Assembly (NCBI RefSeq): GCF_003074135.1
Contig: NZ_PPDK01000001.1
Coordinates: 930,001 to 994,000 of the forward strand
Length of the DNA: 64,000 nucleotides
Reading direction: 5' to 3'
DNA from: Euzebya tangerina
Lineage (GTDB): Bacteria > Actinomycetota > Nitriliruptoria > Euzebyales > Euzebyaceae
Part shown: one piece after another, positions 1 through 64,000 of the stretch
Position numbering within the stretch: position 1 is the stretch's first letter
Layout of the letters: each line of letters starts with the position of its first letter
Position numbers and translations under genes: made by a program
The notes under the pieces: model-generated
What the model saw: the letters and a program-made list of their open reading frames with translations, nothing else
Databases searched by the model: none
Told to the model about the DNA's origin: nothing

Positions 1-723
1 CTGATCGACGACATCCAGTTCCTGGAGAAGGCCGAGCGGACCCAGGAGGAGTTCTTCCACACCTTCAACGCCCTGCACCACGCCGAGAAGCAGATCGTCC
101 TCACCTCCGACCGCCCACCGCGGCAGCTCGAGCGCCTGGAGGCGCGACTCGTCACCCGCTTCGAGATGGGTCTGCTCACCGATGTGCAGCCACCCGACCT
201 CGAGACACGACTCGCCATCCTCCGGCGCAAGGCGGACATCGATGACGTCGCGGTGCCAGGCGACGTGCTGGAACTGATCGCGGGGCGCATCTCGACCAAC
301 ATCCGGGAGTTGGAGGGGGCGCTCATCAGGGTGATCGCCGCTGCCAGTCTGTCCAAGCAGCCGGTGACCATGAGCCTGGCGGAGACGGCACTCAAAGACG
401 TCTTCCCCGAGGCCCGGACCGGCGACATCACCGCCGAGCTGATCATCGACGAGACCGCCACCTACTTCAACCTCACGCCCGAGGAGCTGTGCTCCAAGAA
501 GCGAACCCGCTCTCTGGTCAACGCGCGACAGATCGCCATGTACCTCACCAGGGAGCTGACGGAGCTGTCCCTGCCGAAGATCGGTGAGGCCTTCGGAGGT
601 CGTGACCACACCACCGTCATGCACGCGAACAAGAAGATCACGAAGCTGATCAAGGAACGGGCCGCCACGTTCGAGCAGATCCAGGATCTGACCAGTCACA
701 TCAAGCTGCGTGCCCGGGGTTGA
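1..723 (+). CDS. dnaA: Chromosomal replication initiator DnaA (5'-truncated by window)
   Basis: The frame is open from base 1, so the gene runs in from the left and only the C-terminal 240 residues are seen. The fragment begins in the AAA+ domain at the Walker B stretch (LIDDIQF), continues through the sensor regions and the lid, and ends with DNA-binding domain IV carrying the DnaA signature [11 protein letters not shown] at about bases 595-627. DnaA binds 9-mer boxes and melts the origin; such boxes follow directly downstream. Identification is certain; the N-terminal domains cannot be judged. Confidence 0.98.
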
Positions 724-772
724 GCCGTCCTCCGCACGTCCGGGCAGGTCACCGATCCGTCCACAGCCACCA

Positions 773-792
773 TGTGGACAACCTGTCGACAA
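773..792 (-). promoter_or_regulatory. Paired DnaA boxes (left part of oriC)
   Basis: TGTGGACAA at 773-781 is the reverse complement of TTGTCCACA, the actinobacterial DnaA box, with no mismatch. Two bases further, TGTCGACAA at 784-792 has one mismatch in the same orientation. Confidence 0.7.
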
Positions 793-927
793 CCTCGCGC
801 TGTGCACACGCGACGAGGCAGACTGTGCGAACACCACATGGCATTCAGGGAACTACACGAGTGCCACACACGAGCTGCACATCACTACACACACGACGAA
901 GAGGCTGCTGACCAGGCACAACGCGCG

Positions 928-936
928 TTGTCCACA
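928..936 (+). promoter_or_regulatory. Perfect DnaA box TTGTCCACA
   Basis: Exact match to the actinobacterial consensus. It lies 14 bp before the CTACAA-rich low-GC run at 951-978, the arrangement expected for a box that anchors DnaA next to the unwinding element. Confidence 0.75.
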
Positions 937-1046
937 GGTACTGACAGCCCCTACAACTACAACTACATCTTGTACATACGAGTCCTTCTCAACCCCGTAG
1001 GCCGATCTCGCGGTGGATATCGCATCCCCGCGACCAGGAGTAGACG

Positions 1047-2168
1047 ATGAAATTCAGGGCGGAACGCACCGAGTTCGAGGAAGCCATCAAGTGGGTTCAG
1101 CGAACCGTCGGTGAGCGGGTCAGCTTCCCCGCGATGGCCGGCATCAAGCTCAGCCTCTCCGGTGACGTCGTCACGCTCTCCTCCACCAACGGGCAGGTCG
1201 ACTCCGAAGTCGAACTCACCGTCCAGGGCGAGCGTGACGGTGGGGCGCTGGTGTCCGGCAAGCTCCTCTCCAATGTGGTCCACCTGCTGCCGAACGATGC
1301 GGTCGAGCTCGACGTCTCCGGTGACGCCCTGCACATCACGTGCGGTCGCGCCAGCTTCGAGCTGCGGCTGATGATGCTGGAGGACTTCCCCCAGCTGCGC
1401 GTTCCGGCAGAGGATGCTCCAACCGCAACCCTGAAGGCGCAGGAGTTCTCCGATCTGGTGGGCCAGGTCGCGAAGTCCGCCAGCACCGAGGACGCGCGAG
1501 CCGTCCTGACCGGCGTCAAGCTCGAGGCGGGTGGTGGATCGTTCACCGCCTCCGCCACCGACTCCTACCGGCTCGCGATTCGGTCGATCCCCTGGGAGGG
1601 AGAGGGAGAGATGACCGCGCTGGTGTCCCGGCGCGCGCTCGACCAGGCCAAGGCCGCGGCCGACATGCTGGGCAACGACGTCACCATGGTGCTCGAGCCC
1701 AGCTACGCCACGTTCTCCTTCGCCGATCGCCGGCTGGTCTCGACCCTGATCGAAGGGAAGTACCCCGAGGTCCGGCAGCTCATCCCCGATGGGTTCGAGC
1801 GGCGCCTCCGGGTGGATCGACTGGCCCTCGCCGAGGTCGTTCGTCGAATCGCGGTCGTAGGTGAGGCCGACAAGTCGATGACGCCGGTCATCATGGAGAT
1901 GGCGGGCAACAGCGTCGTGGTCAAGGCTGACTCCTCGGAGGCCGGCCAGGCCGAGGAGTCGCTGCCCGTGGAGCTGGAGGGTGAACCGTTGACCATCGCC
2001 TTCAACCCCCGCTTCCTGATCGACGGGCTGGACGCCCTCGGTGGCGACCAGGTGAGCTTCGAGTTCCGCGACGAGCTGAAGCCGGCCATCATGCGCCCGC
2101 CGGCGCCGGAGCAGGGTGACGACGAGCCGGAGGACTTCCTGTACCTGCTGATGCCCGTCCGCGTCTGA
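1047..2168 (+). CDS. dnaN: DNA polymerase III beta sliding clamp
   Basis: The 373-residue product is the normal length for a bacterial beta clamp and reads through the three clamp domains, starting MKFRAERTEFEEAI and ending with the family-typical C-terminus (YLLMPVRV). The ATG at 1047 is preceded by AGGAG at 1036-1040, six bases away. The ring-shaped dimer tethers polymerase III to DNA and is also a binding platform for repair and replication factors. It follows the origin and precedes recF, as in most Actinobacteria. Confidence 0.98.
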   Translation: MKFRAERTEFEEAIKWVQRTVGERVSFPAMAGIKLSLSGDVVTLSSTNGQVDSEVELTVQGERDGGALVSGKLLSNVVHLLPNDAVELDVSGDALHITCGRASFELRLMMLEDFPQLRVPAEDAPTATLKAQEFSDLVGQVAKSASTEDARAVLTGVKLEAGGGSFTASATDSYRLAIRSIPWEGEGEMTALVSRRALDQAKAAADMLGNDVTMVLEPSYATFSFADRRLVSTLIEGKYPEVRQLIPDGFERRLRVDRLALAEVVRRIAVVGEADKSMTPVIMEMAGNSVVVKADSSEAGQAEESLPVELEGEPLTIAFNPRFLIDGLDALGGDQVSFEFRDELKPAIMRPPAPEQGDDEPEDFLYLLMPVRV

Positions 2169-2190
2169 TCGCCACCTCCCGCGTGCCTCG

Positions 2191-3372
2191 GTGAGGCTCA
2201 CCACGCTCCAACTCCTCGACGTCCGCAACTACGAGCGGGTCGACCTGACCCTCCAGCCCGGCGCCACGCTGTTCGTCGGCCCCAACGCCCAGGGGAAGAC
2301 GAACCTGTTGGAGGCGGTTGGCTACCTCACCCTCGGACGCAGCCATCGCGTCTCCAGCGACCAGGCGTTGGTCCGCGCGGGCACCGCCGCGGCCGTGATC
2401 CGGGCGGAGGCACGGACTGACGACGGACAGCGCGTCGAGGTGTCGGTCGAGTTGCGACAAGGTCGCAACCGCATCCAGGTCAACGGGCAACCCATGCAGC
2501 GCATGGCGGATGGCTTCGGGCTGATCAGGTCGGTCATGCTCGCGCCGGAGGACCTCTCGCTGGTCCGGGGAGACCCCAGTGACCGGCGCCGGTTCCTGGA
2601 CGACCTGCTCGGTGGTCGCCGGGCCACGTTCCTCGGCGTGCGCAGCGACATGGACCGCGCGCTGGCCCAGCGCAACGCGCTGCTCAAGGACGGGCGTGCC
2701 AGCGGCCGCCTGCCACTGGATGTGTTCGACGTGTGGACCGACACCTACGTCAACAGCGCAGCCACGGTCCTGGCGGCGCGGCTGGCTGGCGTCCACGCCC
2801 TCACCGATCCGGTTCGGGAGGCCTACCGGGATCTGGTCGCGGCAAGTCCCGAACAGGACGTCTCTCGCTTGCCAGTCCTGCGATACGAGATCTCCAACGG
2901 TCGGTCCGTCGAGGGTCGGACCGGGACCGCGGTGCCCGACCCCGCGGCGCTGGCGCAGGAGCTTCGAGCGTCGCTGGACGAGCGTCGTGCCGATGAGCTG
3001 CGGCGCGGGACCACGCTGATCGGCCCGCACCGCGACGAGCTGTTCCTGGGCATCGGTGAGCTGCCGGCGAAGGGGTACGCCAGCCACGGCGAGCAGTGGT
3101 CGCTGGCGCTCTCGCTCAAGCTCGCGGCACACGCCGTCATCGGGGAGGTGGGTGATGAGCCAATCGTCCTGCTGGATGACGTGTTCGCCGAGCTGGACGA
3201 GTTTCGGCGGGGTCGCCTGGCGGCACGGTGCGCGGCCTTCGACCAGGTGCTCGTGACCTCTGCGATGGGGACCGAGGTCCCGCTGGAGGGGATGCGGTTC
3301 GCCGTCCACGGCGGTACGGTCACCCGCCCGCCCACGGACTGGTCCGCAACTGGAGGACCAGCGGAACTCTGA
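2191..3372 (+). CDS. recF: Recombination/replication repair protein RecF
   Basis: The 393-residue protein has the RecF layout: Walker A GPNAQGKTN at residues 30-38, a coiled middle section, and a C-terminal ABC-type Walker B region (VLLDDVFAELDE). It is an SMC-like ATPase of the RecFOR pathway that loads RecA at gapped DNA. The start is GTG at 2191, 22 bp after the dnaN stop, giving the conserved opening MRLTTLQLLDVRNY. Likely co-transcribed with dnaN and the DUF721 gene. Confidence 0.97.
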   Translation: MRLTTLQLLDVRNYERVDLTLQPGATLFVGPNAQGKTNLLEAVGYLTLGRSHRVSSDQALVRAGTAAAVIRAEARTDDGQRVEVSVELRQGRNRIQVNGQPMQRMADGFGLIRSVMLAPEDLSLVRGDPSDRRRFLDDLLGGRRATFLGVRSDMDRALAQRNALLKDGRASGRLPLDVFDVWTDTYVNSAATVLAARLAGVHALTDPVREAYRDLVAASPEQDVSRLPVLRYEISNGRSVEGRTGTAVPDPAALAQELRASLDERRADELRRGTTLIGPHRDELFLGIGELPAKGYASHGEQWSLALSLKLAAHAVIGEVGDEPIVLLDDVFAELDEFRRGRLAARCAAFDQVLVTSAMGTEVPLEGMRFAVHGGTVTRPPTDWSATGGPAEL

Positions 3373-3382
3373 GGATCCCCCT

Positions 3383-5936
<2,554 letters not shown>

Positions 5937-5985
5937 TCGCCCGTACCCGTGAGCCACCCCGAGCCGCTAGCCAGAGAGTCCAGCC

Positions 5986-8592
5986 ATGTCTGATGTGACC
6001 CCACCTGTCGACGAGACGCCCGGCGACCCCGAGCAGCCGTTCGTCGAGACCTTCGAGCCCGTCGAGATCGAGGATGAGCTCCAGCGCTCCTACATCGACT
6101 ACGCGATGTCGGTCATCGTCGGCCGCGCGCTGCCCGAGTCGCGAGATGGTCTGAAGCCGGTTCACCGCCGCATCCTGTTCTCCATGTGGGAGGGCGGCAT
6201 GCGGGCCGGGACGCAGCACCGCAAGTCGGCGGCGGCCGTCGGCGACGTGATGAAGAAGTACCACCCGCACGGGGACTCCTCGATCTACGACGCCCTGGTC
6301 CGCATGGCCCAACCGTGGTCGATCCGGTACCCGCTGGTCGAGGGGCACGGCAACTTCGGCTCGGTCGACGGTGACCCTCCGGCAGCTATGCGCTACACAG
6401 AGGCACGTCTCTCTCCGTTGGCTATGGAGCTTCTCCGTGACATCGAGGAGGAGACCGCCGACTTCGTCGACTCCTACGACGGCAGCGAGATCGAGCCGCT
6501 CATCCTGCCCAGCCGCTTCCCCAACCTGCTGGTCAACGGCTCGGCTGGCATCGCGGTCGGGATGGCCACGAACGTCCCGCCGCACAACCTGACCGAGATC
6601 TCCAATGCGGTGATCGCCCAGATCGAGAACCCGCAGATCACGCTGGACGAGCTGATGGAGATCGTCCCCGGGCCCGACTTCCCGACCGGCGCGTTGATCA
6701 TGGGTGTGTCCCCCATCCGGGAGGCCTACGAGACCGGCCGCGGCAGCATCCGCATGCGCGCCGTGGTCGACATCGAGGAGACCAAGAGCGGCGGCGAGCG
6801 GCTGGTCGCCACCGAGCTGCCCTACCAGGTCAACAAGGCCAACCTGGCCCTCAAGATCGCCGATCTGGTCGAGTCGAAGCGCATCACCGGCATCCGCGAC
6901 ATCCGCGACGAGTCCAACCGCAAGGGCAACCGCCTGGTCATCGAGCTGAAGCGGGACGCCAATGCCCAGGTCGTCCTGAACCAGCTGTACAAGATGACCC
7001 AGCTCCAGGACACCTTCGGGGTCATCAACCTCTCGCTGGTGAACGGCGTCCCCCGGACGATGGGCCTGAAGGACACCATCGCCCGGTACATCGATCACCA
7101 ACTCGACGTCATCACCCGGCGGACCGAGTACCGGCTGCGCAAGGCCCGCGAGCGTTCCCACATCCTCGAAGGCCTCATCGTCGCCCTGGACAACCTGGAC
7201 GACGTGATCGCGCTGATCCGGGCTTCGGCCTCCGCTGAAGCCGCCTCGCAGGAGCTGCAGTCTCGCTACGACCTGTCCGAGATCCAGGCCCGCGAGATCC
7301 TCAACCTTCCGCTGCGTCGTTTGGCCGCCCTCGAACGACAGCGCATCCTGGACGAGTACGCCGAGCTGCAGGAGCGCATCGCCGACCTGGAGGACATCCT
7401 GGCCAAGCCGGCCCGGGTCCGCGAGATCGTCAAGACCGAGCTGGCCGAGATCCGTGACAAGTTCGGCGACGCCCGGCGCACCCGTATTCGCCCCGGGGAC
7501 GGGGACCTCGACATCGAGGACCTGATCCCCGAGGAGGAGATCGTCGTCACGATCACCCAGGGTGGGTACATCAAGAGGGTCAAGGCGAGCGAGTACCGCA
7601 CCCAAAGGCGTGGCGGGAAGGGCATCACCTCGGGTGCCCTCAAGGACGAGGACATCATCTGGGACCTCTTCTCCACCTCCACGCACCACTGGGTGCTGTT
7701 CTTCACCTCCACGGGCCGGATGCATCGGATCAAGGCGTGGCAGATCCCGGAGAAGAGCCGGACCGCCCGCGGGGTCTACCTGGCCAACGTGCCAGGCTTG
7801 GAGCTCGACAAGGACGAGTTCGTCCGGACCGTCGTCCACCTCGAGAGCCTCGAGCAGGAGGACAAGCACCTGCTGTTCACCACGAAGAAGGGGCTGGTCA
7901 AGCGGACCCGGCTGGAGGAGTACGACTCGCCTCGGTCCACGCTGATCGCGATCAACCTGCGGGACGGCGACGAGTTGATCGATGTCCGCCTCACCAGTGG
8001 CTCCGACGACATCATCCTGGTCAGCAAGAAGGCCCAGTCGATCCGCTTCACCGAGACCGACGCGCGAGCCATGGGGCGCGGCGCATCGGGCGTGAAGGGC
8101 ATGGACCTGGCGGAGGAGGATGAGGTCCTGGCCTGCGCCATCGTGCAGGAGGAGGGCTACCTGGTCGTCATCACCGACGAGGGGTTCGGCAAGCGAACAC
8201 CGCTGGAGCGCTACCCCACCCAGCGGCGCGGCGGCAAGGGCGTGCGGACCGCAAAGCTCTCGGATGCCCGTGGCAGCCTCGTCGGTGCTCTGGTGGCCGG
8301 GTACGAGCAGGAGATCTTCGTCGTCACCGACCGCGGCACGATCATCCGGATGGACGTCAAGGACGTCCGCCCGACCGGTCGGTCGACCCAGGGCGTGCGG
8401 ATCATGACGCCGAAGGCCGGAGCCAAGGTCGTCAGTGTCGCCAAGGTCATGGAGATCGAGGACGACGAGCTCGGCGGCGAACCGGATGCGGGCGGGTCCG
8501 ACGGTCCCGACAACGAGGAGGTCCACGGTACGCCGGACGGCCTCGCGGATGACCCGGGGGAAGACGGGGATGACCTGGGGGAGGAGGAGTGA
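5986..8592 (+). CDS. gyrA: DNA gyrase subunit A
   Basis: The 868-residue protein has the catalytic tyrosine at about residue 137 (AAMRYTEA), which makes the transient DNA phosphotyrosine bond. The quinolone-determining region reads [13 protein letters not shown], with both the serine and aspartate that favour drug binding, so susceptibility is predicted. The C-terminal beta-pinwheel has two exact GyrA boxes, QRRGGKG at about 540-546 and 746-752; two box-like motifs are also known in mycobacterial GyrA. The tail is acidic (about the last 45 residues). Start ATG 5986. Confidence 0.98.
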
Positions 8593-8632
8593 CCCGACCG
8601 AACGGTCTGCCGGCCACGAGCGAGGAAGCGGT

Positions 8633-8638
8633 TAGACT
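8633..8638 (+). promoter_or_regulatory. Probable -10 element TAGACT for the DUF3566 gene
   Basis: TAGACT lies 9 bp before the ATG at 8648. If used, transcription would start at or next to that ATG, implying a leaderless mRNA; otherwise translation would begin at the GTG at 8699. No clear -35 is seen. Confidence 0.35.
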
Positions 8639-8647
8639 CACCGGCGT

Positions 8648-9085
8648 ATGTCCACGACACAACGGGCCACTCGTGCTCGAGGGAACGGCAGGAACAGCGT
8701 GAGCACCCAGGCTCCGACGCGTGAGCGCGTCCGCACCGGTCAGGTGGTCCGTCGCCGCGCCACCGTGCGGCGTGTGGACCCGTGGTCGGTGCTCAAGCTC
8801 TCGGTGATCTTCTACTTCTGCTTCCTGCTGGTGGTCATGCTCGGCCTGGCCGTCTTCTGGTCGGTCGTGTTGCGGATCGGGATCATCGACACGCTGACCA
8901 GCTTCCTCAACGATCTGCAGCTCACGCTGGTGATCAACGGGTCAAACATCGCCCGGGCGATCTTCCTCCTGGGGCTGCTGAACGTGGTGCTCTGGACGGG
9001 TATCAACGTGTTCCTGGCCTTCCTCTACAACCTGGTCTCAGACCTGCTCGGAGGGCTCCGGCTGGAGCTGGCAAGCGAGGAGTAG
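8648..9085 (+). CDS. DUF3566 transmembrane protein
   Basis: A 145-residue membrane protein typical of the gene after gyrA in Actinobacteria. A basic N-terminal section of about 45 residues is followed by a first hydrophobic segment (FYFCFLLVVMLGLAVFWSVVL), a loop, and a second one (AIFLLGLLNVVLWTGINVFLAFLY). Function is unknown; conserved linkage with gyrase genes suggests a housekeeping role. The start is either ATG 8648 (leaderless, see the -10 at 8633) or GTG 8699, which has AGGA upstream and would give 128 residues. Confidence 0.85.
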   Translation: MSTTQRATRARGNGRNSVSTQAPTRERVRTGQVVRRRATVRRVDPWSVLKLSVIFYFCFLLVVMLGLAVFWSVVLRIGIIDTLTSFLNDLQLTLVINGSNIARAIFLLGLLNVVLWTGINVFLAFLYNLVSDLLGGLRLELASEE

Positions 9086-9091
9086 GCGCCG

Positions 9092-9097
9092 TACACT
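9092..9097 (+). promoter_or_regulatory. Probable -10 element TACACT for tRNA-Ile
   Basis: TACACT lies 18 bp before the first base of tRNA-Ile. The same hexamer lies 27 bp before tRNA-Leu at 27687-27692, supporting use as a tRNA promoter -10. No convincing -35 is seen. Confidence 0.4.
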
Positions 9098-9115
9098 CCT
9101 CTGCTCCGCACGTGC

Positions 9116-9189
<74 letters not shown>

Positions 9190-9195
9190 CGGGGA

Positions 9196-9315
9196 CCGAC
9201 TCGCTGCGCTCGCGGTGGACGTCCCTCGCCTGCCGGCTCGCTCCGTCGTCCCCGTGGGCAAGCCCAGGTGTTTGCCTCCGGCGGGCGTTCGGGCCACGCA
9301 GGCCCAGCGTGTTCG
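9196..9315 (+). repeat. tRNA-trailing direct repeat, copy 1
   Basis: About 120 bp starting CCGACTCGCTGCGCTCGCGG a few bases after tRNA-Ile. It recurs almost identically 153 bp downstream (9349-9469) and in diverged form after tRNA-Ala (9861-9998). It contains small perfect hairpins: GGGC-AA-GCCC at 9256-9265 and GGGCC-ACGCA-GGCCC at 9291-9305. The stems suggest structure in RNA or a palindromic interspersed element. Confidence 0.85.
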
Positions 9316-9348
9316 GCTCAGGGGCTGGTCGTCGTGGGCGGTCTGGGG

Positions 9349-9469
9349 CCGACTCGCTTCGCTCGCGGTGGACGTCCCTCGCCTGCCGGCTCGCTCCGTC
9401 GTCCCCGTGGGCAAGCCCAGGTGTTTGCCTCCGGCGGGCGTTCGAGGCCACGCGGGCCGAGCGTGTTCA
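9349..9469 (+). repeat. tRNA-trailing direct repeat, copy 2
   Basis: Second copy of the 120-bp unit, with only a handful of substitutions and one 1-bp length change relative to 9196-9315. The hairpins are kept. Together the two copies fill most of the gap between tRNA-Ile and the DLW-39 gene; predicted ORFs through here are repeat artefacts. Confidence 0.85.
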
Positions 9470-9487
9470 GTGGTTGTTGGTTCTGAT

Positions 9488-9593
9488 GGGCGGTCTGACC
9501 TGGGCGTGGCCTGGTCTGGTGGGTGGACTTCACGCCCGCAGGGCGGGGGAAGTCCACCCACCTCGCCTTGGCGGCGCGTCACGTCAGACCCCC
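9488..9593. other. Large composite hairpin before the DLW-39 gene
   Basis: An outer stem GGTCTGAC (9492-9499) / GTCAGACC (9583-9590) encloses a perfect 13-bp stem GGTGGGTGGACTT (9518-9530) / AAGTCCACCCACC (9550-9562), whose loop has its own CGCCC-GCA-GGGCG stem (9533-9545). There is no U-tract. It may terminate or process the tRNA-Ile transcript, or be a structured RNA or DNA element. Confidence 0.6.
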
Positions 9594-9665
9594 GCGCCCG
9601 TCGTGCCCGAGGCCTGGTCGGGCGCTATATTCACAGTCCGATCCCACAGGAGCGTGACTCACACG

Positions 9666-9779
9666 ATGAAGAAGTTGTTGCTGGTCCTGGCGGCCCTGAC
9701 CGCCGGAGCCCTGGCGCTCAAGCGCCAACGGGACCGCGAGCTCGACGAAGCGATCTGGGAAGAGCCACGCGACCTCTAA
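9666..9779 (+). CDS. DLW-39 family small protein
   Basis: A 37-residue peptide: a short hydrophobic stretch (LLLVLAALTAGALAL), a charged segment and an acidic end containing DEAIWEE. This matches the DLW-39 family of tiny actinobacterial proteins found between the gyrA-linked tRNA-Ile and tRNA-Ala, exactly its position here. AGGAG is at 9648-9652, somewhat far (13 bases) from ATG 9666, and a TATATT -10-like hexamer is at 9626-9631. Probably anchored by its N-terminal segment; function unknown. Confidence 0.8.
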   Translation: MKKLLLVLAALTAGALALKRQRDRELDEAIWEEPRDL

Positions 9780-9789
9780 CTCCATATCT

Positions 9790-9862
9790 GGGGCCATAGC
9801 TCAGTTGGTAGAGCGCTGCCTTTGCAAGGCAGATGCCGGCGGTTCGATTCCGCCTGGCTCCA
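9790..9862 (+). tRNA. alaT: tRNA-Ala (TGC)
   Basis: A complete 73-nt cloverleaf: acceptor GGGGCCA pairs with TGGCTCC (one G-U), TAGCTCAG in the D-arm, anticodon TGC at 9823-9825, and GGTTCGATTCC in the T-arm. CCA is not encoded. Confidence 0.97.
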
Positions 9863-9998
9863 CGGGCGACGACTCGCCTTCGGCTTCGCGTAGCGTCAGT
9901 TGCAGCCTCGCTGCCCCTTCCGCCTCCCCCGTGGACGAGTCCAAGTGTCCTCCACTTCGCTCGGGTCGTTCACGGCCACGCAGGCCAAGCTGGCTCGG
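9861..9998 (+). repeat. Diverged third copy of the tRNA-trailing repeat
   Basis: Directly after tRNA-Ala the sequence CACGGGCGACGACTCGC mirrors the tRNA-Ile flank CACGGGGACCGACTCGC. The later part (CCGTGGACGAGTCCAAGTGT ... GGCCACGCAGGCCAAGC) matches the second half of copies 1 and 2 with many substitutions. No gene is seen between 9863 and 10109. Confidence 0.6.
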
Positions 9999-10109
9999 TA
10001 GGCGCTCGATTCGTGAGCCGGTGAGAGTCAGTCACGCCCACGACCGCGAGTGCACTCGCTGGGCTGGAGGCAACGGGGCACCCCGCGCCCGCGCCTCTAC
10101 CCTGGCGGC

Positions 10110-10643
10110 ATGGCCACCGACGTCGTGCTGCGAGCCTTCACCGAGGAGGACGTGACCGGGTTCAAGCGGTACTGGGACCAGCTCGAGCCGGCCACCGACC
10201 GGGACGGCATGAGCTACGCGAGCACCACGAAGGACGACCAGAGCTTCGCCGAGGACGGCTTCCTGAGCGACGAGCGGGGTCGTCTGGCGGTGATCGCCGA
10301 CGGGACCTTTGCTGGGTTCGTCGGTTGGCGCCGCCGCCAGAACGCCGGGAACAGCATGGCCTGGTGCTGGAACATCGGCGTGGGGATCCTTCGGGATCAC
10401 CGTGGCCAGGGCATCGGCACCGCCGCCCAAGCCCAACTGGTCGACTACCTCTTCGCGACCACACCCGTCGAGCGGATCGAAGCCTCGACCGACGAGGAGA
10501 ACCTTGCGGAGCAGCACGTCCTGGAGTCCCTCGGCTTCACCCGCGAAGGTGTCCTCCGGGCCGGCAACTTCGCCCAAGGCCGCTGGCGCGACATGGTCAT
10601 GTACAGCATCCTCCGCAGTGAGCACCAGCGAGGCGACCGGTGA
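10110..10643 (+). CDS. GNAT-family N-acetyltransferase (RimJ/RimL type)
   Basis: A 177-residue single-domain acetyltransferase. The acetyl-CoA-binding region is visible as WNIGVGILRDHRGQGIGTAAQ, followed by ERIEASTDEENLAEQHVLESLGFTREGVLR, a pattern of RimJ/RimL-like enzymes that acetylate protein N-termini or small amines. The substrate cannot be inferred. ATG 10110 is chosen because upstream residues in the open frame are arginine/proline-rich and non-conserved. It overlaps the next gene by 4 bases, suggesting coupled translation. Confidence 0.85.
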   Translation: MATDVVLRAFTEEDVTGFKRYWDQLEPATDRDGMSYASTTKDDQSFAEDGFLSDERGRLAVIADGTFAGFVGWRRRQNAGNSMAWCWNIGVGILRDHRGQGIGTAAQAQLVDYLFATTPVERIEASTDEENLAEQHVLESLGFTREGVLRAGNFAQGRWRDMVMYSILRSEHQRGDR

Positions 10644-10963
10644 AGCGCCTGATCCTGGTCGTCGTCCTCGCCGGGTTCGTTGCCGCCTTCACCGGCCAGA
10701 TCCCGATCGAGTGGGTGCTCGCCCCGCTCCTCGGCCTGTTCATCTACGCAGTTGGCGTCGCCTCTCTCGGATCCCTGAGGCGGGGAGCCTCCTACATCCC
10801 GGACGGACCTCCCGAACCCGTCGACCCAGCCGAGGAGCGGGTCAGCTACTACTGCACCGGCTGTGGGGCAGAGTTGCTCCTGCTGGTCCGCGGATCAGCG
10901 ACGGCCCCCCGCCACTGTGGCGAGAAGATGCACGAACGCATCGAGACGCCACGCCTCAACTGA
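10640..10963 (+). CDS. Small membrane protein with a C-terminal zinc ribbon
   Basis: A 107-residue protein of unknown function. Two hydrophobic segments (LILVVVLAGFVAAF and VLAPLLGLFIYAVGVASL) lie before a cytoplasmic-looking tail with YYCTGCGAELLLL and RHCGEKM, giving a CxxC plus HC pair able to hold zinc. GTG 10640 overlaps the preceding acetyltransferase stop (GTGA). It converges on crgA, and the gap between them holds a DnaA-box cluster. Confidence 0.7.
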   Translation: MKRLILVVVLAGFVAAFTGQIPIEWVLAPLLGLFIYAVGVASLGSLRRGASYIPDGPPEPVDPAEERVSYYCTGCGAELLLLVRGSATAPRHCGEKMHERIETPRLN

Positions 10964-10969
10964 GGCGGG

Positions 10970-11051
10970 TTGTCCACAGTTGTGGAGAAAACTGTGGATC
11001 AAACAACACACTCGTAGTACACACCGTGTGGCCATCCACAGCTGAGGACAA
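10970..11051. promoter_or_regulatory. Cluster of DnaA boxes in a convergent intergenic gap
   Basis: Within 82 bp there are TTGTCCACA (10970-10978, perfect), TGTGGAGAA (10981-10989, one mismatch), TGTGGATCA (10993-11001, one mismatch to TGTGGATAA), CCATCCACA (11032-11040, two mismatches) and TGAGGACAA (11043-11051, one mismatch). The gap is between the 3' ends of convergent genes, so these are not promoter sites. The cluster is denser than the one in the dnaA-dnaN gap. It could be a second origin element or a DnaA-binding/titration site. Confidence 0.65.
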
Positions 11052-11077
11052 CCTTGGGGACACCGCCCCGAGGACCG

Positions 11078-11308
11078 TCAGCGCCAACGACTCAGGATCA
11101 CCAAGCCGGCGGCCATGAAGATGAACCCGCCGATGATCCAGAGGTTCCCGCCCGGGATCGAGCCACGCAGCAGATAGGTGAGCAGGATCACCACGATCCC
11201 GGACCCGATCAGGCCGGTCCCTGCGATCGGCACCCACGTCGGCGAGGGCGGCGGCTTCGCCTGCGGCGGCGGCTTGTACTGATCGCGTTTGGACTTCGAT
11301 TTGGCCAC
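11078..11308 (-). CDS. crgA: Cell division protein CrgA
   Basis: A 76-residue protein with the CrgA pattern: a basic/proline-rich N-terminus (AKSKSKRDQYKPPPQ, PPPSPTWVP) and two transmembrane helices (GLIGSGIVVILLTYLL and NLWIIGGFIFMAAGLVIL). CrgA is an actinobacterial membrane protein that helps recruit septal peptidoglycan synthases and interacts with FtsZ and FtsI. The GTG start at 11308 gives the conserved opening; the longer open frame reaching upstream is not conserved. It lies back-to-back with the sortase gene. Confidence 0.93.
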   Translation of the reverse strand: MAKSKSKRDQYKPPPQAKPPPSPTWVPIAGTGLIGSGIVVILLTYLLRGSIPGGNLWIIGGFIFMAAGLVILSRWR

Positions 11309-11398
11309 GGTGGCAACCCTTTGTGGACGGGTGAACAGAGGTACAGGGAACCAACAGGGTATCGCCGACGTTGAAATCGTGATCAGAGGAGCCCACCC

Positions 11399-12175
11399 TT
11401 GACCGTCATGCGACTTGTGCTCCGCTCCGTCGGCTGGCTGTTCATCACGGCCGGCGCCGTCGTGGCCCTGTACCTCGTCTACTCGCTGTACTGGACGGGG
11501 CGGACCACCAGCGGGGCTCAAGAGCGACTGCTGGAGGAGCTCGCCCAGGCAACGAACTCCGAGAGCGAGTCCGACTTCGACCTCGAGGTCGGCCCGCTGA
11601 GCGAGCTCGACGCCGATGGCTCCGACCCAACGGCCGAGATCCCCCAGAGCGAGCCCTCCCCAGGTGAGGCCATCGCCGCACAGTTCGAGGAGGGGGACGC
11701 CATCGGCCTCATCGAGTTCTACCGACCGAGCGAGGACACCTCGATCGTCATCGATGACCCCGTCGTGGTGGTCGAGGGTGTCTCGATCGAGGTGCTGAAG
11801 GAAGGACCAGGCCGGTACCCCTCCACGTCATACCCGGGCCAACCTGGCAACTTCGCCGTCGCGGGACACCGCACCACCTACGGAGCGCCGTTCTGGAACC
11901 TGGACCAACTCCAGGACGGCGACGAGATCCACGTGACCGACCGCGAGGGGACGACCTGGATCTATGAGTTCTCCGAGGAGGTCATCGTCGCCCCGGCCGA
12001 CGTCTCCGTGCTGGACGCCAACCCGTTGGAGAGCGACCGACCCGTGCTGACGCTGACCACCTGCCATCCACGGTGGTCCCAGCGGGAGCGACTGATCGTC
12101 CACGCGGAGCTCAGTGAGGAGCAGATGCCACTGGTCGCGGCGGGCACGATTGCCATCGGCGAGGGGGCACCGTGA
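11399..12175 (+). CDS. srtE: Class E sortase
   Basis: A 258-residue membrane-anchored transpeptidase. An N-terminal helix (LFITAGAVVALYLVYSLY) is followed by an acidic linker and the sortase barrel with NFAVAGHRTTYGAPFWNLDQL (catalytic histidine) and TLTTCHPRWSQRERLIV (catalytic cysteine and arginine). Class E enzymes attach surface proteins carrying LAXTG-type signals to the wall in high-GC Gram-positives. AGAGGAG at 11385-11391 favours TTG 11399 over ATG 11408. Its stop overlaps the start of a 39-residue membrane peptide. Confidence 0.92.
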   Translation: MTVMRLVLRSVGWLFITAGAVVALYLVYSLYWTGRTTSGAQERLLEELAQATNSESESDFDLEVGPLSELDADGSDPTAEIPQSEPSPGEAIAAQFEEGDAIGLIEFYRPSEDTSIVIDDPVVVVEGVSIEVLKEGPGRYPSTSYPGQPGNFAVAGHRTTYGAPFWNLDQLQDGDEIHVTDREGTTWIYEFSEEVIVAPADVSVLDANPLESDRPVLTLTTCHPRWSQRERLIVHAELSEEQMPLVAAGTIAIGEGAP

Positions 12176-12291
12176 ACAAGGCCGTCAAGGCACTGGTGAT
12201 CCTGGTCGCGCTCGCAGCCGCCGTGGTGATCCTCTTCACCTACGTCTTCCCCTGGTTCGACGCGACCTTCATCACCGACCCCACCCTCTGA
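12172..12291 (+). CDS. Tiny single-pass membrane peptide coupled to the sortase
   Basis: GTG 12172 overlaps the sortase stop codon (GTGA) and opens a 39-residue frame: MNKAVK, a hydrophobic stretch ALVILVALAAAVVILFTYV, then PWFDATFITDPTL. The layout (basic N-terminus, one helix, short acidic tail) and translational coupling argue it is real although very short. No family is recognised; it could assist sortase. Confidence 0.55.
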   Translation: MNKAVKALVILVALAAAVVILFTYVFPWFDATFITDPTL

Positions 12292-12347
12292 GCCGGGGTG
12301 ACCCACTCGGGTGTGGCGTGGAAGACTGTTGAGCCGTAGCTGTCGAA

Positions 12348-15179
12348 GTGGACAGCGCAGAAGACGAGGAACCGGTGGCAGACCAGGACCCCAGTACCGA
12401 AGATCGGGCCGCGCTCGCGGAACAGGCTGCGCGTGACGCCCGGCGTGTTGCCGCGCAACAAGCAGCCGCTCGGCGCGCCAACCAGGCCGCTCGGCGGGCT
12501 GGTGGCCCAACCCGCCGTCCGCCTGCCGTCCGGACGTCCTCCGGGGCCGAGCGAACGAGTCCTCCGGCGCCGGTCGTGGGGCAGCGCCGCCCGGTGTCGG
12601 ACGCGCCCCCCGCGACGCGCCCCCGCAGCCGAACAGCGTCCCCGGCCCGCCCCGCGTCCCCGCGGCATGGGGGCGACACTCCTCTGTCACCGGCAGCACG
12701 CCGCGGCGGCGGTCCAACGCCGACCCAGCCCCAGCCCCGTCCCGGCGCTCGTCCGCCCGCCGTCCGTCGAACGCCGCCGCGGCCACTCGATCGCCCGATC
12801 GTTCGCGAGGTCGACCCTGGACCGTCGCCCGCCCCCGCGGCGGAGCGACCGGAGCGAGCCTCGGAGCCCACGACCCCCGCCCCCGCGGACCCCTCTCCCA
12901 GTCCCACTGAACGCGAGGGCATCTACAGCGGCCAGCCGACGACCATCCCCGAGCTGCCCTCCCCGCCGTTCCCCCGCTCGAGCAGCGGGGCTGCCGAGCC
13001 GGCACTGCGCCTTCCTGACCCGCCTCGTCCCGCGCCGGCGCAGGACGTCACCTCGGCTGACTCGCCTCACGCCGGATCCGGGCCGGAGGAGGAGGCCACA
13101 GCGGGCACCGACGGACCGACGGGAGGTGGACCCGACGCCGCAGCACCTGGCGCCCCCGTCTCGATCAAGACAGCCAAGATCGACATCGAGTTGCCTGATG
13201 CCGACGACGTGGGCCCGCAGGTCCTGCGGCCGTTGCCGGACCCGCCTCGGGACACGATCGACGCCGACCACACCGCGGACGAGGCTGACGCAGCGGACCA
13301 GACCCCCACCACCGACCCGCCTCCGGACGTCGCCACGCCATCGACGGACGGCCCCACCGAGGACGCCACCCCCGACGACGCCCAACAGGACCCCACCCCC
13401 GAGGACGCCACCCCCGAGGACGCCACCCCCGACGACGACCCACACCATGACGACCCCTCCGGCTCGACCTCGAACGTGGACCCGGTCGCCGAGTCCAGCA
13501 CGGCGGCTGACGAGGACCCCCTAGCCCGCGCCGAGTCCCCGTCCCCGGACGCCGTCGCCACGCAGGCCACCACCGACCTGAGCGAGGTCGTCGGCACCTG
13601 GCAGAGCGGCGTCGACGCCACCGCACGACCCTGGATCCGGCAGTACGCCCCCGGTGTCCCGGACACCTACCGCTATCCGCTGGTGCCCCTCACACGGCTG
13701 CTCGATGATGCCGCCCAGGACTTCCCCGACACGCCAGGGATCTCGTTCCTCGGCTCCCGGGTGACCTTCCGACAGATGGCCACGCAGGTCGATCAGTTGG
13801 CGACCGCGCTGACCGAGCTCGGCCTGAAGGCGGGGGACCGCATCGCGGTTGCGCTGCCGTGGATCCCCCAACTCGTCCTCATGCTGAACGCCTGCTGGCG
13901 GCTCGGGGTGGAGGTCGTCCTCATCGACCCCGAAGAGTCGCCGGAGGTCGTCGCCGAGGGGATCCGCGAGACCGAGCCCGCGGCCATCCTCATCCTCGAC
14001 ACGACCTACGGCGGGCTGGTGGAGTTCCGCAGCCAACTGCGGAGCGTCCGTCACGTCATCGCCACCGGCCTGCTCGACGCCCTGCCGGCGATCAAGGCGC
14101 GGATGCAGTCCATCCGGCTGAAGGTGCAGCATGCCGCGATGCCCGAAGCCGACGGCGTCCTGCCGTTCCGGGCCGTGCTCGAGTCGGCCAGCCCGGTCGC
14201 CACCCAGGCCGCGGTCGATGTGGAGGCGACCACCGCCACCAGCACGGTGATCGGCGGCGTGACGTACGCGGCCTCCCACCACAACGTCCTGGCTGGAGCC
14301 TTCCAGGCCCGCCTCTGGATCCCGGACGTGAGGGCGGGGCGGGAGAGCGTCATGGTGGCCGGCAACCCAACCGACTCCTTTGGGCTTGCCGCCGGGATCG
14401 GACTCGCCCTGCTGTCCGCCGCCACGCTGGTGCTGCCGGACCCGCGCCCCGGCGGGGTGGCCAAGTCGATCGACGCCGAACGGCCCACGATCCTGGTCAC
14501 GTCGATGGACCAGGTCCGGACTATGTTGGCGCCGGCCTCCAAGCGCCGGGATCTCTCGTCGGTGCGCGTGACGATCGCGCGTGGGGTGCACTTCGACCCA
14601 GTCGTGAAGCGTGCGGCCGAGAGTCGGACGGCCGGGCGGTTTCGGATGGCCTACTCCGGGGCGGCTGTCTCGGGCATCGCCCACGCCGAGTCCGTGTACG
14701 CCGATGGCGCCAGCAACGGGGCCGGACTGCCGGTGACGGACACCGTCGTGGAATGCCTGGACGACGCCGGGACACCAACCGAGCCAGATACCGTCGGTGC
14801 GCTGGTGGCCAGCGGCCCCCAGGTCGCGGGCGAACAGGTCCCGCTCGGACTGATCGGATCGATCAGCGCCGCAGGGTATGTCAGCGTCATCGGAGCCGGT
14901 GAGTCCGTTGTTCGACTGAGCGACGGGGCAGCCGATGTCGGCGTCGTCCGGACGGCCTTGCGCCGTAGCCCCGACGTCGTCGAGGTTGAGGTCCAAGCCG
15001 TTCCAGACGGCCGCGGCGTCGGCCTGGCGGCCCGCGTCTCGGTGACGAGGGAGGGCATCACGCAGGACACGCTCCGGAAGGTCCTGACCGAGAACGCCCC
15101 GGCACAGAGCCACCCGACCGAGTGGCACATCGAGGTCGTGTCGGCCGGAGTCGACCCGGACGAGGAGTCGACCCCGTGA
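12348..15179 (+). CDS. Large protein: disordered N-terminus plus degenerate acyl-AMP-ligase-like domain
   Basis: A 943-residue protein in two parts. Residues 1 to about 435 are low-complexity, rich in Ala, Pro, Arg then Asp/Glu/Thr, with [10 protein letters not shown] repeats. From about 441 the fold of an adenylate-forming (ANL) enzyme is recognisable ([45 protein letters not shown]). The phosphate-binding motif normally TSGTTGxPK is replaced by [15 protein letters not shown], and the usual YGxTE motif and catalytic C-terminal lysine are not seen, so catalysis is doubtful. GTG 12348; it overlaps pabA by 4 bases. Probably a scaffold or sensor; function unknown. Confidence 0.75.
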
Positions 15180-15778
15180 CCATCCTCCTGATCGACAACT
15201 ACGACAGCTTCACGTACAACATCGCCCAGGAGATGGGGGAGTTGGGGGCGACCGTCGAGGTGGTCCGCCACGATGCGTTCTCGCTGGAGGACATCCGGGC
15301 GACTCCGCCGACGGGCATCGTCATCTCGCCCGGGCCCGGCACGCCGGATGACGCCGGACTGTCCAAGGACGTCATCCGGACCTTTGCTGGCAAGATCCCC
15401 ATCCTGGGTGTCTGCCTCGGTCACCAGTGCATCGCAGAGGTGTACGGCGGTGACGTCGTCGGGGCGCCAGAGTTGGTGCACGGCAAGACCTCGCTCATCC
15501 ATCATGACGGTGCAGGGGTCTTCGCCGGACTGCCTGACCCGTTCGCGGCCACCCGCTATCACTCGCTGATCGTGGACCCGCAGACGATGCCGGAGGTGCT
15601 GCGGGTCACGGCGCGGACCGGGACGGATGCGCCCCATCCGGGCCTGATCATGGGGCTGCGACATCGGACCCTGCACGTCGAGGGTGTGCAGTTCCATCCC
15701 GAGTCCATCCTGACGACACACGGCATGACGCTGCTCGGCAACTTCCTCGCAGCGCTCCCGCTTCCGGCCGCAGCCTGA
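15176..15778 (+). CDS. pabA: Aminodeoxychorismate/anthranilate synthase glutamine amidotransferase
   Basis: A 200-residue class I glutamine amidotransferase: [12 protein letters not shown] at the N-terminus, nucleophile cysteine in GVCLGHQC, and the His-Glu pair in FHPESI. It releases ammonia from glutamine for making p-aminobenzoate (folate) or anthranilate (tryptophan). No chorismate-binding partner is in the window, so PabA and TrpG cannot be told apart; many Actinobacteria carry this gene next to pknB. GTG 15176 overlaps the upstream stop. Confidence 0.93.
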
Positions 15779-15793
15779 CGCCGGCCCGCCATC

Positions 15794-16765
15794 GTGACCA
15801 CGCCCAACGCTGACACGCTGATCGTCGGCGCAGGCCTGGCCGGCTTGGTGGCCGCTCGATCGCTCGTCGAGGCAGGTGCGCGGGTGACGCTGCTGGACAA
15901 GGGCCGCTCGCCCGGCGGTCGGCTGGCGACCCGATACGCCGAGACCGGGAGGGGGCTGGCGCGGTGGGATCACGGTGCCCAGTTCTTCACCGTCCGCAGC
16001 GACGAGTTCGCCGCGCTGATGGCCGACTGGCCGGTCCGGGTGTGGCACCACGGCCCGGATCGTGCTGCCGACGTGACCACGCGGCCCGATCAGCGCAACC
16101 CGGGTGGGGACGGCCACCCGCGGTACGTCGGCACCGATGGGATGAACGGCATTGCCAAGCACCTCGCCGCGGGGCTGGAGGTGCAGACCGACGTCCGGGT
16201 ATCGGTGATCCTCCCGACCAGTGCGGGGTGGACCGCCCGCGCGGACGACGGCCGTGAGTGGTCAGCCCGCCGCGTGATCGTGACCAGCCCGATCCCGCAG
16301 ACCATCGACCTGCTGCACGAGGTCTCCCTGCCGGCCATGGTCACCAGCCTCACCTACCAGCCGTGCCTGGGGCTGCTGGCGACCCTCGACAGCTCGCCGC
16401 TGACGCAGGCCGTGCAGTTCGAGGGAGGCGACGTGCACTACATCGCCGACAACGCCAGCAAGGGCATCAGCCGCGTCGAGGCCGTCACCGTCCACGCGGG
16501 TGCCGAGTGGTCGCGGGCGCACTACGACGCAGCCGATGCGGACGTGATCGCTGTGCTCTCGGACCTGGTCGACCCCTGGCTGGCCGGGGCGGCGATCACC
16601 TCGGCCCAGGTGAAGCGCTGGCGGTACGCCCAGCCGGTCGAGCCCCACCCCGAGCGCGCTGTTCGAGTGGCCGACGGCCTCGTGCTGGCCGGGGACACCT
16701 TCGGCGAGGCGAAGGTCGAAGGGGCGGCGAGGTCGGGTCTGGCAGCCGCCGCCCTGCTCACCTGA
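15794..16765 (+). CDS. FAD-dependent oxidoreductase, renalase-like
   Basis: A 323-residue flavoprotein. The FAD-binding Rossmann motif TLIVGAGLAGLVAARSL is followed by LLDKGRSPGGRLATRY, and the C-terminal part has LVLAGDTFGEAKVEGAARSG, which contacts FAD. The profile fits the renalase/amine-oxidase-like family (COG3380), some of which oxidise aberrant dihydronicotinamide isomers. Substrate unknown. GTG 15794, 15 bp after pabA; it converges on pknB. Confidence 0.82.
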   Translation: MTTPNADTLIVGAGLAGLVAARSLVEAGARVTLLDKGRSPGGRLATRYAETGRGLARWDHGAQFFTVRSDEFAALMADWPVRVWHHGPDRAADVTTRPDQRNPGGDGHPRYVGTDGMNGIAKHLAAGLEVQTDVRVSVILPTSAGWTARADDGREWSARRVIVTSPIPQTIDLLHEVSLPAMVTSLTYQPCLGLLATLDSSPLTQAVQFEGGDVHYIADNASKGISRVEAVTVHAGAEWSRAHYDAADADVIAVLSDLVDPWLAGAAITSAQVKRWRYAQPVEPHPERAVRVADGLVLAGDTFGEAKVEGAARSGLAAAALLT

Positions 16766-16778
16766 CCCGTGCGGCCGC

Positions 16779-18710
16779 TCAGGAGGGGGCAACCACGTCC
16801 GGCGGCTCGATCGGCTCCGGCGTGTCCGGCGGATCCGGGGTCGGCTCCGGTGGCTCGATCGGCTCCGGTGGCGGCTCTGGTGGCGGGAGCGGCTCGGGCG
16901 TGTTGGTCGGCTGCGGCTCGGGTTCCGGCTCCGGCTCGGGCGTGGGCGTCGGGGTTGGCGTGGGCGTCGGGGTTGGCGTCGGCTCCGCCGGCAGCACGAT
17001 CGTGACCACCTGCCCGACCTCGACGTCCTCACCCTCCTCCGGGTCGGACTCGATCACCCGGGCCTCACCCGTCTGGCTGATGTCGATCGAGGTCTGGACC
17101 AGCGCGCACCGCTCGCCCGGCTCGGGGTCACACGCCTGCTCGATGCGCTCGCGCGCCGCCTCCTCAGTCAGGTCGATCACGAACGGCATCGGGAAGATCT
17201 GCTGACCGGCCGAGATGACCAGGGTGATGGCCTCACCCTCCTCGACCTGGATGCCGGCGGCCGGCTGGGTCCGGATCGCGAGGCCCTCCTCGATGGTCTC
17301 GCTGCCCTCCTCGATGACGTCGCTGACCTCAAGACCCAGGGCTCGCAACGCGTCCTCGGCCTCCGCCTGCGTCTGCCCCTCCACGGACGGGATCGTCACC
17401 GTGCCACGCCCGGCGGAGAGGATCAGCACCACCGTGCTGCCCTGCTCGACCTCGGTGCCCACCGCGGGTTCGGTGCGGAGGACCGAGCCCGGTGGAGCGT
17501 CGGAGTCCTGCTCGGGTGTCCCGAACTCGGGCTGCAGCCCGACCTCGACGAGTCGGGCCTGCGCCTCCTCCTGATCCAATCCGACGATCTGGGGGATCGC
17601 CACCATCTCGAGGGTCTCGTCACCGTCGCCGGTCACACCCGTGAAGAGGTACGCGGCGATGCCGATGAGTGCGGCGATGAGGATGACCAGGAAGGCGTAG
17701 GCCGCCAGCCGGCCGGGGTTGGAGGAAGAGGGCTCGCTGTAGTACTCCTCGCGGGGCGGCGGGGCTGGCTGGGGTGCCGCGGCCACCAGCGTCGGGTTGG
17801 GCGACGCAGCAGCCGCCTCGGCCCGCGGGATGGCCTGGGTGGCCGCGAAGGCAGCCTCGGGGTTGGTCGTGACCTGCCGGCCGGCACTGGCGCGACGGAG
17901 GTCGGCCGCGAAGTCCTTGCCCGTCTGATAGCGCTGAGCCGGGTCCTTCGCGAGCGCCTTGAGGACGACGGCCTCCATCTCCGGGGAGATCTCGCCGTTC
18001 AGGCTGCGCGGGGTCGGCGGGGCCTCGCTGACGTGCTTGTAGGCCAACGCCACCGCCGAGTCGCCACTGAAGGGCTGCCGACCGGTGACCATCTCGAACA
18101 GCACACAGCCCAGGGCGTAGATGTCGGTCCGGCCGTCGACCCGTTGGCCCTGCGCCTGCTCGGGGGCCACGTACGCCGCGGTCCCGAAGATGGATGAGGT
18201 CTGGGTCACCGACTCGACGTTGACCGCTCGCGCGATGCCGAAGTCGGTGACCTTCACGCGACCGTCGTCGCCGACCATGATGTTGCCGGGCTTGATGTCG
18301 CGGTGGACGATTCCCCGCTCATGGGCGAAGTGGAGGGCCTCAGCAGCCTCGCCGGCGATCTCGGCGGCCCGGACGGGCAGCACACCCTCGCGCTTCATGA
18401 TCTCGCGCAGGGTCCGGCCGGCGATGTACTCCATCACGATGTAGGGACGGCCGTTGTCGGCGCCAGTGTCGTAGACCCCGACGACGTTGGGGTGGTTCAG
18501 GGCTGCGGCGGACTGTGCCTCGCGCCGGAAGCGCTCGATGAAGCTGTCGTCGCTGGCGTACCGCTCGTGCAGCATCTTGACGGCGACCTGGCGGTCGAGG
18601 ACCTCGTCGTAGGCCAGCTCGACATCGGCCATGCCGCCCTGGCCCAGCAACCCACGCAGCACGTAGCGGCCAGCGATGACCCGCCGGTCCTGTCCGTCTG
18701 TCGTGCTCAC
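16779..18710 (-). CDS. pknB: PASTA-domain Ser/Thr protein kinase PknB
   Basis: A 643-residue receptor kinase. The N-terminal Hanks kinase domain has the glycine loop LLGQGGMADV, ATP lysine K45, catalytic HRD (136-138) and DFG (156-158), and an activation loop with several Ser/Thr. A membrane helix at about 333-356 leads to three extracellular PASTA repeats (about 365-575) that bind peptidoglycan fragments. The C-terminus is a Pro/Thr/Glu tail with PT and EP runs, unusual after PASTA. It controls cell-wall synthesis and division. It is the last gene of the fhaA-fhaB-pstP-rodA-pbpA-pknB cluster; the second kinase pknA is absent here. Confidence 0.95.
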   Translation of the reverse strand: MSTTDGQDRRVIAGRYVLRGLLGQGGMADVELAYDEVLDRQVAVKMLHERYASDDSFIERFRREAQSAAALNHPNVVGVYDTGADNGRPYIVMEYIAGRTLREIMKREGVLPVRAAEIAGEAAEALHFAHERGIVHRDIKPGNIMVGDDGRVKVTDFGIARAVNVESVTQTSSIFGTAAYVAPEQAQGQRVDGRTDIYALGCVLFEMVTGRQPFSGDSAVALAYKHVSEAPPTPRSLNGEISPEMEAVVLKALAKDPAQRYQTGKDFAADLRRASAGRQVTTNPEAAFAATQAIPRAEAAAASPNPTLVAAAPQPAPPPREEYYSEPSSSNPGRLAAYAFLVILIAALIGIAAYLFTGVTGDGDETLEMVAIPQIVGLDQEEAQARLVEVGLQPEFGTPEQDSDAPPGSVLRTEPAVGTEVEQGSTVVLILSAGRGTVTIPSVEGQTQAEAEDALRALGLEVSDVIEEGSETIEEGLAIRTQPAAGIQVEEGEAITLVISAGQQIFPMPFVIDLTEEAARERIEQACDPEPGERCALVQTSIDISQTGEARVIESDPEEGEDVEVGQVVTIVLPAEPTPTPTPTPTPTPTPEPEPEPEPQPTNTPEPLPPPEPPPEPIEPPEPTPDPPDTPEPIEPPDVVAPS

Positions 18711-18767
18711 CGTGGTATCACCTTCTGCTGGTCGTAGGGTCTTGCCTCGCCGCGGGTCTCACCCGCG

Positions 18768-20255
18768 CTACTGGACACCGAGCGCCGCCTCCAACACCGT
18801 ACGAGCAATCGGGGCCGAAACGCCGCCACCGGTGCCGCTTTCTCCGGCATCTCCGCCGCCCTCGACGACGACGGCGACGGCGACCACCGGGTTGTCGGCG
18901 GGGGCGAATCCGATGAACCAGGTATCCGGTGCCTCCCCCTCACCCTGCTCAGCTGTTCCGGTCTTGCCGGCGACGGGTACACCCGGGATCGCGGCGTTCT
19001 GGCCGGTTCCGTTCTCGACCACGGCGGTCATCATCTGGGTCAGGCCGGCGGCGGTCTGCGGGCTGACGGTCTGGCCCGTCGCCACGCCGGCGATGGTCTG
19101 CCGCTGTGGGGGGTACTGCCTGACGACCCGGCCGGCGAAGTCCTGCACCTCGCTGACCAGGCGAGGCCGCATCATGATCCCGTCGTTGCCGATGGCGGCC
19201 GCCACGAGGGCCATCTGCAGCGGCGTCACCCGCACGTCGCGTTGGCCGATGGCGCTCTGAGCGGTCGAGGGCTCGTCCAGCTCCTTCGGGATCCGGCTGG
19301 TCTCGGTCGGGACGTCGAAGTCGAGGTCGCTGTTCAGGCCGAAGGACTCCGCGGTCTGGACCAGCGCGTCGGCGCCGAGCTCCAGCGCGATGATGCCGAA
19401 GGTGGTGTTGCACGACACCTCCAGTGCCCGCTGCAGGGTGATGGAGGTGCCATCGTTGCAGGGCCGGCCGCGGGAGAAGTTCCCGATCTGGGCGGTGGTG
19501 AGCGGCAGGTCCAGCAAGGTCGGGTCGGCGTAGGTGTCGCTGGGCCGGCCACCCCGCTCCAGTGACGCAGCGGCCGTGATCACCTTGAAGGTGGAGCCAG
19601 GGGCATAGAGCTCGGAGATGCTGCGGTTCAGCAGCGGGTTCAACGGGTCGGCGTTCAGGCTCTCCCAGGCGTCGCGGATCGGACCGGGGTCGTGGGAGGA
19701 CAGCAGGTTCGGGTCGTAGGTCGGCGCCGAGACCATGGCCAGGACGTCGCCGGAGCGGGGGTCGAGGGCAACCACCGCCCCCGTCTGGCCCCGGAGGGCA
19801 TCGATGGCGGCCTGCTGGACGGCCGGCTCGACGGTGGTGACGATGGTGTCGCCCTGCCGCTCGCGGCCACGAAGGGCATCGCCGAGGTTGCGGAACAACG
19901 TCTCGGGCGCAGAGCCCTGCAGGAAATCGTTGTACTGGCTCTCGACCTGGGTCCGCCCGAAGATGAAGGAGTGGAACCCGGTGATGTGGGCGTAGGCCGG
20001 GCCCTGCTCGTACTCGCGGAGGAAGCGCAGCTGGTCGTCGGTCTCCCGGGACGCCGCGATGGTGACCTGGTCCGCCCCGGTGCCTGCGGTGATGGCGCCA
20101 CGCCGGATGTCGTACTCGGCCAGCAGTTGACGTCGGTTGCTGCTGTCGTTGGCCAGATCGTCGGCGCGGATGACCTGCAGCCAGTTCAGGTTGAGGAAGA
20201 GCAATCCGAACAGCAGGAACGACACCCAGGCGGTGCGGCGAATTGACCTGGTCAT
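18768..20255 (-). CDS. pbpA: Class B penicillin-binding protein (PbpA/FtsI type)
   Basis: A 495-residue transpeptidase with an N-terminal membrane anchor (WVSFLLFGLLFLNLNW). Catalytic motifs are STFK at 221-224 (nucleophile S221), SCN at 281-283 and KTGT at 431-434. It cross-links peptidoglycan with the RodA glycosyltransferase encoded just upstream, 79 bp away. The position in the pstP-rodA-pbpA-pknB cluster matches mycobacterial and streptomycete PbpA. Beta-lactams are expected to acylate S221. Confidence 0.95.
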   Translation of the reverse strand: MTRSIRRTAWVSFLLFGLLFLNLNWLQVIRADDLANDSSNRRQLLAEYDIRRGAITAGTGADQVTIAASRETDDQLRFLREYEQGPAYAHITGFHSFIFGRTQVESQYNDFLQGSAPETLFRNLGDALRGRERQGDTIVTTVEPAVQQAAIDALRGQTGAVVALDPRSGDVLAMVSAPTYDPNLLSSHDPGPIRDAWESLNADPLNPLLNRSISELYAPGSTFKVITAAASLERGGRPSDTYADPTLLDLPLTTAQIGNFSRGRPCNDGTSITLQRALEVSCNTTFGIIALELGADALVQTAESFGLNSDLDFDVPTETSRIPKELDEPSTAQSAIGQRDVRVTPLQMALVAAAIGNDGIMMRPRLVSEVQDFAGRVVRQYPPQRQTIAGVATGQTVSPQTAAGLTQMMTAVVENGTGQNAAIPGVPVAGKTGTAEQGEGEAPDTWFIGFAPADNPVVAVAVVVEGGGDAGESGTGGGVSAPIARTVLEAALGVQ

Positions 20256-20334
20256 GTGTGCGCTCCCCGAGCCAGCCTAGAATCCCGCCGGCTCGGAGGC
20301 TGGCGGCTCGCGGGGAGCGACAGTGTCGAACCTG

Positions 20335-21726
20335 TCATTTGCCCACGCGGGCCAGGTTGCCGGACACCCCGCTGGCATCCGCCGCCGGACGCGCGGCACT
20401 GATCATCACCAGCAGCGCGATCAGGATGTAGTTGGCCAGCAGCGAGGATCCGCCCTGCGACATGAACGGCAGGGTGATGCCGGTGAGCGGGATCAGCCGA
20501 GTGACGCCGCCGACGATCACGAAGACCTGCAGGCTGAACACGAACGTGAGCCCCGCCGCCAGCAGACGGCTGAAGTCGTCGGGTGCTCGCAGCGCGATGG
20601 TGAAGCCACGCCCGGCGATCAGGAAGTACAGCAACAGGATGGCCGTGGTCCCCAGCAGACCGAGCTCCTCACCGAGGGCGGCGAAGATGAAGTCCGTGGG
20701 GACATCCGGGATCAGCTCGGGGTTCCCCTGGCCCCAGCCGACGCCGGCGACACCTCCGGTCCCGAGGGCGAACAGCGACTGGACGAGTTGGAACCCGGTG
20801 TCCTGCGCGTCGGCGAACGGGTCCAGCCAGATCGCGACACGGGTCTGGACGTGGCTGAACTGCGACCACGCGGCCAGCGCGCCGGAGGCGAACAGCAGCC
20901 CGCCGGCGGCCACGTAGGCGATGCGGCCGGTCGCCATGTACAGCATGGCGACGAAGATGCTGAAGATGAGCAGGGAGAGGCCCAGGTCGCGCTCGAAGAC
21001 GAGGACGGCCAGCGAGACGATCCACGCCAGCCCGACGGGCCCGAACGCCCGGGCGGGAGGGACGTGCAGCGGGCCCAGCCGAGACGTGGCGGCCGACAGC
21101 AGCGCCCGCTTCTCCGCCAGATAGGAGGCGAAGAAGATCACCAGGCCGAGCTTGGCGAACTCGCCCGGCTGCAGGCTGAAGCCGCCGGGGACGCGAATCC
21201 AGATCCGCGAACCGCGCCCGAAGTCGGTGCCGATGACGGGGAGGAGTGGGGTGACCAGCGCCACCACGGCGACCAGCCCGATGATGTAGCGGTACCGGTC
21301 GAGGATGGTGTGGTCGCGCAGGAACAGGATGGTCCCGCAGAACAGCGCGATGCCGACGATCGTCCAGATCGTCTGCAGCGGCGCCAGCTGCAGCGCACCC
21401 TCTCGCGTGCGGACCGCGAAGTCGATCCGGTTGACCATGGCCAGGCCGATCCCGTTCAGCAGGAACCCGATCGGCAGCAGCAGCGGGTCGGCCCCCGGGG
21501 CCAGCCGCCGCACGACGATGTGGGCCGCGGCGGCGAGGGCAGCCAGGACGCCGCCGTAGGCCAGCAGGCCTGCCGGCAGCTGCGGGCTCTGCGCCAGGTT
21601 GACCAGCGTGTAGGCCGACAGCGTGATCAGGATGGCCAGGATCAGCAGCGCCAGCTCGGTGAAGGCGCGACGACGGTCAGCGGCCGAGGCCGCGGTGGTG
21701 TCGCGACCTCGTCGGAACAGCTTCAT
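20335..21726 (-). CDS. rodA: SEDS peptidoglycan glycosyltransferase RodA/FtsW
   Basis: A 463-residue polytopic protein of the SEDS family, which polymerises lipid II into glycan strands. It has about ten to twelve hydrophobic helices and the family-typical LIPDVPTDFIFAALGEELGLLG segment and the final LPFMSQGGSSLLANYI. The partner transpeptidase PbpA is encoded next on the same strand, so it is most likely the elongation-type RodA. It starts MKLFRRGRDT at 21726, 25 bp after the pstP stop. Confidence 0.94.
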   Translation of the reverse strand: MKLFRRGRDTTAASAADRRRAFTELALLILAILITLSAYTLVNLAQSPQLPAGLLAYGGVLAALAAAAHIVVRRLAPGADPLLLPIGFLLNGIGLAMVNRIDFAVRTREGALQLAPLQTIWTIVGIALFCGTILFLRDHTILDRYRYIIGLVAVVALVTPLLPVIGTDFGRGSRIWIRVPGGFSLQPGEFAKLGLVIFFASYLAEKRALLSAATSRLGPLHVPPARAFGPVGLAWIVSLAVLVFERDLGLSLLIFSIFVAMLYMATGRIAYVAAGGLLFASGALAAWSQFSHVQTRVAIWLDPFADAQDTGFQLVQSLFALGTGGVAGVGWGQGNPELIPDVPTDFIFAALGEELGLLGTTAILLLYFLIAGRGFTIALRAPDDFSRLLAAGLTFVFSLQVFVIVGGVTRLIPLTGITLPFMSQGGSSLLANYILIALLVMISAARPAADASGVSGNLARVGK

Positions 21727-21751
21727 CGGCGCCCCGTGATCAACGTGGTCA

Positions 21752-23215
21752 TCACTGGTTCGAGGTGGGTGACGGGTCGGGCTTCTCCGTCTCGGCCGTC
21801 GGCGACAGCGGGCTCACGCCCGAGGAGCTACCGGGTCTGCTGGACTGCTGGTCCAGCGGTGTGGGCTCGGGCGGGGCGGCAGGCTGGGTGGCCTCCGGTG
21901 TGGGCGAGGGCGCCAGCTCACCCGCCTCGGCGTCGGACTCCTCCAGATCCCCCTCCGCCTCCTCCATCGCGGGCAGCAGGATCTGCTCGACGTGGGTCTC
22001 CGCAGCCGCGACGCTCGGGAAGGACAGGCCGGATTCGAGGCCCTGGTGCAGCCGCATCGGCAGATCATCCAGCTCGAACGACTGCTCCTCGACCAGGCTG
22101 AACAGCGGCCAGCCCAGCACGCTGCCCTGGATGCCCCGGTAGATGCCGACCTGCTCGGCGTCGTCGACCCCGATGAAGACCTGGCGGTTGACCAGCACCA
22201 GGGCGCCGCCGGCGAGCAGCGCGAGGATCAGGATGATGCCGACGATGATGGCACCGACCCGACGCCGACGGTTGACCGGCGGCGGGCTGGTCGAGGTGGT
22301 GATGGTCGGGTCGCCGTTCGACAGCTCCGACAGCCGCTGCGCGTCGAGCGACTCGGGAGGGGCCGTGTCGGCACTCTGCTTGGCGGCCTGTGCCAACGCC
22401 CGGGGATCGCCCAGCTCGGCGGTGACGTCGTCGTCGTGGCTGGCCTTCGGGATCTCGGCCGGGGCGGCGACGACCGGGCCCTCATCACCCTCGACCCGCA
22501 GCAGGACACAGGTGATGTTGTCCGGGCCACCGCTGGCATTGGCGGCGTCGATCAGGCGCTGGCACGCGATGTTGCCGTCGGGCTCGGTGCGGAGGATCTC
22601 GGCGATGAGGGAGTCCGCCACCGGTCCGGTCAGGCCGTCGGAGCAGAGCAGGATCTGGTCGCCGCCTCGGAGTTCCAGCGGCGTCTCCATCTGGTCCACG
22701 ACCAGGGAGGACTCGACGCCGATGGCACGGGTGATGACGCTGCGCTGTGGGTGCGTGGCGGCCTGTTCGGGGGTCAGCCGCCCCTCCTTGACCAGCTCCG
22801 CGACCAGCGTGTGGTCCTCGGTCAGCATCTCGAGCATGCCGTCGCGCAGCAGGTAGGCGCGGCTGTCGCCGACGTGGGCCAGGTGGAGGGTGCGCTCGCG
22901 GACCATGACGGTGGTGAGCGTGGTCCCCATGCCACGGAGGTCGGGGTCCTCCACGGCCTTGCCGATGACGACCTGGTTGGCCTGGCGGACGGCCTCGGCC
23001 AGGGCTTCGGTGGCGGCGGAGGGGTCGCTGTAGGTCTCCTCGTCGATGGCGCGCAAGGGGCCGAGGGCGGCTTCGGAGGCGACCTCACCGGCCGCGTGCC
23101 CGCCCATCCCGTCGGCGACGGCGAAGACGGTGTTGCCGACCATAAGGTTGTCCTCGTTGACCTCGCGGAACAGCCCCTTATTGGTGTCGCCGAAGGCGTG
23201 GATCACGAAGGTCAT
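21752..23215 (-). CDS. pstP: PP2C-type Ser/Thr phosphatase PstP
   Basis: A 487-residue protein phosphatase. Residues 1 to about 240 are a PP2C domain with metal-binding motifs NEDN (20-23), ADGMGGHAAGE (from 34), GDSRAYL and SDGLTGPV. A linker leads to one transmembrane helix (AIIVGIILILALLAGGALVLV) and an extracellular tail rich in Glu/Pro/Thr. It reverses phosphorylation by PknB and its substrates. It overlaps fhaB by 4 bases, consistent with an operon. Confidence 0.95.
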   Translation of the reverse strand: MTFVIHAFGDTNKGLFREVNEDNLMVGNTVFAVADGMGGHAAGEVASEAALGPLRAIDEETYSDPSAATEALAEAVRQANQVVIGKAVEDPDLRGMGTTLTTVMVRERTLHLAHVGDSRAYLLRDGMLEMLTEDHTLVAELVKEGRLTPEQAATHPQRSVITRAIGVESSLVVDQMETPLELRGGDQILLCSDGLTGPVADSLIAEILRTEPDGNIACQRLIDAANASGGPDNITCVLLRVEGDEGPVVAAPAEIPKASHDDDVTAELGDPRALAQAAKQSADTAPPESLDAQRLSELSNGDPTITTSTSPPPVNRRRRVGAIIVGIILILALLAGGALVLVNRQVFIGVDDAEQVGIYRGIQGSVLGWPLFSLVEEQSFELDDLPMRLHQGLESGLSFPSVAAAETHVEQILLPAMEEAEGDLEESDAEAGELAPSPTPEATQPAAPPEPTPLDQQSSRPGSSSGVSPLSPTAETEKPDPSPTSNQ

Positions 23216-23670
23216 CGGCGCACCTCCACCGTGGTGCGTCCGAAGGAGATCTGGTCGCCAGCTCGCAGCGGTGTTGGTGCGGTCAGGCGGACCTGGTTGA
23301 GGTAGGTGCCGTTGGTCGAGCCCTCGTCGGCGATCTGCCAGCCATCGTGTCCCCCGTCGATCCGCGCGTGGAAGTCGCTGGCGTAGGGGTCTGACAGGAC
23401 CACCGTCGCGGTGTTGTGTCGCCCGAAGGTGATGCTGCGTCCTTCCTCCAGCGGCATGACCCGTGGCGCACCGTCAGGGACGTGGATCACCAGCTCGCGC
23501 GGCCGAGCGCGACGCTGCTTGGCGGGCCGTCCGCGGCTGGCGATGGCCCGGGCTTGGGTGGAGCCGGGGTTGGCGACGTCCTTGATGACCCACCGCACCG
23601 CCCGCGCGACGAAGGCGTACAGCAGCACCAGGAACAGCGCCTGGAGGACTGTGAAGACGATGGGTGGCAA
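23212..23670 (-). CDS. fhaB: Membrane-anchored FHA-domain protein FhaB
   Basis: A 152-residue protein with an N-terminal transmembrane helix (VFTVLQALFLVLLYAFVARAV) and a C-terminal FHA domain showing ITFGRH, SDFHARI and DEGSTNGTYLN, which together bind phosphothreonine. In mycobacteria the equivalent FhaB (FipA) links PknA/PknB signalling to division. It is placed between fhaA (3 bp gap) and pstP (4-bp overlap). Confidence 0.94.
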   Translation of the reverse strand: MPPIVFTVLQALFLVLLYAFVARAVRWVIKDVANPGSTQARAIASRGRPAKQRRARPRELVIHVPDGAPRVMPLEEGRSITFGRHNTATVVLSDPYASDFHARIDGGHDGWQIADEGSTNGTYLNQVRLTAPTPLRAGDQISFGRTTVEVRR

Positions 23671-23673
23671 CGA

Positions 23674-24516
23674 TCATCCGCCGCTGAGCAGGAACGAGAA
23701 GGTGATGTCGCCGACCTCGACCCGGTCGCCGGGCTTGATCTCGGACACCTGGACGCCGTGGCCGTTGACCCGGATGCCGTTGGTGGACCCGAGGTCGGTG
23801 ATGGTCCAGCGGTCGCCTTCCTGCTGGATCCGGGCGTGGCGTCGGCTGACCGCCGCGCCGGTGAGGGTGATCTCGCACTCGGGCAGCCGGCCGAGCACGG
23901 TCGAGCCGGGGTTGAGGGGGAACAGCTTGCCGGCGTCGGACCCCTCGACGGCCCGCAGGATCGGCTTGTGGCCCGCCGCTGCCGGTCCGGCGGCTGCGGC
24001 GCCGTCGTCGCTGGGCGAGTTGGTACCGGCGGTTGGGGCTGGCTGGGCTTGCGCTGGCTGGGCCTGCGCCGGTTGGGCGTGTGCTGGCTGGGCCGGGGCT
24101 GGCGGGGAAGGTTGCTGTGCTGGTGGGGAGGGCTGGCGTCGCGCGCCAGGGGCCTCGCTCTTCCCACGCAACTCGAAGGTGCCGACCCGGATCTCGTCGT
24201 TGCGTTCGAACTCGATGCGGATGGGCCCCTGGGTGCGCCAGCCCTTGTCGTCGGCGGTGCGGCGGGCGACGTCGGCCAGTTCGCGCTGGAGGGAGCGGGT
24301 GAAGCCGCTGAAGCGCTGGAGGTCCTGCTCGGAGAGCGTGAATCGGTACACGTTGGGCACGTACACGGCGTCGACGCCGACATGCTGGTAGTCGGCCTGG
24401 TAGCGCTGGACGGCCTTGGCCATCTCGACCGGCTGCAGGCCGGAGCGAAAGGCGCGGGCGAAGAAGCCTTCGACTGCGCCTTCGAGACGCTTCTCGAAGT
24501 CTCTGAGAATGCTCAT
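23674..24516 (-). CDS. fhaA: DUF3662/FHA-domain protein FhaA
   Basis: A 280-residue cytoplasmic protein. The N-terminal domain (about 1-115; SILRDFEKRLEGAVEGFFARAF) is the DUF3662 module, followed by a low-complexity linker of Pro/Ala/Gln repeats (PAQPAHAQPAQAQ) and a C-terminal FHA domain (VLGRLPECEITL, SRRHARI, GSTNGIRVNG). In mycobacteria FhaA binds phosphorylated MviN and modulates wall precursor export. It is the first gene of the cluster; its promoter must lie in 24517-24600, but none is clear. Confidence 0.94.
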   Translation of the reverse strand: MSILRDFEKRLEGAVEGFFARAFRSGLQPVEMAKAVQRYQADYQHVGVDAVYVPNVYRFTLSEQDLQRFSGFTRSLQRELADVARRTADDKGWRTQGPIRIEFERNDEIRVGTFELRGKSEAPGARRQPSPPAQQPSPPAPAQPAHAQPAQAQPAQAQPAPTAGTNSPSDDGAAAAGPAAAGHKPILRAVEGSDAGKLFPLNPGSTVLGRLPECEITLTGAAVSRRHARIQQEGDRWTITDLGSTNGIRVNGHGVQVSEIKPGDRVEVGDITFSFLLSGG

Positions 24517-24631
24517 GGTTGGTGAGGGGTTGCCTAGCGGTGTGTTCGTGGAAGCTGACCCAGAAGTCTACGGTTTCGCTGACGGGAGGGTCCGCTGGTC
24601 GAACGGGAACCGGGAGGTGTCCGCGAATCGT

Positions 24632-24698
24632 CCGTCGTGGGCTCCGCATTCGACCGTCGTGGTTCTCCGGACTCGACCGTCGTGGTCTTCGGATTCGA
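24632..24698 (+). repeat. Three tandem units built on CCGTCGTGG
   Basis: Units start at 24632, 24654 and 24677. Each begins CCGTCGTGG and ends TTCGA or CTCGA; the middle varies. Too short, spacerless and divergent for CRISPR; it looks like a degenerate intergenic tandem repeat. Confidence 0.75.
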
Positions 24699-24735
24699 CA
24701 CGATCGGGGCCTGACCCACGTATGCGGTCGAATCT

Positions 24736-24785
24736 GCACGATCGTGGACTTCTTCGCCCATGGACGCCGAACTCCACGATCGTGC
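24736..24785. repeat. Inverted repeat with palindromic arms (CACGATCGTG)
   Basis: GCACGATCGTGGA at 24736-24748 is perfectly inverted as TCCACGATCGTGC at 24773-24785, 24 bp apart. Each arm is itself a palindrome around CACGATCGTG, so the element can form either one long stem or two short cruciforms. It could be a miniature palindromic element or protein-binding site. Confidence 0.75.
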
Positions 24786-24820
24786 CGGCCGGTCAGCCGA
24801 CCGCGGCTCGGCGACGCCGG

Positions 24821-25537
24821 CTAGCGGCCTGTCCAGACGTCCAAGACGGCTTGCGCGTCCAGCCCCTCACCGTCCGACCAGCCGAGCCAGATCGTGCTGA
24901 CCCCGCTGTCCAGCCCGGCGAGGTCGACCAGCCAGATCCCCGGGTTCTCCTGTTCGACGGGGAGCGGTGTCTGCTCCGGGGTCTGGTCAGGCGCGGTCAG
25001 CTGCTCCGAGACCGAGGCGGACAGCTCTCCCTCGTCGTAGGTGACCACGAGTTGGGCGTCGGCCTGGAGGGTGACCTCCACCTCCGGCAGCCCGTCAGCG
25101 CACACGGTTGGGCCGAACCCCTCCGGCAGGCAGTAGGAGAACGGCGCGACCGGCGCGGAGTCGATGTCGGAGGAGACGCCGAAGGAGGTTGGCCCTAAAG
25201 GCTGCGGCGGAACCTGGGCGTCGGTCCCCGGTCCCTCCGCAGCGGGACCCTCGTGCTCTCCTGGCGGTCCGGCCCCGTCGCCAATCCCACCGTCGGGCTC
25301 GACGGGGATGGGGCCGGTGGGCAGCTCGCTCGTGGTGGGTTCGGCCGGCTGGGTGGGTTCGGCCGCGTCGGCGGGTTCGGGCGGGTTGGTGGGTTCGGGC
25401 GGGTTGGTGGGTTCGGCCTCGTCGACCGTCCCTTCCGTGGCGCTGGCCGGATCTTCACCACCCGCGGCGAGCCCTGGCCCGTCGGCGCAGGCCGCAACCA
25501 GGAGCAGGGCAACGGTGAGCAGGATGAGGCGGGGCAC
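24821..25537 (-). CDS. Secreted lipoprotein of unknown function
   Basis: A 238-residue protein starting at GTG 25537 (VPRLILLTVALLLVAACADG), a lipoprotein signal peptide with lipobox VAAC. After the cysteine comes a Pro/Glu/Thr spacer with repeats such as EPTNPPEPTNPPEP, then a domain with a possible disulfide pair (YCLPEGFGPTVCADGLPEV) and a beta-rich tail. No family recognised. Probably a wall-spanning anchored protein. The longer frame (to 25603) would destroy the signal peptide. Confidence 0.7.
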   Translation of the reverse strand: MPRLILLTVALLLVAACADGPGLAAGGEDPASATEGTVDEAEPTNPPEPTNPPEPADAAEPTQPAEPTTSELPTGPIPVEPDGGIGDGAGPPGEHEGPAAEGPGTDAQVPPQPLGPTSFGVSSDIDSAPVAPFSYCLPEGFGPTVCADGLPEVEVTLQADAQLVVTYDEGELSASVSEQLTAPDQTPEQTPLPVEQENPGIWLVDLAGLDSGVSTIWLGWSDGEGLDAQAVLDVWTGR

Positions 25538-25622
25538 GGCGGACTCCTCTGGTGTGGGGTCGGACACAGCAGTCTGACGTATGCCGCCAGCAGATGGTTG
25601 CATCGGCCACTAGGGTTCTGCC

Positions 25623-26558
25623 ATGGCTGAGATGACGTGGACGCTTGCCGACATCCCGGACCAGACGGGACGGGTGGCCGTGGTCACCGGGGCCAACAGC
25701 GGGATCGGCCTGATCACAGCCCGAGAGCTGGCCATCAAGGGGGCCCATGTGGTGATGGGCTGTCGGAATCTGACCAAGGGCGAGTCGGCCGTAGCGGACA
25801 TTCGGGCGGAGGCGCCCTCAGCGGCCCTGGAGTTGGTGCAGCTCGATCTGGCGAGCCTGGACTCGGTCCGCGCATTCGCCGCAGAGGTCAAGGGGCGTCA
25901 CAACCGGCTGGACGTCCTGGTGAACAACGCCGGGATCATGATGGTGCCGGAGGGGACGACGCAGGACGGGTTCGAGCTGCAGTTCGGCGTGAATCACCTG
26001 GGTCACTTCGCGTTGACCGGTCTGCTGTTCGATCTCCTCGCCGAGACCGATGGGAGTCGCGTGGTCACCGTGTCCAGCAGCGCCCATGCCTGGGGGACGT
26101 TCGACGCCGAGGACCCCATGTTCCAGACGTCCCCGTACGACAAGCGGGAGGCGTACGGCCGGTCGAAGCTCGCCAACCTGCTGTTCACCTACGAGTTGCA
26201 GCGTCGGGTCGAGCAGGCGGGGCTCGACGGACCGGCCGCGCTGGCCGCCCACCCCGGTGTGGCAGCCACCAACCTGGGTGACCACATGCTTCGGGGGTGG
26301 TACGCCAAGCCGGTGAAGCTCCTCATGAACGTGGTCTTCCCGTCCGCAGTGCAGGGTGCGTTGCCTACGCTGCGGGCAGCGGTCGATCCCGATGCCGAGG
26401 CCGGGGAGTACTACGGCCCTGATGGGTTCCAGGAGGCCCGGGGCAAACCCGTGGTGGTCCGCTCGAACCGGGCCTCGCGCGATGAGACGGATGCCCGGAA
26501 GCTCTGGGAGATCTCGGAGGAGTTGACCGGGGTGCGTTTCCGCGGCCTGGAGGGCTGA
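25623..26558 (+). CDS. Short-chain dehydrogenase/reductase (retinol-dehydrogenase-like SDR)
   Basis: A 311-residue classical SDR: cofactor motif VVTGANSGIGL, structural NNAG (VLVNNAGIMM), active-site serine in VTVSSSAH, and YGRSK as the YxxxK catalytic pair. The long C-terminal part and the sequence style match the RDH/WWOX-like bacterial SDRs that are often annotated as retinol dehydrogenase-like. The true substrate is unknown. It lies 264 bp upstream of the heliorhodopsin gene on the same strand, possibly linked through the small ORF at 26566. Confidence 0.88.
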   Translation: MAEMTWTLADIPDQTGRVAVVTGANSGIGLITARELAIKGAHVVMGCRNLTKGESAVADIRAEAPSAALELVQLDLASLDSVRAFAAEVKGRHNRLDVLVNNAGIMMVPEGTTQDGFELQFGVNHLGHFALTGLLFDLLAETDGSRVVTVSSSAHAWGTFDAEDPMFQTSPYDKREAYGRSKLANLLFTYELQRRVEQAGLDGPAALAAHPGVAATNLGDHMLRGWYAKPVKLLMNVVFPSAVQGALPTLRAAVDPDAEAGEYYGPDGFQEARGKPVVVRSNRASRDETDARKLWEISEELTGVRFRGLEG

Positions 26559-26565
26559 GTCGCCG

Positions 26566-26826
26566 ATGGCACGGCGCGCTCGGCAGCTGGGACCGCGGTG
26601 GTGGCGGCGGTGGCGCCAACGGCGGCGGCGGATGACCGAGGTGCGTGACGGCGGACCTCCCCGCCAGGCACACCAGAAGCACGCACACCCCGGAGACTTC
26701 CTCGAAGGCTCCTTCAACCAACCGGGCTCACACCAGCCGCCGAGCTCGGGCCCGACGAGCCGACGTTTGGCGGGGCCGGGAGCGGTCAACGGTGAGCAGA
26801 CCACCGTCGACCGGAGCGCCTCATGA
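26566..26826 (+). CDS. Possible small basic protein coupled to the heliorhodopsin gene
   Basis: An 86-residue frame begins 7 bp after the SDR stop and ends with a TGA that overlaps the heliorhodopsin ATG (ATGA). Its N-terminus is extremely basic and Trp-rich (PRWWRRWRQRRRR) and the rest is polar. No family is recognised and codon third positions are less G/C-biased than in neighbours, so it may be chance. Its only support is the tight spacing on both sides. Confidence 0.3.
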   Translation: MARRARQLGPRWWRRWRQRRRRMTEVRDGGPPRQAHQKHAHPGDFLEGSFNQPGSHQPPSSGPTSRRLAGPGAVNGEQTTVDRSAS

Positions 26827-27650
26827 CCTCCATCAACAATCCCGCCGTCCACGCCTCCTCCGACAGCGCAGCCCAGATCGAGGTGAGTTCGGAGCGGGCC
26901 ACCAATCTGCGGCGGTGGAACATCGCCATGGGCACGCTGCACGGCATCTCCGGCGTGGTCATGTTGATCCTCGCCAACGACTTCACCCTGCCAGTGGGCG
27001 CCCGGTACCTGCTCGGCCCCCCGGGCACCGGCTTCGAGGACGCCACGACGACCGAGCTGTTCGCCTTCCCGCTGGCCATCGGCACTGCGGGCTTCCTGCT
27101 GCTCTCGGCCCTCTTCCACGGGATCATCGCCACGGTCGGGTTCTCGCGGTACCTCGACGAGTTGCGGCACGGGCGGAACCGCTTCCGCTGGGTGGAGTAC
27201 TCCGCCTCCTCCACGTTGATGATCGTGCTGATCGCGATGCTCAACATCACCGAGTTCGCGGCCTTGATCGCCATCGCCGGAGCCAACATCGCCATGATCC
27301 TGTTCGGCTGGATCATGGAGATGGTCAACCGCCCCGGGGAGCCGGTCTGGTGGACCCCTTTCGCCTTCGGCTCCGTGATCGGCTTGGTGCCCTGGCTGGT
27401 GCTCGCGTTCTACCTGGTCCAGCCCGGCACACCAGAGGGGTCGCCGTCGGCGCCCGGCTTCGTGTACGGCATCGTCTTCACGATCTTCGTCTTCTTCAAC
27501 ACCTTCGCGGTGAACCAGTGGGCGCAGTACGCCCAGAAGGGCCGCTGGAAGGACTACCTGGTGGGTGAGAAGACCTATCAGGTGCTCTCGTTGGTGGCGA
27601 AGAGCGCGCTGGCCTGGCAGATCTTCGCCAACACGCTCATACCGGCGTAG
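26823..27650 (+). CDS. Heliorhodopsin
   Basis: A 275-residue seven-helix protein with clear heliorhodopsin hallmarks: FRWVEYSASSTLMI with the counterion glutamate at E125, and the last helix LSLVAKSALAWQIFANTL with the retinal Schiff-base lysine K260 and the serine four residues before it (S256). His40 and His99 may correspond to the two conserved internal histidines of helices A and B. Heliorhodopsins bind retinal but have inverted topology and no general pump activity; they are thought to be sensory or enzyme-regulating. A retinal-forming Blh gene is in this window at 62869-63852. tRNA-Leu follows. Confidence 0.95.
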   Translation: MTSINNPAVHASSDSAAQIEVSSERATNLRRWNIAMGTLHGISGVVMLILANDFTLPVGARYLLGPPGTGFEDATTTELFAFPLAIGTAGFLLLSALFHGIIATVGFSRYLDELRHGRNRFRWVEYSASSTLMIVLIAMLNITEFAALIAIAGANIAMILFGWIMEMVNRPGEPVWWTPFAFGSVIGLVPWLVLAFYLVQPGTPEGSPSAPGFVYGIVFTIFVFFNTFAVNQWAQYAQKGRWKDYLVGEKTYQVLSLVAKSALAWQIFANTLIPA

Positions 27651-27686
27651 CAAAGGCGCGGGCTGGCTGGCCGGGCTGGCCCTCGC

Positions 27687-27692
27687 TACACT
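27687..27692 (+). promoter_or_regulatory. Probable -10 element TACACT for tRNA-Leu
   Basis: TACACT is 27 bp before the tRNA and identical to the hexamer before tRNA-Ile (9092-9097). No good -35 is seen. Confidence 0.35.
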
Positions 27693-27719
27693 CAGCGACT
27701 CCTCAATCCATTGAGCCAC

Positions 27720-27804
27720 GGGCGAGTGGCGGAATTGGTAGACGCGCACGGTTCAGGTCCGTGTGTCTTCGGACATGGGGGTTCAAGTCCCCCCTCGCCC
27801 ACCA
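27720..27804 (+). tRNA. leuT: tRNA-Leu (CAG), CCA encoded
   Basis: Acceptor GGGCGAG pairs with CTCGCCC, the anticodon CAG is at 27754-27756 between CACGG/CCGTG, a long variable arm (TGTCTTCGGACA) marks a class II tRNA, and the T-arm is GGGGGTTCAAGTCCCCC. Unlike the other two tRNAs in the window, the terminal CCA (27802-27804) is encoded. Confidence 0.97.
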
Positions 27805-28184
27805 GCCGGTCGAAACGCAGTCTGACCTGGAGTTTCTCCGATGTCGTGCACTTCGGTCGCGTGTGTCGGTTCAGCGCTGTTGTAGGCGCGATGACCCAGC
27901 GATGACCAAACAGCAGCGGTTCGGCGCGAGACGGGGCGCCTTGGGGTGGGACGATTTGGGACTCGGAGGAGTGGTTCCAGGTGACATGGGGACGGCCTCC
28001 TGGCTGAGGTGCCGTGGTGGCTAGGTGCGGTCTGTGGCGAGTCGTTCGGGCCAAGTTGAGCCGTTCAGCGGCCTGCGATCAGAGGGTCCAGCCTCACTCG
28101 AGGACCCGGACGCGTCGTCTTCGCAACGTTCGTTGAGGCCGATAGGCTTCTCTAAAGGGAAAGGCCCATCTCGTTTGGAAGAAC
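27805..28184. other. 380-bp gap between tRNA-Leu and the Fic gene
   Basis: No credible gene, integrase remnant or repeat of the tRNA 3' end is seen. Base composition looks somewhat less GC-rich than the surroundings. The Fic gene promoter probably lies near 28140-28160 (GATAGGCT) but is not clear. Confidence 0.5.
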
Positions 28185-29348
28185 TTGGACGCGCACAGGT
28201 ACGTTGACAAGACGTTCGGGGCGGTCCGCACGCTCCCCGGTCCGCATGGGTACGACCACTACGTGCCAGCACCTGTGCCGCGCGGCTTGGATCTGGACCA
28301 AGACACGGTTCGCAGTCTCTCCGACGCCGACCGTGCGCTCGGGCGCTTGGCCGGCGCCGGGCGACTCCTTCCCAACCCGCACCTGCTCGTCCAGCCATAC
28401 CTGACGGCGGAGGCGCTGGCCAGTTCGCAGATCGAAGGCACACAAGCGTCCTTGAGCGAGGTGCTGGAGGCTGCCGCCGACGACGGGGACTCCGACAGCG
28501 TCGATGTCCGTGAGGTCCAGAACTACATCGCAGCCTTCGAGCTCGGCCGTCGGCTGCTCCAAGACCTGCCGCTCTCACTCCGGCTGATCCGGGCCGTCCA
28601 CGAACGTCTGTTGACCGGCGTCCGAGGCGAGGAGAAGAACCCGGGTGAGTTCCGGACGAGCCAGAACTGGATCGGGCCACCCGGCATGGGCTTGGCGGAC
28701 GCCAGCTTCGTCCCCCCCAGACACGACCCGGAGATGACCGGAGCGCTTGCGGACTGGGAGCGGTTCCTCCACGAGCGCGAGGGCGGTCTTCCGGTCCTGG
28801 TCGCCTGCGCGTTGATCCACTATCAGTTCGAGACCATCCACCCGTTCTTGGACGGCAACGGCCGGATGGGGCGTCTGATCATCTTCTTGTACCTCCTCGA
28901 TGTGTGCGAGTTGTCTGAGCCGCTCCTCTACCTCAGCCCGTGGTTCGAGCGCAGCCGGCAGACCTACTACGACCGCCTTCAGGGAGTGCGGGAACGCGGG
29001 GAGATGCAGGCGTATCTCCAGTACTTCCTCGACGGCGTCGCGGTCCAGGCCCACGACGCGGTAGCTCGTGCTGAGCGGCTCACGGACCTCCAGCAGCAGT
29101 ACCGCAGCGATCTGACCGGCGACCGGAGCAACGCCGTCCACCTTGTGGACCTCATCTTCGCGAACCCGTTCGTGACGACAGCGAGGGTGGTGAGGGAGCT
29201 CGACATCAGCAGCCCGGGCGCGCTCAACCTGATCCGCAAGCTCGAGGGGCTGGGCTGGCTGCAGGAAGCACGCGTGTCCGGCCGTGGGGGGCGTATCACA
29301 TGGGTCGCGGGGGAGATCATGCGGTTGCTGACCGCGCCGTCGGGATAG
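28185..29348 (+). CDS. Fic-family AMPylase-type protein with winged-helix C-terminus
   Basis: A 387-residue Fic protein. The core motif HPFLDGNGRMGR is at about 219-230, intact for transfer of AMP from ATP to hydroxyl groups of target proteins. The inhibitory helix SSQIEG (about 80-85) is on the N-terminal side, so this is a class II, self-inhibited enzyme. The last 70 residues (VTTARVVRELDISSPGALNLIRKLEGLGWL) look like a winged helix for DNA binding. TTG 28185 has GGAAG just upstream. It is the first gene after tRNA-Leu and sits 11 bp before the potassium channel gene. Fic proteins of this form are often horizontally spread. Confidence 0.9.
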   Translation: MDAHRYVDKTFGAVRTLPGPHGYDHYVPAPVPRGLDLDQDTVRSLSDADRALGRLAGAGRLLPNPHLLVQPYLTAEALASSQIEGTQASLSEVLEAAADDGDSDSVDVREVQNYIAAFELGRRLLQDLPLSLRLIRAVHERLLTGVRGEEKNPGEFRTSQNWIGPPGMGLADASFVPPRHDPEMTGALADWERFLHEREGGLPVLVACALIHYQFETIHPFLDGNGRMGRLIIFLYLLDVCELSEPLLYLSPWFERSRQTYYDRLQGVRERGEMQAYLQYFLDGVAVQAHDAVARAERLTDLQQQYRSDLTGDRSNAVHLVDLIFANPFVTTARVVRELDISSPGALNLIRKLEGLGWLQEARVSGRGGRITWVAGEIMRLLTAPSG

Positions 29349-29359
29349 GAACGCGTGCG

Positions 29360-31141
29360 ATGCTGAAGTCACTCGGGCAGACGCTGGCGCAGCTGACCCA
29401 GCGGCTGTCGCGCACCGACGACCTGGTCGTCGTGCCCGACGAGGTCGAGCAGGCCCGCCGCGGGCGGCGGCAGCGCACCGTCATCACGCTCCTGTCGATC
29501 TTTCTCGCGTTGGTCGCCGTGTTCAGCGCCGCCTTCCACGAGTTGATGGCGCTGGAGGGCCGGTCGTTCTCGTGGCCGACCAGCGTGTACTGGACGCTGA
29601 CGACCATGACGACGCTCGGCTTCGGCGACATCACCTTCGAGTCCGATGCCGGCCGCCTCTTCTCCGTCGTCGTCCTGCTGTCCGGATCCACCTTCCTGCT
29701 GGTCGTGCTGCCGTTCGTGTTCATCCAGTTCGTGTTCATCCCCTGGATGGACGAGCGTGACCGCCGTCGCGCTCCCCGCTCCGTACCCACGTCGGTGACC
29801 GGCCACATCATCCTGACCCAGCTCGGACCGGTGGAGGAGTCGCTGATCGAGGACGCTAACCAAGCCGACGTCCCCTACGTCGTGATCGCGGAGGACCTCG
29901 ACGAGGCCGGTCGGCTGCACGATCGCGGTCAGACGGTGATGGTCGGCCCGCTGGACGATCCCGAGACCTGGCGGCGCGCCCGCACCGAGCATGCGGCGCT
30001 GGTCGTGGCGACCAGCTCTGATGAGACCAACACCAACGTCGCCTTCACCGTTCGCGAGGTGGCCCCGGACATCCGCATCGTCGCCAGCGCCAACAAGGCC
30101 GCGTCGGTGGACATCCTGGAGATCTCGGGAGCTGACCACGTCTTCCAGCTCGGAGAGGTGCTCGGTCGGGCGATGGCGATCCGAGCCCTCGGGCTGGGTG
30201 GGCACACCAGCGTCATCGGCGAGTTCGCCGGCCTGCAGGTCGCCGAAGCCGGCGTCCACGGCACGGAGCTCGCCGGCCGGACGCTGGCCGAGCTCGGGTT
30301 GCGCACTCGGCTAGGCGTGGGACTGATCGGTGTCTGGGACCGCGGAGAGTTCGAGATCGCCACCGGTGGCAGCGTCTTGCACGAGTCGGCACTGCTGCTC
30401 ATGGCCGGGACCCACGACGAGTTGGCCGCCTTCGATGCCGCTTACGCGGTGGAGACCGGAAGCGCACCCAGCGCGGTGGTGATCGGCGGTGGCCGCGTCG
30501 GCCGCAGCAGCGCACGGAATCTCCAGGACGAGGGCGTGCAGGTGACCATCGTCGAGCAGATGACCGACCGGACGAGCGCCGATCTGTCCTACGTCGTGGG
30601 GGACGCCGCCGACCGCGAGGTCCTCGCCGAGGCCGGCATCGACGACGCCGAGGCGCTCCTGGTGACCACCCACGACGACGACACCAACGTCTACCTGACC
30701 CGGTACCTGCGGGGGCTGCGTCCCGACGCCCGCATCATCTCCCGCTCACGGCTGGACCGGAACGTGAGCACCCTGTACCGGGCCGGCGCGGACGCGGTCC
30801 TGTCCTACGCATCGACCGGGTCAGCGGTCATCTGGAACCAGTTCCGCAGCGACGAGACGCTGCTGGTCGCCCACGGGCTGAACGTCTTCCGGTCACCGGT
30901 GCCGTCAGAACTGGCCGGATGCACGCTGGCCGACAGCCACCTTCACAGGCGGACCGGCTGCAACGTCGTGGCGGTCCAGCTTGGTGAGGAGATCCACGCC
31001 AACCCCGCGCCTGACGAGCCCCTGCCGGCTGGCGGCGAGCTCGTCCTGGTGGGCACCGACGCCGACAAGGCGAGGTTCCCGACCGTCTTCCCCAACGCCC
31101 GCAGCCGGGCCCGATTCCGGTTGGGCCCGGGGTCCCGCTGA
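29360..31141 (+). CDS. Potassium channel with two RCK (TrkA) domains
   Basis: A 593-residue ion channel. Two transmembrane helices flank a pore loop with selectivity filter TLGFGD (about 85-90); the C-terminal cytoplasmic part has two TrkA-N/RCK modules. The first Rossmann motif is degenerate (GHIILTQLGPV), while the second is standard (VVIGGGRVGRSSA), and a TrkA-C-like domain ends the protein. RCK domains gate the channel through nucleotides or Ca2+. ATG 29360 is chosen because upstream residues overlap the Fic end. The hydrolase/kinase fusion follows 150 bp later. Confidence 0.92.
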   Translation: MLKSLGQTLAQLTQRLSRTDDLVVVPDEVEQARRGRRQRTVITLLSIFLALVAVFSAAFHELMALEGRSFSWPTSVYWTLTTMTTLGFGDITFESDAGRLFSVVVLLSGSTFLLVVLPFVFIQFVFIPWMDERDRRRAPRSVPTSVTGHIILTQLGPVEESLIEDANQADVPYVVIAEDLDEAGRLHDRGQTVMVGPLDDPETWRRARTEHAALVVATSSDETNTNVAFTVREVAPDIRIVASANKAASVDILEISGADHVFQLGEVLGRAMAIRALGLGGHTSVIGEFAGLQVAEAGVHGTELAGRTLAELGLRTRLGVGLIGVWDRGEFEIATGGSVLHESALLLMAGTHDELAAFDAAYAVETGSAPSAVVIGGGRVGRSSARNLQDEGVQVTIVEQMTDRTSADLSYVVGDAADREVLAEAGIDDAEALLVTTHDDDTNVYLTRYLRGLRPDARIISRSRLDRNVSTLYRAGADAVLSYASTGSAVIWNQFRSDETLLVAHGLNVFRSPVPSELAGCTLADSHLHRRTGCNVVAVQLGEEIHANPAPDEPLPAGGELVLVGTDADKARFPTVFPNARSRARFRLGPGSR

Positions 31142-31291
31142 GTGCCGTGGCCACCCAGGCCGTTCCGGAGTCGGCTCTCCGCACGTCGTCATCAGGCAGA
31201 CGCGCGGCTACATCGCCAGCTGATGCTGGACGAGCTCTCAAGACCGGGCAGACTGCCCCCCAGTTCGTGTCGTGAGTCGGAGGAGGTTGAC

Positions 31292-33202
31292 GTGGACAGG
31301 CTCGGCTGGTTGAGGCGGCAGGCAGGGCGCGGTGCGCTCGCCGCAACGCGACGGAGCCTGTGGGTCGCCACGCAGGGGGTCCGGGTGGCAGAGACGTTGG
31401 CCAGCTCGCTGGACACCGACGCGCGTCACGCCCTGCGGAACCGGCCGCAGGGTGAGGAGCTGGACCTGACGCGGGATGACGGCGCCCGTGTGCGCGTCCA
31501 CCTCGCGGGTGACTCGGACGGTGACGTCGTGGTCCTGACCCACGGGTACGGATTGACTGCAGCGTCGTGGAACCTGGTCGCAACGCCGCTGGTCGAGCAG
31601 GGGTTTCGCGTCGTGACGTTCGACTGGCGCGGACACGGCGACTCGATCAACGACGACCGGCACGTCACACCGGATGAGCTCGTCAGCGACCTGCGAACCG
31701 TCTTCGAGCGCCTCGACCTCGACGACGTGTTGCTCGTCGCACACTCGACCGGCGGATTCATCACGCTCGCGACGCTGGTGGAGCACCCAGACTTCGCTGA
31801 CCGGCTGCGCGGGATCATCCTCGTCGCAGCCCTGGCAGGTGACCTGCTCGACGGGGCGCCCGCAGGCGACACCGACTGGCAGGCCTCCCGCACGAGCGTC
31901 CCTGCACGGCTGCTGCGCAACACGACCCTCGGCCTGCTGCTCGGCGGCTTCGCGCAGGGCGCCGGCGTGTCCTCGGCAGTGTCGGAGGAGCTTCTCGACC
32001 AGTTCGCCCACACTGACCACGATGCACTCGCGACCCTGATCGCAGCGCTGTCCAGCCGCAGCTACTACGGTCGGCTGCACCGCATCGACGTACCGGCCAT
32101 CGTCGTGGTCGGCGGAAGCGACAGCACCATCCCCGAGGGCCACGGCCGGTCCATCGCCAACGAGATGCCCAACGCTCGCCTGATCACCGTGGACGGCGCC
32201 AGCCACCTCCTCAACTGGCACCGGCCCCAGCGCATCGTCGACCTCGTGGTCGACTTCGACGCCGCTGCCGGCCCGCCCGAGGAGGCTCCCGACTGCCGCA
32301 CCGCCTTGGTCGTGCTGAACCCGGCATCCGGAGACCACGACGCCGACGAGACCCAGCACGCCATCACCGAGGCGTTGGGCGCCGCCAATCTCGACGTCGA
32401 GGTGCGACGTACCCAGGGCGAGGGTGACGCGCGGCGGTGGGCCGCTGAGGCCGCGCGGGAGCGCAGCCACGATGTGGTGGTCGCCGTGGGCGGCGATGGC
32501 ACGGTGCGCGAGGTCATCTCGGGTGTGACGTCGGCCGAGGGTGGCGTGACGGTGGGGATCGTGCCGACAGGGACCGCCAACCTCCTCGCACGTGCCCTTC
32601 GCATACCGATCGACGACCGCAGAGCTGCGGCGGATGTGATCGCTGGAGGTGGCGCGCGTCATCTGGACGTGCTGCACCTCGTGGAACGCGACGAGCACGC
32701 GGTGCTCATGGTCGACGCGGGCTTCGATGCCAAGTTGGTGCGCGACGCGTCCCGAGGTGTCAAGGACGTGCTCGGCTCGCTGACCTACATCCTGGCTGGG
32801 CTGCGCAACACCGTCGGGCTCGAGGAGCGGGATCTCGAGCTCGAGGTCGACGGCGAGCGTCGCACGATACGGGGCCACTCCGTGCTGTGCCTGAACGTCG
32901 GACGCATCGGGCAGAGCGTGATCGTGGATGCCGACATTCGACCGGACGACGGCCGTCTGCACATCGGGGTCGTGCGCCGACCCACGCCATGGCACGTGCT
33001 CACGACCGCTGCTGGCATGGCAGTACTGGGTCAGGATGCCCATCCCAACACGGAGTGGTTCTCTGGCCGGAGGGTACGGCTGTCGGCCGAGCCCGCGATG
33101 GCGCTGCAGGTCGACGGCGATCCTGCCGGCCAGACCCCCGTCGCGGTTGAGGTGCTGCCCTCGGCCGTCCAGGTTGCGGTGCCCGAAGAATCGGGCCACT
33201 GA
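31292..33202 (+). CDS. Alpha/beta-hydrolase fused to a diacylglycerol-kinase-type lipid kinase
   Basis: A 636-residue two-domain enzyme. The N-terminal half is an alpha/beta hydrolase with THGYGLTAASW (oxyanion region), nucleophile S152 in VAHSTGGF, an acid in GGSDSTIP and His in GASHLLNWH. The C-terminal half is a DAGK/sphingosine-kinase-type domain with GGDGT at 400-404, VPTGTANLLAR and AGFDAKLVRDAS. It could couple a lipase or esterase step to phosphorylation of the released lipid. GTG 31292 is chosen for GGAGGAGG at 31279-31286, five bases away, and because residues before it look non-coding. Confidence 0.85.
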   Translation: MDRLGWLRRQAGRGALAATRRSLWVATQGVRVAETLASSLDTDARHALRNRPQGEELDLTRDDGARVRVHLAGDSDGDVVVLTHGYGLTAASWNLVATPLVEQGFRVVTFDWRGHGDSINDDRHVTPDELVSDLRTVFERLDLDDVLLVAHSTGGFITLATLVEHPDFADRLRGIILVAALAGDLLDGAPAGDTDWQASRTSVPARLLRNTTLGLLLGGFAQGAGVSSAVSEELLDQFAHTDHDALATLIAALSSRSYYGRLHRIDVPAIVVVGGSDSTIPEGHGRSIANEMPNARLITVDGASHLLNWHRPQRIVDLVVDFDAAAGPPEEAPDCRTALVVLNPASGDHDADETQHAITEALGAANLDVEVRRTQGEGDARRWAAEAARERSHDVVVAVGGDGTVREVISGVTSAEGGVTVGIVPTGTANLLARALRIPIDDRRAAADVIAGGGARHLDVLHLVERDEHAVLMVDAGFDAKLVRDASRGVKDVLGSLTYILAGLRNTVGLEERDLELEVDGERRTIRGHSVLCLNVGRIGQSVIVDADIRPDDGRLHIGVVRRPTPWHVLTTAAGMAVLGQDAHPNTEWFSGRRVRLSAEPAMALQVDGDPAGQTPVAVEVLPSAVQVAVPEESGH

Positions 33203-33240
33203 TCAGTGTCCTGTGGGCGCTCCCCTGGGCCGTCACGGCG

Positions 33241-34221
33241 TTGCTGGTTTCCGGTGGCGTCCTGGTGACCGCGGGTGTCCGACTGACGAAGGTCGTCGAT
33301 GCCCTCGCCGACCGTCTCGGGATCGGGGAGGCGCTCGCCGGCGCGGTGCTGCTCGGCGCCGCGACGTCCCTACCCGGCCTGGTCACCACGGTCGTCGGTG
33401 CAGCGTCGGGTGATGCCGGGTTCGCGGTCTCCAACGCCGTCGGTGGCATCGCCGCGCAGACGACCTTCTTGGCCATCGCGGACCTGTCGTACCGGCGTAC
33501 CAACCTCGAACATGCAGCGGCGTCGGTCCCGAACATGGTCCAGGCCCTGGTGCTGACCAGCCTCATCGGCGTCGTTCTTGCTGCCACGGGAAGTCCGGAT
33601 GTGACCGTGCTCGGCATCCATCCGGCGACGGTGCTGCTGGTGGGTCTGTACCTCTACGGGTTGGCGCAGGCACGCCGCGCACGCCAAGCGCCGATGTGGC
33701 AGCCGGAGCAGACCGACGACACGGTGGTCGACGAACCGGACGAGGACGGTCTCGGGGTGTCGAACCGACGGCTGATCGCGGAGTTCGGTTTCCTGGCGAT
33801 CGTCGTCGGCGGAACCGGTTGGGTGGTTGCGACTGCAGGGCTCTCGATCGCTGCCGATACCGGTCTGTCCGGCTCTCTGGTCGGGGCGCTGTTCACCAGC
33901 GTCATCACCTCCCTTCCCGAACTCGTCACGGTCGTGACCGCCGTACGGATCGGGGCCCTGACGTTGGCTGTCAGCGACATCATCGGGGGCAACACCTTCG
34001 ATGTGCTCTTCGTCGCCGTTGCCGACGTCACGCTGCGTGAGGGCTCGGTGTACCACCTGGCGGACACCCGCGCGGTCTTCCTCATGGCATTGACAGTTGT
34101 CATGACCGCGGTCCTGGCCGCCGGGATGCTCGAGCGCGAGGAGCGCCACATCGGCTTCGAGGGGATCGGCATCCTGGCCCTGTATGCCCTCGGCGTGGCC
34201 TCGCTCATCACGCTCGGCTGA
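33241..34221 (+). CDS. Ca2+/cation antiporter (CaCA, NCX-like)
   Basis: A membrane protein with about ten helices and both CaCA alpha repeats: GAATSLPGLVTTVVGAASGD in the first half, and TSVITSLPELVTVVTAVRIG followed by GGNTFDVLF in the second, with a hydrophilic acidic loop between. It exchanges Ca2+ or another cation for H+ or Na+. The start is unclear: TTG 33241 falls inside the first helix, while the frame upstream reads ISVLWALPWAVTALLVSGG with no ATG, GTG or TTG. A CTG at 33199 overlapping the preceding stop (CTGA) would give a full helix. Confidence 0.85.
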   Translation: MLVSGGVLVTAGVRLTKVVDALADRLGIGEALAGAVLLGAATSLPGLVTTVVGAASGDAGFAVSNAVGGIAAQTTFLAIADLSYRRTNLEHAAASVPNMVQALVLTSLIGVVLAATGSPDVTVLGIHPATVLLVGLYLYGLAQARRARQAPMWQPEQTDDTVVDEPDEDGLGVSNRRLIAEFGFLAIVVGGTGWVVATAGLSIAADTGLSGSLVGALFTSVITSLPELVTVVTAVRIGALTLAVSDIIGGNTFDVLFVAVADVTLREGSVYHLADTRAVFLMALTVVMTAVLAAGMLEREERHIGFEGIGILALYALGVASLITLG

Positions 34222-34346
34222 GCCAGTCCGCGACGGTGGCCCGAGGGGGCGGTCGACGACGTCGATGCGTCCGGTGCCGCAGTGTGTACTCGGTACGCTC
34301 GACACCGACGGGTCAGAACCCGAGATGCTGGATCACGGAGCGCCGC

Positions 34347-35654
34347 ATGGACCTGGATGGACGTCGCCGGCTGGCGGGCAACGCCGGGTGGCTCGTCGCC
34401 GGCACCGTCCTTGCCAGGGGCCTCGGCTTCGTCGCCGCCGCGCTGGTCGGCCGGGCGCTCGGCGCAACCTCGTTCGGGGTCTTCTCCTACGCCCTCACGC
34501 TGTTCGTCGCGTTCAGCCTGGCCGCAAACCTCGGGCTCGAGAACCTGGTCGTCCGCAGCACCGCTCGCGCTCACCCGGGGCAACGAGACCCAACTGAGGG
34601 GGCGGAGACCGTTGACCAGGTGCTGGGCACCGTCGTCGCGGTGCGGACCCTGGCTCTCCTCCCGGGAGCAGTGCTGGTCGCGATCCTCGTGTTCGGCCAG
34701 GACATCGCCTGGCCAGTCGTCATCCTGCTCTTCGTCCACGCCCTCGCCAACGCCTCGGTGCTGCTGTCCACGGCTGTGCTCCGGGGCCGCGAGGAGATGC
34801 GCGGCCAGACGCTCATCGTCGGCGTGCAGGGCGCGCTGACGGCGGCACTCGTCGTCGGCTTGCTCACGCTCGGGGGATCCGACCAGCGTCTCCAGACCGT
34901 GGCCGCACTCAGCTACGCCGCGGCATCGCTTATTGCCGCCGCAGTCGGGTGGACCATGCTGCGCCGCCGAGGCGTCCGGGTGCGACTACCGAGGTCCGTC
35001 GCCACAGCCCGTCGGGCACTGGTCACCAACCTGCCCTTCACCTGGGCCCTGCTCGGCCTGCTCGTCTTCGACCGACAAGCGGTTGTCGTGATCGAGCGGT
35101 TCGGCACCGACGCCGAGGTGGGGTGGTTCAACGCCGTGTACCTGCTGATCCTCGCGCTGGTCAACCTCCCGCTGATCCTGATCAACAGCGCCTTCCCCAC
35201 CCTCTCGCGTGCCGCGCGTGCGGCCGACTCCGACGAGGCCACCACACTCGTCCGCCGGCTCCTCATGACCACGGTCGCCCTCGGCGTTCCGCTCAGCGTC
35301 CTCGTGGGCTGGACCGCGTCGTGGGTCGTCCCCCTCCTGTTCGGACAGGAGTTCGCGCCGGCCGCCCAGGTGCTGAGGGTCCTGGCCGTCGCTGTCCCCT
35401 TCCTGTTCGCCGCCATCGTCCTGCAGGGCGTGCTGCAGGCCCTGGATCGACCATCGGATGCTGCTGTGGCGTTCTGGATCGCCCTGGCCATCGGCATCCC
35501 CGCGACGGTGGTGCTCGCAGCAGCAGGAGGACACCTGGGCGGGGTGTGGGGGTACGTCGTCGCGGCAGTCATCCTCGCGGTCGAGATGGGCCGCCGCACC
35601 GCAACGGTCATGTCGGATCGACGTGTCGCACCGCTTCCGCCGATGGTGCGTTAG
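34347..35654 (+). CDS. Polysaccharide/lipid-linked oligosaccharide flippase (Wzx/MOP type)
   Basis: A 435-residue protein with about 12 to 14 hydrophobic helices. The N-terminal pattern LVAGTVLARGLGFVAAALVGRALGATSFGVFSYALTL is typical of the MOP-superfamily oligosaccharide flippases, which move undecaprenyl-linked glycans across the membrane. ATG 34347 is preceded by CGGAG; upstream residues in the frame are arginine-rich and unlikely. It heads a five-gene + strand run that continues with transferases and an ATP-grasp ligase, pointing to a surface glycan. Confidence 0.87.
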   Translation: MDLDGRRRLAGNAGWLVAGTVLARGLGFVAAALVGRALGATSFGVFSYALTLFVAFSLAANLGLENLVVRSTARAHPGQRDPTEGAETVDQVLGTVVAVRTLALLPGAVLVAILVFGQDIAWPVVILLFVHALANASVLLSTAVLRGREEMRGQTLIVGVQGALTAALVVGLLTLGGSDQRLQTVAALSYAAASLIAAAVGWTMLRRRGVRVRLPRSVATARRALVTNLPFTWALLGLLVFDRQAVVVIERFGTDAEVGWFNAVYLLILALVNLPLILINSAFPTLSRAARAADSDEATTLVRRLLMTTVALGVPLSVLVGWTASWVVPLLFGQEFAPAAQVLRVLAVAVPFLFAAIVLQGVLQALDRPSDAAVAFWIALAIGIPATVVLAAAGGHLGGVWGYVVAAVILAVEMGRRTATVMSDRRVAPLPPMVR

Positions 35655-35663
35655 AGGAGTCCC

Positions 35664-35696
35664 ATGCCCACGCACGAACCGTCGACCGCCTGGTGA
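35664..35696 (+). CDS. Ten-residue leader ORF overlapping the FemAB-like gene
   Basis: ATG 35664 has GAGGAG at 35654-35659 in front and opens MPTHEPSTAW, whose stop TGA (35694-35696) overlaps the GTG start (35693) of the next gene. The next gene has no Shine-Dalgarno of its own, so this mini-ORF may load ribosomes onto it. It may also be chance. Confidence 0.35.
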   Translation: MPTHEPSTAW

Positions 35697-36775
35697 CCCG
35701 CATCACCTACGCGAGGTCCGTCGACGACGTCGACCCCGAACGGTGGGACGCCGTCGCCGGCACCGAACCCTTCGGTCAGCACCGCTGGTTGCGCTTCCTC
35801 GAAGGATGCCTGGCCGACTTCGAACCGCGCTACGTGTTGCTCTGGAGCGGCGGCGACCTGCGCGGCCTGGCGACCTGCCACCTCCAGCGGACCGCCCACG
35901 CCTCGATCCTGCTGGACAACGCCGCGCTTCGCCGCCTGGCGTCCGCGACCATCCGTCTGCTTCCCCCCTTGACGTGCACGGTGCCGGTGCTGAACCGGAC
36001 CGGGCTGCTGGTCCATCCCGCCAGCGACACCGCCAGCATCACCGACCAGCTCGTCACCGCCGTGCGACGACTCGGCGTCATCGAGCGAGCACCGTTCATC
36101 GCGTTCAGCGATCTCGATCCCGCTCGCAGGGACCTGCTGACGAGCAACCGCACGCTGCCGGAGGTGACGCTGCCACCCGACGCCGTGCTCGACCTGTCGG
36201 CGCGAACCTACGAGGAGTGGGAGCAGGATCGACCGCGCAAGCACCGCGCCGAGATCCGCAGGGTGCGCAGCCGGGCGGGTGACCACGGGGTCCACGTGGA
36301 GGGGGTCGCGCTCAGCGAGGTCGACGACGATCACGTGGATCACCTGCTGGCCAGCGTGGCGGAGCGCCACGGCAACGCGGTGCTGTGGCGGTCCGGAGCC
36401 GTCGGGCACGCCCGACCCCGGCTGGACGATGACCACGCGCGGTTGCTGATCGCCCGTCAGAACGGCGATACGATCGCGTGCGTCCTGCTCCTGGCCAGCT
36501 ACGGGTCAGTCCTGGTGAAGTGGATCGGCCTCGACTATCCGCGTACCGAGCCGAGCTTCGCCTATCACCTGCTGATGACCGAGACCGTCCGCCACGCCCT
36601 CGATCTCGGGGCACGTCGCCTGTCGCTGGGCACCACCACCTACACCCTGAAGAAGAAGATGGGAGCACGGATGGAGCCACGCTCACTCGTCCTCGGAGTG
36701 CGCCCCCGCGCAGCCGACCGTCTCGTGGCCGCCGTGCTCGACGCGCGACGACGCCGTGACGAGGCTCCGGGCTGA
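35693..36775 (+). CDS. FemAB/GNAT-like acyltransferase
   Basis: A 360-residue protein with the tandem GNAT-like layout of FemAB or BioF2-type transferases: an N-terminal half with ITYARSVDDVDPERWDAVAGTEPFGQHRWLRFLEG and a C-terminal half with IARQNGDTIACVLLLASYGSVLVKWIGLDYPRTEPSFAYHLL and ARRLSLGTTTYTLKKKMGARMEP. Such enzymes transfer amino acids or acyl groups to sugars or peptides at the membrane. GTG 35693 is coupled to a 10-residue leader (35664). A second GNAT gene follows two bases after the stop. Confidence 0.75.
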   Translation: MTRITYARSVDDVDPERWDAVAGTEPFGQHRWLRFLEGCLADFEPRYVLLWSGGDLRGLATCHLQRTAHASILLDNAALRRLASATIRLLPPLTCTVPVLNRTGLLVHPASDTASITDQLVTAVRRLGVIERAPFIAFSDLDPARRDLLTSNRTLPEVTLPPDAVLDLSARTYEEWEQDRPRKHRAEIRRVRSRAGDHGVHVEGVALSEVDDDHVDHLLASVAERHGNAVLWRSGAVGHARPRLDDDHARLLIARQNGDTIACVLLLASYGSVLVKWIGLDYPRTEPSFAYHLLMTETVRHALDLGARRLSLGTTTYTLKKKMGARMEPRSLVLGVRPRAADRLVAAVLDARRRRDEAPG

Positions 36776-36777
36776 CC

Positions 36778-37425
36778 GTGAGCGTCCAGATCGCGCCCGC
36801 ACAGCCGGGGGAGGAGGAGGTGGCGGAGCGCCTCGTCCTGGAGAGCTTCCCACAACTGTTCACACTCCTGATGGGCAGCCGCTCGACAGCCACCAAGCTC
36901 GCCGTGCTCACGAACCTGCGCCGCTGCCGACAGGATCCGACGGCCGGCATCGTGCTCGCCCGGGTCGGCGCCGACGCGGTGGGCGTCGTCGCCTACGAGA
37001 CGCCTGCTGAACCGTCGGCGCCGCTGCGATCGCGGGTGACTGCCCTGCGCCCTCTCGGGGTTCTGGGAGCCCTGCGCTTCATCGTCCTCGGCCGCCTCAT
37101 CATCACCGTCGCAACGCCCCCCGAGCACGGGGTCTACATGCGCAACGCAGCGATCGACCCTGCTCATCGGGGTGGAGGCATCGCCTACGCGCTGGTCATC
37201 GAGGGTGAGCGGATGGCGGCACGCGCTGGCTATCAGTCCTCCACCGTGTTGGTTGCTGCGCCGAACGTCCCATCACACCGCCTGGTGGCCAAGCTCGGCT
37301 ACACCGAGGTCGACCGGATACGCCGGTGGTGGCGCGGGGTCCTCCTCGGGGAGGGCACCTTCGTCGTGTACCGCAAAGCCTTCGGAGACGCCCCCGGAGG
37401 ACAGGATGAGGAGGGCTCGCAGTGA
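36778..37425 (+). CDS. GNAT-family acetyltransferase
   Basis: A 215-residue GNAT protein: the AcCoA-binding segment is YMRNAAIDPAHRGGGIAYALVIEGERMA, then STVLVAAPNVPSHRLVAKLGYTEVDRIRRW, typical for the domain's second half. The N-terminal part is longer than in minimal GNATs. Presumably it acylates an amino-sugar or amino-acid substituent in this cluster. GTG 36778 starts two bases after the previous gene, and its stop overlaps the ATP-grasp start, so translation is coupled. Confidence 0.8.
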   Translation: MSVQIAPAQPGEEEVAERLVLESFPQLFTLLMGSRSTATKLAVLTNLRRCRQDPTAGIVLARVGADAVGVVAYETPAEPSAPLRSRVTALRPLGVLGALRFIVLGRLIITVATPPEHGVYMRNAAIDPAHRGGGIAYALVIEGERMAARAGYQSSTVLVAAPNVPSHRLVAKLGYTEVDRIRRWWRGVLLGEGTFVVYRKAFGDAPGGQDEEGSQ

Positions 37426-38690
37426 GACGGAGGGTGCTCCTCACCGACGGCGTGATCCGCCGCACATTGGCGGCGACTCGGGACCTCGATCGCAACGGGA
37501 TCGCCACGACGGTGGCGGAGTCCACCCGGATGAACATCTCGTTCTTCTCCCGTCACTGCGACCGTCGCCTCTTGCACCCGTCGGTTCGGACTGATCCAGA
37601 CGGGTTCCTCGAGGTCCTCGAGCACCACCTCGCGCGGAACCACCACGACTGCCTCATCCCGATGGAGCAGGACACCCTCGACCTGATCCTCGACTCGCGG
37701 GACCGCGTCGAGGCGCACACCGTGCTGCCCTGGCCCGACGCAGCGACCTACAGCGTGTTCCGCGACAAGGCCCAGACCATCGCCCTGGCCGAGCGCATCG
37801 GTGTCCCGCACCCGCGCACGGTCCAGCCGTCGAGTCCGGCCCGGGTGTCCGCCGAAACCGCGCACCTGCGCATGCCGGTCGTCATCAAGCCCCGTAGGAA
37901 TTGGGCGTCTCGGGGGTTGCGGTGGACCGCGGATCGAGCCGAACTCCCGGCCCTGTACGCCGAGGTCCACAGCCGCTACACCGATCCGCTGGTGCAGGAG
38001 ATGATCCCACCCGGCCCGCAGTTCCACGTCGGTGCGCTGCGGTCGGCCTCCGGCCGCTTCATCGCCACGACCGCCATGCACGAGTTGCGGCACTACCCCG
38101 CCACGTTCGGCGTCGGGGTCTCGACGGTCCAACGATCCGTCGACCGGCCCGACCTCGTCGACCTGACCTGTCAGCTCCTCGATGCGGTCGACTGGGTCGG
38201 GGTTGCCGGCGTCGACTTCCTCATCGACCCGCGGGATGGCACACCGGTCCTGATGGAGGTGAACCCACGGTTCTGGGGTCCACTCCAGGCTCCGATCCAC
38301 GCCGGGGTGTCGTTCCCCACGCTGCTGGTCGACCTCGTCACCGGACGGGAGCCCACGGTCCTGCCGACCCCGCGGACGGGTGTCGTGACCCGCTGCCTGC
38401 TGCCGTATGACCTGCTGCACTTCGTGACCAACCCCGACCGCCTCCAGATGGACCCGAGCTTCTTCCACCACGACGCAAACACCCACTTCGACGTCCTGTC
38501 CCACCGCGACCCACTTCCGGCGCTCGGATTCGCCCTGACGCTCCTGCGCTACGGGTTGGACCCGGACGCCTGGCGGTTCCTGGCGCACTCCGAGACGGTC
38601 AGTCGGTCGCTCGGGCGACTCCGAAGACGGGCCGTGCACGACCGCGAAACAGCCGGGCATGAAACAGCCGGACATGGTGCAGCGGCATGA
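37422..38690 (+). CDS. ATP-grasp ligase (carboxylate-amine ligase family)
   Basis: A 422-residue ATP-grasp protein. The pre-grasp domain begins RRVLLTDGVIRRTLAATRDLDRNG; the grasp core has a lysine in PVVIKPRRNW, the segment DPLVQEMIPPG, and metal ligands in GVDFLIDPRDGTPVLMEVNPRFWG. These enzymes join a carboxylate to an amine through an acyl phosphate. A short repeat DRETAGHETAGHG ends the protein. Next to two acyltransferases and a flippase, it may make an amide-linked substituent on a glycan. It overlaps both neighbours by 4 bases. Confidence 0.85.
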   Translation: MRRRVLLTDGVIRRTLAATRDLDRNGIATTVAESTRMNISFFSRHCDRRLLHPSVRTDPDGFLEVLEHHLARNHHDCLIPMEQDTLDLILDSRDRVEAHTVLPWPDAATYSVFRDKAQTIALAERIGVPHPRTVQPSSPARVSAETAHLRMPVVIKPRRNWASRGLRWTADRAELPALYAEVHSRYTDPLVQEMIPPGPQFHVGALRSASGRFIATTAMHELRHYPATFGVGVSTVQRSVDRPDLVDLTCQLLDAVDWVGVAGVDFLIDPRDGTPVLMEVNPRFWGPLQAPIHAGVSFPTLLVDLVTGREPTVLPTPRTGVVTRCLLPYDLLHFVTNPDRLQMDPSFFHHDANTHFDVLSHRDPLPALGFALTLLRYGLDPDAWRFLAHSETVSRSLGRLRRRAVHDRETAGHETAGHGAAA

Positions 38691-39424
38691 GTGCCCCCAC
38701 CGCACACCGCGAGACCCGCGGGGACACCACGGCCGACCTTCTCCGCAGCAACGCGGTGGCCCTCGTGTCCACCGTCCTGGCGGTGGCTCTGGCCGCCGTC
38801 GTGCTGTTCGTGTTGCCACAGGAGCGCGAGGTCAGGAGCCTCGGGATCTTCATCTTCAAGCTGCTGCCGTTCGTCTTCGCCGCAACGGCGATCGCGACGG
38901 TCGACCGTGCTGTGATCGACCGGTTTGCGGTCAAGGCGCTGCTCCTGGTTGCTGCCTACCTCGGGTTCTTCCTGTACCTGGTGCCGAAGATCACGTTCAA
39001 CCGCGAGAGCTTCGAGGACCTGTACGCGATCCTGCTGATCACCGCTCCCTACGTGATCCTGACCCTGGTGCTCGCCTACCGGCTGGGCGGCGGACCCCCG
39101 GGCAAGACCTTCCGCCTCGCCATCGCGCTGCTGCTGCTGATGATCTCCGGCCTGGAGGACCTCGCCTACTTCACCGTCAACGACGACCCGTCGTGGCCCG
39201 ACCCCTTCCCCGAGACGTGGGACTGGGTCTCCCACATCACCGTCCGCATCGGACGTGCGCCGACCCGCGAGGACATCATCGTCGTGGCGAGTCTGCACGT
39301 CGTGGCCGCACTGGCGGTGCTGTTCCTGCCCTTCGATCGGATGTGGCGCGCACTGCGTCGTCGTGTCGGGTTGGACCGCGATGCCGCCGCTGCTGATGCA
39401 GACGAGCCGGTCGGATCAGCGTGA
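38687..39424 (+). CDS. Multi-pass membrane protein of unknown function
   Basis: A 245-residue protein with about six hydrophobic helices (for example AVALVSTVLAVALAAVVLFVL, ALLLVAAYLGFFLYLV, YAILLITAPYVILTLVLAY, IIVVASLHVVAALAVLFL) and an extramembrane segment ENRESFEDL/DLAYFTVNDDPSWPDPFPETWDWV. No family is recognised. ATG 38687 overlaps the ATP-grasp stop (ATGA), so it belongs to the same operon. Its 3' end overlaps that of the convergent nucleotidyltransferase gene by 9 bp. Confidence 0.75.
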   Translation: MSAPTAHRETRGDTTADLLRSNAVALVSTVLAVALAAVVLFVLPQEREVRSLGIFIFKLLPFVFAATAIATVDRAVIDRFAVKALLLVAAYLGFFLYLVPKITFNRESFEDLYAILLITAPYVILTLVLAYRLGGGPPGKTFRLAIALLLLMISGLEDLAYFTVNDDPSWPDPFPETWDWVSHITVRIGRAPTREDIIVVASLHVVAALAVLFLPFDRMWRALRRRVGLDRDAAAADADEPVGSA

Positions 39425-40201
39425 TCGAGAGCTGCGCGCCAAGCCCACGGCAGCCGCAGGCGGATCGGTCGTGAAGTTGGCCACCTGCTCGGGTGTGCCG
39501 AGCATGCCGACATCTTCCAGCGCGAGCCTCGAGATCCGAACGGCTGCGCCATCGGCAATCAGCTGGTTGTACAGCGGAGCCACGTAGCGCTCACCCTTCT
39601 CCTCGCGGTCGGGAACTTCGTAGTAGGACTCGTAGGCCGCCATGTAGCGGGCCGCGCTGTCGAACCAGTACAGGCCGATGGTCGCGTGATCGGAGATGCG
39701 CACCTTCTCGCGCAGCTCGACGACGTCGCCATCGGCGTTGGTGCGGGCGAAGGACCAGCCCTCGCCAGGCGCAGGAAAGCACGGAATCCACCCGCCGCAC
39801 ACCTCGGGCGTGGGCGGATCGAGGACGGCGGGGTCGACGAAGGTGTCGATATTGTAGATCACCAGCGGTGCCTGCGCGACCGCGAGCTCGGCGAGGAGCA
39901 GCGCGGTGGTCGCCTGGCCGTCGGTCTCCTCGTCGAGTGTGAGGACGTCGATAGCGGCGATGCCCAGGGCGTCGGCTCGTTCGCCGATGAACGCCGCCGC
40001 ACCGACGCCGCTCCGTGCGGCGAAGCAGAAGCGCCAGCCGGCCAGCCTGAACACCTCGAGGCTCCGCATCGACCAGTCGAACAGCGGGGCGCCGAGCGCC
40101 TCGATCTCGTACTTCGGGCGGTCGTACCCAGCTTGGCGAAAGCGACTGCCGCGGCCCGCCATGGTGATCGCCACCGTCCCCACCGTCTGCGTTCGGCTCA
40201 C
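39416..40201 (-). CDS. Nucleotidyltransferase (NTP-transferase fold)
   Basis: A 261-residue protein with the sugar- or alcohol-phosphate nucleotidyltransferase opening VAITMAGRGSRFRQAGYDRPKYEI (GxGxRF plus lysine), and IYNIDTFVDPAV as the likely metal-binding Asp region. The long upstream frame is not conserved; GTG 40201 is chosen and overlaps the kinase stop by 4 bases. Together with the kinase it could phosphorylate and then nucleotide-activate a small molecule, the logic of LicA/LicC choline activation. The substrate is unknown. Confidence 0.78.
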   Translation of the reverse strand: MSRTQTVGTVAITMAGRGSRFRQAGYDRPKYEIEALGAPLFDWSMRSLEVFRLAGWRFCFAARSGVGAAAFIGERADALGIAAIDVLTLDEETDGQATTALLLAELAVAQAPLVIYNIDTFVDPAVLDPPTPEVCGGWIPCFPAPGEGWSFARTNADGDVVELREKVRISDHATIGLYWFDSAARYMAAYESYYEVPDREEKGERYVAPLYNQLIADGAAVRISRLALEDVGMLGTPEQVANFTTDPPAAAVGLARSSRSR

Positions 40202-41679
40202 CGGTGCCCCCTGGTCACCGCATGGCCCTCCAGTTCCTGGAGGATGTCCCGGGCGATGAGGACGTAGCCCAGCAGCTTGCGCGGGTGCTCGCGATGGAGG
40301 GGAAGCATGGAGAGGAACAGCGACGCCTCGACCGCCCGGACCTGGTCGTAGTCCCAGCCGTGACGATCCAGCCGCGCGCGGTACGCCTTGTGCATCCACG
40401 GAGGGGGGCCTCCCCGGTGCAGCTGCAGGTCCAGTCCAAGCCCGTCGTCGACCTCGACGGAGTACAGCCCGTTGTTGACGAAGTCATACCCGCCGCACAC
40501 GGAGTGGGAGAACTTCGCCAGGTCGTAGAGCGGATGCAGCAGCGCGTCCTCGCGCACCACGGCCCCACGCGGGTCGATCAACCGCATCAGGCCGATGCGC
40601 TCCTCGAACAGGATGTTGGAGAGGCAGGGGTCCCCGTGGCTGAACGTCAGCCGATCGGCATAGCTGTCGTCCAGCGCCGACTCGACCAGCCGGGTTGCGC
40701 GGTCCGCGAGCGAGGACAAGCCACCGGGCACGCCGGCGACGGCCAGGACCGATTCCAGCTGAGCAGCCTCGGGCATCTCGAAGAAGTCCCCCAGACGACG
40801 GTGCATCTTGTCGAGGATCTGGTTGCGGCCGGCGTCCCGTACCGCGGGTCGACCAACCACGTCGGCGTCTCGGCTGTCGAGGTAGTCGAAGAACTGATCG
40901 AGCAGCTGGTCGAAGGCGTCCTCGGAGAGGCGGCCCAACACGAACTGCAGGGCCGCATCCGGGACTCGCACGTACTCCATCCGGTAGGAGGCCGTCCCGC
41001 TGGACTCCTCGAAGTCGAACGTCGGCAGGAGGAAGCGGCGCATCCGAGGTGGGGCCAGCGTGAAGAAGCCGTGCTCGGCGCGCATCTTCGCAACGTCCTG
41101 CGACCGCTTGACGAGAATGCCGGCGTCGACGGTCAGCCGGTTCGAGGCGCGCGGCTCGGTGGCGCCGGCGAGGAAGGCACGCAGGGCCTCGGGTCGGCGC
41201 AGATCGACGAAGGTGACATCGTGGGATGCCGTCGGCGATGTCTCAGCCAGGCGGAGGACCTCGGAGCGGCGTTCGCGGCGGTCTCGGGTGGCCAGCAGCG
41301 CCACCATGTCGCGGGCCGGCAGGACCATGGGGGCGTCGTCATCCAGCAGGGGCGCGAGGAAGGTGGGTTCGACGGCGTAGCGCATCTTCTTGATGAGGAA
41401 GTCGAGCCTCGAGACGTCGAGCGGTGCGGCGACCAGTGGCAGCCGGAGCCACGATGTCCCCCCGCGGGCGGACTCGATGCGGCGGATGAGACGGTCGGCG
41501 TCCTCGTCGGACCGGAGCACGGTCACCTCGTCCGCCGAGGCGGCCGCCGCGGTCACCTCATCGCGGTACCGCTGTCGGCGCCTGAGGAGATCGCCGAAGT
41601 GGATGTCGCCCACCAGGCGGCGTACCTCTGGCGGGGGTACTTCGCGGTCGTCGAGGATGACGTGCAGTTCGGCGCTCAT
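40198..41679 (-). CDS. Two-part protein with C-terminal APH/choline-kinase-like domain
   Basis: A 493-residue protein. The C-terminal half has the aminoglycoside-phosphotransferase catalytic loop SHGDPCLSNILFE (HGD...N) and the metal-binding IDPRG, with a helical C-terminus. The N-terminal 180 residues match nothing recognised. Such kinases phosphorylate small alcohols or sugars. Overlaps on both sides (4 bp) tie it to the nucleotidyltransferase and the integral membrane protein, so the three act together. Confidence 0.72.
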   Translation of the reverse strand: MSAELHVILDDREVPPPEVRRLVGDIHFGDLLRRRQRYRDEVTAAAASADEVTVLRSDEDADRLIRRIESARGGTSWLRLPLVAAPLDVSRLDFLIKKMRYAVEPTFLAPLLDDDAPMVLPARDMVALLATRDRRERRSEVLRLAETSPTASHDVTFVDLRRPEALRAFLAGATEPRASNRLTVDAGILVKRSQDVAKMRAEHGFFTLAPPRMRRFLLPTFDFEESSGTASYRMEYVRVPDAALQFVLGRLSEDAFDQLLDQFFDYLDSRDADVVGRPAVRDAGRNQILDKMHRRLGDFFEMPEAAQLESVLAVAGVPGGLSSLADRATRLVESALDDSYADRLTFSHGDPCLSNILFEERIGLMRLIDPRGAVVREDALLHPLYDLAKFSHSVCGGYDFVNNGLYSVEVDDGLGLDLQLHRGGPPPWMHKAYRARLDRHGWDYDQVRAVEASLFLSMLPLHREHPRKLLGYVLIARDILQELEGHAVTRGHR

Positions 41680-42647
41680 CGGGAGGTCATCCTCATTCGG
41701 GCGAGTGCGGGTGGGCGTCGAGGCTCCTCACCGCGACGGAGCAGGTAGAGCCCGGTCACGACAGGCCACGGGGTCAGGACGGCGAGTAGGGCGATCGCGA
41801 AGGAGATCCGAACGGCTGGAGCCCCCGCCACGCCCCCTAGGTAGGCGACCTGGCGTTGCCCGAGTAGCAGGAGCGAGTCGGTGACACCACCACCCCCCGC
41901 AGCGACGATCACCAGCCAGCAGAACGTGAACTCGAGCAGCCATATCAGCAGCGAGAGGACGCACAGTTCCGGTCCGCGCCGACGTGCCACCTCGGCGCCG
42001 TGCACCACGACCTGTCTGACGGTGTCGATCGACCGCAGGACCGAGAGGGTGTGGGCGCTGTTGTGGTTGAGGAGCACGTATCGCTGGACGTCGCCGAGGA
42101 GGCGCGGACCGACGAAGACCACGGTCAGGGGCACGATCGCAGCGAGGGCGATGAGGACGCCGAAGAGGGCTGGCGCGGCGTCCTGAGCCAGCAGCACCAG
42201 CAAGACCGGTACCAGGAAGAGCGAGTCGAACATGCGGTCGAGCAGCAGCACCACGACGGCGTAGATGGCCGTCCCACCCAGTCGCCACAGCTCGTGGAAG
42301 CGCAAGAGCTCACCAGACTTGAAGGGCAGGACCAGGGACGGGGGTGTGGTCACCAGGTGCACGGTTGCGGCAGTCCGACCCGACACCCCGAGCATGTCCA
42401 CCGACAGCGCCGCCAGTCGCATGGCACGCAGCACGTGGCTGAGGAGGTAGAGAAGGCCGGAGGCGAGGACGGCTCCGACGGAGATCCGCGTGGCCACCGG
42501 CCCGAGGAACACCGCAGCGGTCACCGCGAGCAGGCTGGCGACGACGACCGCTCCGATGCGCCACCGCCGTGTCATGACCGGGCCTGGCCGGAGGTCGGTG
42601 TCGTGACCGTGCTCCCCCCGGCTCTCCGGCCGCCTCACCCGCTCCAT
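41676..42647 (-). CDS. LPG-synthase-TM/AglD-like integral membrane protein
   Basis: A 323-residue protein with seven or more hydrophobic helices and the pattern LPFKSGELLRFHELWRLGG with LLLDRMFDSLFLVPVLL, typical of the lysylphosphatidylglycerol-synthase transmembrane/flippase-like family (formerly UPF0104), found in glycolipid and glycan loci. The start may be 42647 (overlapping the GT2 gene by 13 bases) or the internal ATG 42575 (MTRRWRIG). Likely function: flipping or handling a lipid-linked intermediate. Confidence 0.78.
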   Translation of the reverse strand: MERVRRPESRGEHGHDTDLRPGPVMTRRWRIGAVVVASLLAVTAAVFLGPVATRISVGAVLASGLLYLLSHVLRAMRLAALSVDMLGVSGRTAATVHLVTTPPSLVLPFKSGELLRFHELWRLGGTAIYAVVVLLLDRMFDSLFLVPVLLVLLAQDAAPALFGVLIALAAIVPLTVVFVGPRLLGDVQRYVLLNHNSAHTLSVLRSIDTVRQVVVHGAEVARRRGPELCVLSLLIWLLEFTFCWLVIVAAGGGGVTDSLLLLGQRQVAYLGGVAGAPAVRISFAIALLAVLTPWPVVTGLYLLRRGEEPRRPPALARMRMTSR

Positions 42648-43429
42648 CGGCTGAACTCGGTGGCCGGGTAGCTCGCCCTGGGCCGCTCGCGGTGCTCGGC
42701 CTGGAAGAACCCTCGTCGGTCTGCCAGCCGGCGCCCCAGCAGGGCGAGCATCTTCAGTCCCATGCGGCCGAGCCTCGCGTTGGACACCTGGTCCTCCTCG
42801 CGCCAGGTGAGCGGGAAGAACGCCAGGCGCTCGTTCCGCGCCGCGAGCGCCAGGATCAGGTAGTAGTTGAAGGTCAGGTCGTCGGCGAAGCGACGGTGGA
42901 ACCCGTCGGCGAACCGGTCGACGCCGAAGAGGTTCAGCCCCGAGCCGAGGTCGTGCAGCCGCCTGCCCGAGACGGCCGAGAAGATCCAGTTGAAGAGGTG
43001 GTTGGCCAGGGTCCTGACGGTGGAGTAGTTCTCCAGCTGCGAACCGGGCAGGAACCGTGCGCCCAGCAGGAAGTCGACGTCCTCGTGGGCACCGGCCTCG
43101 AGCATGGGGACGAGGTCGGTGATCGAGCCTTGGTCGTCACCGTGCAGGACGACGAGGTGGTCGTAGTCGTTCGCCATCGCGAACTCGATCGCCACCTTGT
43201 GGGAGCCGCCGAGCCCATAGTTCTCGTCGTTCTGCAGGATCACCCGGGTCGGCACCGGCGCGTCGGCCAGCGCGGCGGCGGCTGCCTCGACCGTGCCGTC
43301 GGTCGAGCGGTTGTCGATGCAGACGATCGCATCGACCCAGGGCTTGACTGCCGGGTTGTCGAACTGCGCGACGACACGGGGTATCTGTGGAGCGCAGTTG
43401 TACATGGGGATGAATACGAGGAGGCTCAC
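42635..43429 (-). CDS. Family 2 glycosyltransferase
   Basis: A 264-residue GT2 enzyme: LLVFIPMYNCAPQIPRVVAQF, NRSTDGTVEAA, and the metal-binding HGDDQGSITDL (DxD-like), then LGARFLPGS. It resembles the DPM1-like polyprenyl-phosphate sugar transferases. GTG 43429 starts a four-gene minus-strand operon with the membrane protein, the kinase and the nucleotidyltransferase. Its sugar is unknown. Confidence 0.85.
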   Translation of the reverse strand: MSLLVFIPMYNCAPQIPRVVAQFDNPAVKPWVDAIVCIDNRSTDGTVEAAAAALADAPVPTRVILQNDENYGLGGSHKVAIEFAMANDYDHLVVLHGDDQGSITDLVPMLEAGAHEDVDFLLGARFLPGSQLENYSTVRTLANHLFNWIFSAVSGRRLHDLGSGLNLFGVDRFADGFHRRFADDLTFNYYLILALAARNERLAFFPLTWREEDQVSNARLGRMGLKMLALLGRRLADRRGFFQAEHRERPRASYPATEFSRWSG

Positions 43430-43714
43430 TCCCGTTGCTTCTCCGATGTCGAACGATGGCGGCGGCGATGCACCCGACGGGCCCCATGAACGCAGACACG
43501 AGAGCGCGTGTCAACGTGGGCCGTGCCTGCGATCGGTCAGTGGATGATTCGCCGCTCGGCCAGGCGGGGAGAGCCGGAGTGCGCGGTGGCCGACTCGGTC
43601 CGACGATCCACGGCCGACTCCGCTCTCGGGAGCAGCAGTGGGTCGGACGGAGAGGAGGGGCAGGCCACCTCGCGCGACGCGGCGGCCAGGATCACCCAAC
43701 GCCGAACCAGCTGA
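43430..43714. other. 285-bp gap between the glycan operon and the large secreted-protein gene
   Basis: No credible gene, repeat or promoter motif is seen. It must hold the promoter of the minus-strand GT2 operon and the 3' end of the upstream large gene's transcript. Confidence 0.4.
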
Positions 43715-46700
43715 TCAGCAGCCTGTGCCCGACACCCGGTCCGAGAGATCGTCTACGACCGAGTCCGAGACCGCGTCCGATCCGCCATACGTGAACCACC
43801 CGGCCACGTCCGACTCACTGCAGACGTAGGCCGCCACGTCTGGATCCAACGCGTCATCCGGCGTCAGCAGCAACGGCCCGTACAGCCGTGCCATGTGCGG
43901 ACCGCCCGTGAGGGCATCGGCGAACACGCTCGACCGGGCCAGCCCGACGACACCCGGGTCGACGAACCAGCGCTCGGCGACGGCCACCGAGGTGCCCTCG
44001 CGTGACGCCCCAGCTACCGCCTCTGCCGAGGGGTAGGCCGCGACCGCCAACGCACCGACCGCGGCGACCTGCGCCCCCGGATGTGCAGCCAGCCAGGCGT
44101 CCGTCGCCGGATGCGGCTGATCGGCCGCCGAGAGCAGGATGGCGCCGTCGTGCACACCGGCTGCGGGGCCGGCCGCCAGCGCGGCGGCGAAGTCGTCATG
44201 GGTCGCGAGCATCACAACCCGTGGTCCGTCCAGCGCATCGGCGACCGCGACCGCTGTCTCGAACCGGGTGGGCCCGGCGAACCGCTCCACCGGATGGCCC
44301 ATGTCGGCCACGATCTGCGCGACGCCATCGGACACCACATCGGTTCCGCCCAGCACGAACACCGGCCGTCCGCGCGGCAGCACACGGGCGATCTCCTCAG
44401 CCGTCGCCGGGTGCAGCGTGTCGGCCTGCGTCAGCAGGATCGGGGCGCCCTCCTGGACCGCCAGCGACGTCCCGGCGACCGCGTCGGGGAACTTGTCGGC
44501 CGTGGCGAGCACCACGGCACCCGCGCCGCCGTCGGGGAAGTCTGCGCGAGAGATCTCCACCGCGGTCTCCACCCGGGATGGGCCCTCCAGGCGCTCACTG
44601 CCGACGACGAGGATGTCGTCGAAGCCCTGGTCCTGGCCGCCGACGTTGCCGGCGGTGTCGCGGAACTCCACGTACACCGTCGCGACCGAACCCGGACGCA
44701 CGGCGCCCACATCCCACTCGGGAACAACCGTCCGGAACGGCTGCCACGGCTCATCGCTCAGGTCGACGTCGTTGCCGATCCGCATCTCGATCGCGCCAGG
44801 TGCGTCACCGGGCACGGCCCGGTCCTCCTCGTCGTGGGTGTGGCCGGGCAGCCGATCGTTCACCTCCAGATCCAGCCGGACTGTGGTATCCCGGGTCGAC
44901 GCCGCGCCACCGTCGATCACGACCGAGCCAACCGGCGCGAACGGGTCGTCGCTCACGGTCGCCTGACCGGTCAGCACCACGGCTCCGGGGAGCGGCGCCC
45001 CGCCGCCCTCGGGCACGAACCACGGATGGATGCGGCACTGCCACTGCTCACCATCGGATACATCGCCGATGTGGTGGGACCGACCCGTCAGGCCGCTGGC
45101 CACCTGGACGAACGGGGCGCCGTCCACGCTGCACCACAGGTCCACGGTGTCCAGCTCACCTCGTGACGTGCTGCCCCACGCGACGTGGAGGAGCGGCAGA
45201 CCGTCGCCGTCCAGCTCGGCGGCCAGCCAGGCACTGGTCAGGGGCCCCACCGAGTCGTCGTCGGGATCGCGAGGGTCGCGGTCGGGGCGCGGCGTGCAGG
45301 TCGCGGGGTCGACCTCGGCATCGTCGCGGTCACCGCCACCGTCGGTGTCGGAGGTGTCCGGGTGGGTGCCGGCGTCGAACTCGCAGCCGCTCGGGATCCC
45401 GTCGCCATCAGGGTCGCCGGTCGGGTCGGTCGGGTCGGTCGGGTCCAAGCCATGGTCGACCTCCCAGGGGTCGGGCAGCCCGTCGTCGTCCTCGTCGGGT
45501 GTGCGTTCGGCGCTGAATGAGCCCTGGTCCTCCCGACGGTTGCCATCCGTGTGGCCCACGACGTTCACGAGGTAGGAGCCAGAGGTGTCGGGGCTGTCGA
45601 ACGCTGCCCCCGTCTGGTAGCTCCTGGCGTAGATGCCGTCGTCAGCCAGCCCGTCGCCGTGGTCCCCGTCGTCGAACAGGGTCATCTCGGTGGTCGGTCC
45701 ATCGGGGGCGGCCACGGTCGCGACGACCTCCGCACTGGTCACCGGCCCATCCACGTCGACGAAGCTCGCCCGGACGGTGACCTCATCACCGTTGCCGATG
45801 TCAGCGGGGAAGGGCAGCAGGTCCAAGGCGAGGTCGGTCCGGGCGCTGGCGTTGACCACCAGTTCCTGACCGATGTCGACGGCGGTCAGTCGCCAGGTGC
45901 CCGGCTGCGGGTCCTGGACCTCCCAGACCTCGGCGATGCCTTGGCTTGAGATCCGACGGGCGGTGCCAACTGCAGGGCTGCCGCTGGGGTCCACCAACTG
46001 CGTGATGGGCCCGCCGTCCGAGGCCTCCTGCCAGGAGGTCGCCACCAGCAGCACATCGCTGGAGGGGTCCACCTCGATGGGCAGTCCCGCGGAGGCGCCG
46101 AGGCCGGTCACGTCGTCCACGGCCAGGTCGCTACCGCCGATGATGAAGCCGTCCATCGGGCCATCCAGCCGCAGGGTGCCGACCCGGTCGCCGGCACCGG
46201 GCACGAGGATGACCTCGACCTCGACGCCACCGATGGTCTGGCCGTCCAGGTCGGCCACACGATCCGTCACCACGCGCTGGTCGTTGATTTCCAGCTGCAC
46301 GGTGGAGCCGGCGTCGACGAACACCAGGCGGCCGCCGCAGAGATCCTGCTCGAAGTCGAAGGCGGCGTTGAGTCCGAGTGTGGCCAGCAGCGGTGAGGCT
46401 TCGCCCGGCCCGTTGGACGGGCGGATCTCCAGCGAGCCGTTCTCCGAGGTGTCGCCGGCGTTGAACGGCGAGCCGGCGACGGAAACACCGCCGGAAGTGA
46501 ACGATTCGCCGACGCTGTAGACCTCCAGCTCCTCACGATCGCTGAAGTCGGCGATCGCCAGCGGTGTGGTGCACTCGCCGAAGCCGTTGCCGGCCACGCT
46601 GAGCAGCCGCTCACGACCGGCGGCCTCGGTCAGCGCACGGTCGTAGACCCGGCCGACGTGATTCTCCCAGCCGACCTCTCCACCACCCACGATGCCCTCG

Positions 46701-48985
46701 TTCACCGTCGGCGTGCCCGGTGCGAGCGGCACCTGGCCGCTCACCGGAGCGTAGTCATAGGTGCTGCCGGGGACGAAGTCGGCCAGTTCCTCCATCAGCG
46801 CCTCGTCCGCCTCAGGACCGAAGGCCACCGCGTCGATCGGGCAGCCGTCCTCCGTGAGCTGCTCCTCGAGATCAGCGACGAAGGGGGGCGTGTTCTCCGC
46901 GCCATCGCTCAAGACGGCGTAGGTGCAGACGTGGTCGTCCTCGCCGCGGTCGGCGATCTCCTGGGACGCGGCCAGCAGGCCGGCGCCGATTGAGGTCTCC
47001 CCGCCGGCGTTGACGTCCTGGATGTCTCCCTCGAGCTCAGAACGGTGGGCGTCGTCGATCGGGGCGAGTTGGGTCTCGACCGTGGCGACGGAGTCGAAGG
47101 AGACGAAGCCGCCCTGATCGCCTGCCACCAGCTCCATGCTCATCAGCATCCCCGCGTTCTGGGCGGCCTCCAACTTGCCGGCGACGTTGTCCATGCTGCC
47201 TGAGGTGTCCATCACGACGACCCGGTCCAGGGTGCGCTCCCAGTACGCCACCGACCTCGAGCTCGTGCTGCTGGCCGTCCCCAGTTCAACGGTGAGGTCG
47301 TAGAGGGATCCGGTGTTCGCTCCGGCCCCTTCGCCGGGGGCTTGGAGGAGGAGCCAGTAGTCGTCGCCGGTGTAGGCGCCTGTGACGATGTTCACGGGGA
47401 TGTCCGGACCGCCGTCCGCCAGATTCAGGTGCACGTCGAAGTCGTCCGGCAGAAGACCGCTGATCGGTGCCCCGTCTGCCGTGACCTCGACTCGGGCGAT
47501 GAAGCGACGGGGGTCACTGGCGAGACCGGCGAAGGCAGTGGCTGTTGTTGTGGGCAGCGTCACCTCCACCTCGGGCTGCGCGCACCCCCAGTTCGTGGCC
47601 GCGACGGTTGCCGCGTCATCGGTGGTGATGACCCCGATCACAGCGTCGGCCCCATCGGTGGGGACTGCGCGGGACCACTCGGTGCCGTCGGCACTCCAGC
47701 GTTGGTCGAGTTGGCCGGCGCTCACACGCATCACGCTGAAGGTGGAGTCGAAGGCGGTCTCGAAGTCATAGACCGCGTAATCGCAGGCGCCGTTCGGCTG
47801 GATCTCCAGGTACCGCGCAGACCGGTCGGCGAGCAGGTCGATCGTCTGCTCGATCGGTGGGACGGGGCCACGCGTGATGTGGCCGTCGAAGGCCGCGGTG
47901 TCGCCCACGTACTCCGGGTCCTCGAAGGTCAGGCGCGGGTCGGCCGGTGTGTAGTCGTGGGCCCAGAGCGCCAGCGTGTAGTCGATGAAGTCCTGCCGGA
48001 AGTCCCCACCACGATCGGCGATGACCTGTTCCAGGGCGACCCACTGGTCCTGCTCGTCGGCCAACGTCGTGTAGAAGTCGTCAACGGCCTGCCATCCGGT
48101 GGCGGGCTGGGCCTCGCCAGGCGCGGTGTAGGTGTCCATGAACCAGGTCCACCAGCTCATCCCGCGGTAGCTGAGCTGGTCGCCTGGTAGGCGGCGGTAG
48201 CCCCCGGGGGCATCGTCGTCGTCAATCGCATTGACCAGCAGCCGGTTCGCGTCGGTGATGAAGCCGAAGGAGTTCTGCACGTCAGAGACGGGGTCCCAAC
48301 GGTCCTGGGTCGCCCGCGCCAGGCCTTCGCTGGTGAACGCGGTGTGGCCACTGATCCCAGCGAAGCGCTGCACCAGGTGCTGCATCTCGTGGAAGGGCAC
48401 CGCGCGGTTGTAGGAGAAGGAGTTGGAATCGACCAGGTCGTCATCGAAGTTCATCCGCGTGCCGCTCGGCACCCCGCCGCCCAGAGGGTCTTCGGCGATG
48501 AACACCTCCATGGTGGTCTCCCCACCCAGGGCGTCGAAGTCGATCGAGGCGTAGAAGTCCAACGCGATGTCGATCTCGTCCACCAGGTTGGTGACCAAGG
48601 TGTTGTCGCCGTTGGCATCATCGATGTCGGCGATGGCGTGTTCGCACCGGTCGGGGATGCCGTCGTCGTCCGAGGGGTCGTCTTCGTCACCGTCCGCCGG
48701 TTGGTTCAGCTCACCCGCGGCGGAGTCATCGCCCTGCAGGCACCGATCGAGGTTCACCTGGAGGTCGTCCTCCAGGTAGTACATGACCACCTCGATCGTC
48801 TCGCCGTCGACGGTGATGTCCTCGGCGTAGCACTGGTCGAAGTCGATGTCGAGGCTGCGCACCCGCTGGGTGTGGGGGAGTGCCTGGCAGGTGGCGGCCT
48901 CCGCTGGCTCCGGCAGCGGCACGGTCACCAACCCCAGTGCCAGAGCCAGGACGGACAGGACGGTGATGGTGCGGTGTGTGGCCAT
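43715..48985 (-). CDS. Large secreted metalloprotease-like/VWA/cell-wall-binding-repeat protein
   Basis: A 1756-residue secreted protein. In order: signal peptide (1-30, ends PAEA); a metalloprotease-like region with FHEMQH at about 198-203, a possible zinc HExxH; a von Willebrand A domain from about 585 with MIDAS DTSGS; beta-sandwich regions including DDGDHGDGLADDGIYA at about 1105 (choice-of-anchor X style); Asp-rich thrombospondin-type-3-like Ca2+ repeats at about 1160-1220; and three cell-wall-binding type 2 repeats from about 1465 to the end (RLEGPSRVETAVEISR...). The protease-VWA order resembles CLCA proteins. Downstream of a LysR gene; probably a wall-attached protease or adhesin. Confidence 0.85.
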   Translation of the reverse strand: MATHRTITVLSVLALALGLVTVPLPEPAEAATCQALPHTQRVRSLDIDFDQCYAEDITVDGETIEVVMYYLEDDLQVNLDRCLQGDDSAAGELNQPADGDEDDPSDDDGIPDRCEHAIADIDDANGDNTLVTNLVDEIDIALDFYASIDFDALGGETTMEVFIAEDPLGGGVPSGTRMNFDDDLVDSNSFSYNRAVPFHEMQHLVQRFAGISGHTAFTSEGLARATQDRWDPVSDVQNSFGFITDANRLLVNAIDDDDAPGGYRRLPGDQLSYRGMSWWTWFMDTYTAPGEAQPATGWQAVDDFYTTLADEQDQWVALEQVIADRGGDFRQDFIDYTLALWAHDYTPADPRLTFEDPEYVGDTAAFDGHITRGPVPPIEQTIDLLADRSARYLEIQPNGACDYAVYDFETAFDSTFSVMRVSAGQLDQRWSADGTEWSRAVPTDGADAVIGVITTDDAATVAATNWGCAQPEVEVTLPTTTATAFAGLASDPRRFIARVEVTADGAPISGLLPDDFDVHLNLADGGPDIPVNIVTGAYTGDDYWLLLQAPGEGAGANTGSLYDLTVELGTASSTSSRSVAYWERTLDRVVVMDTSGSMDNVAGKLEAAQNAGMLMSMELVAGDQGGFVSFDSVATVETQLAPIDDAHRSELEGDIQDVNAGGETSIGAGLLAASQEIADRGEDDHVCTYAVLSDGAENTPPFVADLEEQLTEDGCPIDAVAFGPEADEALMEELADFVPGSTYDYAPVSGQVPLAPGTPTVNEGIVGGGEVGWENHVGRVYDRALTEAAGRERLLSVAGNGFGECTTPLAIADFSDREELEVYSVGESFTSGGVSVAGSPFNAGDTSENGSLEIRPSNGPGEASPLLATLGLNAAFDFEQDLCGGRLVFVDAGSTVQLEINDQRVVTDRVADLDGQTIGGVEVEVILVPGAGDRVGTLRLDGPMDGFIIGGSDLAVDDVTGLGASAGLPIEVDPSSDVLLVATSWQEASDGGPITQLVDPSGSPAVGTARRISSQGIAEVWEVQDPQPGTWRLTAVDIGQELVVNASARTDLALDLLPFPADIGNGDEVTVRASFVDVDGPVTSAEVVATVAAPDGPTTEMTLFDDGDHGDGLADDGIYARSYQTGAAFDSPDTSGSYLVNVVGHTDGNRREDQGSFSAERTPDEDDDGLPDPWEVDHGLDPTDPTDPTGDPDGDGIPSGCEFDAGTHPDTSDTDGGGDRDDAEVDPATCTPRPDRDPRDPDDDSVGPLTSAWLAAELDGDGLPLLHVAWGSTSRGELDTVDLWCSVDGAPFVQVASGLTGRSHHIGDVSDGEQWQCRIHPWFVPEGGGAPLPGAVVLTGQATVSDDPFAPVGSVVIDGGAASTRDTTVRLDLEVNDRLPGHTHDEEDRAVPGDAPGAIEMRIGNDVDLSDEPWQPFRTVVPEWDVGAVRPGSVATVYVEFRDTAGNVGGQDQGFDDILVVGSERLEGPSRVETAVEISRADFPDGGAGAVVLATADKFPDAVAGTSLAVQEGAPILLTQADTLHPATAEEIARVLPRGRPVFVLGGTDVVSDGVAQIVADMGHPVERFAGPTRFETAVAVADALDGPRVVMLATHDDFAAALAAGPAAGVHDGAILLSAADQPHPATDAWLAAHPGAQVAAVGALAVAAYPSAEAVAGASREGTSVAVAERWFVDPGVVGLARSSVFADALTGGPHMARLYGPLLLTPDDALDPDVAAYVCSESDVAGWFTYGGSDAVSDSVVDDLSDRVSGTGC

Positions 48986-49087
48986 GGCGGGAGCCCCTCA
49001 GCTCGAGCGTGGGTGATGGCTTTGCTCTGCGGGTGACAGACGGCGATGGCTGATAAATACAAGTTGGTGACAATTGGCCCTGCGTGA

Positions 49088-49975
49088 TCACGCACCAGCC
49101 GGCAGGGCCAGCCGCAGGATCGTCGAAACCGCCGGGTTCGTCGAGTCGGGGTCCCAGGCCAGCGCAATGGTCACCCGCAGACCCGTCGCCAGTTCGCGGG
49201 TGGCGAACACCGCCGGATCGAGTGTCTCCGCCACCGACTCGACGACGAACGCGATGCCGATCCCGGCACGCACCAGCCCGAGGATCGTCGGCAGCCCCGT
49301 CGCCTCCTGCACGACCTGCAACGTCACACCAGCACGGGCGGCCCCATCGACGAAGAGGTCATAGGTGTCTGGTTCCAGGTCCCGTGGGAACAGCACGACG
49401 TCATGGCCGGCCAGCTCGCCCCACCCGATCGCCCCCGTCGGGTCGGCCAGCGCGTGGCCGTCGGGCATGACGACGTGGACCGCCTCGTCCTCCAGATCGT
49501 GCAGCGCCAAGCCGTCCGGCTCGGTCGGGGGCCGATGCACGAAGCCGATGTCCTGGGTCCCGTCCCGCAGTGTCTCCACCTGTGGAGCGGTCTTGCGTTC
49601 GACCAGCTCCAACGTCACGCCCGGGTGAGTCCGACGCATCCGCCCGACGACGACGGGCACCACGCCGTACAGGGTCGATCCGACGTAGCCGATCCGGAGG
49701 TGCCCGGCACTGCCGTCAGCAGCACGGCGGGTGGACTCCACCGCCAGGGCGGCATCCTCGAGGAGCGCACGACAGCGTTCGAGGAAGACCACCCCGGCGG
49801 CACTGAGCTCAACTCGGCGAGAGGTACGGTGCAGCAGTTCGGTTCCCAAGTCGGCCTCCAGCCGACGGATCTGCTCGCTCAGCGCCGACTGCGAGACGTG
49901 GAGCCGGCGGGCGGCCTCGCCGAAGTGCAACTCTTCGGCGACGGCCACGAACGCCTCCAGCTCTCGGAACTCCAC
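49088..49975 (-). CDS. LysR-family transcriptional regulator
   Basis: A 295-residue LysR protein: N-terminal winged helix MEFRELEAFVAVAEELHFGEAARRLHVSQSALSEQIRRLE, then a periplasmic-binding-like effector domain (LRIGYVGSTLYGVVPVVV). It lies three bases after the dehydrogenase gene on the same strand, so the two are probably an operon and the regulator may control it. A run of low GC (49050-49075) lies between it and the large secreted-protein gene. Confidence 0.93.
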   Translation of the reverse strand: MEFRELEAFVAVAEELHFGEAARRLHVSQSALSEQIRRLEADLGTELLHRTSRRVELSAAGVVFLERCRALLEDAALAVESTRRAADGSAGHLRIGYVGSTLYGVVPVVVGRMRRTHPGVTLELVERKTAPQVETLRDGTQDIGFVHRPPTEPDGLALHDLEDEAVHVVMPDGHALADPTGAIGWGELAGHDVVLFPRDLEPDTYDLFVDGAARAGVTLQVVQEATGLPTILGLVRAGIGIAFVVESVAETLDPAVFATRELATGLRVTIALAWDPDSTNPAVSTILRLALPAGA

Positions 49976-49978
49976 GCC

Positions 49979-50830
49979 TCACCCTTCGATGGTCTGCAGG
50001 TAGCCGACCAGGTCACGATCGCCGGCCTGGTCAGCTGCCATCTTCCACGCCTGCGCCAGCGCGTCCAGGTATGGCCGCTGGCCAGCAGCCTCCGCCAGGT
50101 ATCCGGCGTCCTTGGCCACCAGGCGGATGGGGAACCGCGGCTCGTCATCCCCGGCGGCCATCCGGGTGATCACGCCCTCCAGCACCGGTGAGGTGAGCGG
50201 CAGCCCGCTGAGGAACGACGCAGCATCCTCCAGCGCCACGCCGGTCGACCGCAGGTGCCGCAGCAGCTCGGCTGCCAGGGCGGTCTGTCCGGCCAGCCAG
50301 CCGTTGACCATCAGCTTCCGATGGGCCGCGTCCTCGGCACGCCCGACGTGCAGGATCCGGGACGCGCTGGTCTCGAGCACGGCACGGACGCGGTCCAGCA
50401 CGGCCGCGTCGCCGCCAACCAACTGCACGAGCTCTCCTGCGGTCGCCTGCGGCGTCGAGCCGATGACCGGCGCGACCAACATCGGGCGCGAAGCCTCTGT
50501 TGCCGCCTGCGCCAAGGCCGAACTCCAGGTCGGCGACAGCGTCGAGGCGTCGATCGCGACCGCGGCAGGCGACAGCGCCCGCAGCACCGCGTGCTCGCCG
50601 GTCCACACCGCCCGTGAGGCAGCGTCGTCGCTGACCATGACGATGACGACCTCGGCGCCGCTGGCTGCGTCGGCAGGAGAAGGTATTGCCGTCGCTCCCA
50701 CCGCCTCGGCCACGTCGGGCAGCCGCTGCTGGTTGCGCGTCCAGACGCGGACATCGTGGCCAGCCGCGGCTGCGTTGCGTGCCATGATCGTGCCCATCGC
50801 GCCGAGGCCGATCACCGCCACGGCGCTCAC
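49979..50830 (-). CDS. NAD(P)-dependent 3-hydroxyisobutyrate-dehydrogenase-like oxidoreductase
   Basis: A 283-residue beta-hydroxyacid dehydrogenase: Rossmann motif VAVIGLGAMGTIMARNAAAAGH, then VIVMVSDD and a catalytic-lysine helix region (HRKLMVNGWLAGQTAL). The family reduces or oxidises small hydroxy-acids or imines. GTG 50830 is chosen since residues before it are non-conserved. It precedes the LysR gene by three bases. Confidence 0.88.
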   Translation of the reverse strand: MSAVAVIGLGAMGTIMARNAAAAGHDVRVWTRNQQRLPDVAEAVGATAIPSPADAASGAEVVIVMVSDDAASRAVWTGEHAVLRALSPAAVAIDASTLSPTWSSALAQAATEASRPMLVAPVIGSTPQATAGELVQLVGGDAAVLDRVRAVLETSASRILHVGRAEDAAHRKLMVNGWLAGQTALAAELLRHLRSTGVALEDAASFLSGLPLTSPVLEGVITRMAAGDDEPRFPIRLVAKDAGYLAEAAGQRPYLDALAQAWKMAADQAGDRDLVGYLQTIEG

Positions 50831-51042
50831 TGGCTGACCTCGTGGTCTGTTCGAAACGACGTCGTTGGCATGGGGTCTCCGTCCTCGTCGAGCGGTACCC
50901 GGGCGGCACCACGTCGTGCATCGCATGGTGAGTACCCGCCAGCGCCGGATCATGTGGCATCCCCGATCGATCGATCGGGGTCGGATCAGCGGTTAGGCTC
51001 GGACACCCACACGACACGGCACCTCTGGAGGAGCACGATCGC

Positions 51043-51327
51043 ATGCCATGTTCCCACCTGTCGGACCTGACCCCCGTCGAACCCCGGACGCCGGACGGCT
51101 GCGAGGAGTGCCTGGACCAGGGCACCCGGTGGGTCCACCTGCGCCTGTGCCTGGGCTGTGGCCATGTGGGCTGCTGTGACTCCTCTCCCGAGCGGCATGC
51201 CACCGCCCACAACGGGGCCACCGAGCACCAGGTCGTGCACTCCTTCGAGCCCGGCGAGACCTGGGCCTGGTGCTACGCCGACGAGGACATGATCCCATCG
51301 GTCCCGGCGGCCGTCGTGCGACCCTGA
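51043..51327 (+). CDS. UBP-type zinc-finger protein
   Basis: A 94-residue protein consisting of a ubiquitin-protease-type zinc finger: CSHL, CEECLDQG, LRLCLGCGHVGCCDSS, HATAHNGATEHQVVHSFEPG, with the Cys/His spacing complete. Bacterial members do not bind ubiquitin in any known way and often lie near CNMP/FAD-dependent oxidoreductases; such a gene is at 52084-53769. ATG 51043 has GGAGGAG at 51027-51033. Confidence 0.88.
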   Translation: MPCSHLSDLTPVEPRTPDGCEECLDQGTRWVHLRLCLGCGHVGCCDSSPERHATAHNGATEHQVVHSFEPGETWAWCYADEDMIPSVPAAVVRP

Positions 51328-51337
51328 CGCGCGCTGG

Positions 51338-52018
51338 TCACCACTCGATCCGACGCCCGTCCCGGAAGAAGCCGCCGGTCGGCCCGTCGTCGGGGAGGGT
51401 TGCCGCCCACACCACTCCCGCCGCACCCTCATCCGGGGAGCGGTCGGCTGCCTGGCCGCCCATGTCGGTCCGCACCCAACCCGGACAGACCGCGTTGACC
51501 AGGATCCCCTCTCGCCGGAGCTCGGCCGCCGCCGTTGCCGTCAGCGCGTTGAGCGCCGCCTTGGCCGTCGAGTATCCAGGGGTGCCGGCCCCCATCTCGG
51601 AGAGCGCGCCGGAACCGGAGGAGACGTTGACGATCCGGCTCTGGCCCGACGTCCGCAGCAGCGGCGCGCAGGCCTGGATCATCCGCCACGCCCCGAACAG
51701 GTTGACCTCGAAGGCGCGGTGGACCCGGTCGAGGTCGGCGCCGACCACGGACTGGTCGGTGTCGTAGTCCACACCGGCGTTGTTGACCAGGACGTCCAGC
51801 CGGTCGATGCGGGCCACGGCTGCCTGCACCGAGGTGGTGTCTGACACGTCGACGACGACCGACGTCACGTCGCCCTCGAGCGACCGGACCGCGTCCTTCC
51901 CCGCGGCGGCATCGCGCGTGCCCAAGAGGACCCGGTGGCCGGCCGCGGCCAACTGTCGGCACACCGCCAGACCGATTCCTCGGTTGCCGCCGGTGACCAG
52001 TGCCGTCATTTCATCCAT
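51338..52018 (-). CDS. Short-chain dehydrogenase/reductase
   Basis: A 226-residue classical SDR: cofactor motif ALVTGGNRGIGLAVCR, LVNNAGVDYD, catalytic serine in VNVSSGSGAL and YSTAK as the YxxxK pair. ATG 52018 is preferred over the upstream frame, which is Arg/Ser-rich; an alternative ATG is at 52009. It is divergent from the CNMP oxidoreductase gene and convergent with the zinc-finger gene. Confidence 0.9.
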   Translation of the reverse strand: MDEMTALVTGGNRGIGLAVCRQLAAAGHRVLLGTRDAAAGKDAVRSLEGDVTSVVVDVSDTTSVQAAVARIDRLDVLVNNAGVDYDTDQSVVGADLDRVHRAFEVNLFGAWRMIQACAPLLRTSGQSRIVNVSSGSGALSEMGAGTPGYSTAKAALNALTATAAAELRREGILVNAVCPGWVRTDMGGQAADRSPDEGAAGVVWAATLPDDGPTGGFFRDGRRIEW

Positions 52019-52083
52019 GGCGGCAGCCTGCCCCGACCACGCCGTTTCCTCACTCGGACCACGGGATGGATGAGATTCGTAGC

Positions 52084-53769
52084 ATGGCGGGCGTGACGAA
52101 CGACGCCGCATCGACCGACCACATCGGGACGACCACCAGGGCCCCCGAACGAGAATCCATGTTGGGACGGCTTGCCTGGCCAGACCTCTCCGCCGAGATC
52201 CAGGAGCTGCTGCACCACGAGGGACAGATCGAGGATCTGGCAGCCGGCGAGGTGGTGTTCGAGGTGGGTGAGAGCGACTTCGACTTCGCGGTGGTGCTGG
52301 AGGGCAGCATCCGCATCGTCGACCGGGCTGGCGACCGTGAGGTCAGCCGGATCGGCGCCCCGAACTTCATCGGGGAGCTCGGCATGTTGCTCGGCCAGTC
52401 CGCCTTCCTCGCCGGGGTCACCGCCGGACCGACCCGCCTGCTGCGGGTTCCTCGTGATCGCTTCCTCCACCTCCTCACCACCGTGCCGGCATTCGCCGAC
52501 GTGATCGTCCCGGCGCTGGCAGCCCGGCGACGGCTGCTCTACGAGTGGGGTGAGGGCGGACTCACGCTGGTCGGTCGGGTGAACGACCCGGCCACGACCC
52601 GTCTGCTGACCTTCGCCAAGCGGAGCCTGCTGCCGCACACCTTCGTCGACCGGGACGACACCGACGCCCTGGCCCGCGTGGCTGAGCAGTGCGACCTCCC
52701 CGATGACGGGACGGCCGCTGTGACGGCCGACTGGCGCGTGCTGGCGAACCCCGAACCACGGGACATCGCCTCCGCCCTCGGGATGGATCTGGTCCGGGAG
52801 CACCACGAGAGCTACGACGTCATCGTCGTGGGTGCCGGTCCGGCGGGGCTGGCGGCCGCTGTCTACGGCGCCTCCGAGGGTCTGTGCGTCCTGGCCGTCG
52901 ATGACACCGCCGTGGGTGGGCAGGCCGCCACCTCGTCGCGGATCGAGAACTACCTCGGGTTCGCCACTGGCGTCAGCGGCAGCGAGCTGGCCTTCCGCGG
53001 CCTCATCCAAGCCGTCAAGTTCGGCGCACGCCTGGCGATCCCTCGTCGCGCCGTGTCGCTCGAGCCGTGTGGTGACGGTCATGATCTGACCCTCGACGAC
53101 GGCCACGTCCTGCACACGGCCGCGGTGGTGTTGGCCAACGGCGTGCAGTACCGGCGTCTGCCGCTGGAGGGACTGTCGGACCTGGAGGGCGCGGGGGTCT
53201 ACTACGCCGCCACCGACCTGGAGGCGCGCCGGTGTCACGGCAGCACCGCCGTCATCGTGGGCGGCGCCAACTCGGCTGGCCAGGCCGCCATGCACCTGGC
53301 TGACTCCGCCGACCACGTCCACCTCGTCGTCCGCGGGGGGTCGTTGGCCTCCTCGATGAGTTCCTACCTCTCCGACCGCGTCACCACCCACCCTCGGATC
53401 AGCGTCCACTACCAGACCGAGGTGACGGCCGTCCACGGCGAGGGCCGCTTGCAGGAGGTCACGCTGACCAACAATGCCGACGACACCACCCGCCGGGTCG
53501 AGGCCGCCGGACTGTTCCTCATGATCGGCGCCGTCCCGTTCACCGAGTGGCTGGAGGGTCTGGTGGCACTCGACGACAAGGGGTTCGTCCGAACCGGCCA
53601 CGATGGCGATCCGTACGTCGCGTCCCGCCGCGGGATCTGGGCCGTCGGTGATGTCCGGTCGGGATCGGTGAAGCGAGTCGCCTCGGCCGTGGGGGAGGGG
53701 TCGGTCGTCATCGCGGCGGTACACCACCATCTGGAGGCGCGGGAGGAGGCAACGGCGACTCCGGCGTGA
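52084..53769 (+). CDS. Cyclic-nucleotide-binding-domain/FAD pyridine-nucleotide oxidoreductase
   Basis: A 561-residue protein. Residues up to about 150 form a cyclic-nucleotide-binding (CRP-like) domain (LAAGEVVFEVGESDFDFAVVLEGSIRIVDR, NFIGELGMLLG), then a thioredoxin-reductase-like module with VIVVGAGPAGLAAAVYGASEGL, RIENYLGF, TAVIVGGANSAGQAAMHLA and GIWAVGDVRSG. The redox CxxC of true thioredoxin reductases is absent (GVYYAATDLEARRCHG), so its electron acceptor is unknown. ATG 52084 is chosen; an in-frame ATG at 52066 is possible. Confidence 0.88.
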   Translation: MAGVTNDAASTDHIGTTTRAPERESMLGRLAWPDLSAEIQELLHHEGQIEDLAAGEVVFEVGESDFDFAVVLEGSIRIVDRAGDREVSRIGAPNFIGELGMLLGQSAFLAGVTAGPTRLLRVPRDRFLHLLTTVPAFADVIVPALAARRRLLYEWGEGGLTLVGRVNDPATTRLLTFAKRSLLPHTFVDRDDTDALARVAEQCDLPDDGTAAVTADWRVLANPEPRDIASALGMDLVREHHESYDVIVVGAGPAGLAAAVYGASEGLCVLAVDDTAVGGQAATSSRIENYLGFATGVSGSELAFRGLIQAVKFGARLAIPRRAVSLEPCGDGHDLTLDDGHVLHTAAVVLANGVQYRRLPLEGLSDLEGAGVYYAATDLEARRCHGSTAVIVGGANSAGQAAMHLADSADHVHLVVRGGSLASSMSSYLSDRVTTHPRISVHYQTEVTAVHGEGRLQEVTLTNNADDTTRRVEAAGLFLMIGAVPFTEWLEGLVALDDKGFVRTGHDGDPYVASRRGIWAVGDVRSGSVKRVASAVGEGSVVIAAVHHHLEAREEATATPA

Positions 53770-53793
53770 GGCCGCCGCCGAACCCGCGCGCGC

Positions 53794-55014
53794 TCACGCC
53801 GCGGGGTCTGGCACCCGGCTGATCGAGGGCATCCACACCGCTCCCGCCACCACCGGCACAGCAGCGATCACCGTTGCAATGCCGGGGGTCAGCGCGTCGC
53901 CCAGCGCCCCGTCGATCACCGCTGCGAAGGGCCGAGATCCGAGGAACGCCACACCCCACACGGCCATGACGCGGCCACGGAGCTGATCGGGGACCACCTC
54001 CTGCACCCAGGTGGTGATCGTCGTGAGTGCGCAGAGGAAGCCGACGCCGGCGACCAGCATCGCTGTCACCCCGACCCACGCGGCGGGCGCCAGGCCGAAC
54101 GTGGCCACTGAGAGCCCGAACACCACCAGCCCCCCTCGCGCTGTCCGGTCCGCGCCCACCCGCTGTCGGACCTGCGTCACGCGCGTCCCCATCACCGCGG
54201 CGCCGAGACCGAAGGCGCCGACGAAGATCCCGACCAACGCGTCGCCCCCGCCGACCCGTTGAGCGATCGCGGGTGAGAGGGTGTTCAGCGGGTCGCTGGT
54301 CCACCCGATGGCCGTGACGACCAGCATGATCCCGACCACTCCAGCGGTGTCCCGCAGGTAGGCGAGGCCCTCGCGGATCGAGCCGTCGCCCTCCGCGGCG
54401 GGCATTGCTCGAGGGTCGATCACCCACAGCGCGATCAGCAGCGGCAGGAAGGTGAACGCGTTGACCACGAACCCGGCAGTCGCTCCTCCCAGGAACAGGA
54501 TGCCGGCAGCGGCCACCGGCCCGATGGACCGGCCCAGGGTGTAGGTCACCGAGTTCAAGGCGATCGCGGGCTCGAGGTCGTCCGGGCGGACGAGCGCCGG
54601 CACGAGGGCCTGGCTGGCCGGGATGGCCAGGGCCTGCCCGATCCCGATCACCACCGTCACGCCGATGATGGGCCACGGTCCGGGTAGTCCGTCCAACCCG
54701 ACCACGACCGTCCAGACCGCCAGCACGGCAGCGGCGACCAGCGACAGCGACTGTCCGGCGAACAGCAGGAGCCGACGGTTGATCCGGTCGCTCAGCGCAC
54801 CGGCGTAGGGCTGCAGCAGCAGCGAGCCGAGCCAGAGCGCCCCGCTGACCACCCCGGTGAGCGTCGCCGACCCAGTCAGGTTGAACACCGCGGTTGCGGC
54901 CGCGATGTTCTGGATCCAGTTCCCCGCGTTGGAGATGAGGTTGCCGGCGAAGTAGGGCCCGAACGTCCGGTCGGTCAGCAGGGCGAGGTTGGACGAGGGT
55001 TGGGTGCGGGTCAC
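53794..55014 (-). CDS. Major-facilitator-superfamily transporter
   Basis: About 406 residues with 12 hydrophobic helices and the motif GALSDRINRRLLLFAGQSLSLVAAA (loop 2-3 MFS signature), typical of the enterobactin-exporter-like MFS branch. Drug or metabolite export is likely; substrate unknown. GTG 55014 (VTRTQPSSNLALL) is chosen; GTG 55047 would add 11 residues. It lies downstream of the aldo/keto reductase. Confidence 0.88.
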   Translation of the reverse strand: MTRTQPSSNLALLTDRTFGPYFAGNLISNAGNWIQNIAAATAVFNLTGSATLTGVVSGALWLGSLLLQPYAGALSDRINRRLLLFAGQSLSLVAAAVLAVWTVVVGLDGLPGPWPIIGVTVVIGIGQALAIPASQALVPALVRPDDLEPAIALNSVTYTLGRSIGPVAAAGILFLGGATAGFVVNAFTFLPLLIALWVIDPRAMPAAEGDGSIREGLAYLRDTAGVVGIMLVVTAIGWTSDPLNTLSPAIAQRVGGGDALVGIFVGAFGLGAAVMGTRVTQVRQRVGADRTARGGLVVFGLSVATFGLAPAAWVGVTAMLVAGVGFLCALTTITTWVQEVVPDQLRGRVMAVWGVAFLGSRPFAAVIDGALGDALTPGIATVIAAVPVVAGAVWMPSISRVPDPAA

Positions 55015-55070
55015 CGGGCGACGATGCCCACCGCAGCACCGTCCCACCCTCGTGGGCTGCGGCAGACCCC

Positions 55071-56018
55071 TCAGAACATCGGCGCGATGGACTCCTCGGG
55101 GCTGAAGGTCCGGTCCAGCTCAGCCAGCAGGTCCGCGGAGAGATCCAGATCCACCGCGGCGACGTTGTTGTCGAGGTTGGCGACCTTGCGGGTGCCGGCG
55201 ATGGGGACCAGGTTCGGCCGCTGGTGGAGCAGCCAGGCCAGGGCCAACGTCGCCGGATGGACCCCCTCGCGAGCGGCGATGTCGGTGAACGCGTCAGCCA
55301 CCTGGGCCACCCGGCTTCCGGCGTCACCGGCGAATCGCGGCATCCATGACCGCATGTCCCCGGCCTCCACGCCCGGCTTGGCGCCGGCCAGGATCCCGTT
55401 GGCCAGCGGGCTGTAGGCGACCAGGGCGATGCCCAACTCGTCCAGCAGGTCCAGTCGCCCGTCATCCTCTGGCTCTCGCCACAGCAGGGAGTACTGGTCC
55501 TGGGACGCGCTGATCGGGTGCATGGCGTGACACCGACGGATGTCCTCCAGTGCCATGTTCGAGACGCCGAGGTGACGCACGGTGCCGTCCTGGACGAACG
55601 TCGCCATCGTCCCGTAGGAGGACTCGACGTCGACATCCGGATCGGGCGCGTGGAGGTAGTACAGGTCGATGTGGTCCACGCCCAGTGCGGTGAGGCTGGC
55701 CTCCAGGTCGCGGCGCAGTCCCGCCGGGCTGCCGTCCACCTGGATGTCCGGAGGGTTACCGGTCAGGCCGCCCTTGGTCGCAAGGATCACGCCGTCGCGC
55801 CGGCCGTCCAGGGCCCGTCCGATCAGGGCCTCGTTGTGCCCGTCGCCATAGAGCCGAGCCGTGTCGATCAGCGTCACGCCACGCTCGATGGCGGCGTGCA
55901 GCGTCCTGATCGAATCGTCGTCATCAACCTGCCCGTAGATGTCGGGTGAGAGCACCATGGCGCCGTACCCGATCGCCGACACCGCGGGTCCGTTCGTCCC
56001 CAACGTCCGGTGCTCCAT
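55071..56018 (-). CDS. Aldo/keto reductase
   Basis: A 315-residue AKR: catalytic tetrad in IDTARLYGDGHNE (Asp, Tyr), ILATKGG (Lys) and LYYLHAP (His). NADPH-dependent carbonyl reduction; substrate unknown. ATG 56018 is chosen; the longer frame reaches into the TetR promoter region. It is divergent from the TetR gene, with an inverted repeat between them (56044-56086) suggesting repression by that regulator. Confidence 0.92.
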   Translation of the reverse strand: MEHRTLGTNGPAVSAIGYGAMVLSPDIYGQVDDDDSIRTLHAAIERGVTLIDTARLYGDGHNEALIGRALDGRRDGVILATKGGLTGNPPDIQVDGSPAGLRRDLEASLTALGVDHIDLYYLHAPDPDVDVESSYGTMATFVQDGTVRHLGVSNMALEDIRRCHAMHPISASQDQYSLLWREPEDDGRLDLLDELGIALVAYSPLANGILAGAKPGVEAGDMRSWMPRFAGDAGSRVAQVADAFTDIAAREGVHPATLALAWLLHQRPNLVPIAGTRKVANLDNNVAAVDLDLSADLLAELDRTFSPEESIAPMF

Positions 56019-56043
56019 CTGGCTCCCTTCCGACCCTGGAGAA

Positions 56044-56086
56044 CGATCTGTCTCCCTGTGCGAGGGGAACTGTAGGAGACAGATCG
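56044..56086. promoter_or_regulatory. Inverted repeat, probable TetR operator
   Basis: CGATCTGTCTCC at 56044-56055 is perfectly inverted as GGAGACAGATCG at 56075-56086. The right arm also sits in a second pair, CTGTAG (56070-56075) / CTACAG (56089-56094), around AGACAGATCGGTCT. It lies between the divergent aldo/keto reductase and TetR genes, the expected place for an autoregulatory operator. Confidence 0.65.
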
Positions 56087-56101
56087 GTCTACAGTCAAGG
56101 G

Positions 56102-56704
56102 ATGAGCCAGCAGACCGAGCAGCGACCGGTGATCGACCGCCTTCTCGAGGCCGCATCGGGGCTCTTCTACGAGCAGGGCTACGCGGCCACCGGCATCGAT
56201 CAGATCGTGCAGCGCTCCGGCGTCGCCAAGCGAACGCTGTATCGACACTTCCCATCGAAGGACGACCTGATCGTGGCCTACCTCCGGCGGACCGATGCGG
56301 CGTTCACCCGGTGGCTCGACGCCGAGGTCGCCCGGGCGGCAGAGCGGGCGGGGACGCTTACTCCAACCGACGAGCTCCGGCTGCTGCTCGAGCTCATCCA
56401 GGTGAAGGCCGTCTCACCGAGCTGCGCTGGCTGCACCTTCCAGGGTGCGGCGGCCGAGTTCCCCGACGCCGCTCATCAGGTCCACGCCGTCGCGAAGCAG
56501 CACAAGGATGCGCTTCGGGCGCGGCTGACTGGGCTGGCGGAGCGCGCCGGGCTGGCTGAGCCGGCGCGTCTTGCCGATGAGCTCCTCCTGCTGATCGACG
56601 GGGCGTGGGCCGCGGCTCGGATGTATCGCGGCGTGACGGGATCCCCGGCCGCGGTTCTTCGTCACGCTGCCGCCGCGGTCATCGCGGCACACCGGACGCG
56701 GTGA
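56102..56704 (+). CDS. TetR-family regulator
   Basis: A 200-residue TetR protein: N-terminal helix-turn-helix region RLLEAASGLFYEQGYAATGIDQIVQRSGVAKRTLYRHFPSKDDLIVAY, then a helical ligand-binding domain with a CAGCTFQGAAAEF segment as in the LmrA/YxaF subgroup. ATG 56102 starts 15 bp after the inverted repeat. It probably represses itself and the divergent aldo/keto reductase. Confidence 0.93.
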   Translation: MSQQTEQRPVIDRLLEAASGLFYEQGYAATGIDQIVQRSGVAKRTLYRHFPSKDDLIVAYLRRTDAAFTRWLDAEVARAAERAGTLTPTDELRLLLELIQVKAVSPSCAGCTFQGAAAEFPDAAHQVHAVAKQHKDALRARLTGLAERAGLAEPARLADELLLLIDGAWAAARMYRGVTGSPAAVLRHAAAAVIAAHRTR

Positions 56705-56717
56705 GGTCGGCGGCGCC

Positions 56718-57329
56718 TCAGCCAGGATCGATGGCATCGAGGATCACGCGCAGGCCGCGGTCGAACTCCTGGTCCAGGCTGAAGCGGGTCCGCTCCATTG
56801 CGTCCCGCAGCCGGGTGAGGTGCGGGAGTTCGTCGGCGCCCACCTGACCATCGTCGTCTGATTGCTGACGGAGACCGACCTCCTGCAGCACGTGGCCGTA
56901 GACGAAGCTGTCCAGCAGCCAGAACGCGTGCGCCGCCTCCTCGATCGAGAACCCGGCGGTGAGGAGGACACCCAGCACCGCGTCCAGGTAGCGAAGGCGG
57001 ACCGGACCGGTGACGCCACGCTCCTCGAGCAGCCCGAGCGCCCAGGAGTGTCGGCCGAGCACGGTCCGGGCGGAGGCGGCACGGCGCTCCATGGCCTCGC
57101 GCCAACCCACCCCTTCGGCGGGCACGTCGATCTGGGCGATGACGTGGTCGAGCATGGCCGAGACCATCGCGTCCTTGTCGGGCACGTGCTTGTACAGCGA
57201 CATGGCTGTGACGCCCAGCTCGCTGCCCAGTCGACGCATGGTGAGCGCGTCCAGGCCGTGCTGGTCAGCGATCTCGAGGGCGGCCCGGATGACGCGGTCG
57301 CGGGTGAGCGGCGGGCGGGTCGGGGCCAT
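56718..57329 (-). CDS. TetR-family regulator (TetR_C-type)
   Basis: A 203-residue TetR protein starting at ATG 57329 (MAPTRPPLTRDRVIRAALEIADQHG) with HTH LTMRRLGSELGVTAMSLYKHVPDKDAMV and a TetR class C-terminal domain. Divergent from a small membrane protein gene at 57410; the gap holds a perfect 12-bp inverted repeat. The open frame extends upstream over that operator, so ATG 57329 is preferred. Confidence 0.92.
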   Translation of the reverse strand: MAPTRPPLTRDRVIRAALEIADQHGLDALTMRRLGSELGVTAMSLYKHVPDKDAMVSAMLDHVIAQIDVPAEGVGWREAMERRAASARTVLGRHSWALGLLEERGVTGPVRLRYLDAVLGVLLTAGFSIEEAAHAFWLLDSFVYGHVLQEVGLRQQSDDDGQVGADELPHLTRLRDAMERTRFSLDQEFDRGLRVILDAIDPG

Positions 57330-57340
57330 GGAATTGCAGA

Positions 57341-57382
57341 GTTTACTTAGTATCCCTAGGGTGTCAGGATTACTAAGTAAAC
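57341..57382. promoter_or_regulatory. Inverted-repeat operator between TetR and the DUF6326-like gene
   Basis: GTTTACTTAGTA at 57341-57352 is perfectly inverted as TACTAAGTAAAC at 57371-57382, with an 18-bp spacer. Low GC in a GC-rich region and its position between divergent genes make it a strong operator candidate for the TetR protein, overlapping both promoters. Confidence 0.8.
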
Positions 57383-57409
57383 CTCTCTCGCACCGAATCG
57401 AGGCCACTC

Positions 57410-57820
57410 GTGACCGACACCATCACCGCCGACCGTCCGCTGGACCCGCGCCTGCAGATCGCAGGCCTGTGGACCGCGGTCCTCCTCGTCTTCGCCTTCG
57501 TGGACCTGTTCAGCCTCTACCGCCCGGACGTGCGGGCAGAGCTGGCCGAGGGAACGCTGGCCGGGTTCGAGATCGGGGAGCCCTTCTTGCTGTCCGCAAC
57601 CCTGTACGTGGCCATCCCGAGCGTGATGGTGGCGCTGACCCTGCTGCTGCCCCGGCGCATGAACCGAGGGCTGAACATCGCCCTTGGTGTGATCTACGTC
57701 GCGACCATCATCGGGGCGGCCATCGGCGAGATGGCGTACTACCTGGTCGGCAGTGTCATCGAGGTCGTCCTGCTCGCCGTGCTGATCGTGATCGCGTGGC
57801 GCTGGCCTCGGCCAGCCTGA
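57410..57820 (+). CDS. Four-helix membrane protein (DUF6326-like)
   Basis: A 136-residue protein with four hydrophobic helices (GLWTAVLLVFAFVDLFSLY, SATLYVAIPSVMVALTLLL, ALGVIYVATIIGAAIGEMAYY, IEVVLLAVLIVIAWRW). The pattern resembles the DUF6326 family; function unknown. The GTG start at 57410 is 28 bp after the operator, so it is the likely target of the divergent TetR. Confidence 0.7.
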   Translation: MTDTITADRPLDPRLQIAGLWTAVLLVFAFVDLFSLYRPDVRAELAEGTLAGFEIGEPFLLSATLYVAIPSVMVALTLLLPRRMNRGLNIALGVIYVATIIGAAIGEMAYYLVGSVIEVVLLAVLIVIAWRWPRPA

Positions 57821-57858
57821 TCGGTGGTCCCACGCGCGGGGCCACCTACCCTGACGGT

Positions 57859-58278
57859 GTGACCGAGCCGGACCTCCCCTCCCGCCCGATCCGGTGGTTG
57901 TGGCTGCTGGGTGGGCTGGTCTGCGTGGGCATCGGCGGGGTCGGTGTGGTCGTGCCGGGCCTGCCGACCACCATCTTCTTCATCCTGGCGGCGGCCGCGT
58001 TCACGCGATCCAGCCCTCGGCTGTACCGCTGGGTGCTCGAGCTGCCGGGCATCGGCCGGCACGTCGCGGACTACCGCAGCGGACTCGGGATGCCACGACG
58101 GGCCAAGATCGCGGCCATCACCTGCATCGTGGTGTTCGCCGGTGGCGCCGAGCTCTTCGTCCTGACCCACCCGGTGGCGCGGATCCTGGTGGCCGTCGTC
58201 GCCCTGGCCGGGATCGCCTACATCCTGCGGATCCCGACCAAGCTCACCGACGAGCTGTCGGAGACGGCAGCCCGCTAG
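57859..58278 (+). CDS. DUF454/YbaN-family membrane protein
   Basis: A 139-residue protein with the family opening LLGGLVCVGIGGVGVVVPGLPTTIFFILAAAAFTRSSPRLYRWVLELP and three hydrophobic helices. Inner membrane protein of unknown function. GTG 57859. It is followed without a gap by the alkyltransferase-like gene. Confidence 0.85.
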   Translation: MTEPDLPSRPIRWLWLLGGLVCVGIGGVGVVVPGLPTTIFFILAAAAFTRSSPRLYRWVLELPGIGRHVADYRSGLGMPRRAKIAAITCIVVFAGGAELFVLTHPVARILVAVVALAGIAYILRIPTKLTDELSETAAR

Positions 58279-58659
58279 GTGAACGACGTCGAACCGGTTC
58301 GGACCAGCAGGGGACTACCCTTGCGCGTGATGGTGCCCAGACCGCCTCGCCCGCCCGGTGCGCACGACTCGAGGCCGCTCGACACCCCGACCCTCTTCCA
58401 GACGAGGGTCATCGCCGTCGTGACGAACCTTCCCGCCGGAGAGGTGATGACCTACGCCGAAGTAGCGGTCGAGGCTGGGCACCCGGGCGCCGGTCAGGCG
58501 GTCGCCAACGTCCTGCGTCGCGTCGAGGGCCTGCCCTGGTGGCGGGTCATCCCCTCGACCGGTCGGCTGTACCGCACCCACGCGCCGACCCAGGGACCGT
58601 TGCTGCAGTCCGAGGGCGTGGACGTCGGCGAGGACCGCTGGGTGAGGCCCGCAGGCTGA
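58279..58659 (+). CDS. Alkyltransferase-like (ATL) DNA-damage recognition protein
   Basis: A 126-residue MGMT-domain protein. It has the DNA-binding MTYAEVAVEAG with the tyrosine used to flip the base, RVEGLPWWRVI, and the tail typical of O6-alkylguanine recognition. The catalytic PCHRV cysteine is replaced by tryptophan (PWWRV), so it cannot remove alkyl groups; ATL proteins instead bind O6-alkylguanine and direct nucleotide-excision repair. GTG 58279 follows the previous stop directly. Confidence 0.88.
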   Translation: MNDVEPVRTSRGLPLRVMVPRPPRPPGAHDSRPLDTPTLFQTRVIAVVTNLPAGEVMTYAEVAVEAGHPGAGQAVANVLRRVEGLPWWRVIPSTGRLYRTHAPTQGPLLQSEGVDVGEDRWVRPAG

Positions 58660-58664
58660 GCTCC

Positions 58665-59150
58665 TCAGATGGGCCCGATCCGGCCCTCGTCGATCTCGTC
58701 CAGCAACTGCTCCACCGAGCGCGTGACCATGTCGAGCACCTCCTCGAACCCGTCGGCCCCGCCGTAGTAGGGGTCCGGCACGTCCCGGTCGGTGCCGGCT
58801 TCGGCGTCCCACTCGCGCAGCAGCCGGATGGGGGGTGGATCCTCGACTCCTGCGGCAGCCGCCTGCAGGTCGGCCAGGTTCGCCCGGTCCATCGCCAGGA
58901 CCAGGTCAAGCCGTCCGAAGTCGTCGGGATCGAACTTCCTCGCCCGCCCGTCCAGCGCGATGCCCCGGTCGGCTGCCGCTTCCGTGGCTCGGCGATCGGG
59001 CGGGTTGCCCACGTGGTAGGCACCGGTCCCCGCGCTCTCCACCTCGACGTCCATCTGGTCTCGCTCGGCCAGCAGGTGCCGGGCGACGCCCTCAGCCGTC
59101 GGGGAGCGACAGATGTTGCCGAGGCACACGAAGCTGATGCGGGTCGTCAT
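58665..59150 (-). CDS. Low-molecular-weight protein-tyrosine phosphatase
   Basis: A 161-residue LMW-PTP: P-loop VCLGNICRSPTAE with the nucleophile cysteine and arginine, and the general-acid DPYYGG region. It removes phosphate from protein tyrosines or arginines, and in some bacteria controls capsule or virulence. ATG 59150; residues upstream are non-conserved. Confidence 0.93.
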   Translation of the reverse strand: MTTRISFVCLGNICRSPTAEGVARHLLAERDQMDVEVESAGTGAYHVGNPPDRRATEAAADRGIALDGRARKFDPDDFGRLDLVLAMDRANLADLQAAAAGVEDPPPIRLLREWDAEAGTDRDVPDPYYGGADGFEEVLDMVTRSVEQLLDEIDEGRIGPI

Positions 59151-59217
59151 GCCCGCAGCGTACTCAGCGGCCTCAACCCCCTCTCCGGCGGCGACGCCCA
59201 TGGAATGGTCGGCACGC

Positions 59218-59706
59218 TCAGGATCTGCGGGCGGCATGCTCGCCGGACTGCAACTGCGAGAGCAGCACCCGTGCTCGACGGTGTGCCATTACGCTCCGAC
59301 GCAGCAGAAGGATCCCTCCGGTGAGCGCGACCGCACCCAGACAACCGATGGTCACCGCGATCCCGGGCTCGTCCCGAGCGATGGCGATCCAGGTTCCACC
59401 GATGACCGCCACGGCGGTGAAGAGCGTTGCCATGCCGCTGCTGACCACCCGGTCCCACAGCAGCAGGGGCACGCGTCGGGTCAGCCGCCACCCGGCGAAG
59501 AGGGCCCACGCGAAGCCGGCGGTCGCCACCGAGGTCAAGGCCACCGTGGTGCGAAGCGGTAGCGGCTGCGGCTCGGTCAGCAGCAGCGCCGTGACGAGCG
59601 TCCCTTGGACCAGGCCCGCGGCTCCCAGGGCCAGCAGGCCGATCAGCCGAGGACGGGAGAGCTGGGTGGTCAGCAGGCGGTCGACATCAAGTGAGTGTGC
59701 GGTCAT
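59218..59706 (-). CDS. Small membrane protein coupled to an ECF sigma factor
   Basis: A 162-residue protein with four hydrophobic helices (LIGLLALGAAGLVQGTLVTALLL, VALTSVATAGFAWALFAGW, ATLFTAVAVIGGTWIAIA, IAVTIGCLGAVALTGGILLL). It overlaps the sigma gene by 4 bases, as anti-sigma factors often do, but the usual zinc HxxxCxxC motif is absent. It may be an unusual anti-sigma factor or a target. Confidence 0.75.
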   Translation of the reverse strand: MTAHSLDVDRLLTTQLSRPRLIGLLALGAAGLVQGTLVTALLLTEPQPLPLRTTVALTSVATAGFAWALFAGWRLTRRVPLLLWDRVVSSGMATLFTAVAVIGGTWIAIARDEPGIAVTIGCLGAVALTGGILLLRRSVMAHRRARVLLSQLQSGEHAARRS

Positions 59707-60260
59707 GAGAGCTCCTCGTGGGTGGCGGTCGTGAACATGCGCGTGCGAGCGCGGGCCAGCCGCGACTTGACCGTGCCGGCTGGGATCTCCAGCTCGTCGG
59801 CGATGGCGGTCACGCTGCGGTCCTCCAGGTAGAAGAGGCGAACGACTCGTCGCTCGTGGCGGGGGAGGGTGCGGATGAGCCGGTCGACGGTCTCCCGGCT
59901 GGCCAGTGCTGTCGGATGGTCGTCCTCGATCGGGACGTCCTCGACGGTGCCGAGGTCCTCACGGCGTCGCTGGCGGCGACGATGACCGTCCGCGACGCCA
60001 CGACGAGCGATGGTGAACAGCCATGGCACGAAGCGATCCGGCTGCTGCAGATCGGCCAGATTCCTGAGGACCGCAACCCAGACGTCCTGTGCCACGTCAT
60101 CGGCGATCTGGTCGGTTGGGAGCCGGCGTCGAAGGTAGGTCCAGACGGGCTCCTGCCACCGCTCGATGAGGCACACCAGCGCGGCTCGCTCGCCCAGTTG
60201 AGCGCGGAGGACCAGCACCTGATCCTGGGCGGGTCCATCGTTGGTTCGATCGGTTGTCAC
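59703..60260 (-). CDS. ECF sigma factor
   Basis: A 185-residue group 4 sigma factor: region 2 (DDVAQDVWVAVLRNLADLQQPDRFVPWLFTIARRGVADGHRR) and region 4 (LPRHERRVVRLFYLEDRSVTAIADELEIPAGTVKSRLARARTRM). It directs RNA polymerase to stress-type promoters. It overlaps the membrane protein gene and follows the CocE gene by 76 bp on the same strand. Confidence 0.93.
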   Translation of the reverse strand: MTTDRTNDGPAQDQVLVLRAQLGERAALVCLIERWQEPVWTYLRRRLPTDQIADDVAQDVWVAVLRNLADLQQPDRFVPWLFTIARRGVADGHRRRQRRREDLGTVEDVPIEDDHPTALASRETVDRLIRTLPRHERRVVRLFYLEDRSVTAIADELEIPAGTVKSRLARARTRMFTTATHEELS

Positions 60261-60336
60261 GCCGGTTCAGTCGTCACGACCCGTCGGTCAGGTTCCACGA
60301 ACTCGGCCGACGTTGCCGTCACGTCGGGCAACCGGG

Positions 60337-61965
60337 TCAGGTCGCGAGTGGCAGGGACAACCGGAGACCGTCGGGGAGCACCATCCTGGTCGGGCCGGCG
60401 ATCGTCGTCTGGCGGGGATCGGCGACGCCGTGACCCAGGTTGCGATCGTGAGCGGGAAAGGAGCCGCCGGCCACGATCAGGCGCAGCCGGGTTCCCCGAT
60501 CGAACAGGTGGCACACGGGATGCAGCTCAACCGTCGCCGTCGTGACATCGCCGGCGTCGTGGATGCGCGTGAACCCCTCGCAGATGCTGACGCAGCGAGC
60601 ATCGGGATCCACCTGTGCCAGGACCACCGACAGGTCGGCGAGCCCCGTGTCAGCCGTGACGGGGACGGTCACCGTCGGGGCACCGGCCAGGAGTGTGGGT
60701 CGCTCCACCGGCTCGGAGTCGAAGATCAGCAGGTCCGGCCGCGCCAGGCGACCATCGAGCCGGCGTGCGCCCGGCTCCGCGGTCAGCGTCCGGCCGGCCA
60801 GCGTCGGGGTCGGGTCGGTGGGGTCGTACACCAGGGTCGCGCCCGCCGCCGGCTCCGACGCCCCGTCGGTCAGCCGCCCGTGGGCCCCGTACCAGGTGCG
60901 CGCGGTCGTCGGTGGTGGCCACGCAGCGGGCGACCACCAGCCCTCGGCGCCGCTGACCCAGACGCGGGTCGGCGGCCCGTCGCCGGGGTCGGCCCCGCGG
61001 AGGTGGACGTCGGCATGTCGTCGGGCGAGCCGCATCGACGTCGTCTGCTGCCGGGGGTCCATGTGCCCCCAGGGCCCCACGACCAGGCCCGTCGGCCGCA
61101 CCGTGGCCTGGGCATCGTGGTCGGGGATCTGGTGGTGGACGAACAGATCCCACCAGCCCGTCGAGTGCACCGTCGGCGGGGCGTGATCCCGATGGCCGCT
61201 GTGGTCGGCGCCGGCCCAGTACGGATCCTCAGGGTCTGGATGGTCGGCCCACGCTCGCCACACCGGTGACGACCGTCCCAGGAAGAGCCGGTCCAACTCG
61301 AGCACGGGCAGCGTTCGGAGCGCCGCAACGAACGCCTGGTCGGCGCGGCGGGCGTCCAGCAGGATGCGGGCGCGCTCCAGACCGCCGAGCTCCTCCGACA
61401 CCATGGCGTGCAGCGAGCGGATCCAGCGCATCGAGGTCTCGACGTGCAGGATGCCGCGCGGGTCGGGCAGCCCCAGTCGACTGTGGGTCGCTCCCAGGGC
61501 CAGGGCGTCGACCTGGCCCGGCGCTCCTGCGGAGGCCGCCCAGGCCGTGGCGCCGACGTAGCTGATCCCCCACGCCATGAGCCCGCCCGCGAACCACGGC
61601 TGGTCGCGCACCCACTCCACGGTTCGCGCCCCGTCGGTGCGCTCGTCGATCGCCGGGATGAACTCGCCCTCCGAGCCGAAGCGGCCGCGAACGTCCTGGA
61701 CGACGACCGCGTAGCCCAGTGCCGCCAGCCACCGTGCTTGCACGACGACGGGGACGCCCGTGATGCCGGTCATGCCGTACGGCGTCCGGATGAGCACCGC
61801 GGGCACCCGCTGGGCGTTGCCGGGCCGGTACACGCGCGTGCCGAGGCGCGCCCCGTCGGGCATCTCAACCCGGTGCTCGTCGTAGGTGACTGTGGTTGCG
61901 CGGATCGGGGCGGCCAGCGGTGTGGGGAGGTGGTCGGTCAGCGGCATCACGAGGTCATCGATCAC
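60337..61965 (-). CDS. CocE/NonD-family serine hydrolase (S15)
   Basis: A 542-residue hydrolase: N-terminal S15 domain with VRDQPWFAGGLMAWGISYVGATAW, nucleophile S135 in GISYVG, a DVRGRFGSEGEF segment, and a C-terminal jelly-roll domain. Family members cleave acyl esters or N-terminal dipeptides; the substrate is unknown. It begins 7 bp after the endonuclease/exonuclease-type gene, so it is probably co-transcribed. Confidence 0.88.
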   Translation of the reverse strand: MIDDLVMPLTDHLPTPLAAPIRATTVTYDEHRVEMPDGARLGTRVYRPGNAQRVPAVLIRTPYGMTGITGVPVVVQARWLAALGYAVVVQDVRGRFGSEGEFIPAIDERTDGARTVEWVRDQPWFAGGLMAWGISYVGATAWAASAGAPGQVDALALGATHSRLGLPDPRGILHVETSMRWIRSLHAMVSEELGGLERARILLDARRADQAFVAALRTLPVLELDRLFLGRSSPVWRAWADHPDPEDPYWAGADHSGHRDHAPPTVHSTGWWDLFVHHQIPDHDAQATVRPTGLVVGPWGHMDPRQQTTSMRLARRHADVHLRGADPGDGPPTRVWVSGAEGWWSPAAWPPPTTARTWYGAHGRLTDGASEPAAGATLVYDPTDPTPTLAGRTLTAEPGARRLDGRLARPDLLIFDSEPVERPTLLAGAPTVTVPVTADTGLADLSVVLAQVDPDARCVSICEGFTRIHDAGDVTTATVELHPVCHLFDRGTRLRLIVAGGSFPAHDRNLGHGVADPRQTTIAGPTRMVLPDGLRLSLPLAT

Positions 61966-61972
61966 GACGTCA

Positions 61973-62767
61973 TCAGATGTCGAGAATCAGTGCACGGTGA
62001 TCACTGACCTCGGGGTGGTCGAGGACCTGGAACGCCGCGACGGCAGCCGTATCGGATACCAACAGGTAGTTGGCGTGACGGACCTGCTTGGGATAGTGGG
62101 AGGTGCGGGTGTCGGCCGTCCCGACCAGATCGGTCAGGCCGATCTCGGCCAGCACGTCGAAGGTCTCGCTGTCCGGCAGCAGGTTGAAGTCGCCTACGAC
62201 CACGATCAGGTCGTCGGGCTCCTGGGCCCACACGATCAGGTCGCGCAGCGCCTTGGCCTGTGCACGTCGGGCGGCCGTGTCGCCCTTGCCCTCGGCATCT
62301 CGCACGCCGTGCAGATGGGCGATGAGGACCCCTCGGTGGGCATCCCGGTCGATGACTCGGACGGTTTGGGCCAGGCGCGGGCGGTGCGACGCTGGCCAGG
62401 TGTCGCGGTGGTCGGTGAAGGCCCCGGTGATCGGCGCGGTGGCCTGACCGACGACCGGCAGGCGGTCGGCGATGAACAGGGCCAGACCGAAGTCCTGACG
62501 GTGGATGATCCCGTCCCGGTCGACGGGGCCGGCGTCGTGTGCCACGAAGGACGCCTGGTGGTCGGGCAGCAGGCCACGGATGTCGCCGAACAGGTCGGCG
62601 CGCTGGGACTGCGCGTGCTCGCCGTCGTCGTAGGCGACCCAGCCGTCCAGTCCGGGACTCCGCGTGACTTCCTGCACACAGAGCACGTCAGCCCCGCAGG
62701 TGGGAAGCCAGGCGGCCAGCGGTTCGAAGAGGGTCCCGCACCAGGCGTTGAGCGAGACGATGCGCAT
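61973..62767 (-). CDS. Endonuclease/exonuclease/phosphatase-family protein
   Basis: A 264-residue EEP-fold enzyme: MRIVSLNAWCGTLFEPL, catalytic VLCVQEVTR, VVGDFNLLPDSE and SDHRALILDI motifs complete. It may act on DNA, phosphoinositides or other phosphoesters. ATG 62767; GTG 62776 is also possible. It is 101 bp after the blh stop on the same strand. Confidence 0.9.
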   Translation of the reverse strand: MRIVSLNAWCGTLFEPLAAWLPTCGADVLCVQEVTRSPGLDGWVAYDDGEHAQSQRADLFGDIRGLLPDHQASFVAHDAGPVDRDGIIHRQDFGLALFIADRLPVVGQATAPITGAFTDHRDTWPASHRPRLAQTVRVIDRDAHRGVLIAHLHGVRDAEGKGDTAARRAQAKALRDLIVWAQEPDDLIVVVGDFNLLPDSETFDVLAEIGLTDLVGTADTRTSHYPKQVRHANYLLVSDTAAVAAFQVLDHPEVSDHRALILDI

Positions 62768-62868
62768 GAGAGACACCGTATCGGCGACCGACCTCGTCGT
62801 TGCGAGTTATGTCCTCGTGAGCGGGATCGTTGTGGCCTGGTCGAAGCCCGTGCGTCCTGCTGCTCTGC

Positions 62869-63852
62869 TCAGCGGCCCCCCGCCTGACGGTGATCGAGGT
62901 AGGACACGGCGAGGACGTGTGGGAACGTGACGGCTGCCGTGACCTGGAGCGCCAGCGCCGCGAGGTCGACCGGTGACCAGGATGGGGCAACACGTAGCGC
63001 CAATCCGAGCGCCCCGACTGCGATCAGCGTCGGAGGGATGGCATCCCGGACGAATCGCCGGAACGAGGCCGCGGCTCCGTGTTCCAGCCACACAATCCGG
63101 TACGGGGGCTCCTCGGTCAGCATGCGTGCGATGTGACGGGGCGCGTGCCACAGACCGAAGTAGACGGCGAAGGCCCAGACCGGCGGAGCCACGACGAAGA
63201 GTGCGCCGACCAGCAGCAGGTCCACGACGGCGTGGTAGCGCCGCGCCATCGACTCGACGACCACTGCCGCCGCCAGAACGACTGTCGTGCTCCAACCGAC
63301 CGTCGCCACGACCGGTGGTTGCAGCAGGAAGACTAAATCCGGACTGAGTTCCGCAGCCAGCGGTCGCAGTTCGGAGGCCCCGAAGACCATGAGGCCAGCA
63401 ATGGGGATCAGACCCGCCGCGGCGCCATGCAGCCGGGACGGGCGTCGTCGGCCCGCAGAGAGAGAGACCCTGTCAGCAGTCCCGAAGTGCCAAGCCGAGA
63501 TGAGCAGGAAGGCGGGCCAGACGATGCCGGGGAAGAGGCCCGCGGCGACAAAGACCCCGATGGCCAGGAGGGCGTAGCAGAGCGTGCCGACGCCGATGCC
63601 CAGCCACCCGCCAATTCTGCGGGCTAGCAGGACGTGGTCGACGGCCCCGTGCGGGAGCCCCGCGATGAGCGCGACTGAGAGAGGTAGGAGGGACATGCCA
63701 CCAAGCCAGCCAGCAGCGGCAAACACAATGGCAGCGGCCAGGAGCAGCCGGGTCCAGCGCTGCGTCACTGATTCGCCGGTCCAAGGCAAAGCCGGACCTC
63801 CCCCTGCCACAGTGGGCTGCAGGGGGGAGGTGGTTTGGGAGCTCGTCCGCAC
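62869..63852 (-). CDS. blh: Brp/Blh-family beta-carotene 15,15'-dioxygenase
   Basis: A 327-residue membrane protein with about seven helices and the histidine-rich Blh motifs: GLPHGAVDH, SAWHFGTADR, VYFGLWHAPRHI and TFPHVLAVSYLDHRQ. The histidines hold the iron that cleaves beta-carotene into two retinal molecules. It starts at GTG 63852, 16 bp after the stop of the partial rhodopsin gene, so they form an operon. It also supplies retinal for the heliorhodopsin at 26823-27650. Confidence 0.95.
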   Translation of the reverse strand: MRTSSQTTSPLQPTVAGGGPALPWTGESVTQRWTRLLLAAAIVFAAAGWLGGMSLLPLSVALIAGLPHGAVDHVLLARRIGGWLGIGVGTLCYALLAIGVFVAAGLFPGIVWPAFLLISAWHFGTADRVSLSAGRRRPSRLHGAAAGLIPIAGLMVFGASELRPLAAELSPDLVFLLQPPVVATVGWSTTVVLAAAVVVESMARRYHAVVDLLLVGALFVVAPPVWAFAVYFGLWHAPRHIARMLTEEPPYRIVWLEHGAAASFRRFVRDAIPPTLIAVGALGLALRVAPSWSPVDLAALALQVTAAVTFPHVLAVSYLDHRQAGGR

Positions 63853-63868
63853 GAGGACCGTGGTGCGC

Positions 63869-64000
63869 CTAGGGAGCCGTCACACGGACAGACTCTCCGT
63901 CGGTCAAGTCGACCTCGCCCGCTTCGATCAACTCGGCGGTCTTGACCAACGCGATCTGCGCGATGAGCACACCGAACAGCGCCTTGGCGAGTATGTCGGC
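63869..64000 (-). CDS. Type-1 microbial rhodopsin, C-terminal end (cut by window edge)
   Basis: Reading inward from base 64000 on the minus strand, 43 codons end at TAG (63869-63871). The peptide begins ADILAKALFGVLIAQIALV, the pattern of the seventh helix of xanthorhodopsin/actinorhodopsin-type proton pumps, with the Schiff-base lysine at codon 6 (63983-63985). The tail is acidic. The 16-bp gap to blh is typical of rhodopsin-blh operons. The rest of the gene lies outside the window, so pump type cannot be read. Confidence 0.75.
   Translation of the reverse strand, partial: ADILAKALFGVLIAQIALVKTAELIEAGEVDLTDGESVRVTAP

Follow-up and report, generated by a model that had tools for sequence, protein, structure and literature searches.

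A DnaA-box cluster conserved past the crgA stop codon in many Actinomycetota: a probable site of replication control, and less likely a second start point

Chromosomal clusters of DnaA boxes in Bacillus subtilis and Streptomyces coelicolor are described, in the relevant passages of PMC5742627 and PMC4585315, as repressing untimely initiation. In the corresponding passage of PMC5742627, datA is reported to act after initiation and to depend on IHF. The core of a DARS site, as outlined in the part of PMC8682772 that deals with it, generally comprises three boxes, two of them opposed and the third in line.

The window analyzed here, i.e. the whole stretch of 64,000 nucleotides, was scanned with the box consensus TTRTCCACA. 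The earlier note had placed a five-box cluster, denser than the dnaA–dnaN gap, between convergent genes about 10 kb from dnaA, and each of these points is borne out. One perfect box, three boxes with one mismatch and one with two mismatches lie at 10970–11051, forming two head-to-head pairs and an intervening box: (i) the perfect box TTGTCCACA (10970–10978, plus strand) opposes the one-mismatch box TTCTCCACA (10981–10989, minus strand) at an offset of 11, as in relatives; (ii) a third core box with one mismatch, TGATCCACA (10993–11001, minus strand), follows the 10981 box at a conserved offset of 12; (iii) a weak box with two mismatches, CCATCCACA (11032–11040, plus strand), opposes the one-mismatch box TTGTCCTCA (11043–11051, minus strand), again at an offset of 11. 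The second pair is 62 bp from the first, and two other loci (L011 and L012) also carry two opposed pairs each, 63 bp apart. With two mismatches allowed, the crgA gap contains eight box matches within 100 bp, the maximum of the window, followed by the dnaA–dnaN gap with six. The window as a whole shows no excess of boxes (eight with at most one mismatch versus a shuffle mean of 8.8); what is unusual is their grouping, since four of the eight fall within 82 bp and three more in the 323-bp dnaA–dnaN gap. Genome-wide, TTNTCCACA occurs 59 times versus 18 times for the reversed control.

The convergent genes flanking the cluster are an open reading frame of 107 amino acids (10640–10963, plus strand), zinc-ribbon-like by eye and without a Pfam match, and crgA (11078–11308, minus strand), which starts with GTG and encodes a 76-residue cell division protein (PF06781, E-value 7.6e-10). 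A GC-rich inverted repeat (11052–11073), detected by RNA folding and devoid of a T-run, separates the boxes from the crgA stop codon and may help to end transcription. The presumed oriC spans 724–1046, from the end of the frame encoding the DnaA C-terminal domain (723) to the start of dnaN (1047); it holds three boxes with at most one mismatch. Pfam matches in the window correspond to the DnaA C-terminal domain, DnaN, a RecF-type ATPase, GyrB, GyrA, DUF3566, a GNAT protein and, after crgA, a sortase; genes for tRNA-Ile and tRNA-Ala sit between the DUF3566 and GNAT genes. An RNA family was rejected as the conserved feature, the RNA-family matches in region 9000–12500 being these two tRNAs only. 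Note that two relatives have second, diverged dnaN copies (G001:C2:64156–65295, on the smaller contig of that genome, and G007:C1:1541481–1542551), 33% and 38% identical, respectively, to DnaN of the window, and that in a third (G015:C21:260381–261507) dnaN is split into five pieces lying in different frames and the DnaA_C match into two, reflecting either frameshift errors or broken genes.

The earlier note had also suggested looking for conservation of this gap beside crgA, and such conservation is found across the phylum. Loci were scored as positive when the 300 bp following the crgA stop codon contained at least two boxes matching TTRTCCMCA with at most one mismatch. In the order to which the window belongs, CrgA was detected in 27 of 30 genomes and 24 of the 27 loci are positive, versus none with a cluster in the 300 bp preceding the crgA start; one locus with 47 bp only after crgA (L027) was counted as a miss here and among the 27 loci analyzed for box spacing, and was left out of the phylum total given below. 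PF06781 matches were obtained in 105 of 246 genomes. Outside the order, 90 of 94 places were read (those in G089 and G137 and the second ones in G087 and G217 were omitted; two of the 90 loci come from one genome, G068): 53 have at least two boxes after the stop codon, as opposed to two with at least two boxes before the start codon. Box density in these loci reaches 12.7 per kb in the first 100 bp past the stop codon and is at most 1.0 per kb in every 100-bp bin ahead of it. Altogether, 77 of 116 loci are positive versus 28 of 2320 dinucleotide shuffles. The possibility of a chance cluster was rejected, given the window-maximum density and the recurrence after the crgA stop codon far above shuffles.

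Positive loci are present in 18 of the 28 families outside the order, including all eight loci of a family that we take, partly from its CrgA sequence, to be Streptomyces-like (f23). All seven loci of family f29 are positive as well; CrgA of one of them (L117) matches the solved CrgA structure 2MMU (E-value 2.8e-56), and we take this locus to be of the Mycobacterium type on the basis of that sequence match. The element is not universal, since 39 of the 116 loci lack two boxes, and families f11, f40, f44 and f50 are among those that have no positive locus. Frames judged CsoR-like by eye directly follow crgA in L172, L188, L204 and L215, where zero or one box is found; only such clear cases were considered, because calling neighboring genes is unreliable in GC-rich DNA, where shadow frames abound. 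A query of named genomes with a single CrgA protein retrieved no relative, and a query with a CrgA alignment retrieved eight loci, which appear to be those of eight genomes of the order already counted and bring no new evidence.

The spacing of the boxes is conserved too. Both within and outside the order, inverted pairs peak at offsets of 11 and 23 and direct pairs at 12; opposed pairs number 25 at offset 11 in the order and, outside it, 11 at 11, 8 at 12 and 2 at 14. The resulting three-box core (opposed pair at 11, in-line third box at 12), defined with at most two mismatches per box and at least one box with at most one mismatch, is found at 23 of the 27 crgA loci of the order versus none of 181 control tiles, and at 27 of the 90 other loci versus 2 of 440 tiles. 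Of the 23 aligned pairs of the order, 22 are accompanied on one side by a further box (at most two mismatches), always at an offset of exactly 12. Conservation of both place and exact spacing over the 18 families implies selection. What the sequence shows directly is that the boxes are clustered, conserved, fixed in geometry and close to dnaA. In seven loci of the order (L014, L017, L021, L025, L030, L031 and L033), a GGAAYTCC-like motif, perhaps recognized by a different protein, is observed some 30 bp ahead of the third box.

Palindromic pairs of the form TTRTCCMCA-2-TGKGGAYAA (at most two mismatches) occur in 27 of the 30 genomes of the order, the reversed control giving zero in 29 of 30. 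Many of them are the crgA site itself; genomes with sites elsewhere include G000 (the window genome), G001, G002, G003 and G004. Two draft genomes without detected CrgA (G022 and G012), in which crgA is likely to have been lost, retain the three-box core (L081:1489–1520 and L072:1501–1532) between a zinc-ribbon-like gene and a DUF881-like gene, both identified by eye; the flanking genes run in tandem there, instead of being convergent. In family f6, the cluster accompanies crgA in 4 of 12 loci only, and in all seven loci examined for it (L149–L155) the palindrome is found 0–167 bp before an open frame encoding a DnaA-like GLGKTH motif, indicating that the place of the element is not fixed; it likewise precedes a DnaA-like frame in a locus of another family (L159). 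This position in f6 ties the palindrome to DnaA and is the best sign that DnaA may read it. A second palindromic pair in the window genome (L087:1501–1520, i.e. G000:C1:696566–696585) is followed, about 160 bp further on, by a frame judged by eye to be dnaB-like, i.e. to encode the replicative helicase. G001 and G002 share a perfect palindrome (L084:1501–1520 and L085:1501–1520) with common flanking sequence; in L084, it comes after a long frame resembling an FtsK/HerA-like ATPase by eye.

Our favored interpretation, held with moderate confidence, is that a conserved element for the control of DnaA, distinct from the origin, occupies the gap beside crgA; it would probably control chromosome copying rather than serve as a second start point. 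DnaA would bind the three-box core and the weaker boxes; this binding and the direction of its effect are what we infer. Because it lies 10–85 kb from dnaA, the element would double soon after each initiation, and the pool of free or active DnaA would then drop, either by titration or by a change in the nucleotide state of DnaA favored by the head-to-head geometry. The lowered pool would restrain re-initiation. Against such a restraint, a DARS-like geometry would suggest, by analogy, activation, and against the DnaA-control interpretation as a whole, the strict three-box core is present in only the 27 of 90 loci mentioned above. In a more specific and tentative version, possible though doubtful, the crgA 3' end would carry a DARS-type three-box element across Actinomycetota, the 11-bp pair forcing DnaA to dimerize and thereby to change its bound nucleotide, so that the element would be the nucleotide switch of the phylum.

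Among the alternatives, control of the transcription of crgA or of its neighbor by DnaA, or by a regulator with a similar site, which would couple replication to division, is rather unlikely. It fits with crgA being the commonest neighbor found and with the palindromes located before dnaA in f6 and before the dnaB-like frame in the window genome, which would suit promoter control; however, the boxes are located beyond the crgA stop codon, few loci having them before the start codon (0/27 and 2/90), the neighboring genes vary among lineages in the clear cases, and the core persists in genomes without detected crgA.

That DnaA is bound passively, the cluster being one box site among many with no measurable role, is distinctly unlikely: while the total number of boxes in the window does not exceed that of shuffles and genome G184 has two other places as dense as or denser than its crgA cluster, which ranks third in box density, such passive binding does not account for the selection implied by the conserved place and exact spacing in 18 of the 28 families. 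Note that the Streptomyces-like genome G184 has another place outside the origin where four boxes fall within 150 bp (G184:C1:3418261), about 37 kb from dnaA on its other side.

The earlier note had proposed two roles for the cluster, a second part of a bipartite origin or a DnaA-titration site. Wide conservation and fixed geometry lend support, at the level of sequence, to a titration or control site; the bipartite origin is not supported. The GC skew of the 64-kb window is so flat that it does not locate an origin. Over 400 kb of G184, where crgA and dnaA are 55 kb apart, cumulative skew is lowest at position 3456150. This point is 54 kb away from crgA and about 1.1 kb from where the dnaA domain ends, so that the minimum is found at dnaA–dnaN and no skew inversion is seen at the second cluster. 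Known bipartite origins have a spacer of up to roughly 2 kb according to the passage on this point in PMC4285127, versus a crgA–dnaA distance of 10.6–85.4 kb (median 21.7 kb) for the 32 same-contig pairs, from 32 genomes, among the matches listed. A bipartite origin at the crgA gap is unlikely, and we regard as very improbable the proposal that the boxes either contribute to a bipartite origin or constitute the true one, DNA being unwound or helicase loaded at the crgA gap. This proposal would be consistent with the presence of dense boxes close to dnaA, with the base composition of the crgA gap, which at 57.5% GC is AT-richer than the surrounding genome and similar to the dnaA–dnaN gap (59.4%), and with the situation in G100, where the skew minimum, at 257483, falls in the interval bounded by dnaA (227 kb) and crgA (281 kb) and where the crgA cluster ranks first in box density. 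Yet the dnaA–dnaN gaps of relatives in the order hold boxes of their own, of the same types and more widely spaced.

Finally, a bidirectional terminator whose hairpin reads as DnaA boxes by accident, for which the convergent gap, its inverted repeats and an RNA fold z-score of −2.98 could speak, is highly improbable, because no terminator-like T-run site is found at the crgA gap, of the 23 loci of the order, 9 have an unpaired position 7 and 8 an unpaired position 2 between the opposed arms, with each arm keeping a box-like sequence (so that two half-sites are preserved, not an RNA hairpin), the third box at offset 12 is left unexplained, the core is retained where genes run in tandem and the palindrome also precedes dnaA. 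An intrinsic terminator was accordingly rejected as the conserved feature, since a T-run was not found and stem pairing is not kept.

To our knowledge, the block on a second round of initiation is poorly understood in mycobacteria, streptomycetes and their relatives, and we know of no Hda-like or SeqA-like control in Actinomycetota. A DnaA-control element at the crgA gap would offer a single target across many actinobacterial families, removable without touching crgA, and its position beside a cell-division gene raises the possibility of a link between replication and division. With this resemblance to the DARS core, what was a loose notion of titration becomes a question of box spacing and nucleotide exchange that can be put to a direct test; if the DARS-type interpretation is true, the switch would be sited so that its copy number doubles right after initiation. 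We found no description of the phylum-wide link to crgA and of the fixed geometry in the (mostly open-access) literature on crgA, DnaA binding and actinobacterial box clusters. The passages on crgA in PMC4255298, which give the Streptomyces gene as SCO3854, do not mention DnaA boxes, nor do the corresponding ones in PMC3989709, and the relevant section of PMC13270200 discusses Streptomyces DnaA-box clusters within oriC only.

How does the element compare with known DnaA-control sites? For E. coli K-12, the gaps presumed to hold DARS1, DARS2 and datA were read. datA (L163), a site of IHF-dependent hydrolysis of ATP bound to DnaA, is also an intergenic cluster. It combines two boxes in direct orientation (2733 and 2745) with two opposed ones (2907 and 2919), the offset being 12 in both cases; its boxes span about 240 bp, without a compact three-box core like that at crgA. 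Such a core, with boxes I and II opposed and III in line, is what the window, 23 of the 27 loci of the order and 27 of the 90 others have in common with DARS. In DARS1 (L162), the boxes at 1108 (plus), 1122 (minus) and 1134 (minus) have the same order and orientation, and the third is in line at offset 12, as here; the opposed pair is at 14, whereas the crgA-side pairs peak at 11, with two pairs at 14 outside the order. For DARS2, the scan with two mismatches gave the middle core box alone, the other boxes being recognized by eye. Both DARS sites, which promote the release of ADP by DnaA, are away from oriC, unlike the crgA-side element, and the resemblance is one of design, not proof of descent or activity.

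In its setting, with several intergenic boxes outside oriC yet near it (10.6–85.4 kb from dnaA in the 32 pairs listed), the element resembles the near-origin clusters of Streptomyces and Bacillus, a type characterized by DnaA binding and by extra initiation upon loss. Those of B. subtilis are likewise box clusters outside oriC and are said, in the passages that describe them, to repress untimely initiation. The S. coelicolor cluster (Smulczyk-Krawczyszyn et al. 2006) is near oriC, actinobacterial and represses untimely initiation, as portrayed in the passages that cite it, which do not mention conservation or a three-box geometry across families. This cluster may be the same locus as the crgA-side element. 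It may be the one called H69, and the cosmid of the same name presumably carries crgA. If the two are identical, then the function of the element is already known in one species, and what is new is its wide conservation and its geometry.

What the first reader, a model, noticed from the sequence alone, without database searches (positions are those of the whole stretch)
26823..27650. Heliorhodopsin gene in an actinobacterial origin neighbourhood
Seen: VEYSASSTLMI with E125, and LSLVAKSALAWQ with K260 and S256. Known: heliorhodopsins bind retinal with inverted topology and have unclear function, thought to be sensory or enzyme-regulating. Its flanks (SDR and tRNA-Leu) could help define the role.
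Basis: partly seen in the sequence, partly recalled or inferred. Interest (0 to 1): 0.75.

Follow-up and report, generated by a model that had tools for sequence, protein, structure and literature searches.

The report
Ordinary actinobacterial heliorhodopsin gene
This is an intact gene for a heliorhodopsin, a known kind of upside-down, retinal-binding light receptor in the cell membrane; it is a fairly divergent but ordinary member, its genome also carries genes to make retinal and two other rhodopsins, and its neighbours do not reveal what it signals to.

Summary
Confirmed. Window 26823-27650 (+) encodes a 275-aa heliorhodopsin (HeR): Pfam PF18761 303.9 bits (cut-off 26.7), NCBIfam equivalog NF038020 292.2 bits (cut-off 100), 46% identical to crystallised 48C12. 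The model has seven helices plus the HeR-typical A-B loop strands (TM 0.84-0.90, rmsd 2.4 A to 6su3), and the charge pattern fits N-inside topology. E125, S256 and K260 equal 48C12 E107, S237 and K241. The neighbourhood is origin-proximal, with SDR and tRNA-Leu flanking as said. But the flanks do not define the role: the SDR is one of about 30 SDR hits in the genome, lies 264 bp away, and is not beside HeR in congeners, whose HeR sits next to tmRNA; no adjacent gene recurs among 42 near relatives. Retinal can be home-made: Blh lies 35 kb away in the window (62869-63852), 16 bp from a xanthorhodopsin-type DTE rhodopsin. The Glu and Trp linked to proton transport in viral HeRs are absent (I221/F225), so a non-pumping light sensor acting on an unidentified partner is most likely. 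New member of a known kind.

The parts
26823..27650 (+). heliorhodopsin gene, 275 aa
26813..26816 (+). GGAG, likely ribosome-binding site, 6 nt before the ATG
   Evidence: sequence; inference
27195..27197 (+). codon of E125, Schiff-base counterion (48C12 E107)
   Evidence: alignment: invariant in 111 sequences
27588..27590 (+). codon of S256 (48C12 S237)
27600..27602 (+). codon of K260, retinal-binding lysine (48C12 K241)
27720..27804 (+). tRNA-Leu (CAG), 69 bp downstream; neighbour, no shown functional link
25623..26558 (+). short-chain dehydrogenase/reductase (NF004846-type oxidoreductase), 264 bp upstream; neighbour, not conserved beside HeR
62869..63852 (-). Brp/Blh beta-carotene 15,15'-dioxygenase: makes retinal from beta-carotene; likely chromophore source
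   Evidence: PF15461 121.9 bits; TIGR03753 145.1 bits, cut-off 95.25
63869..64000 (-). C-terminal end of a xanthorhodopsin-type rhodopsin (D-T-E motif); the gene runs on outside the window to genome C1:994687

Best explanation
A heliorhodopsin that works as a light sensor or switch. Retinal, made by the Blh enzyme encoded 35 kb away, binds K260 as a protonated Schiff base with E125 as single counterion. Green-yellow light (expected maximum about 545-556 nm) isomerises retinal; the proton moves inside the cytoplasmic half without crossing the membrane; the slow photocycle changes the shape of the cytoplasmic loops, which alter the activity of a partner protein. Shown here: family membership, key residues, predicted fold, charge pattern, presence of a retinal-forming enzyme gene in the genome, absence of the proton-transport residues. 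Inferred: retinal binding, colour, no transport, partner regulation. The partner is unknown and is probably not encoded next door.
For: Profiles. Residues H40, S95, H99, Y110, R122, W123, E125, S129, N155, E166, S256, K260 match 48C12 H23, S76, H80, Y92, R104, W105, E107, S111, N138, E149, S237, K241; all but S95 are invariant in 111 sequences. Motifs ESL (E125/S129/L136) and SxxxK (S256-K260) are the ones named for HeRs in PMC9601134. Fold: 7 helices 23-50, 84-103, 120-139, 145-168, 178-199, 212-236, 245-272 and A-B loop strands 55-62, 75-83; Foldseek to 6su3 TM 0.84/0.90; VIA Z 27-29 to HeRs against 21.6 for the best type-1 rhodopsin. K+R sit in the N-terminus and loops 98-132 and 231-254, almost none on the other face. 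Proton-transport hallmarks E191 and W195 of V2HeR3 (PMC9448325) fall on I221 and F225. Blh in the window, phytoene synthase on C4. Among 61 related genomes HeR co-occurs with Blh or RPE65 (12 of 31 with HeR, 1 of 30 without; Fisher p 0.001, not corrected for kinship). Colour: Q232, A259 and the GPPG stretch agree with the HeRs above 550 nm of PMC7807009; M165 does not.
Against: No experiment. Nothing in the sequence names a partner. Most HeR-bearing relatives lack both Blh and RPE65 (19 of 31), so the link to retinal synthesis is statistical. Cytoplasmic loop 3 differs from relatives: A234 where 107 of 111 have L, A237 where nearly all have R/K, K239 where most have V/I, which could mean a changed or lost partner surface. 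The model was made from 26 sequences with mean pLDDT 79.8.
Confidence: 0.8

Rival explanations
1. The HeR binds and regulates the neighbouring SDR (for example a retinal or other carbonyl reductase), as other HeRs regulate glutamine synthetase, photolyase or an ABC transporter.
For: SDR is one of ten frequent operon neighbours of HeR in the survey of PMC11109279. Same strand, next gene upstream.
Against: 264-bp gap; about 30 SDR hits in this genome alone; HeRs of two congeners sit beside tmRNA in a different locus; within 4 kb of HeR in about 100 loci SDR-like genes turn up on either side and strand. NF004846 is a broad oxidoreductase subfamily.
Confidence: 0.05
2. The HeR is a light-driven proton transporter like viral V2HeR3.
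For: Same family; E249 (V2HeR3 E215) is kept.
Against: E191 and W195 positions are I221 and F225; E205 position is Q235, as in 48C12. The genome already has a DTE rhodopsin next to Blh.
Confidence: 0.04
3. The gene is a laterally gained passenger beside a tRNA with little present function, or it acts without a protein partner (for example retinal storage or quenching).
For: Long end branch (0.56) and a place in the tree apart from the congeners' HeRs; different location within the genus; several HeRs lie within 300 bp of a tRNA or tmRNA gene.
Against: The frame is intact and the functional residues are kept; holding the congeners' HeRs and this one together is not rejected (AU p 0.128); the tRNA excess is small and partly shared descent.
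Confidence: 0.08

Closest known systems
48C12 heliorhodopsin (PDB 6su3, 6su4, 6uh3, 9ljj)
   Same: whole length, 46-47% identity, key residues, fold, A-B loop strands
   Different: S43 in place of Q26 (S is common among relatives), M165 in place of Q148, A237/K239 in cytoplasmic loop 3, longer N-terminus
TaHeR, Thermoplasmatales archaeon (PDB 6is6, 7clj, 7u55)
   Same: fold (Z 29.1) and family
   Different: 39-40% identity
HeRs of uncultured Acidimicrobiales, Ilumatobacter and related Actinomycetota (L031, L032, L067, L055)
   Same: nearest sequences, 57-63% identity
   Different: gene neighbourhoods differ; eight of nine such genomes tested lack Blh
V2HeR3, proton-transporting viral HeR (PMC9448325)
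   Same: family, counterion
   Different: lacks the E191/W195 transport residues

Membership tests
Heliorhodopsin (type-3 rhodopsin; PF18761 / NF038020) | scores over curated family cut-offs over the full length | tested here: met
   303.9 vs 26.7 bits, profile 1-242/242; 292.2 vs 100 bits, equivalog
Heliorhodopsin (type-3 rhodopsin; PF18761 / NF038020) | retinal lysine in TM7 within SxxxK, counterion Glu in TM3 within ESL | tested here: met
   K260, S256; E125, S129, L136
Heliorhodopsin (type-3 rhodopsin; PF18761 / NF038020) | seven helices with a fold nearer to solved HeRs than to type-1 rhodopsins | tested here: met
   (predicted model)
Heliorhodopsin (type-3 rhodopsin; PF18761 / NF038020) | inverted topology: N-terminus in, C-terminus out | tested here: met
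   by charge pattern only; not by experiment
Heliorhodopsin (type-3 rhodopsin; PF18761 / NF038020) | binds all-trans retinal, absorbs 530-556 nm, slow photocycle | not testable with these tools
   range from PMC7807009
Proton-transporting HeR (V2HeR3 type) | Glu at V2HeR3 E191 and Trp at W195 in TM6 | tested here: not met
   I221 and F225, placed by spacing from conserved Q235 and E249
Type-1 microbial rhodopsin (PF01036) | match to PF01036 | tested here: not met
   only PF18761 matches; the genome-wide PF01036 hits are two other genes

The most novel reading that the evidence does not exclude
The HeR was gained independently of its congeners' HeRs, in a genome with a home-made retinal supply and a three-rhodopsin kit (HeR, DTE rhodopsin, S-T-Q rhodopsin), and its altered cytoplasmic loop 3 addresses a partner not yet known for any HeR.
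Probability: 0.12. Interest if true: 0.45.

Novelty: new member of a known kind. Interest (0 to 1): 0.2.

Why it matters
HeRs are common in Actinomycetota and have been tied to different partners in different species. This case adds a genome that can make its own retinal and holds three rhodopsins, and it shows that gene neighbourhood alone will not reveal the partner here. It is useful as a further test case, not as a discovery.

Tried and rejected
SDR as conserved partner: tblastn of the SDR and other neighbours against about 110 HeR loci found no consistent placement, and a genus search found 30 or more SDR hits in each genome. Conserved neighbours: all-against-all of ORFs within 4 kb of HeR gave mostly families limited to near-identical clades; no adjacent gene family occurs in more than three of the 42 nearest HeR loci. 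My own composition-based gene caller picked antisense frames in this window and was dropped. Promoter and terminator consensus scan of 26400-27900: nothing found, uninformative for this group. tRNA association: six of 109 loci (five after merging a near-identical pair) have a tRNA/tmRNA within 300 bp, where the loci's own tRNA density predicts about 1.4; suggestive only. Independent gain of HeR in this genome: the tree separates it from congeners' HeRs, but the AU test does not reject one clade (p 0.128). Kinship through named loci is not told by the tool.

Full report
Observation. The ORF at 26823-27650 (+) is real and intact, 275 aa, ATG to TAG. The flanks are an SDR gene (25623-26558, +) and tRNA-Leu CAG (27720-27804, +). 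The region is origin-proximal: RecF-like ATPase, gyrB, gyrA, tRNA-Ile, tRNA-Ala, then PASTA kinase, PBP-like and RodA-like proteins, PP2C and FHA proteins. The window is C1:930001-994000 of a 4.78-Mb genome.

Identity. PF18761 is the only Pfam family hit, 303.9 bits against a cut-off of 26.7, full length; NCBIfam's equivalog model NF038020 gives 292.2 bits against 100. The only solved proteins matched by sequence are heliorhodopsins, 48C12 first (E 3e-68). In an alignment of 111 sequences the residues known to matter in 48C12 are present, most of them invariant. The AlphaFold2 model (26 sequences, mean pLDDT 79.8, pTM 0.76) has seven helices and two strands in the A-B loop; it matches 48C12 with TM 0.84/0.90 and solved HeRs with Z 27-29 against at most 21.6 for type-1 rhodopsins. 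Positive charges lie in the N-terminus and the loops that would be cytoplasmic if the N-terminus is inside, which is the inverted HeR topology.

What is special and what is not. Nearest known sequences are 57-63% identical, from Acidimicrobiales and related Actinomycetota. The protein has a long end branch (0.56) as sister to a 57-row clade (98/86), apart from HeRs of two congeners, G002 and G003, which are 49-50% identical to it. A single clade of the three is not rejected (AU p 0.128), so independent gain is possible but not shown. Unusual residues cluster in cytoplasmic loop 3: A234, A237, K239. PMC11109279 reports highly conserved charged residues there and suggests that they serve partner binding; the mapping of its R229, R233, R235, D236 to A237, R241, K243, D244 is my inference from spacing.

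Neighbourhood. In G002 and G003 the HeR lies 677 and 161 bp downstream of tmRNA, in another locus. The fourth congener, G001, has no HeR. The SDR next to the window's HeR has about 30 homologous hits in the same genome, and its closest matches in congeners (52%) are not beside HeR. In the 42 nearest HeR loci no adjacent gene family occurs in more than three. So the flanks do not identify the partner. This fits the published picture of HeRs with many different neighbours (PMC8612252; PMC11109279).

Chromophore supply. A Brp/Blh beta-carotene dioxygenase gene lies at window 62869-63852 (-), 16 bp downstream of a type-1 rhodopsin gene that starts beyond the window's end; that protein is closest to xanthorhodopsin-type proteins (psXR, Gloeobacter rhodopsin) with D-T-E in helix C. 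Phytoene synthase is on C4, with ORFs beside it that look like a phytoene desaturase and a GGPP synthase (read by eye, not profiled). Congeners with HeR (G002, G003) lack Blh and type-1 rhodopsins but have an RPE65-type oxygenase; G001 lacks all. Over 61 genomes, HeR goes with Blh or RPE65 (12/31 against 1/30, p 0.001) and with type-1 rhodopsins (18/31 against 2/30, p 2e-5); kinship was not corrected for. Many HeR genomes still lack both retinal enzymes, as reported for Actinomarinales (PMC7771536).

Mechanism. Best reading: a sensory/regulatory HeR. Transport is unlikely because the E191 and W195 positions of V2HeR3 are I221 and F225, and Q235 stands where V2HeR3 has E205. Expected absorption about 545-556 nm, from Q232, A259 and GPPG as in the red-most natural HeRs, with M165 the exception. 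The partner remains unknown.

Verdict. New member of a known kind.

Noticed in passing
L137:7614-8516 (-), genome G000:C1:165617-166516, outside the window: A second type-1 rhodopsin with S-T-Q in helix C (FRYISWLITIPLLLVQ) and DxxxK in helix G, where the ten relatives whose motif was read have N-D-Q (as in sodium pumps) and chloride pumps have N-T-Q; closest relatives are 38-43% identical. No closer relative among 396 genomes of the phylum, and no paper held names the motif. Ion specificity open.
   Followed up: partly
window 62869-64000 (-) and L136:8869-10687: Blh and a xanthorhodopsin-type DTE rhodopsin form a likely two-gene operon at the window's end, absent from the three congeners searched.
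   Followed up: partly
L111:8706-10512, L112:9201-10491; also L066, L097, L101, L105, L110: Heliorhodopsin genes lie close to a tRNA or tmRNA gene somewhat more often than the loci's tRNA density predicts (6 of 109 within 300 bp, about 1.4 expected); may mark integration sites.
   Followed up: partly
G039:C1:1725526-1725901 (-): Remains of a heliorhodopsin gene: only the second half matches, in two pieces with a stop inside, in a one-contig relative genome.
   Followed up: no
window 28185-29348 (+): Fic/DOC-family protein (Fic_N and Fic domains) downstream of tRNA-Leu; no relative near HeR elsewhere.
   Followed up: no
window 31142-33202 (+): A 686-aa ORF joins an alpha/beta hydrolase domain to a diacylglycerol-kinase/YegS-type lipid kinase domain.
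   Followed up: no

Follow-up and report, generated by a model that had tools for sequence, protein, structure and literature searches.

At the right edge of the 64 000-nucleotide stretch of Euzebya tangerina DNA analysed here (the window, positions 930001–994000 of contig 1) lie two neighbouring genes on the same strand, blh and the 3' end of a rhodopsin gene (table 1). The Blh reading frame scored 145 bits against TIGR03753 (cut-off 95) and 122 bits against PF15461 (cut-off 28), with E-values of about 1e-35 to 1e-42 that exclude a chance match, and a search of the genome found it in single copy. Its histidines fall in the motifs GLPHG..DH (H68, H73), WHFG..D (H122), LWHAPRH (H236, H240) and FPH (H311), which, together with the profile scores, bears out the intact blh gene of the original prediction. 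Most of them are found again in the Blh of another genome of the phylum, G208, despite an identity of only 28%; H73 is a tyrosine there, and the region of H240 is shifted in the alignment.

Table 1. Features of the rhodopsin–blh locus and the second rhodopsin gene. Coordinates are in window numbering unless a contig is given.
Feature	Position	Strand	Basis or remark
blh, beta-carotene 15,15'-dioxygenase, Brp/Blh family, 327 aa from first GTG	62869..63852	-	TIGR03753, PF15461
G+C-rich inverted repeat ACCTCCCCCCTGC...GCAGGGGGAGGT, without T-run	63796..63831	-	read from sequence, folded
Gap, rhodopsin stop to first blh GTG, 16 bp	63853..63868	-	
Rhodopsin 3' end, XR/GR-type, 43 codons + stop	63869..64000	-	PF01036, 124 bits
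Complete rhodopsin gene	contig 1: 993869-994687; 63869 to 64678 or 64687	-	
Second rhodopsin, approx. 270 residues	contig 1: 165617-166438		minus strand, outside the window; divergent from proS

It had been proposed from the window alone that the 43 codons closing a frame at its edge belong to a rhodopsin lying beyond it, and this proved correct. The tail, which contains ADILAKALFGVLI, continues past base 64000 into a complete type-1 rhodopsin. The likelier start codon is the GTG at 64678, 8 nt after an AAGGAG, rather than the one at 64687. The product of approximately 270 residues matches the Bac_rhodopsin profile and has the Asp-Thr-Glu (DTE) motif of helix C and the Schiff-base lysine; neither of the findings that were to count against a rhodopsin was made. 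The best PDB matches include psXR (3e-80), gloeorhodopsin (GR; 3e-78), xanthorhodopsin (XR; 3e-72) and 9hfk, and the protein is 50–55% identical to these four. Single-sequence AlphaFold models were of low confidence (pLDDT about 50).

The short distance between the two genes depends on where blh begins. The 16 bp originally noted hold for the first GTG, while an alternative in-frame start, the GTG at 63768, would widen the gap to approximately 100 bp. As annotated, the blh frame has the inverted repeat inside its first 20 codons, so translation may begin at this second GTG instead of the one at 63852. The stretch holding the repeat folds with a z-score of -1.56, a stability that is not significant, and the repeat is possibly a leaky terminator, a processing site or a product of chance. 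Placed between the rhodopsin and blh, it could end some transcripts, which counts against a single unit. From the gene order and spacing, we infer that rhodopsin and blh are carried on one transcript.

In an alignment numbered on XR, the rhodopsin has the helix-C triad Asp96, Thr100 and Glu107, His62 in helix B, Arg93, Asp236 in helix G, the Schiff-base Lys240, and Gly156 in helix E. A DTE motif that includes a carboxylate donor marks outward proton pumps (PMC4585134, PMC9728251). The alignment also shows that, of the 3-omega motif, the Tyr in helix A and the Phe in helix B are kept and that the aromatic residue of the B–C loop is missing; actinorhodopsins likewise keep two of the three omega aromatics, yet count as omega rhodopsins (PMC9728251). 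In phylogenetic trees, the protein groups with XR, GR, psXR, 9hfk and the G208 rhodopsin, apart from the clade of NDQ and NTQ proteins (100/100), while its sister within the XR clade is an open fork. On the strength of these residues and relatives, it is predicted to pump H+ outward, as a member of the XR/GR clade (omega class). A previously studied rhodopsin from an actinobacterium, which likewise combines DTE with the helix-E glycine, is a proton pump supplied with retinal by Blh (PMC8113403).

The rhodopsin–blh pairing put forward in the original prediction is supported by two intact genes next to each other on the same strand, one encoding the pump residues and the other the histidine motifs to be expected. 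Rhodopsin and blh very probably form a two-gene light-energy unit, composed of an XR/GR-clade outward H+ pump and a retinal-making enzyme. In the proposed mechanism, Blh would split beta-carotene into two retinals for the DTE rhodopsin, and probably for the second rhodopsin as well. The retinal would be bound to the helix-G lysine; when light is absorbed, the Schiff base proton would pass to the helix-C Asp, which pairs with the conserved His, and the helix-C Glu would reprotonate the Schiff base from the inside, with H+ leaving the cell.

The genome encodes a plausible supply of the substrate. A crtB gene is found on contig 4 (at 106011), in a cluster with a type-2 IPP isomerase, crtI and a polyprenyl synthase (crtE), the last three named by reading their translations rather than by profile. 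A CrtY/L-type lycopene cyclase (crtY, PF05834, 171 bits) is found on contig 1 (at 265893), and a search of the genome for a CrtYc/d-type cyclase found none. As crtE, crtI, crtB and crtY are all present, beta-carotene would plausibly be made by the products of the first three on contig 4 and of crtY on contig 1, and Blh is predicted, by its family and motifs, to act on it.

A histidine kinase (HisKA_3/HATPase) and a NarL-type response regulator lie directly upstream of the rhodopsin gene on the same strand (approx. 64894–66980 in window numbering), an arrangement that might be expected if the rhodopsin were a light sensor partnering these proteins and not an energy-giving pump. We regard this as very unlikely, given that the full DTE triad is kept, cytoplasmic donor Glu included, and that the nearest relatives of the protein are pumps. 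Moreover, ATPase and H-box domains are present in the kinase itself, which bears no mark of a rhodopsin transducer, and the regulator and rhodopsin genes are approximately 200 bp apart. Some regulatory link between the kinase/regulator pair and the rhodopsin is possible. In the congeners, the best match to the kinase reaches 46%, short of a clear ortholog.

Rhodopsins were sought in three congeners and one other member of the family, and none was found. The lack of a rhodopsin in the three congeners indicates that light use was either gained by E. tangerina or lost by the others; synteny with the congeners is uninformative on gain versus loss, with a clear nearby ortholog only for the neighbouring endonuclease. 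The same absence, a G+C content of 62% in the rhodopsin gene against 69% around it, and flanking genes that are non-syntenic in the congeners could alternatively point to an assembly or contamination artefact foreign to this genome. Such an origin is improbable in the extreme: the unit sits within a 3.4-Mb contig, the composition of blh and the flanks is normal, the GC3 of the rhodopsin gene (0.83) is similar to that of its neighbours, and recent gain or repeated loss accounts for the patchy distribution. As a genuine part of the genome, the light-energy unit would add self-sufficient retinal phototrophy to a lineage whose three examined congeners have no rhodopsin.

The proton-pump reading could be refined, without being opposed, if the protein were an antenna-assisted xanthorhodopsin in which a bound carotenoid adds blue-green light. 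It has a glycine at the position of XR Gly156 and Kin4B8 Gly153 and retains the Thr and Tyr of the pocket. In XR and Kin4B8, this glycine borders the opening by which salinixanthin or hydroxylated xanthophylls reach the retinal (PMC13093654), and in the E. tangerina protein the helix-E glycine would leave a gap where a carotenoid could serve as antenna. Class relatives have DTE rhodopsins with Trp at this position, which sets the edge rhodopsin apart from its neighbours' pumps and aligns it with the XR/GR set; the contrast between its antenna glycine and their Trp is one reason for interest in the protein. However, the NaR and ClR proteins of the alignment also have Gly156, so the residue is insufficient for an antenna, and a profile search of the genome for a CrtZ-type hydroxylase (PF04116) yielded no match. 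We put the chance of a carotenoid antenna at slightly below even. Rhodopsins of the NDQ (sodium-pump) type were observed in many genomes of the same order and class (L022, L024, L025, L026, L028, L031, L033), several of which also have a DTE proton pump with Trp at the antenna position.

The second rhodopsin of the genome has a Ser-Thr-Gln (STQ) triad in helix C (RYISWLITIPLLLVQ). By alignment, it has the XR-type His62 and a Gln at the position of XR Glu141, with the Asp, Lys and Arg in place. A fusion of this rhodopsin to a long upstream open frame was considered and rejected, since that frame is antisense to proS. In two trees, the protein branches below all sampled NDQ (Na+) and NTQ (Cl-) proteins (96/94 and 96/90), a basal placement that is only tentative because of long branches; a clade of the STQ protein and NmClR alone received a p-AU of 0.08, which speaks against it without rejecting it. 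Within the phylum, the closest proteins are of the NDQ (sodium-pump) type and share no more than 43% identity with the STQ rhodopsin, and a plasmid search gave remote matches only. The STQ motif pattern was validated on the gene itself before the collection was scanned. No other genome matched among 84 980 species, in a scan that had no positive control and of a collection that possibly leaves out the E. tangerina genome; a scan across the class matched this genome only, and a literature search found no mention of an STQ motif with rhodopsin.

The D85S mutant of bacteriorhodopsin is a chloride pump (PMC4585134). In NmClR, Cl- is bound via Asn98 and Thr102, and replacement of Asn98 by Ala, Asp or Leu is harmful, Ser not being among the mutants listed (PMC4999514). 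Chloride pumping by D85S and the Cl- site of NmClR make an anion pump the natural guess for the STQ rhodopsin. A bolder reading, which we hold to be somewhat less likely than not, is that retinal made by Blh also feeds the STQ rhodopsin, that this protein, set apart by its triad and retained XR-type His, represents an unreported omega class, most likely an anion pump by analogy with D85S, and that the cell pairs H+ and anion pumps. If functional, the protein would sample an intermediate between H+ pumps and Na+/Cl- pumps, and this analysis came across no natural representative of it. As a predicted anion pump, it is a more interesting lead than the rhodopsin–blh pair.

The rhodopsin–blh pair is a further example of a well-known type of two-gene unit. 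The closest match to the DTE rhodopsin in 396 genomes from the phylum is that of G208 (53% identical), where a lycopene cyclase, blh, a B12-binding MerR-like regulator (CarH-like by reading) and the XR rhodopsin adjoin (L057:3463-7398), a neighbourhood hinting that rhodopsin expression is under light control. A plasmid search with the DTE pump yielded a Polymorphobacter protein at 46% and a remote match in Frondihabitans. The pump shares DTE, His62, Gly156 and Lys240 with gloeorhodopsin (6nwd), psXR (9wfa) and Salinibacter xanthorhodopsin (3ddl), matching them at 50–53% identity over nearly the full length, but differs from all three in that the Tyr of the B–C loop, the third 3-omega aromatic, is replaced and the pocket Met211 is a Val. 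It resembles the actinorhodopsins found with blh (e.g. ActR-13023, PMC8113403) in its DTE motif, antenna glycine and two of the three omega aromatics and, as in the ActR-13023 case, Blh is encoded in the same cell as a retinal source. The beta-cyclase is of the CrtY/L type (PF05834), unlike the CrtYc/Yd type of the rhodopsin-bearing actinobacteria described previously (PMC7734400). As in marine proteorhodopsin–blh operons (PMC7734400), the rhodopsin gene shares a unit with blh; unlike in those operons, the rhodopsin is of the XR branch and the crt genes are found at other genomic locations.
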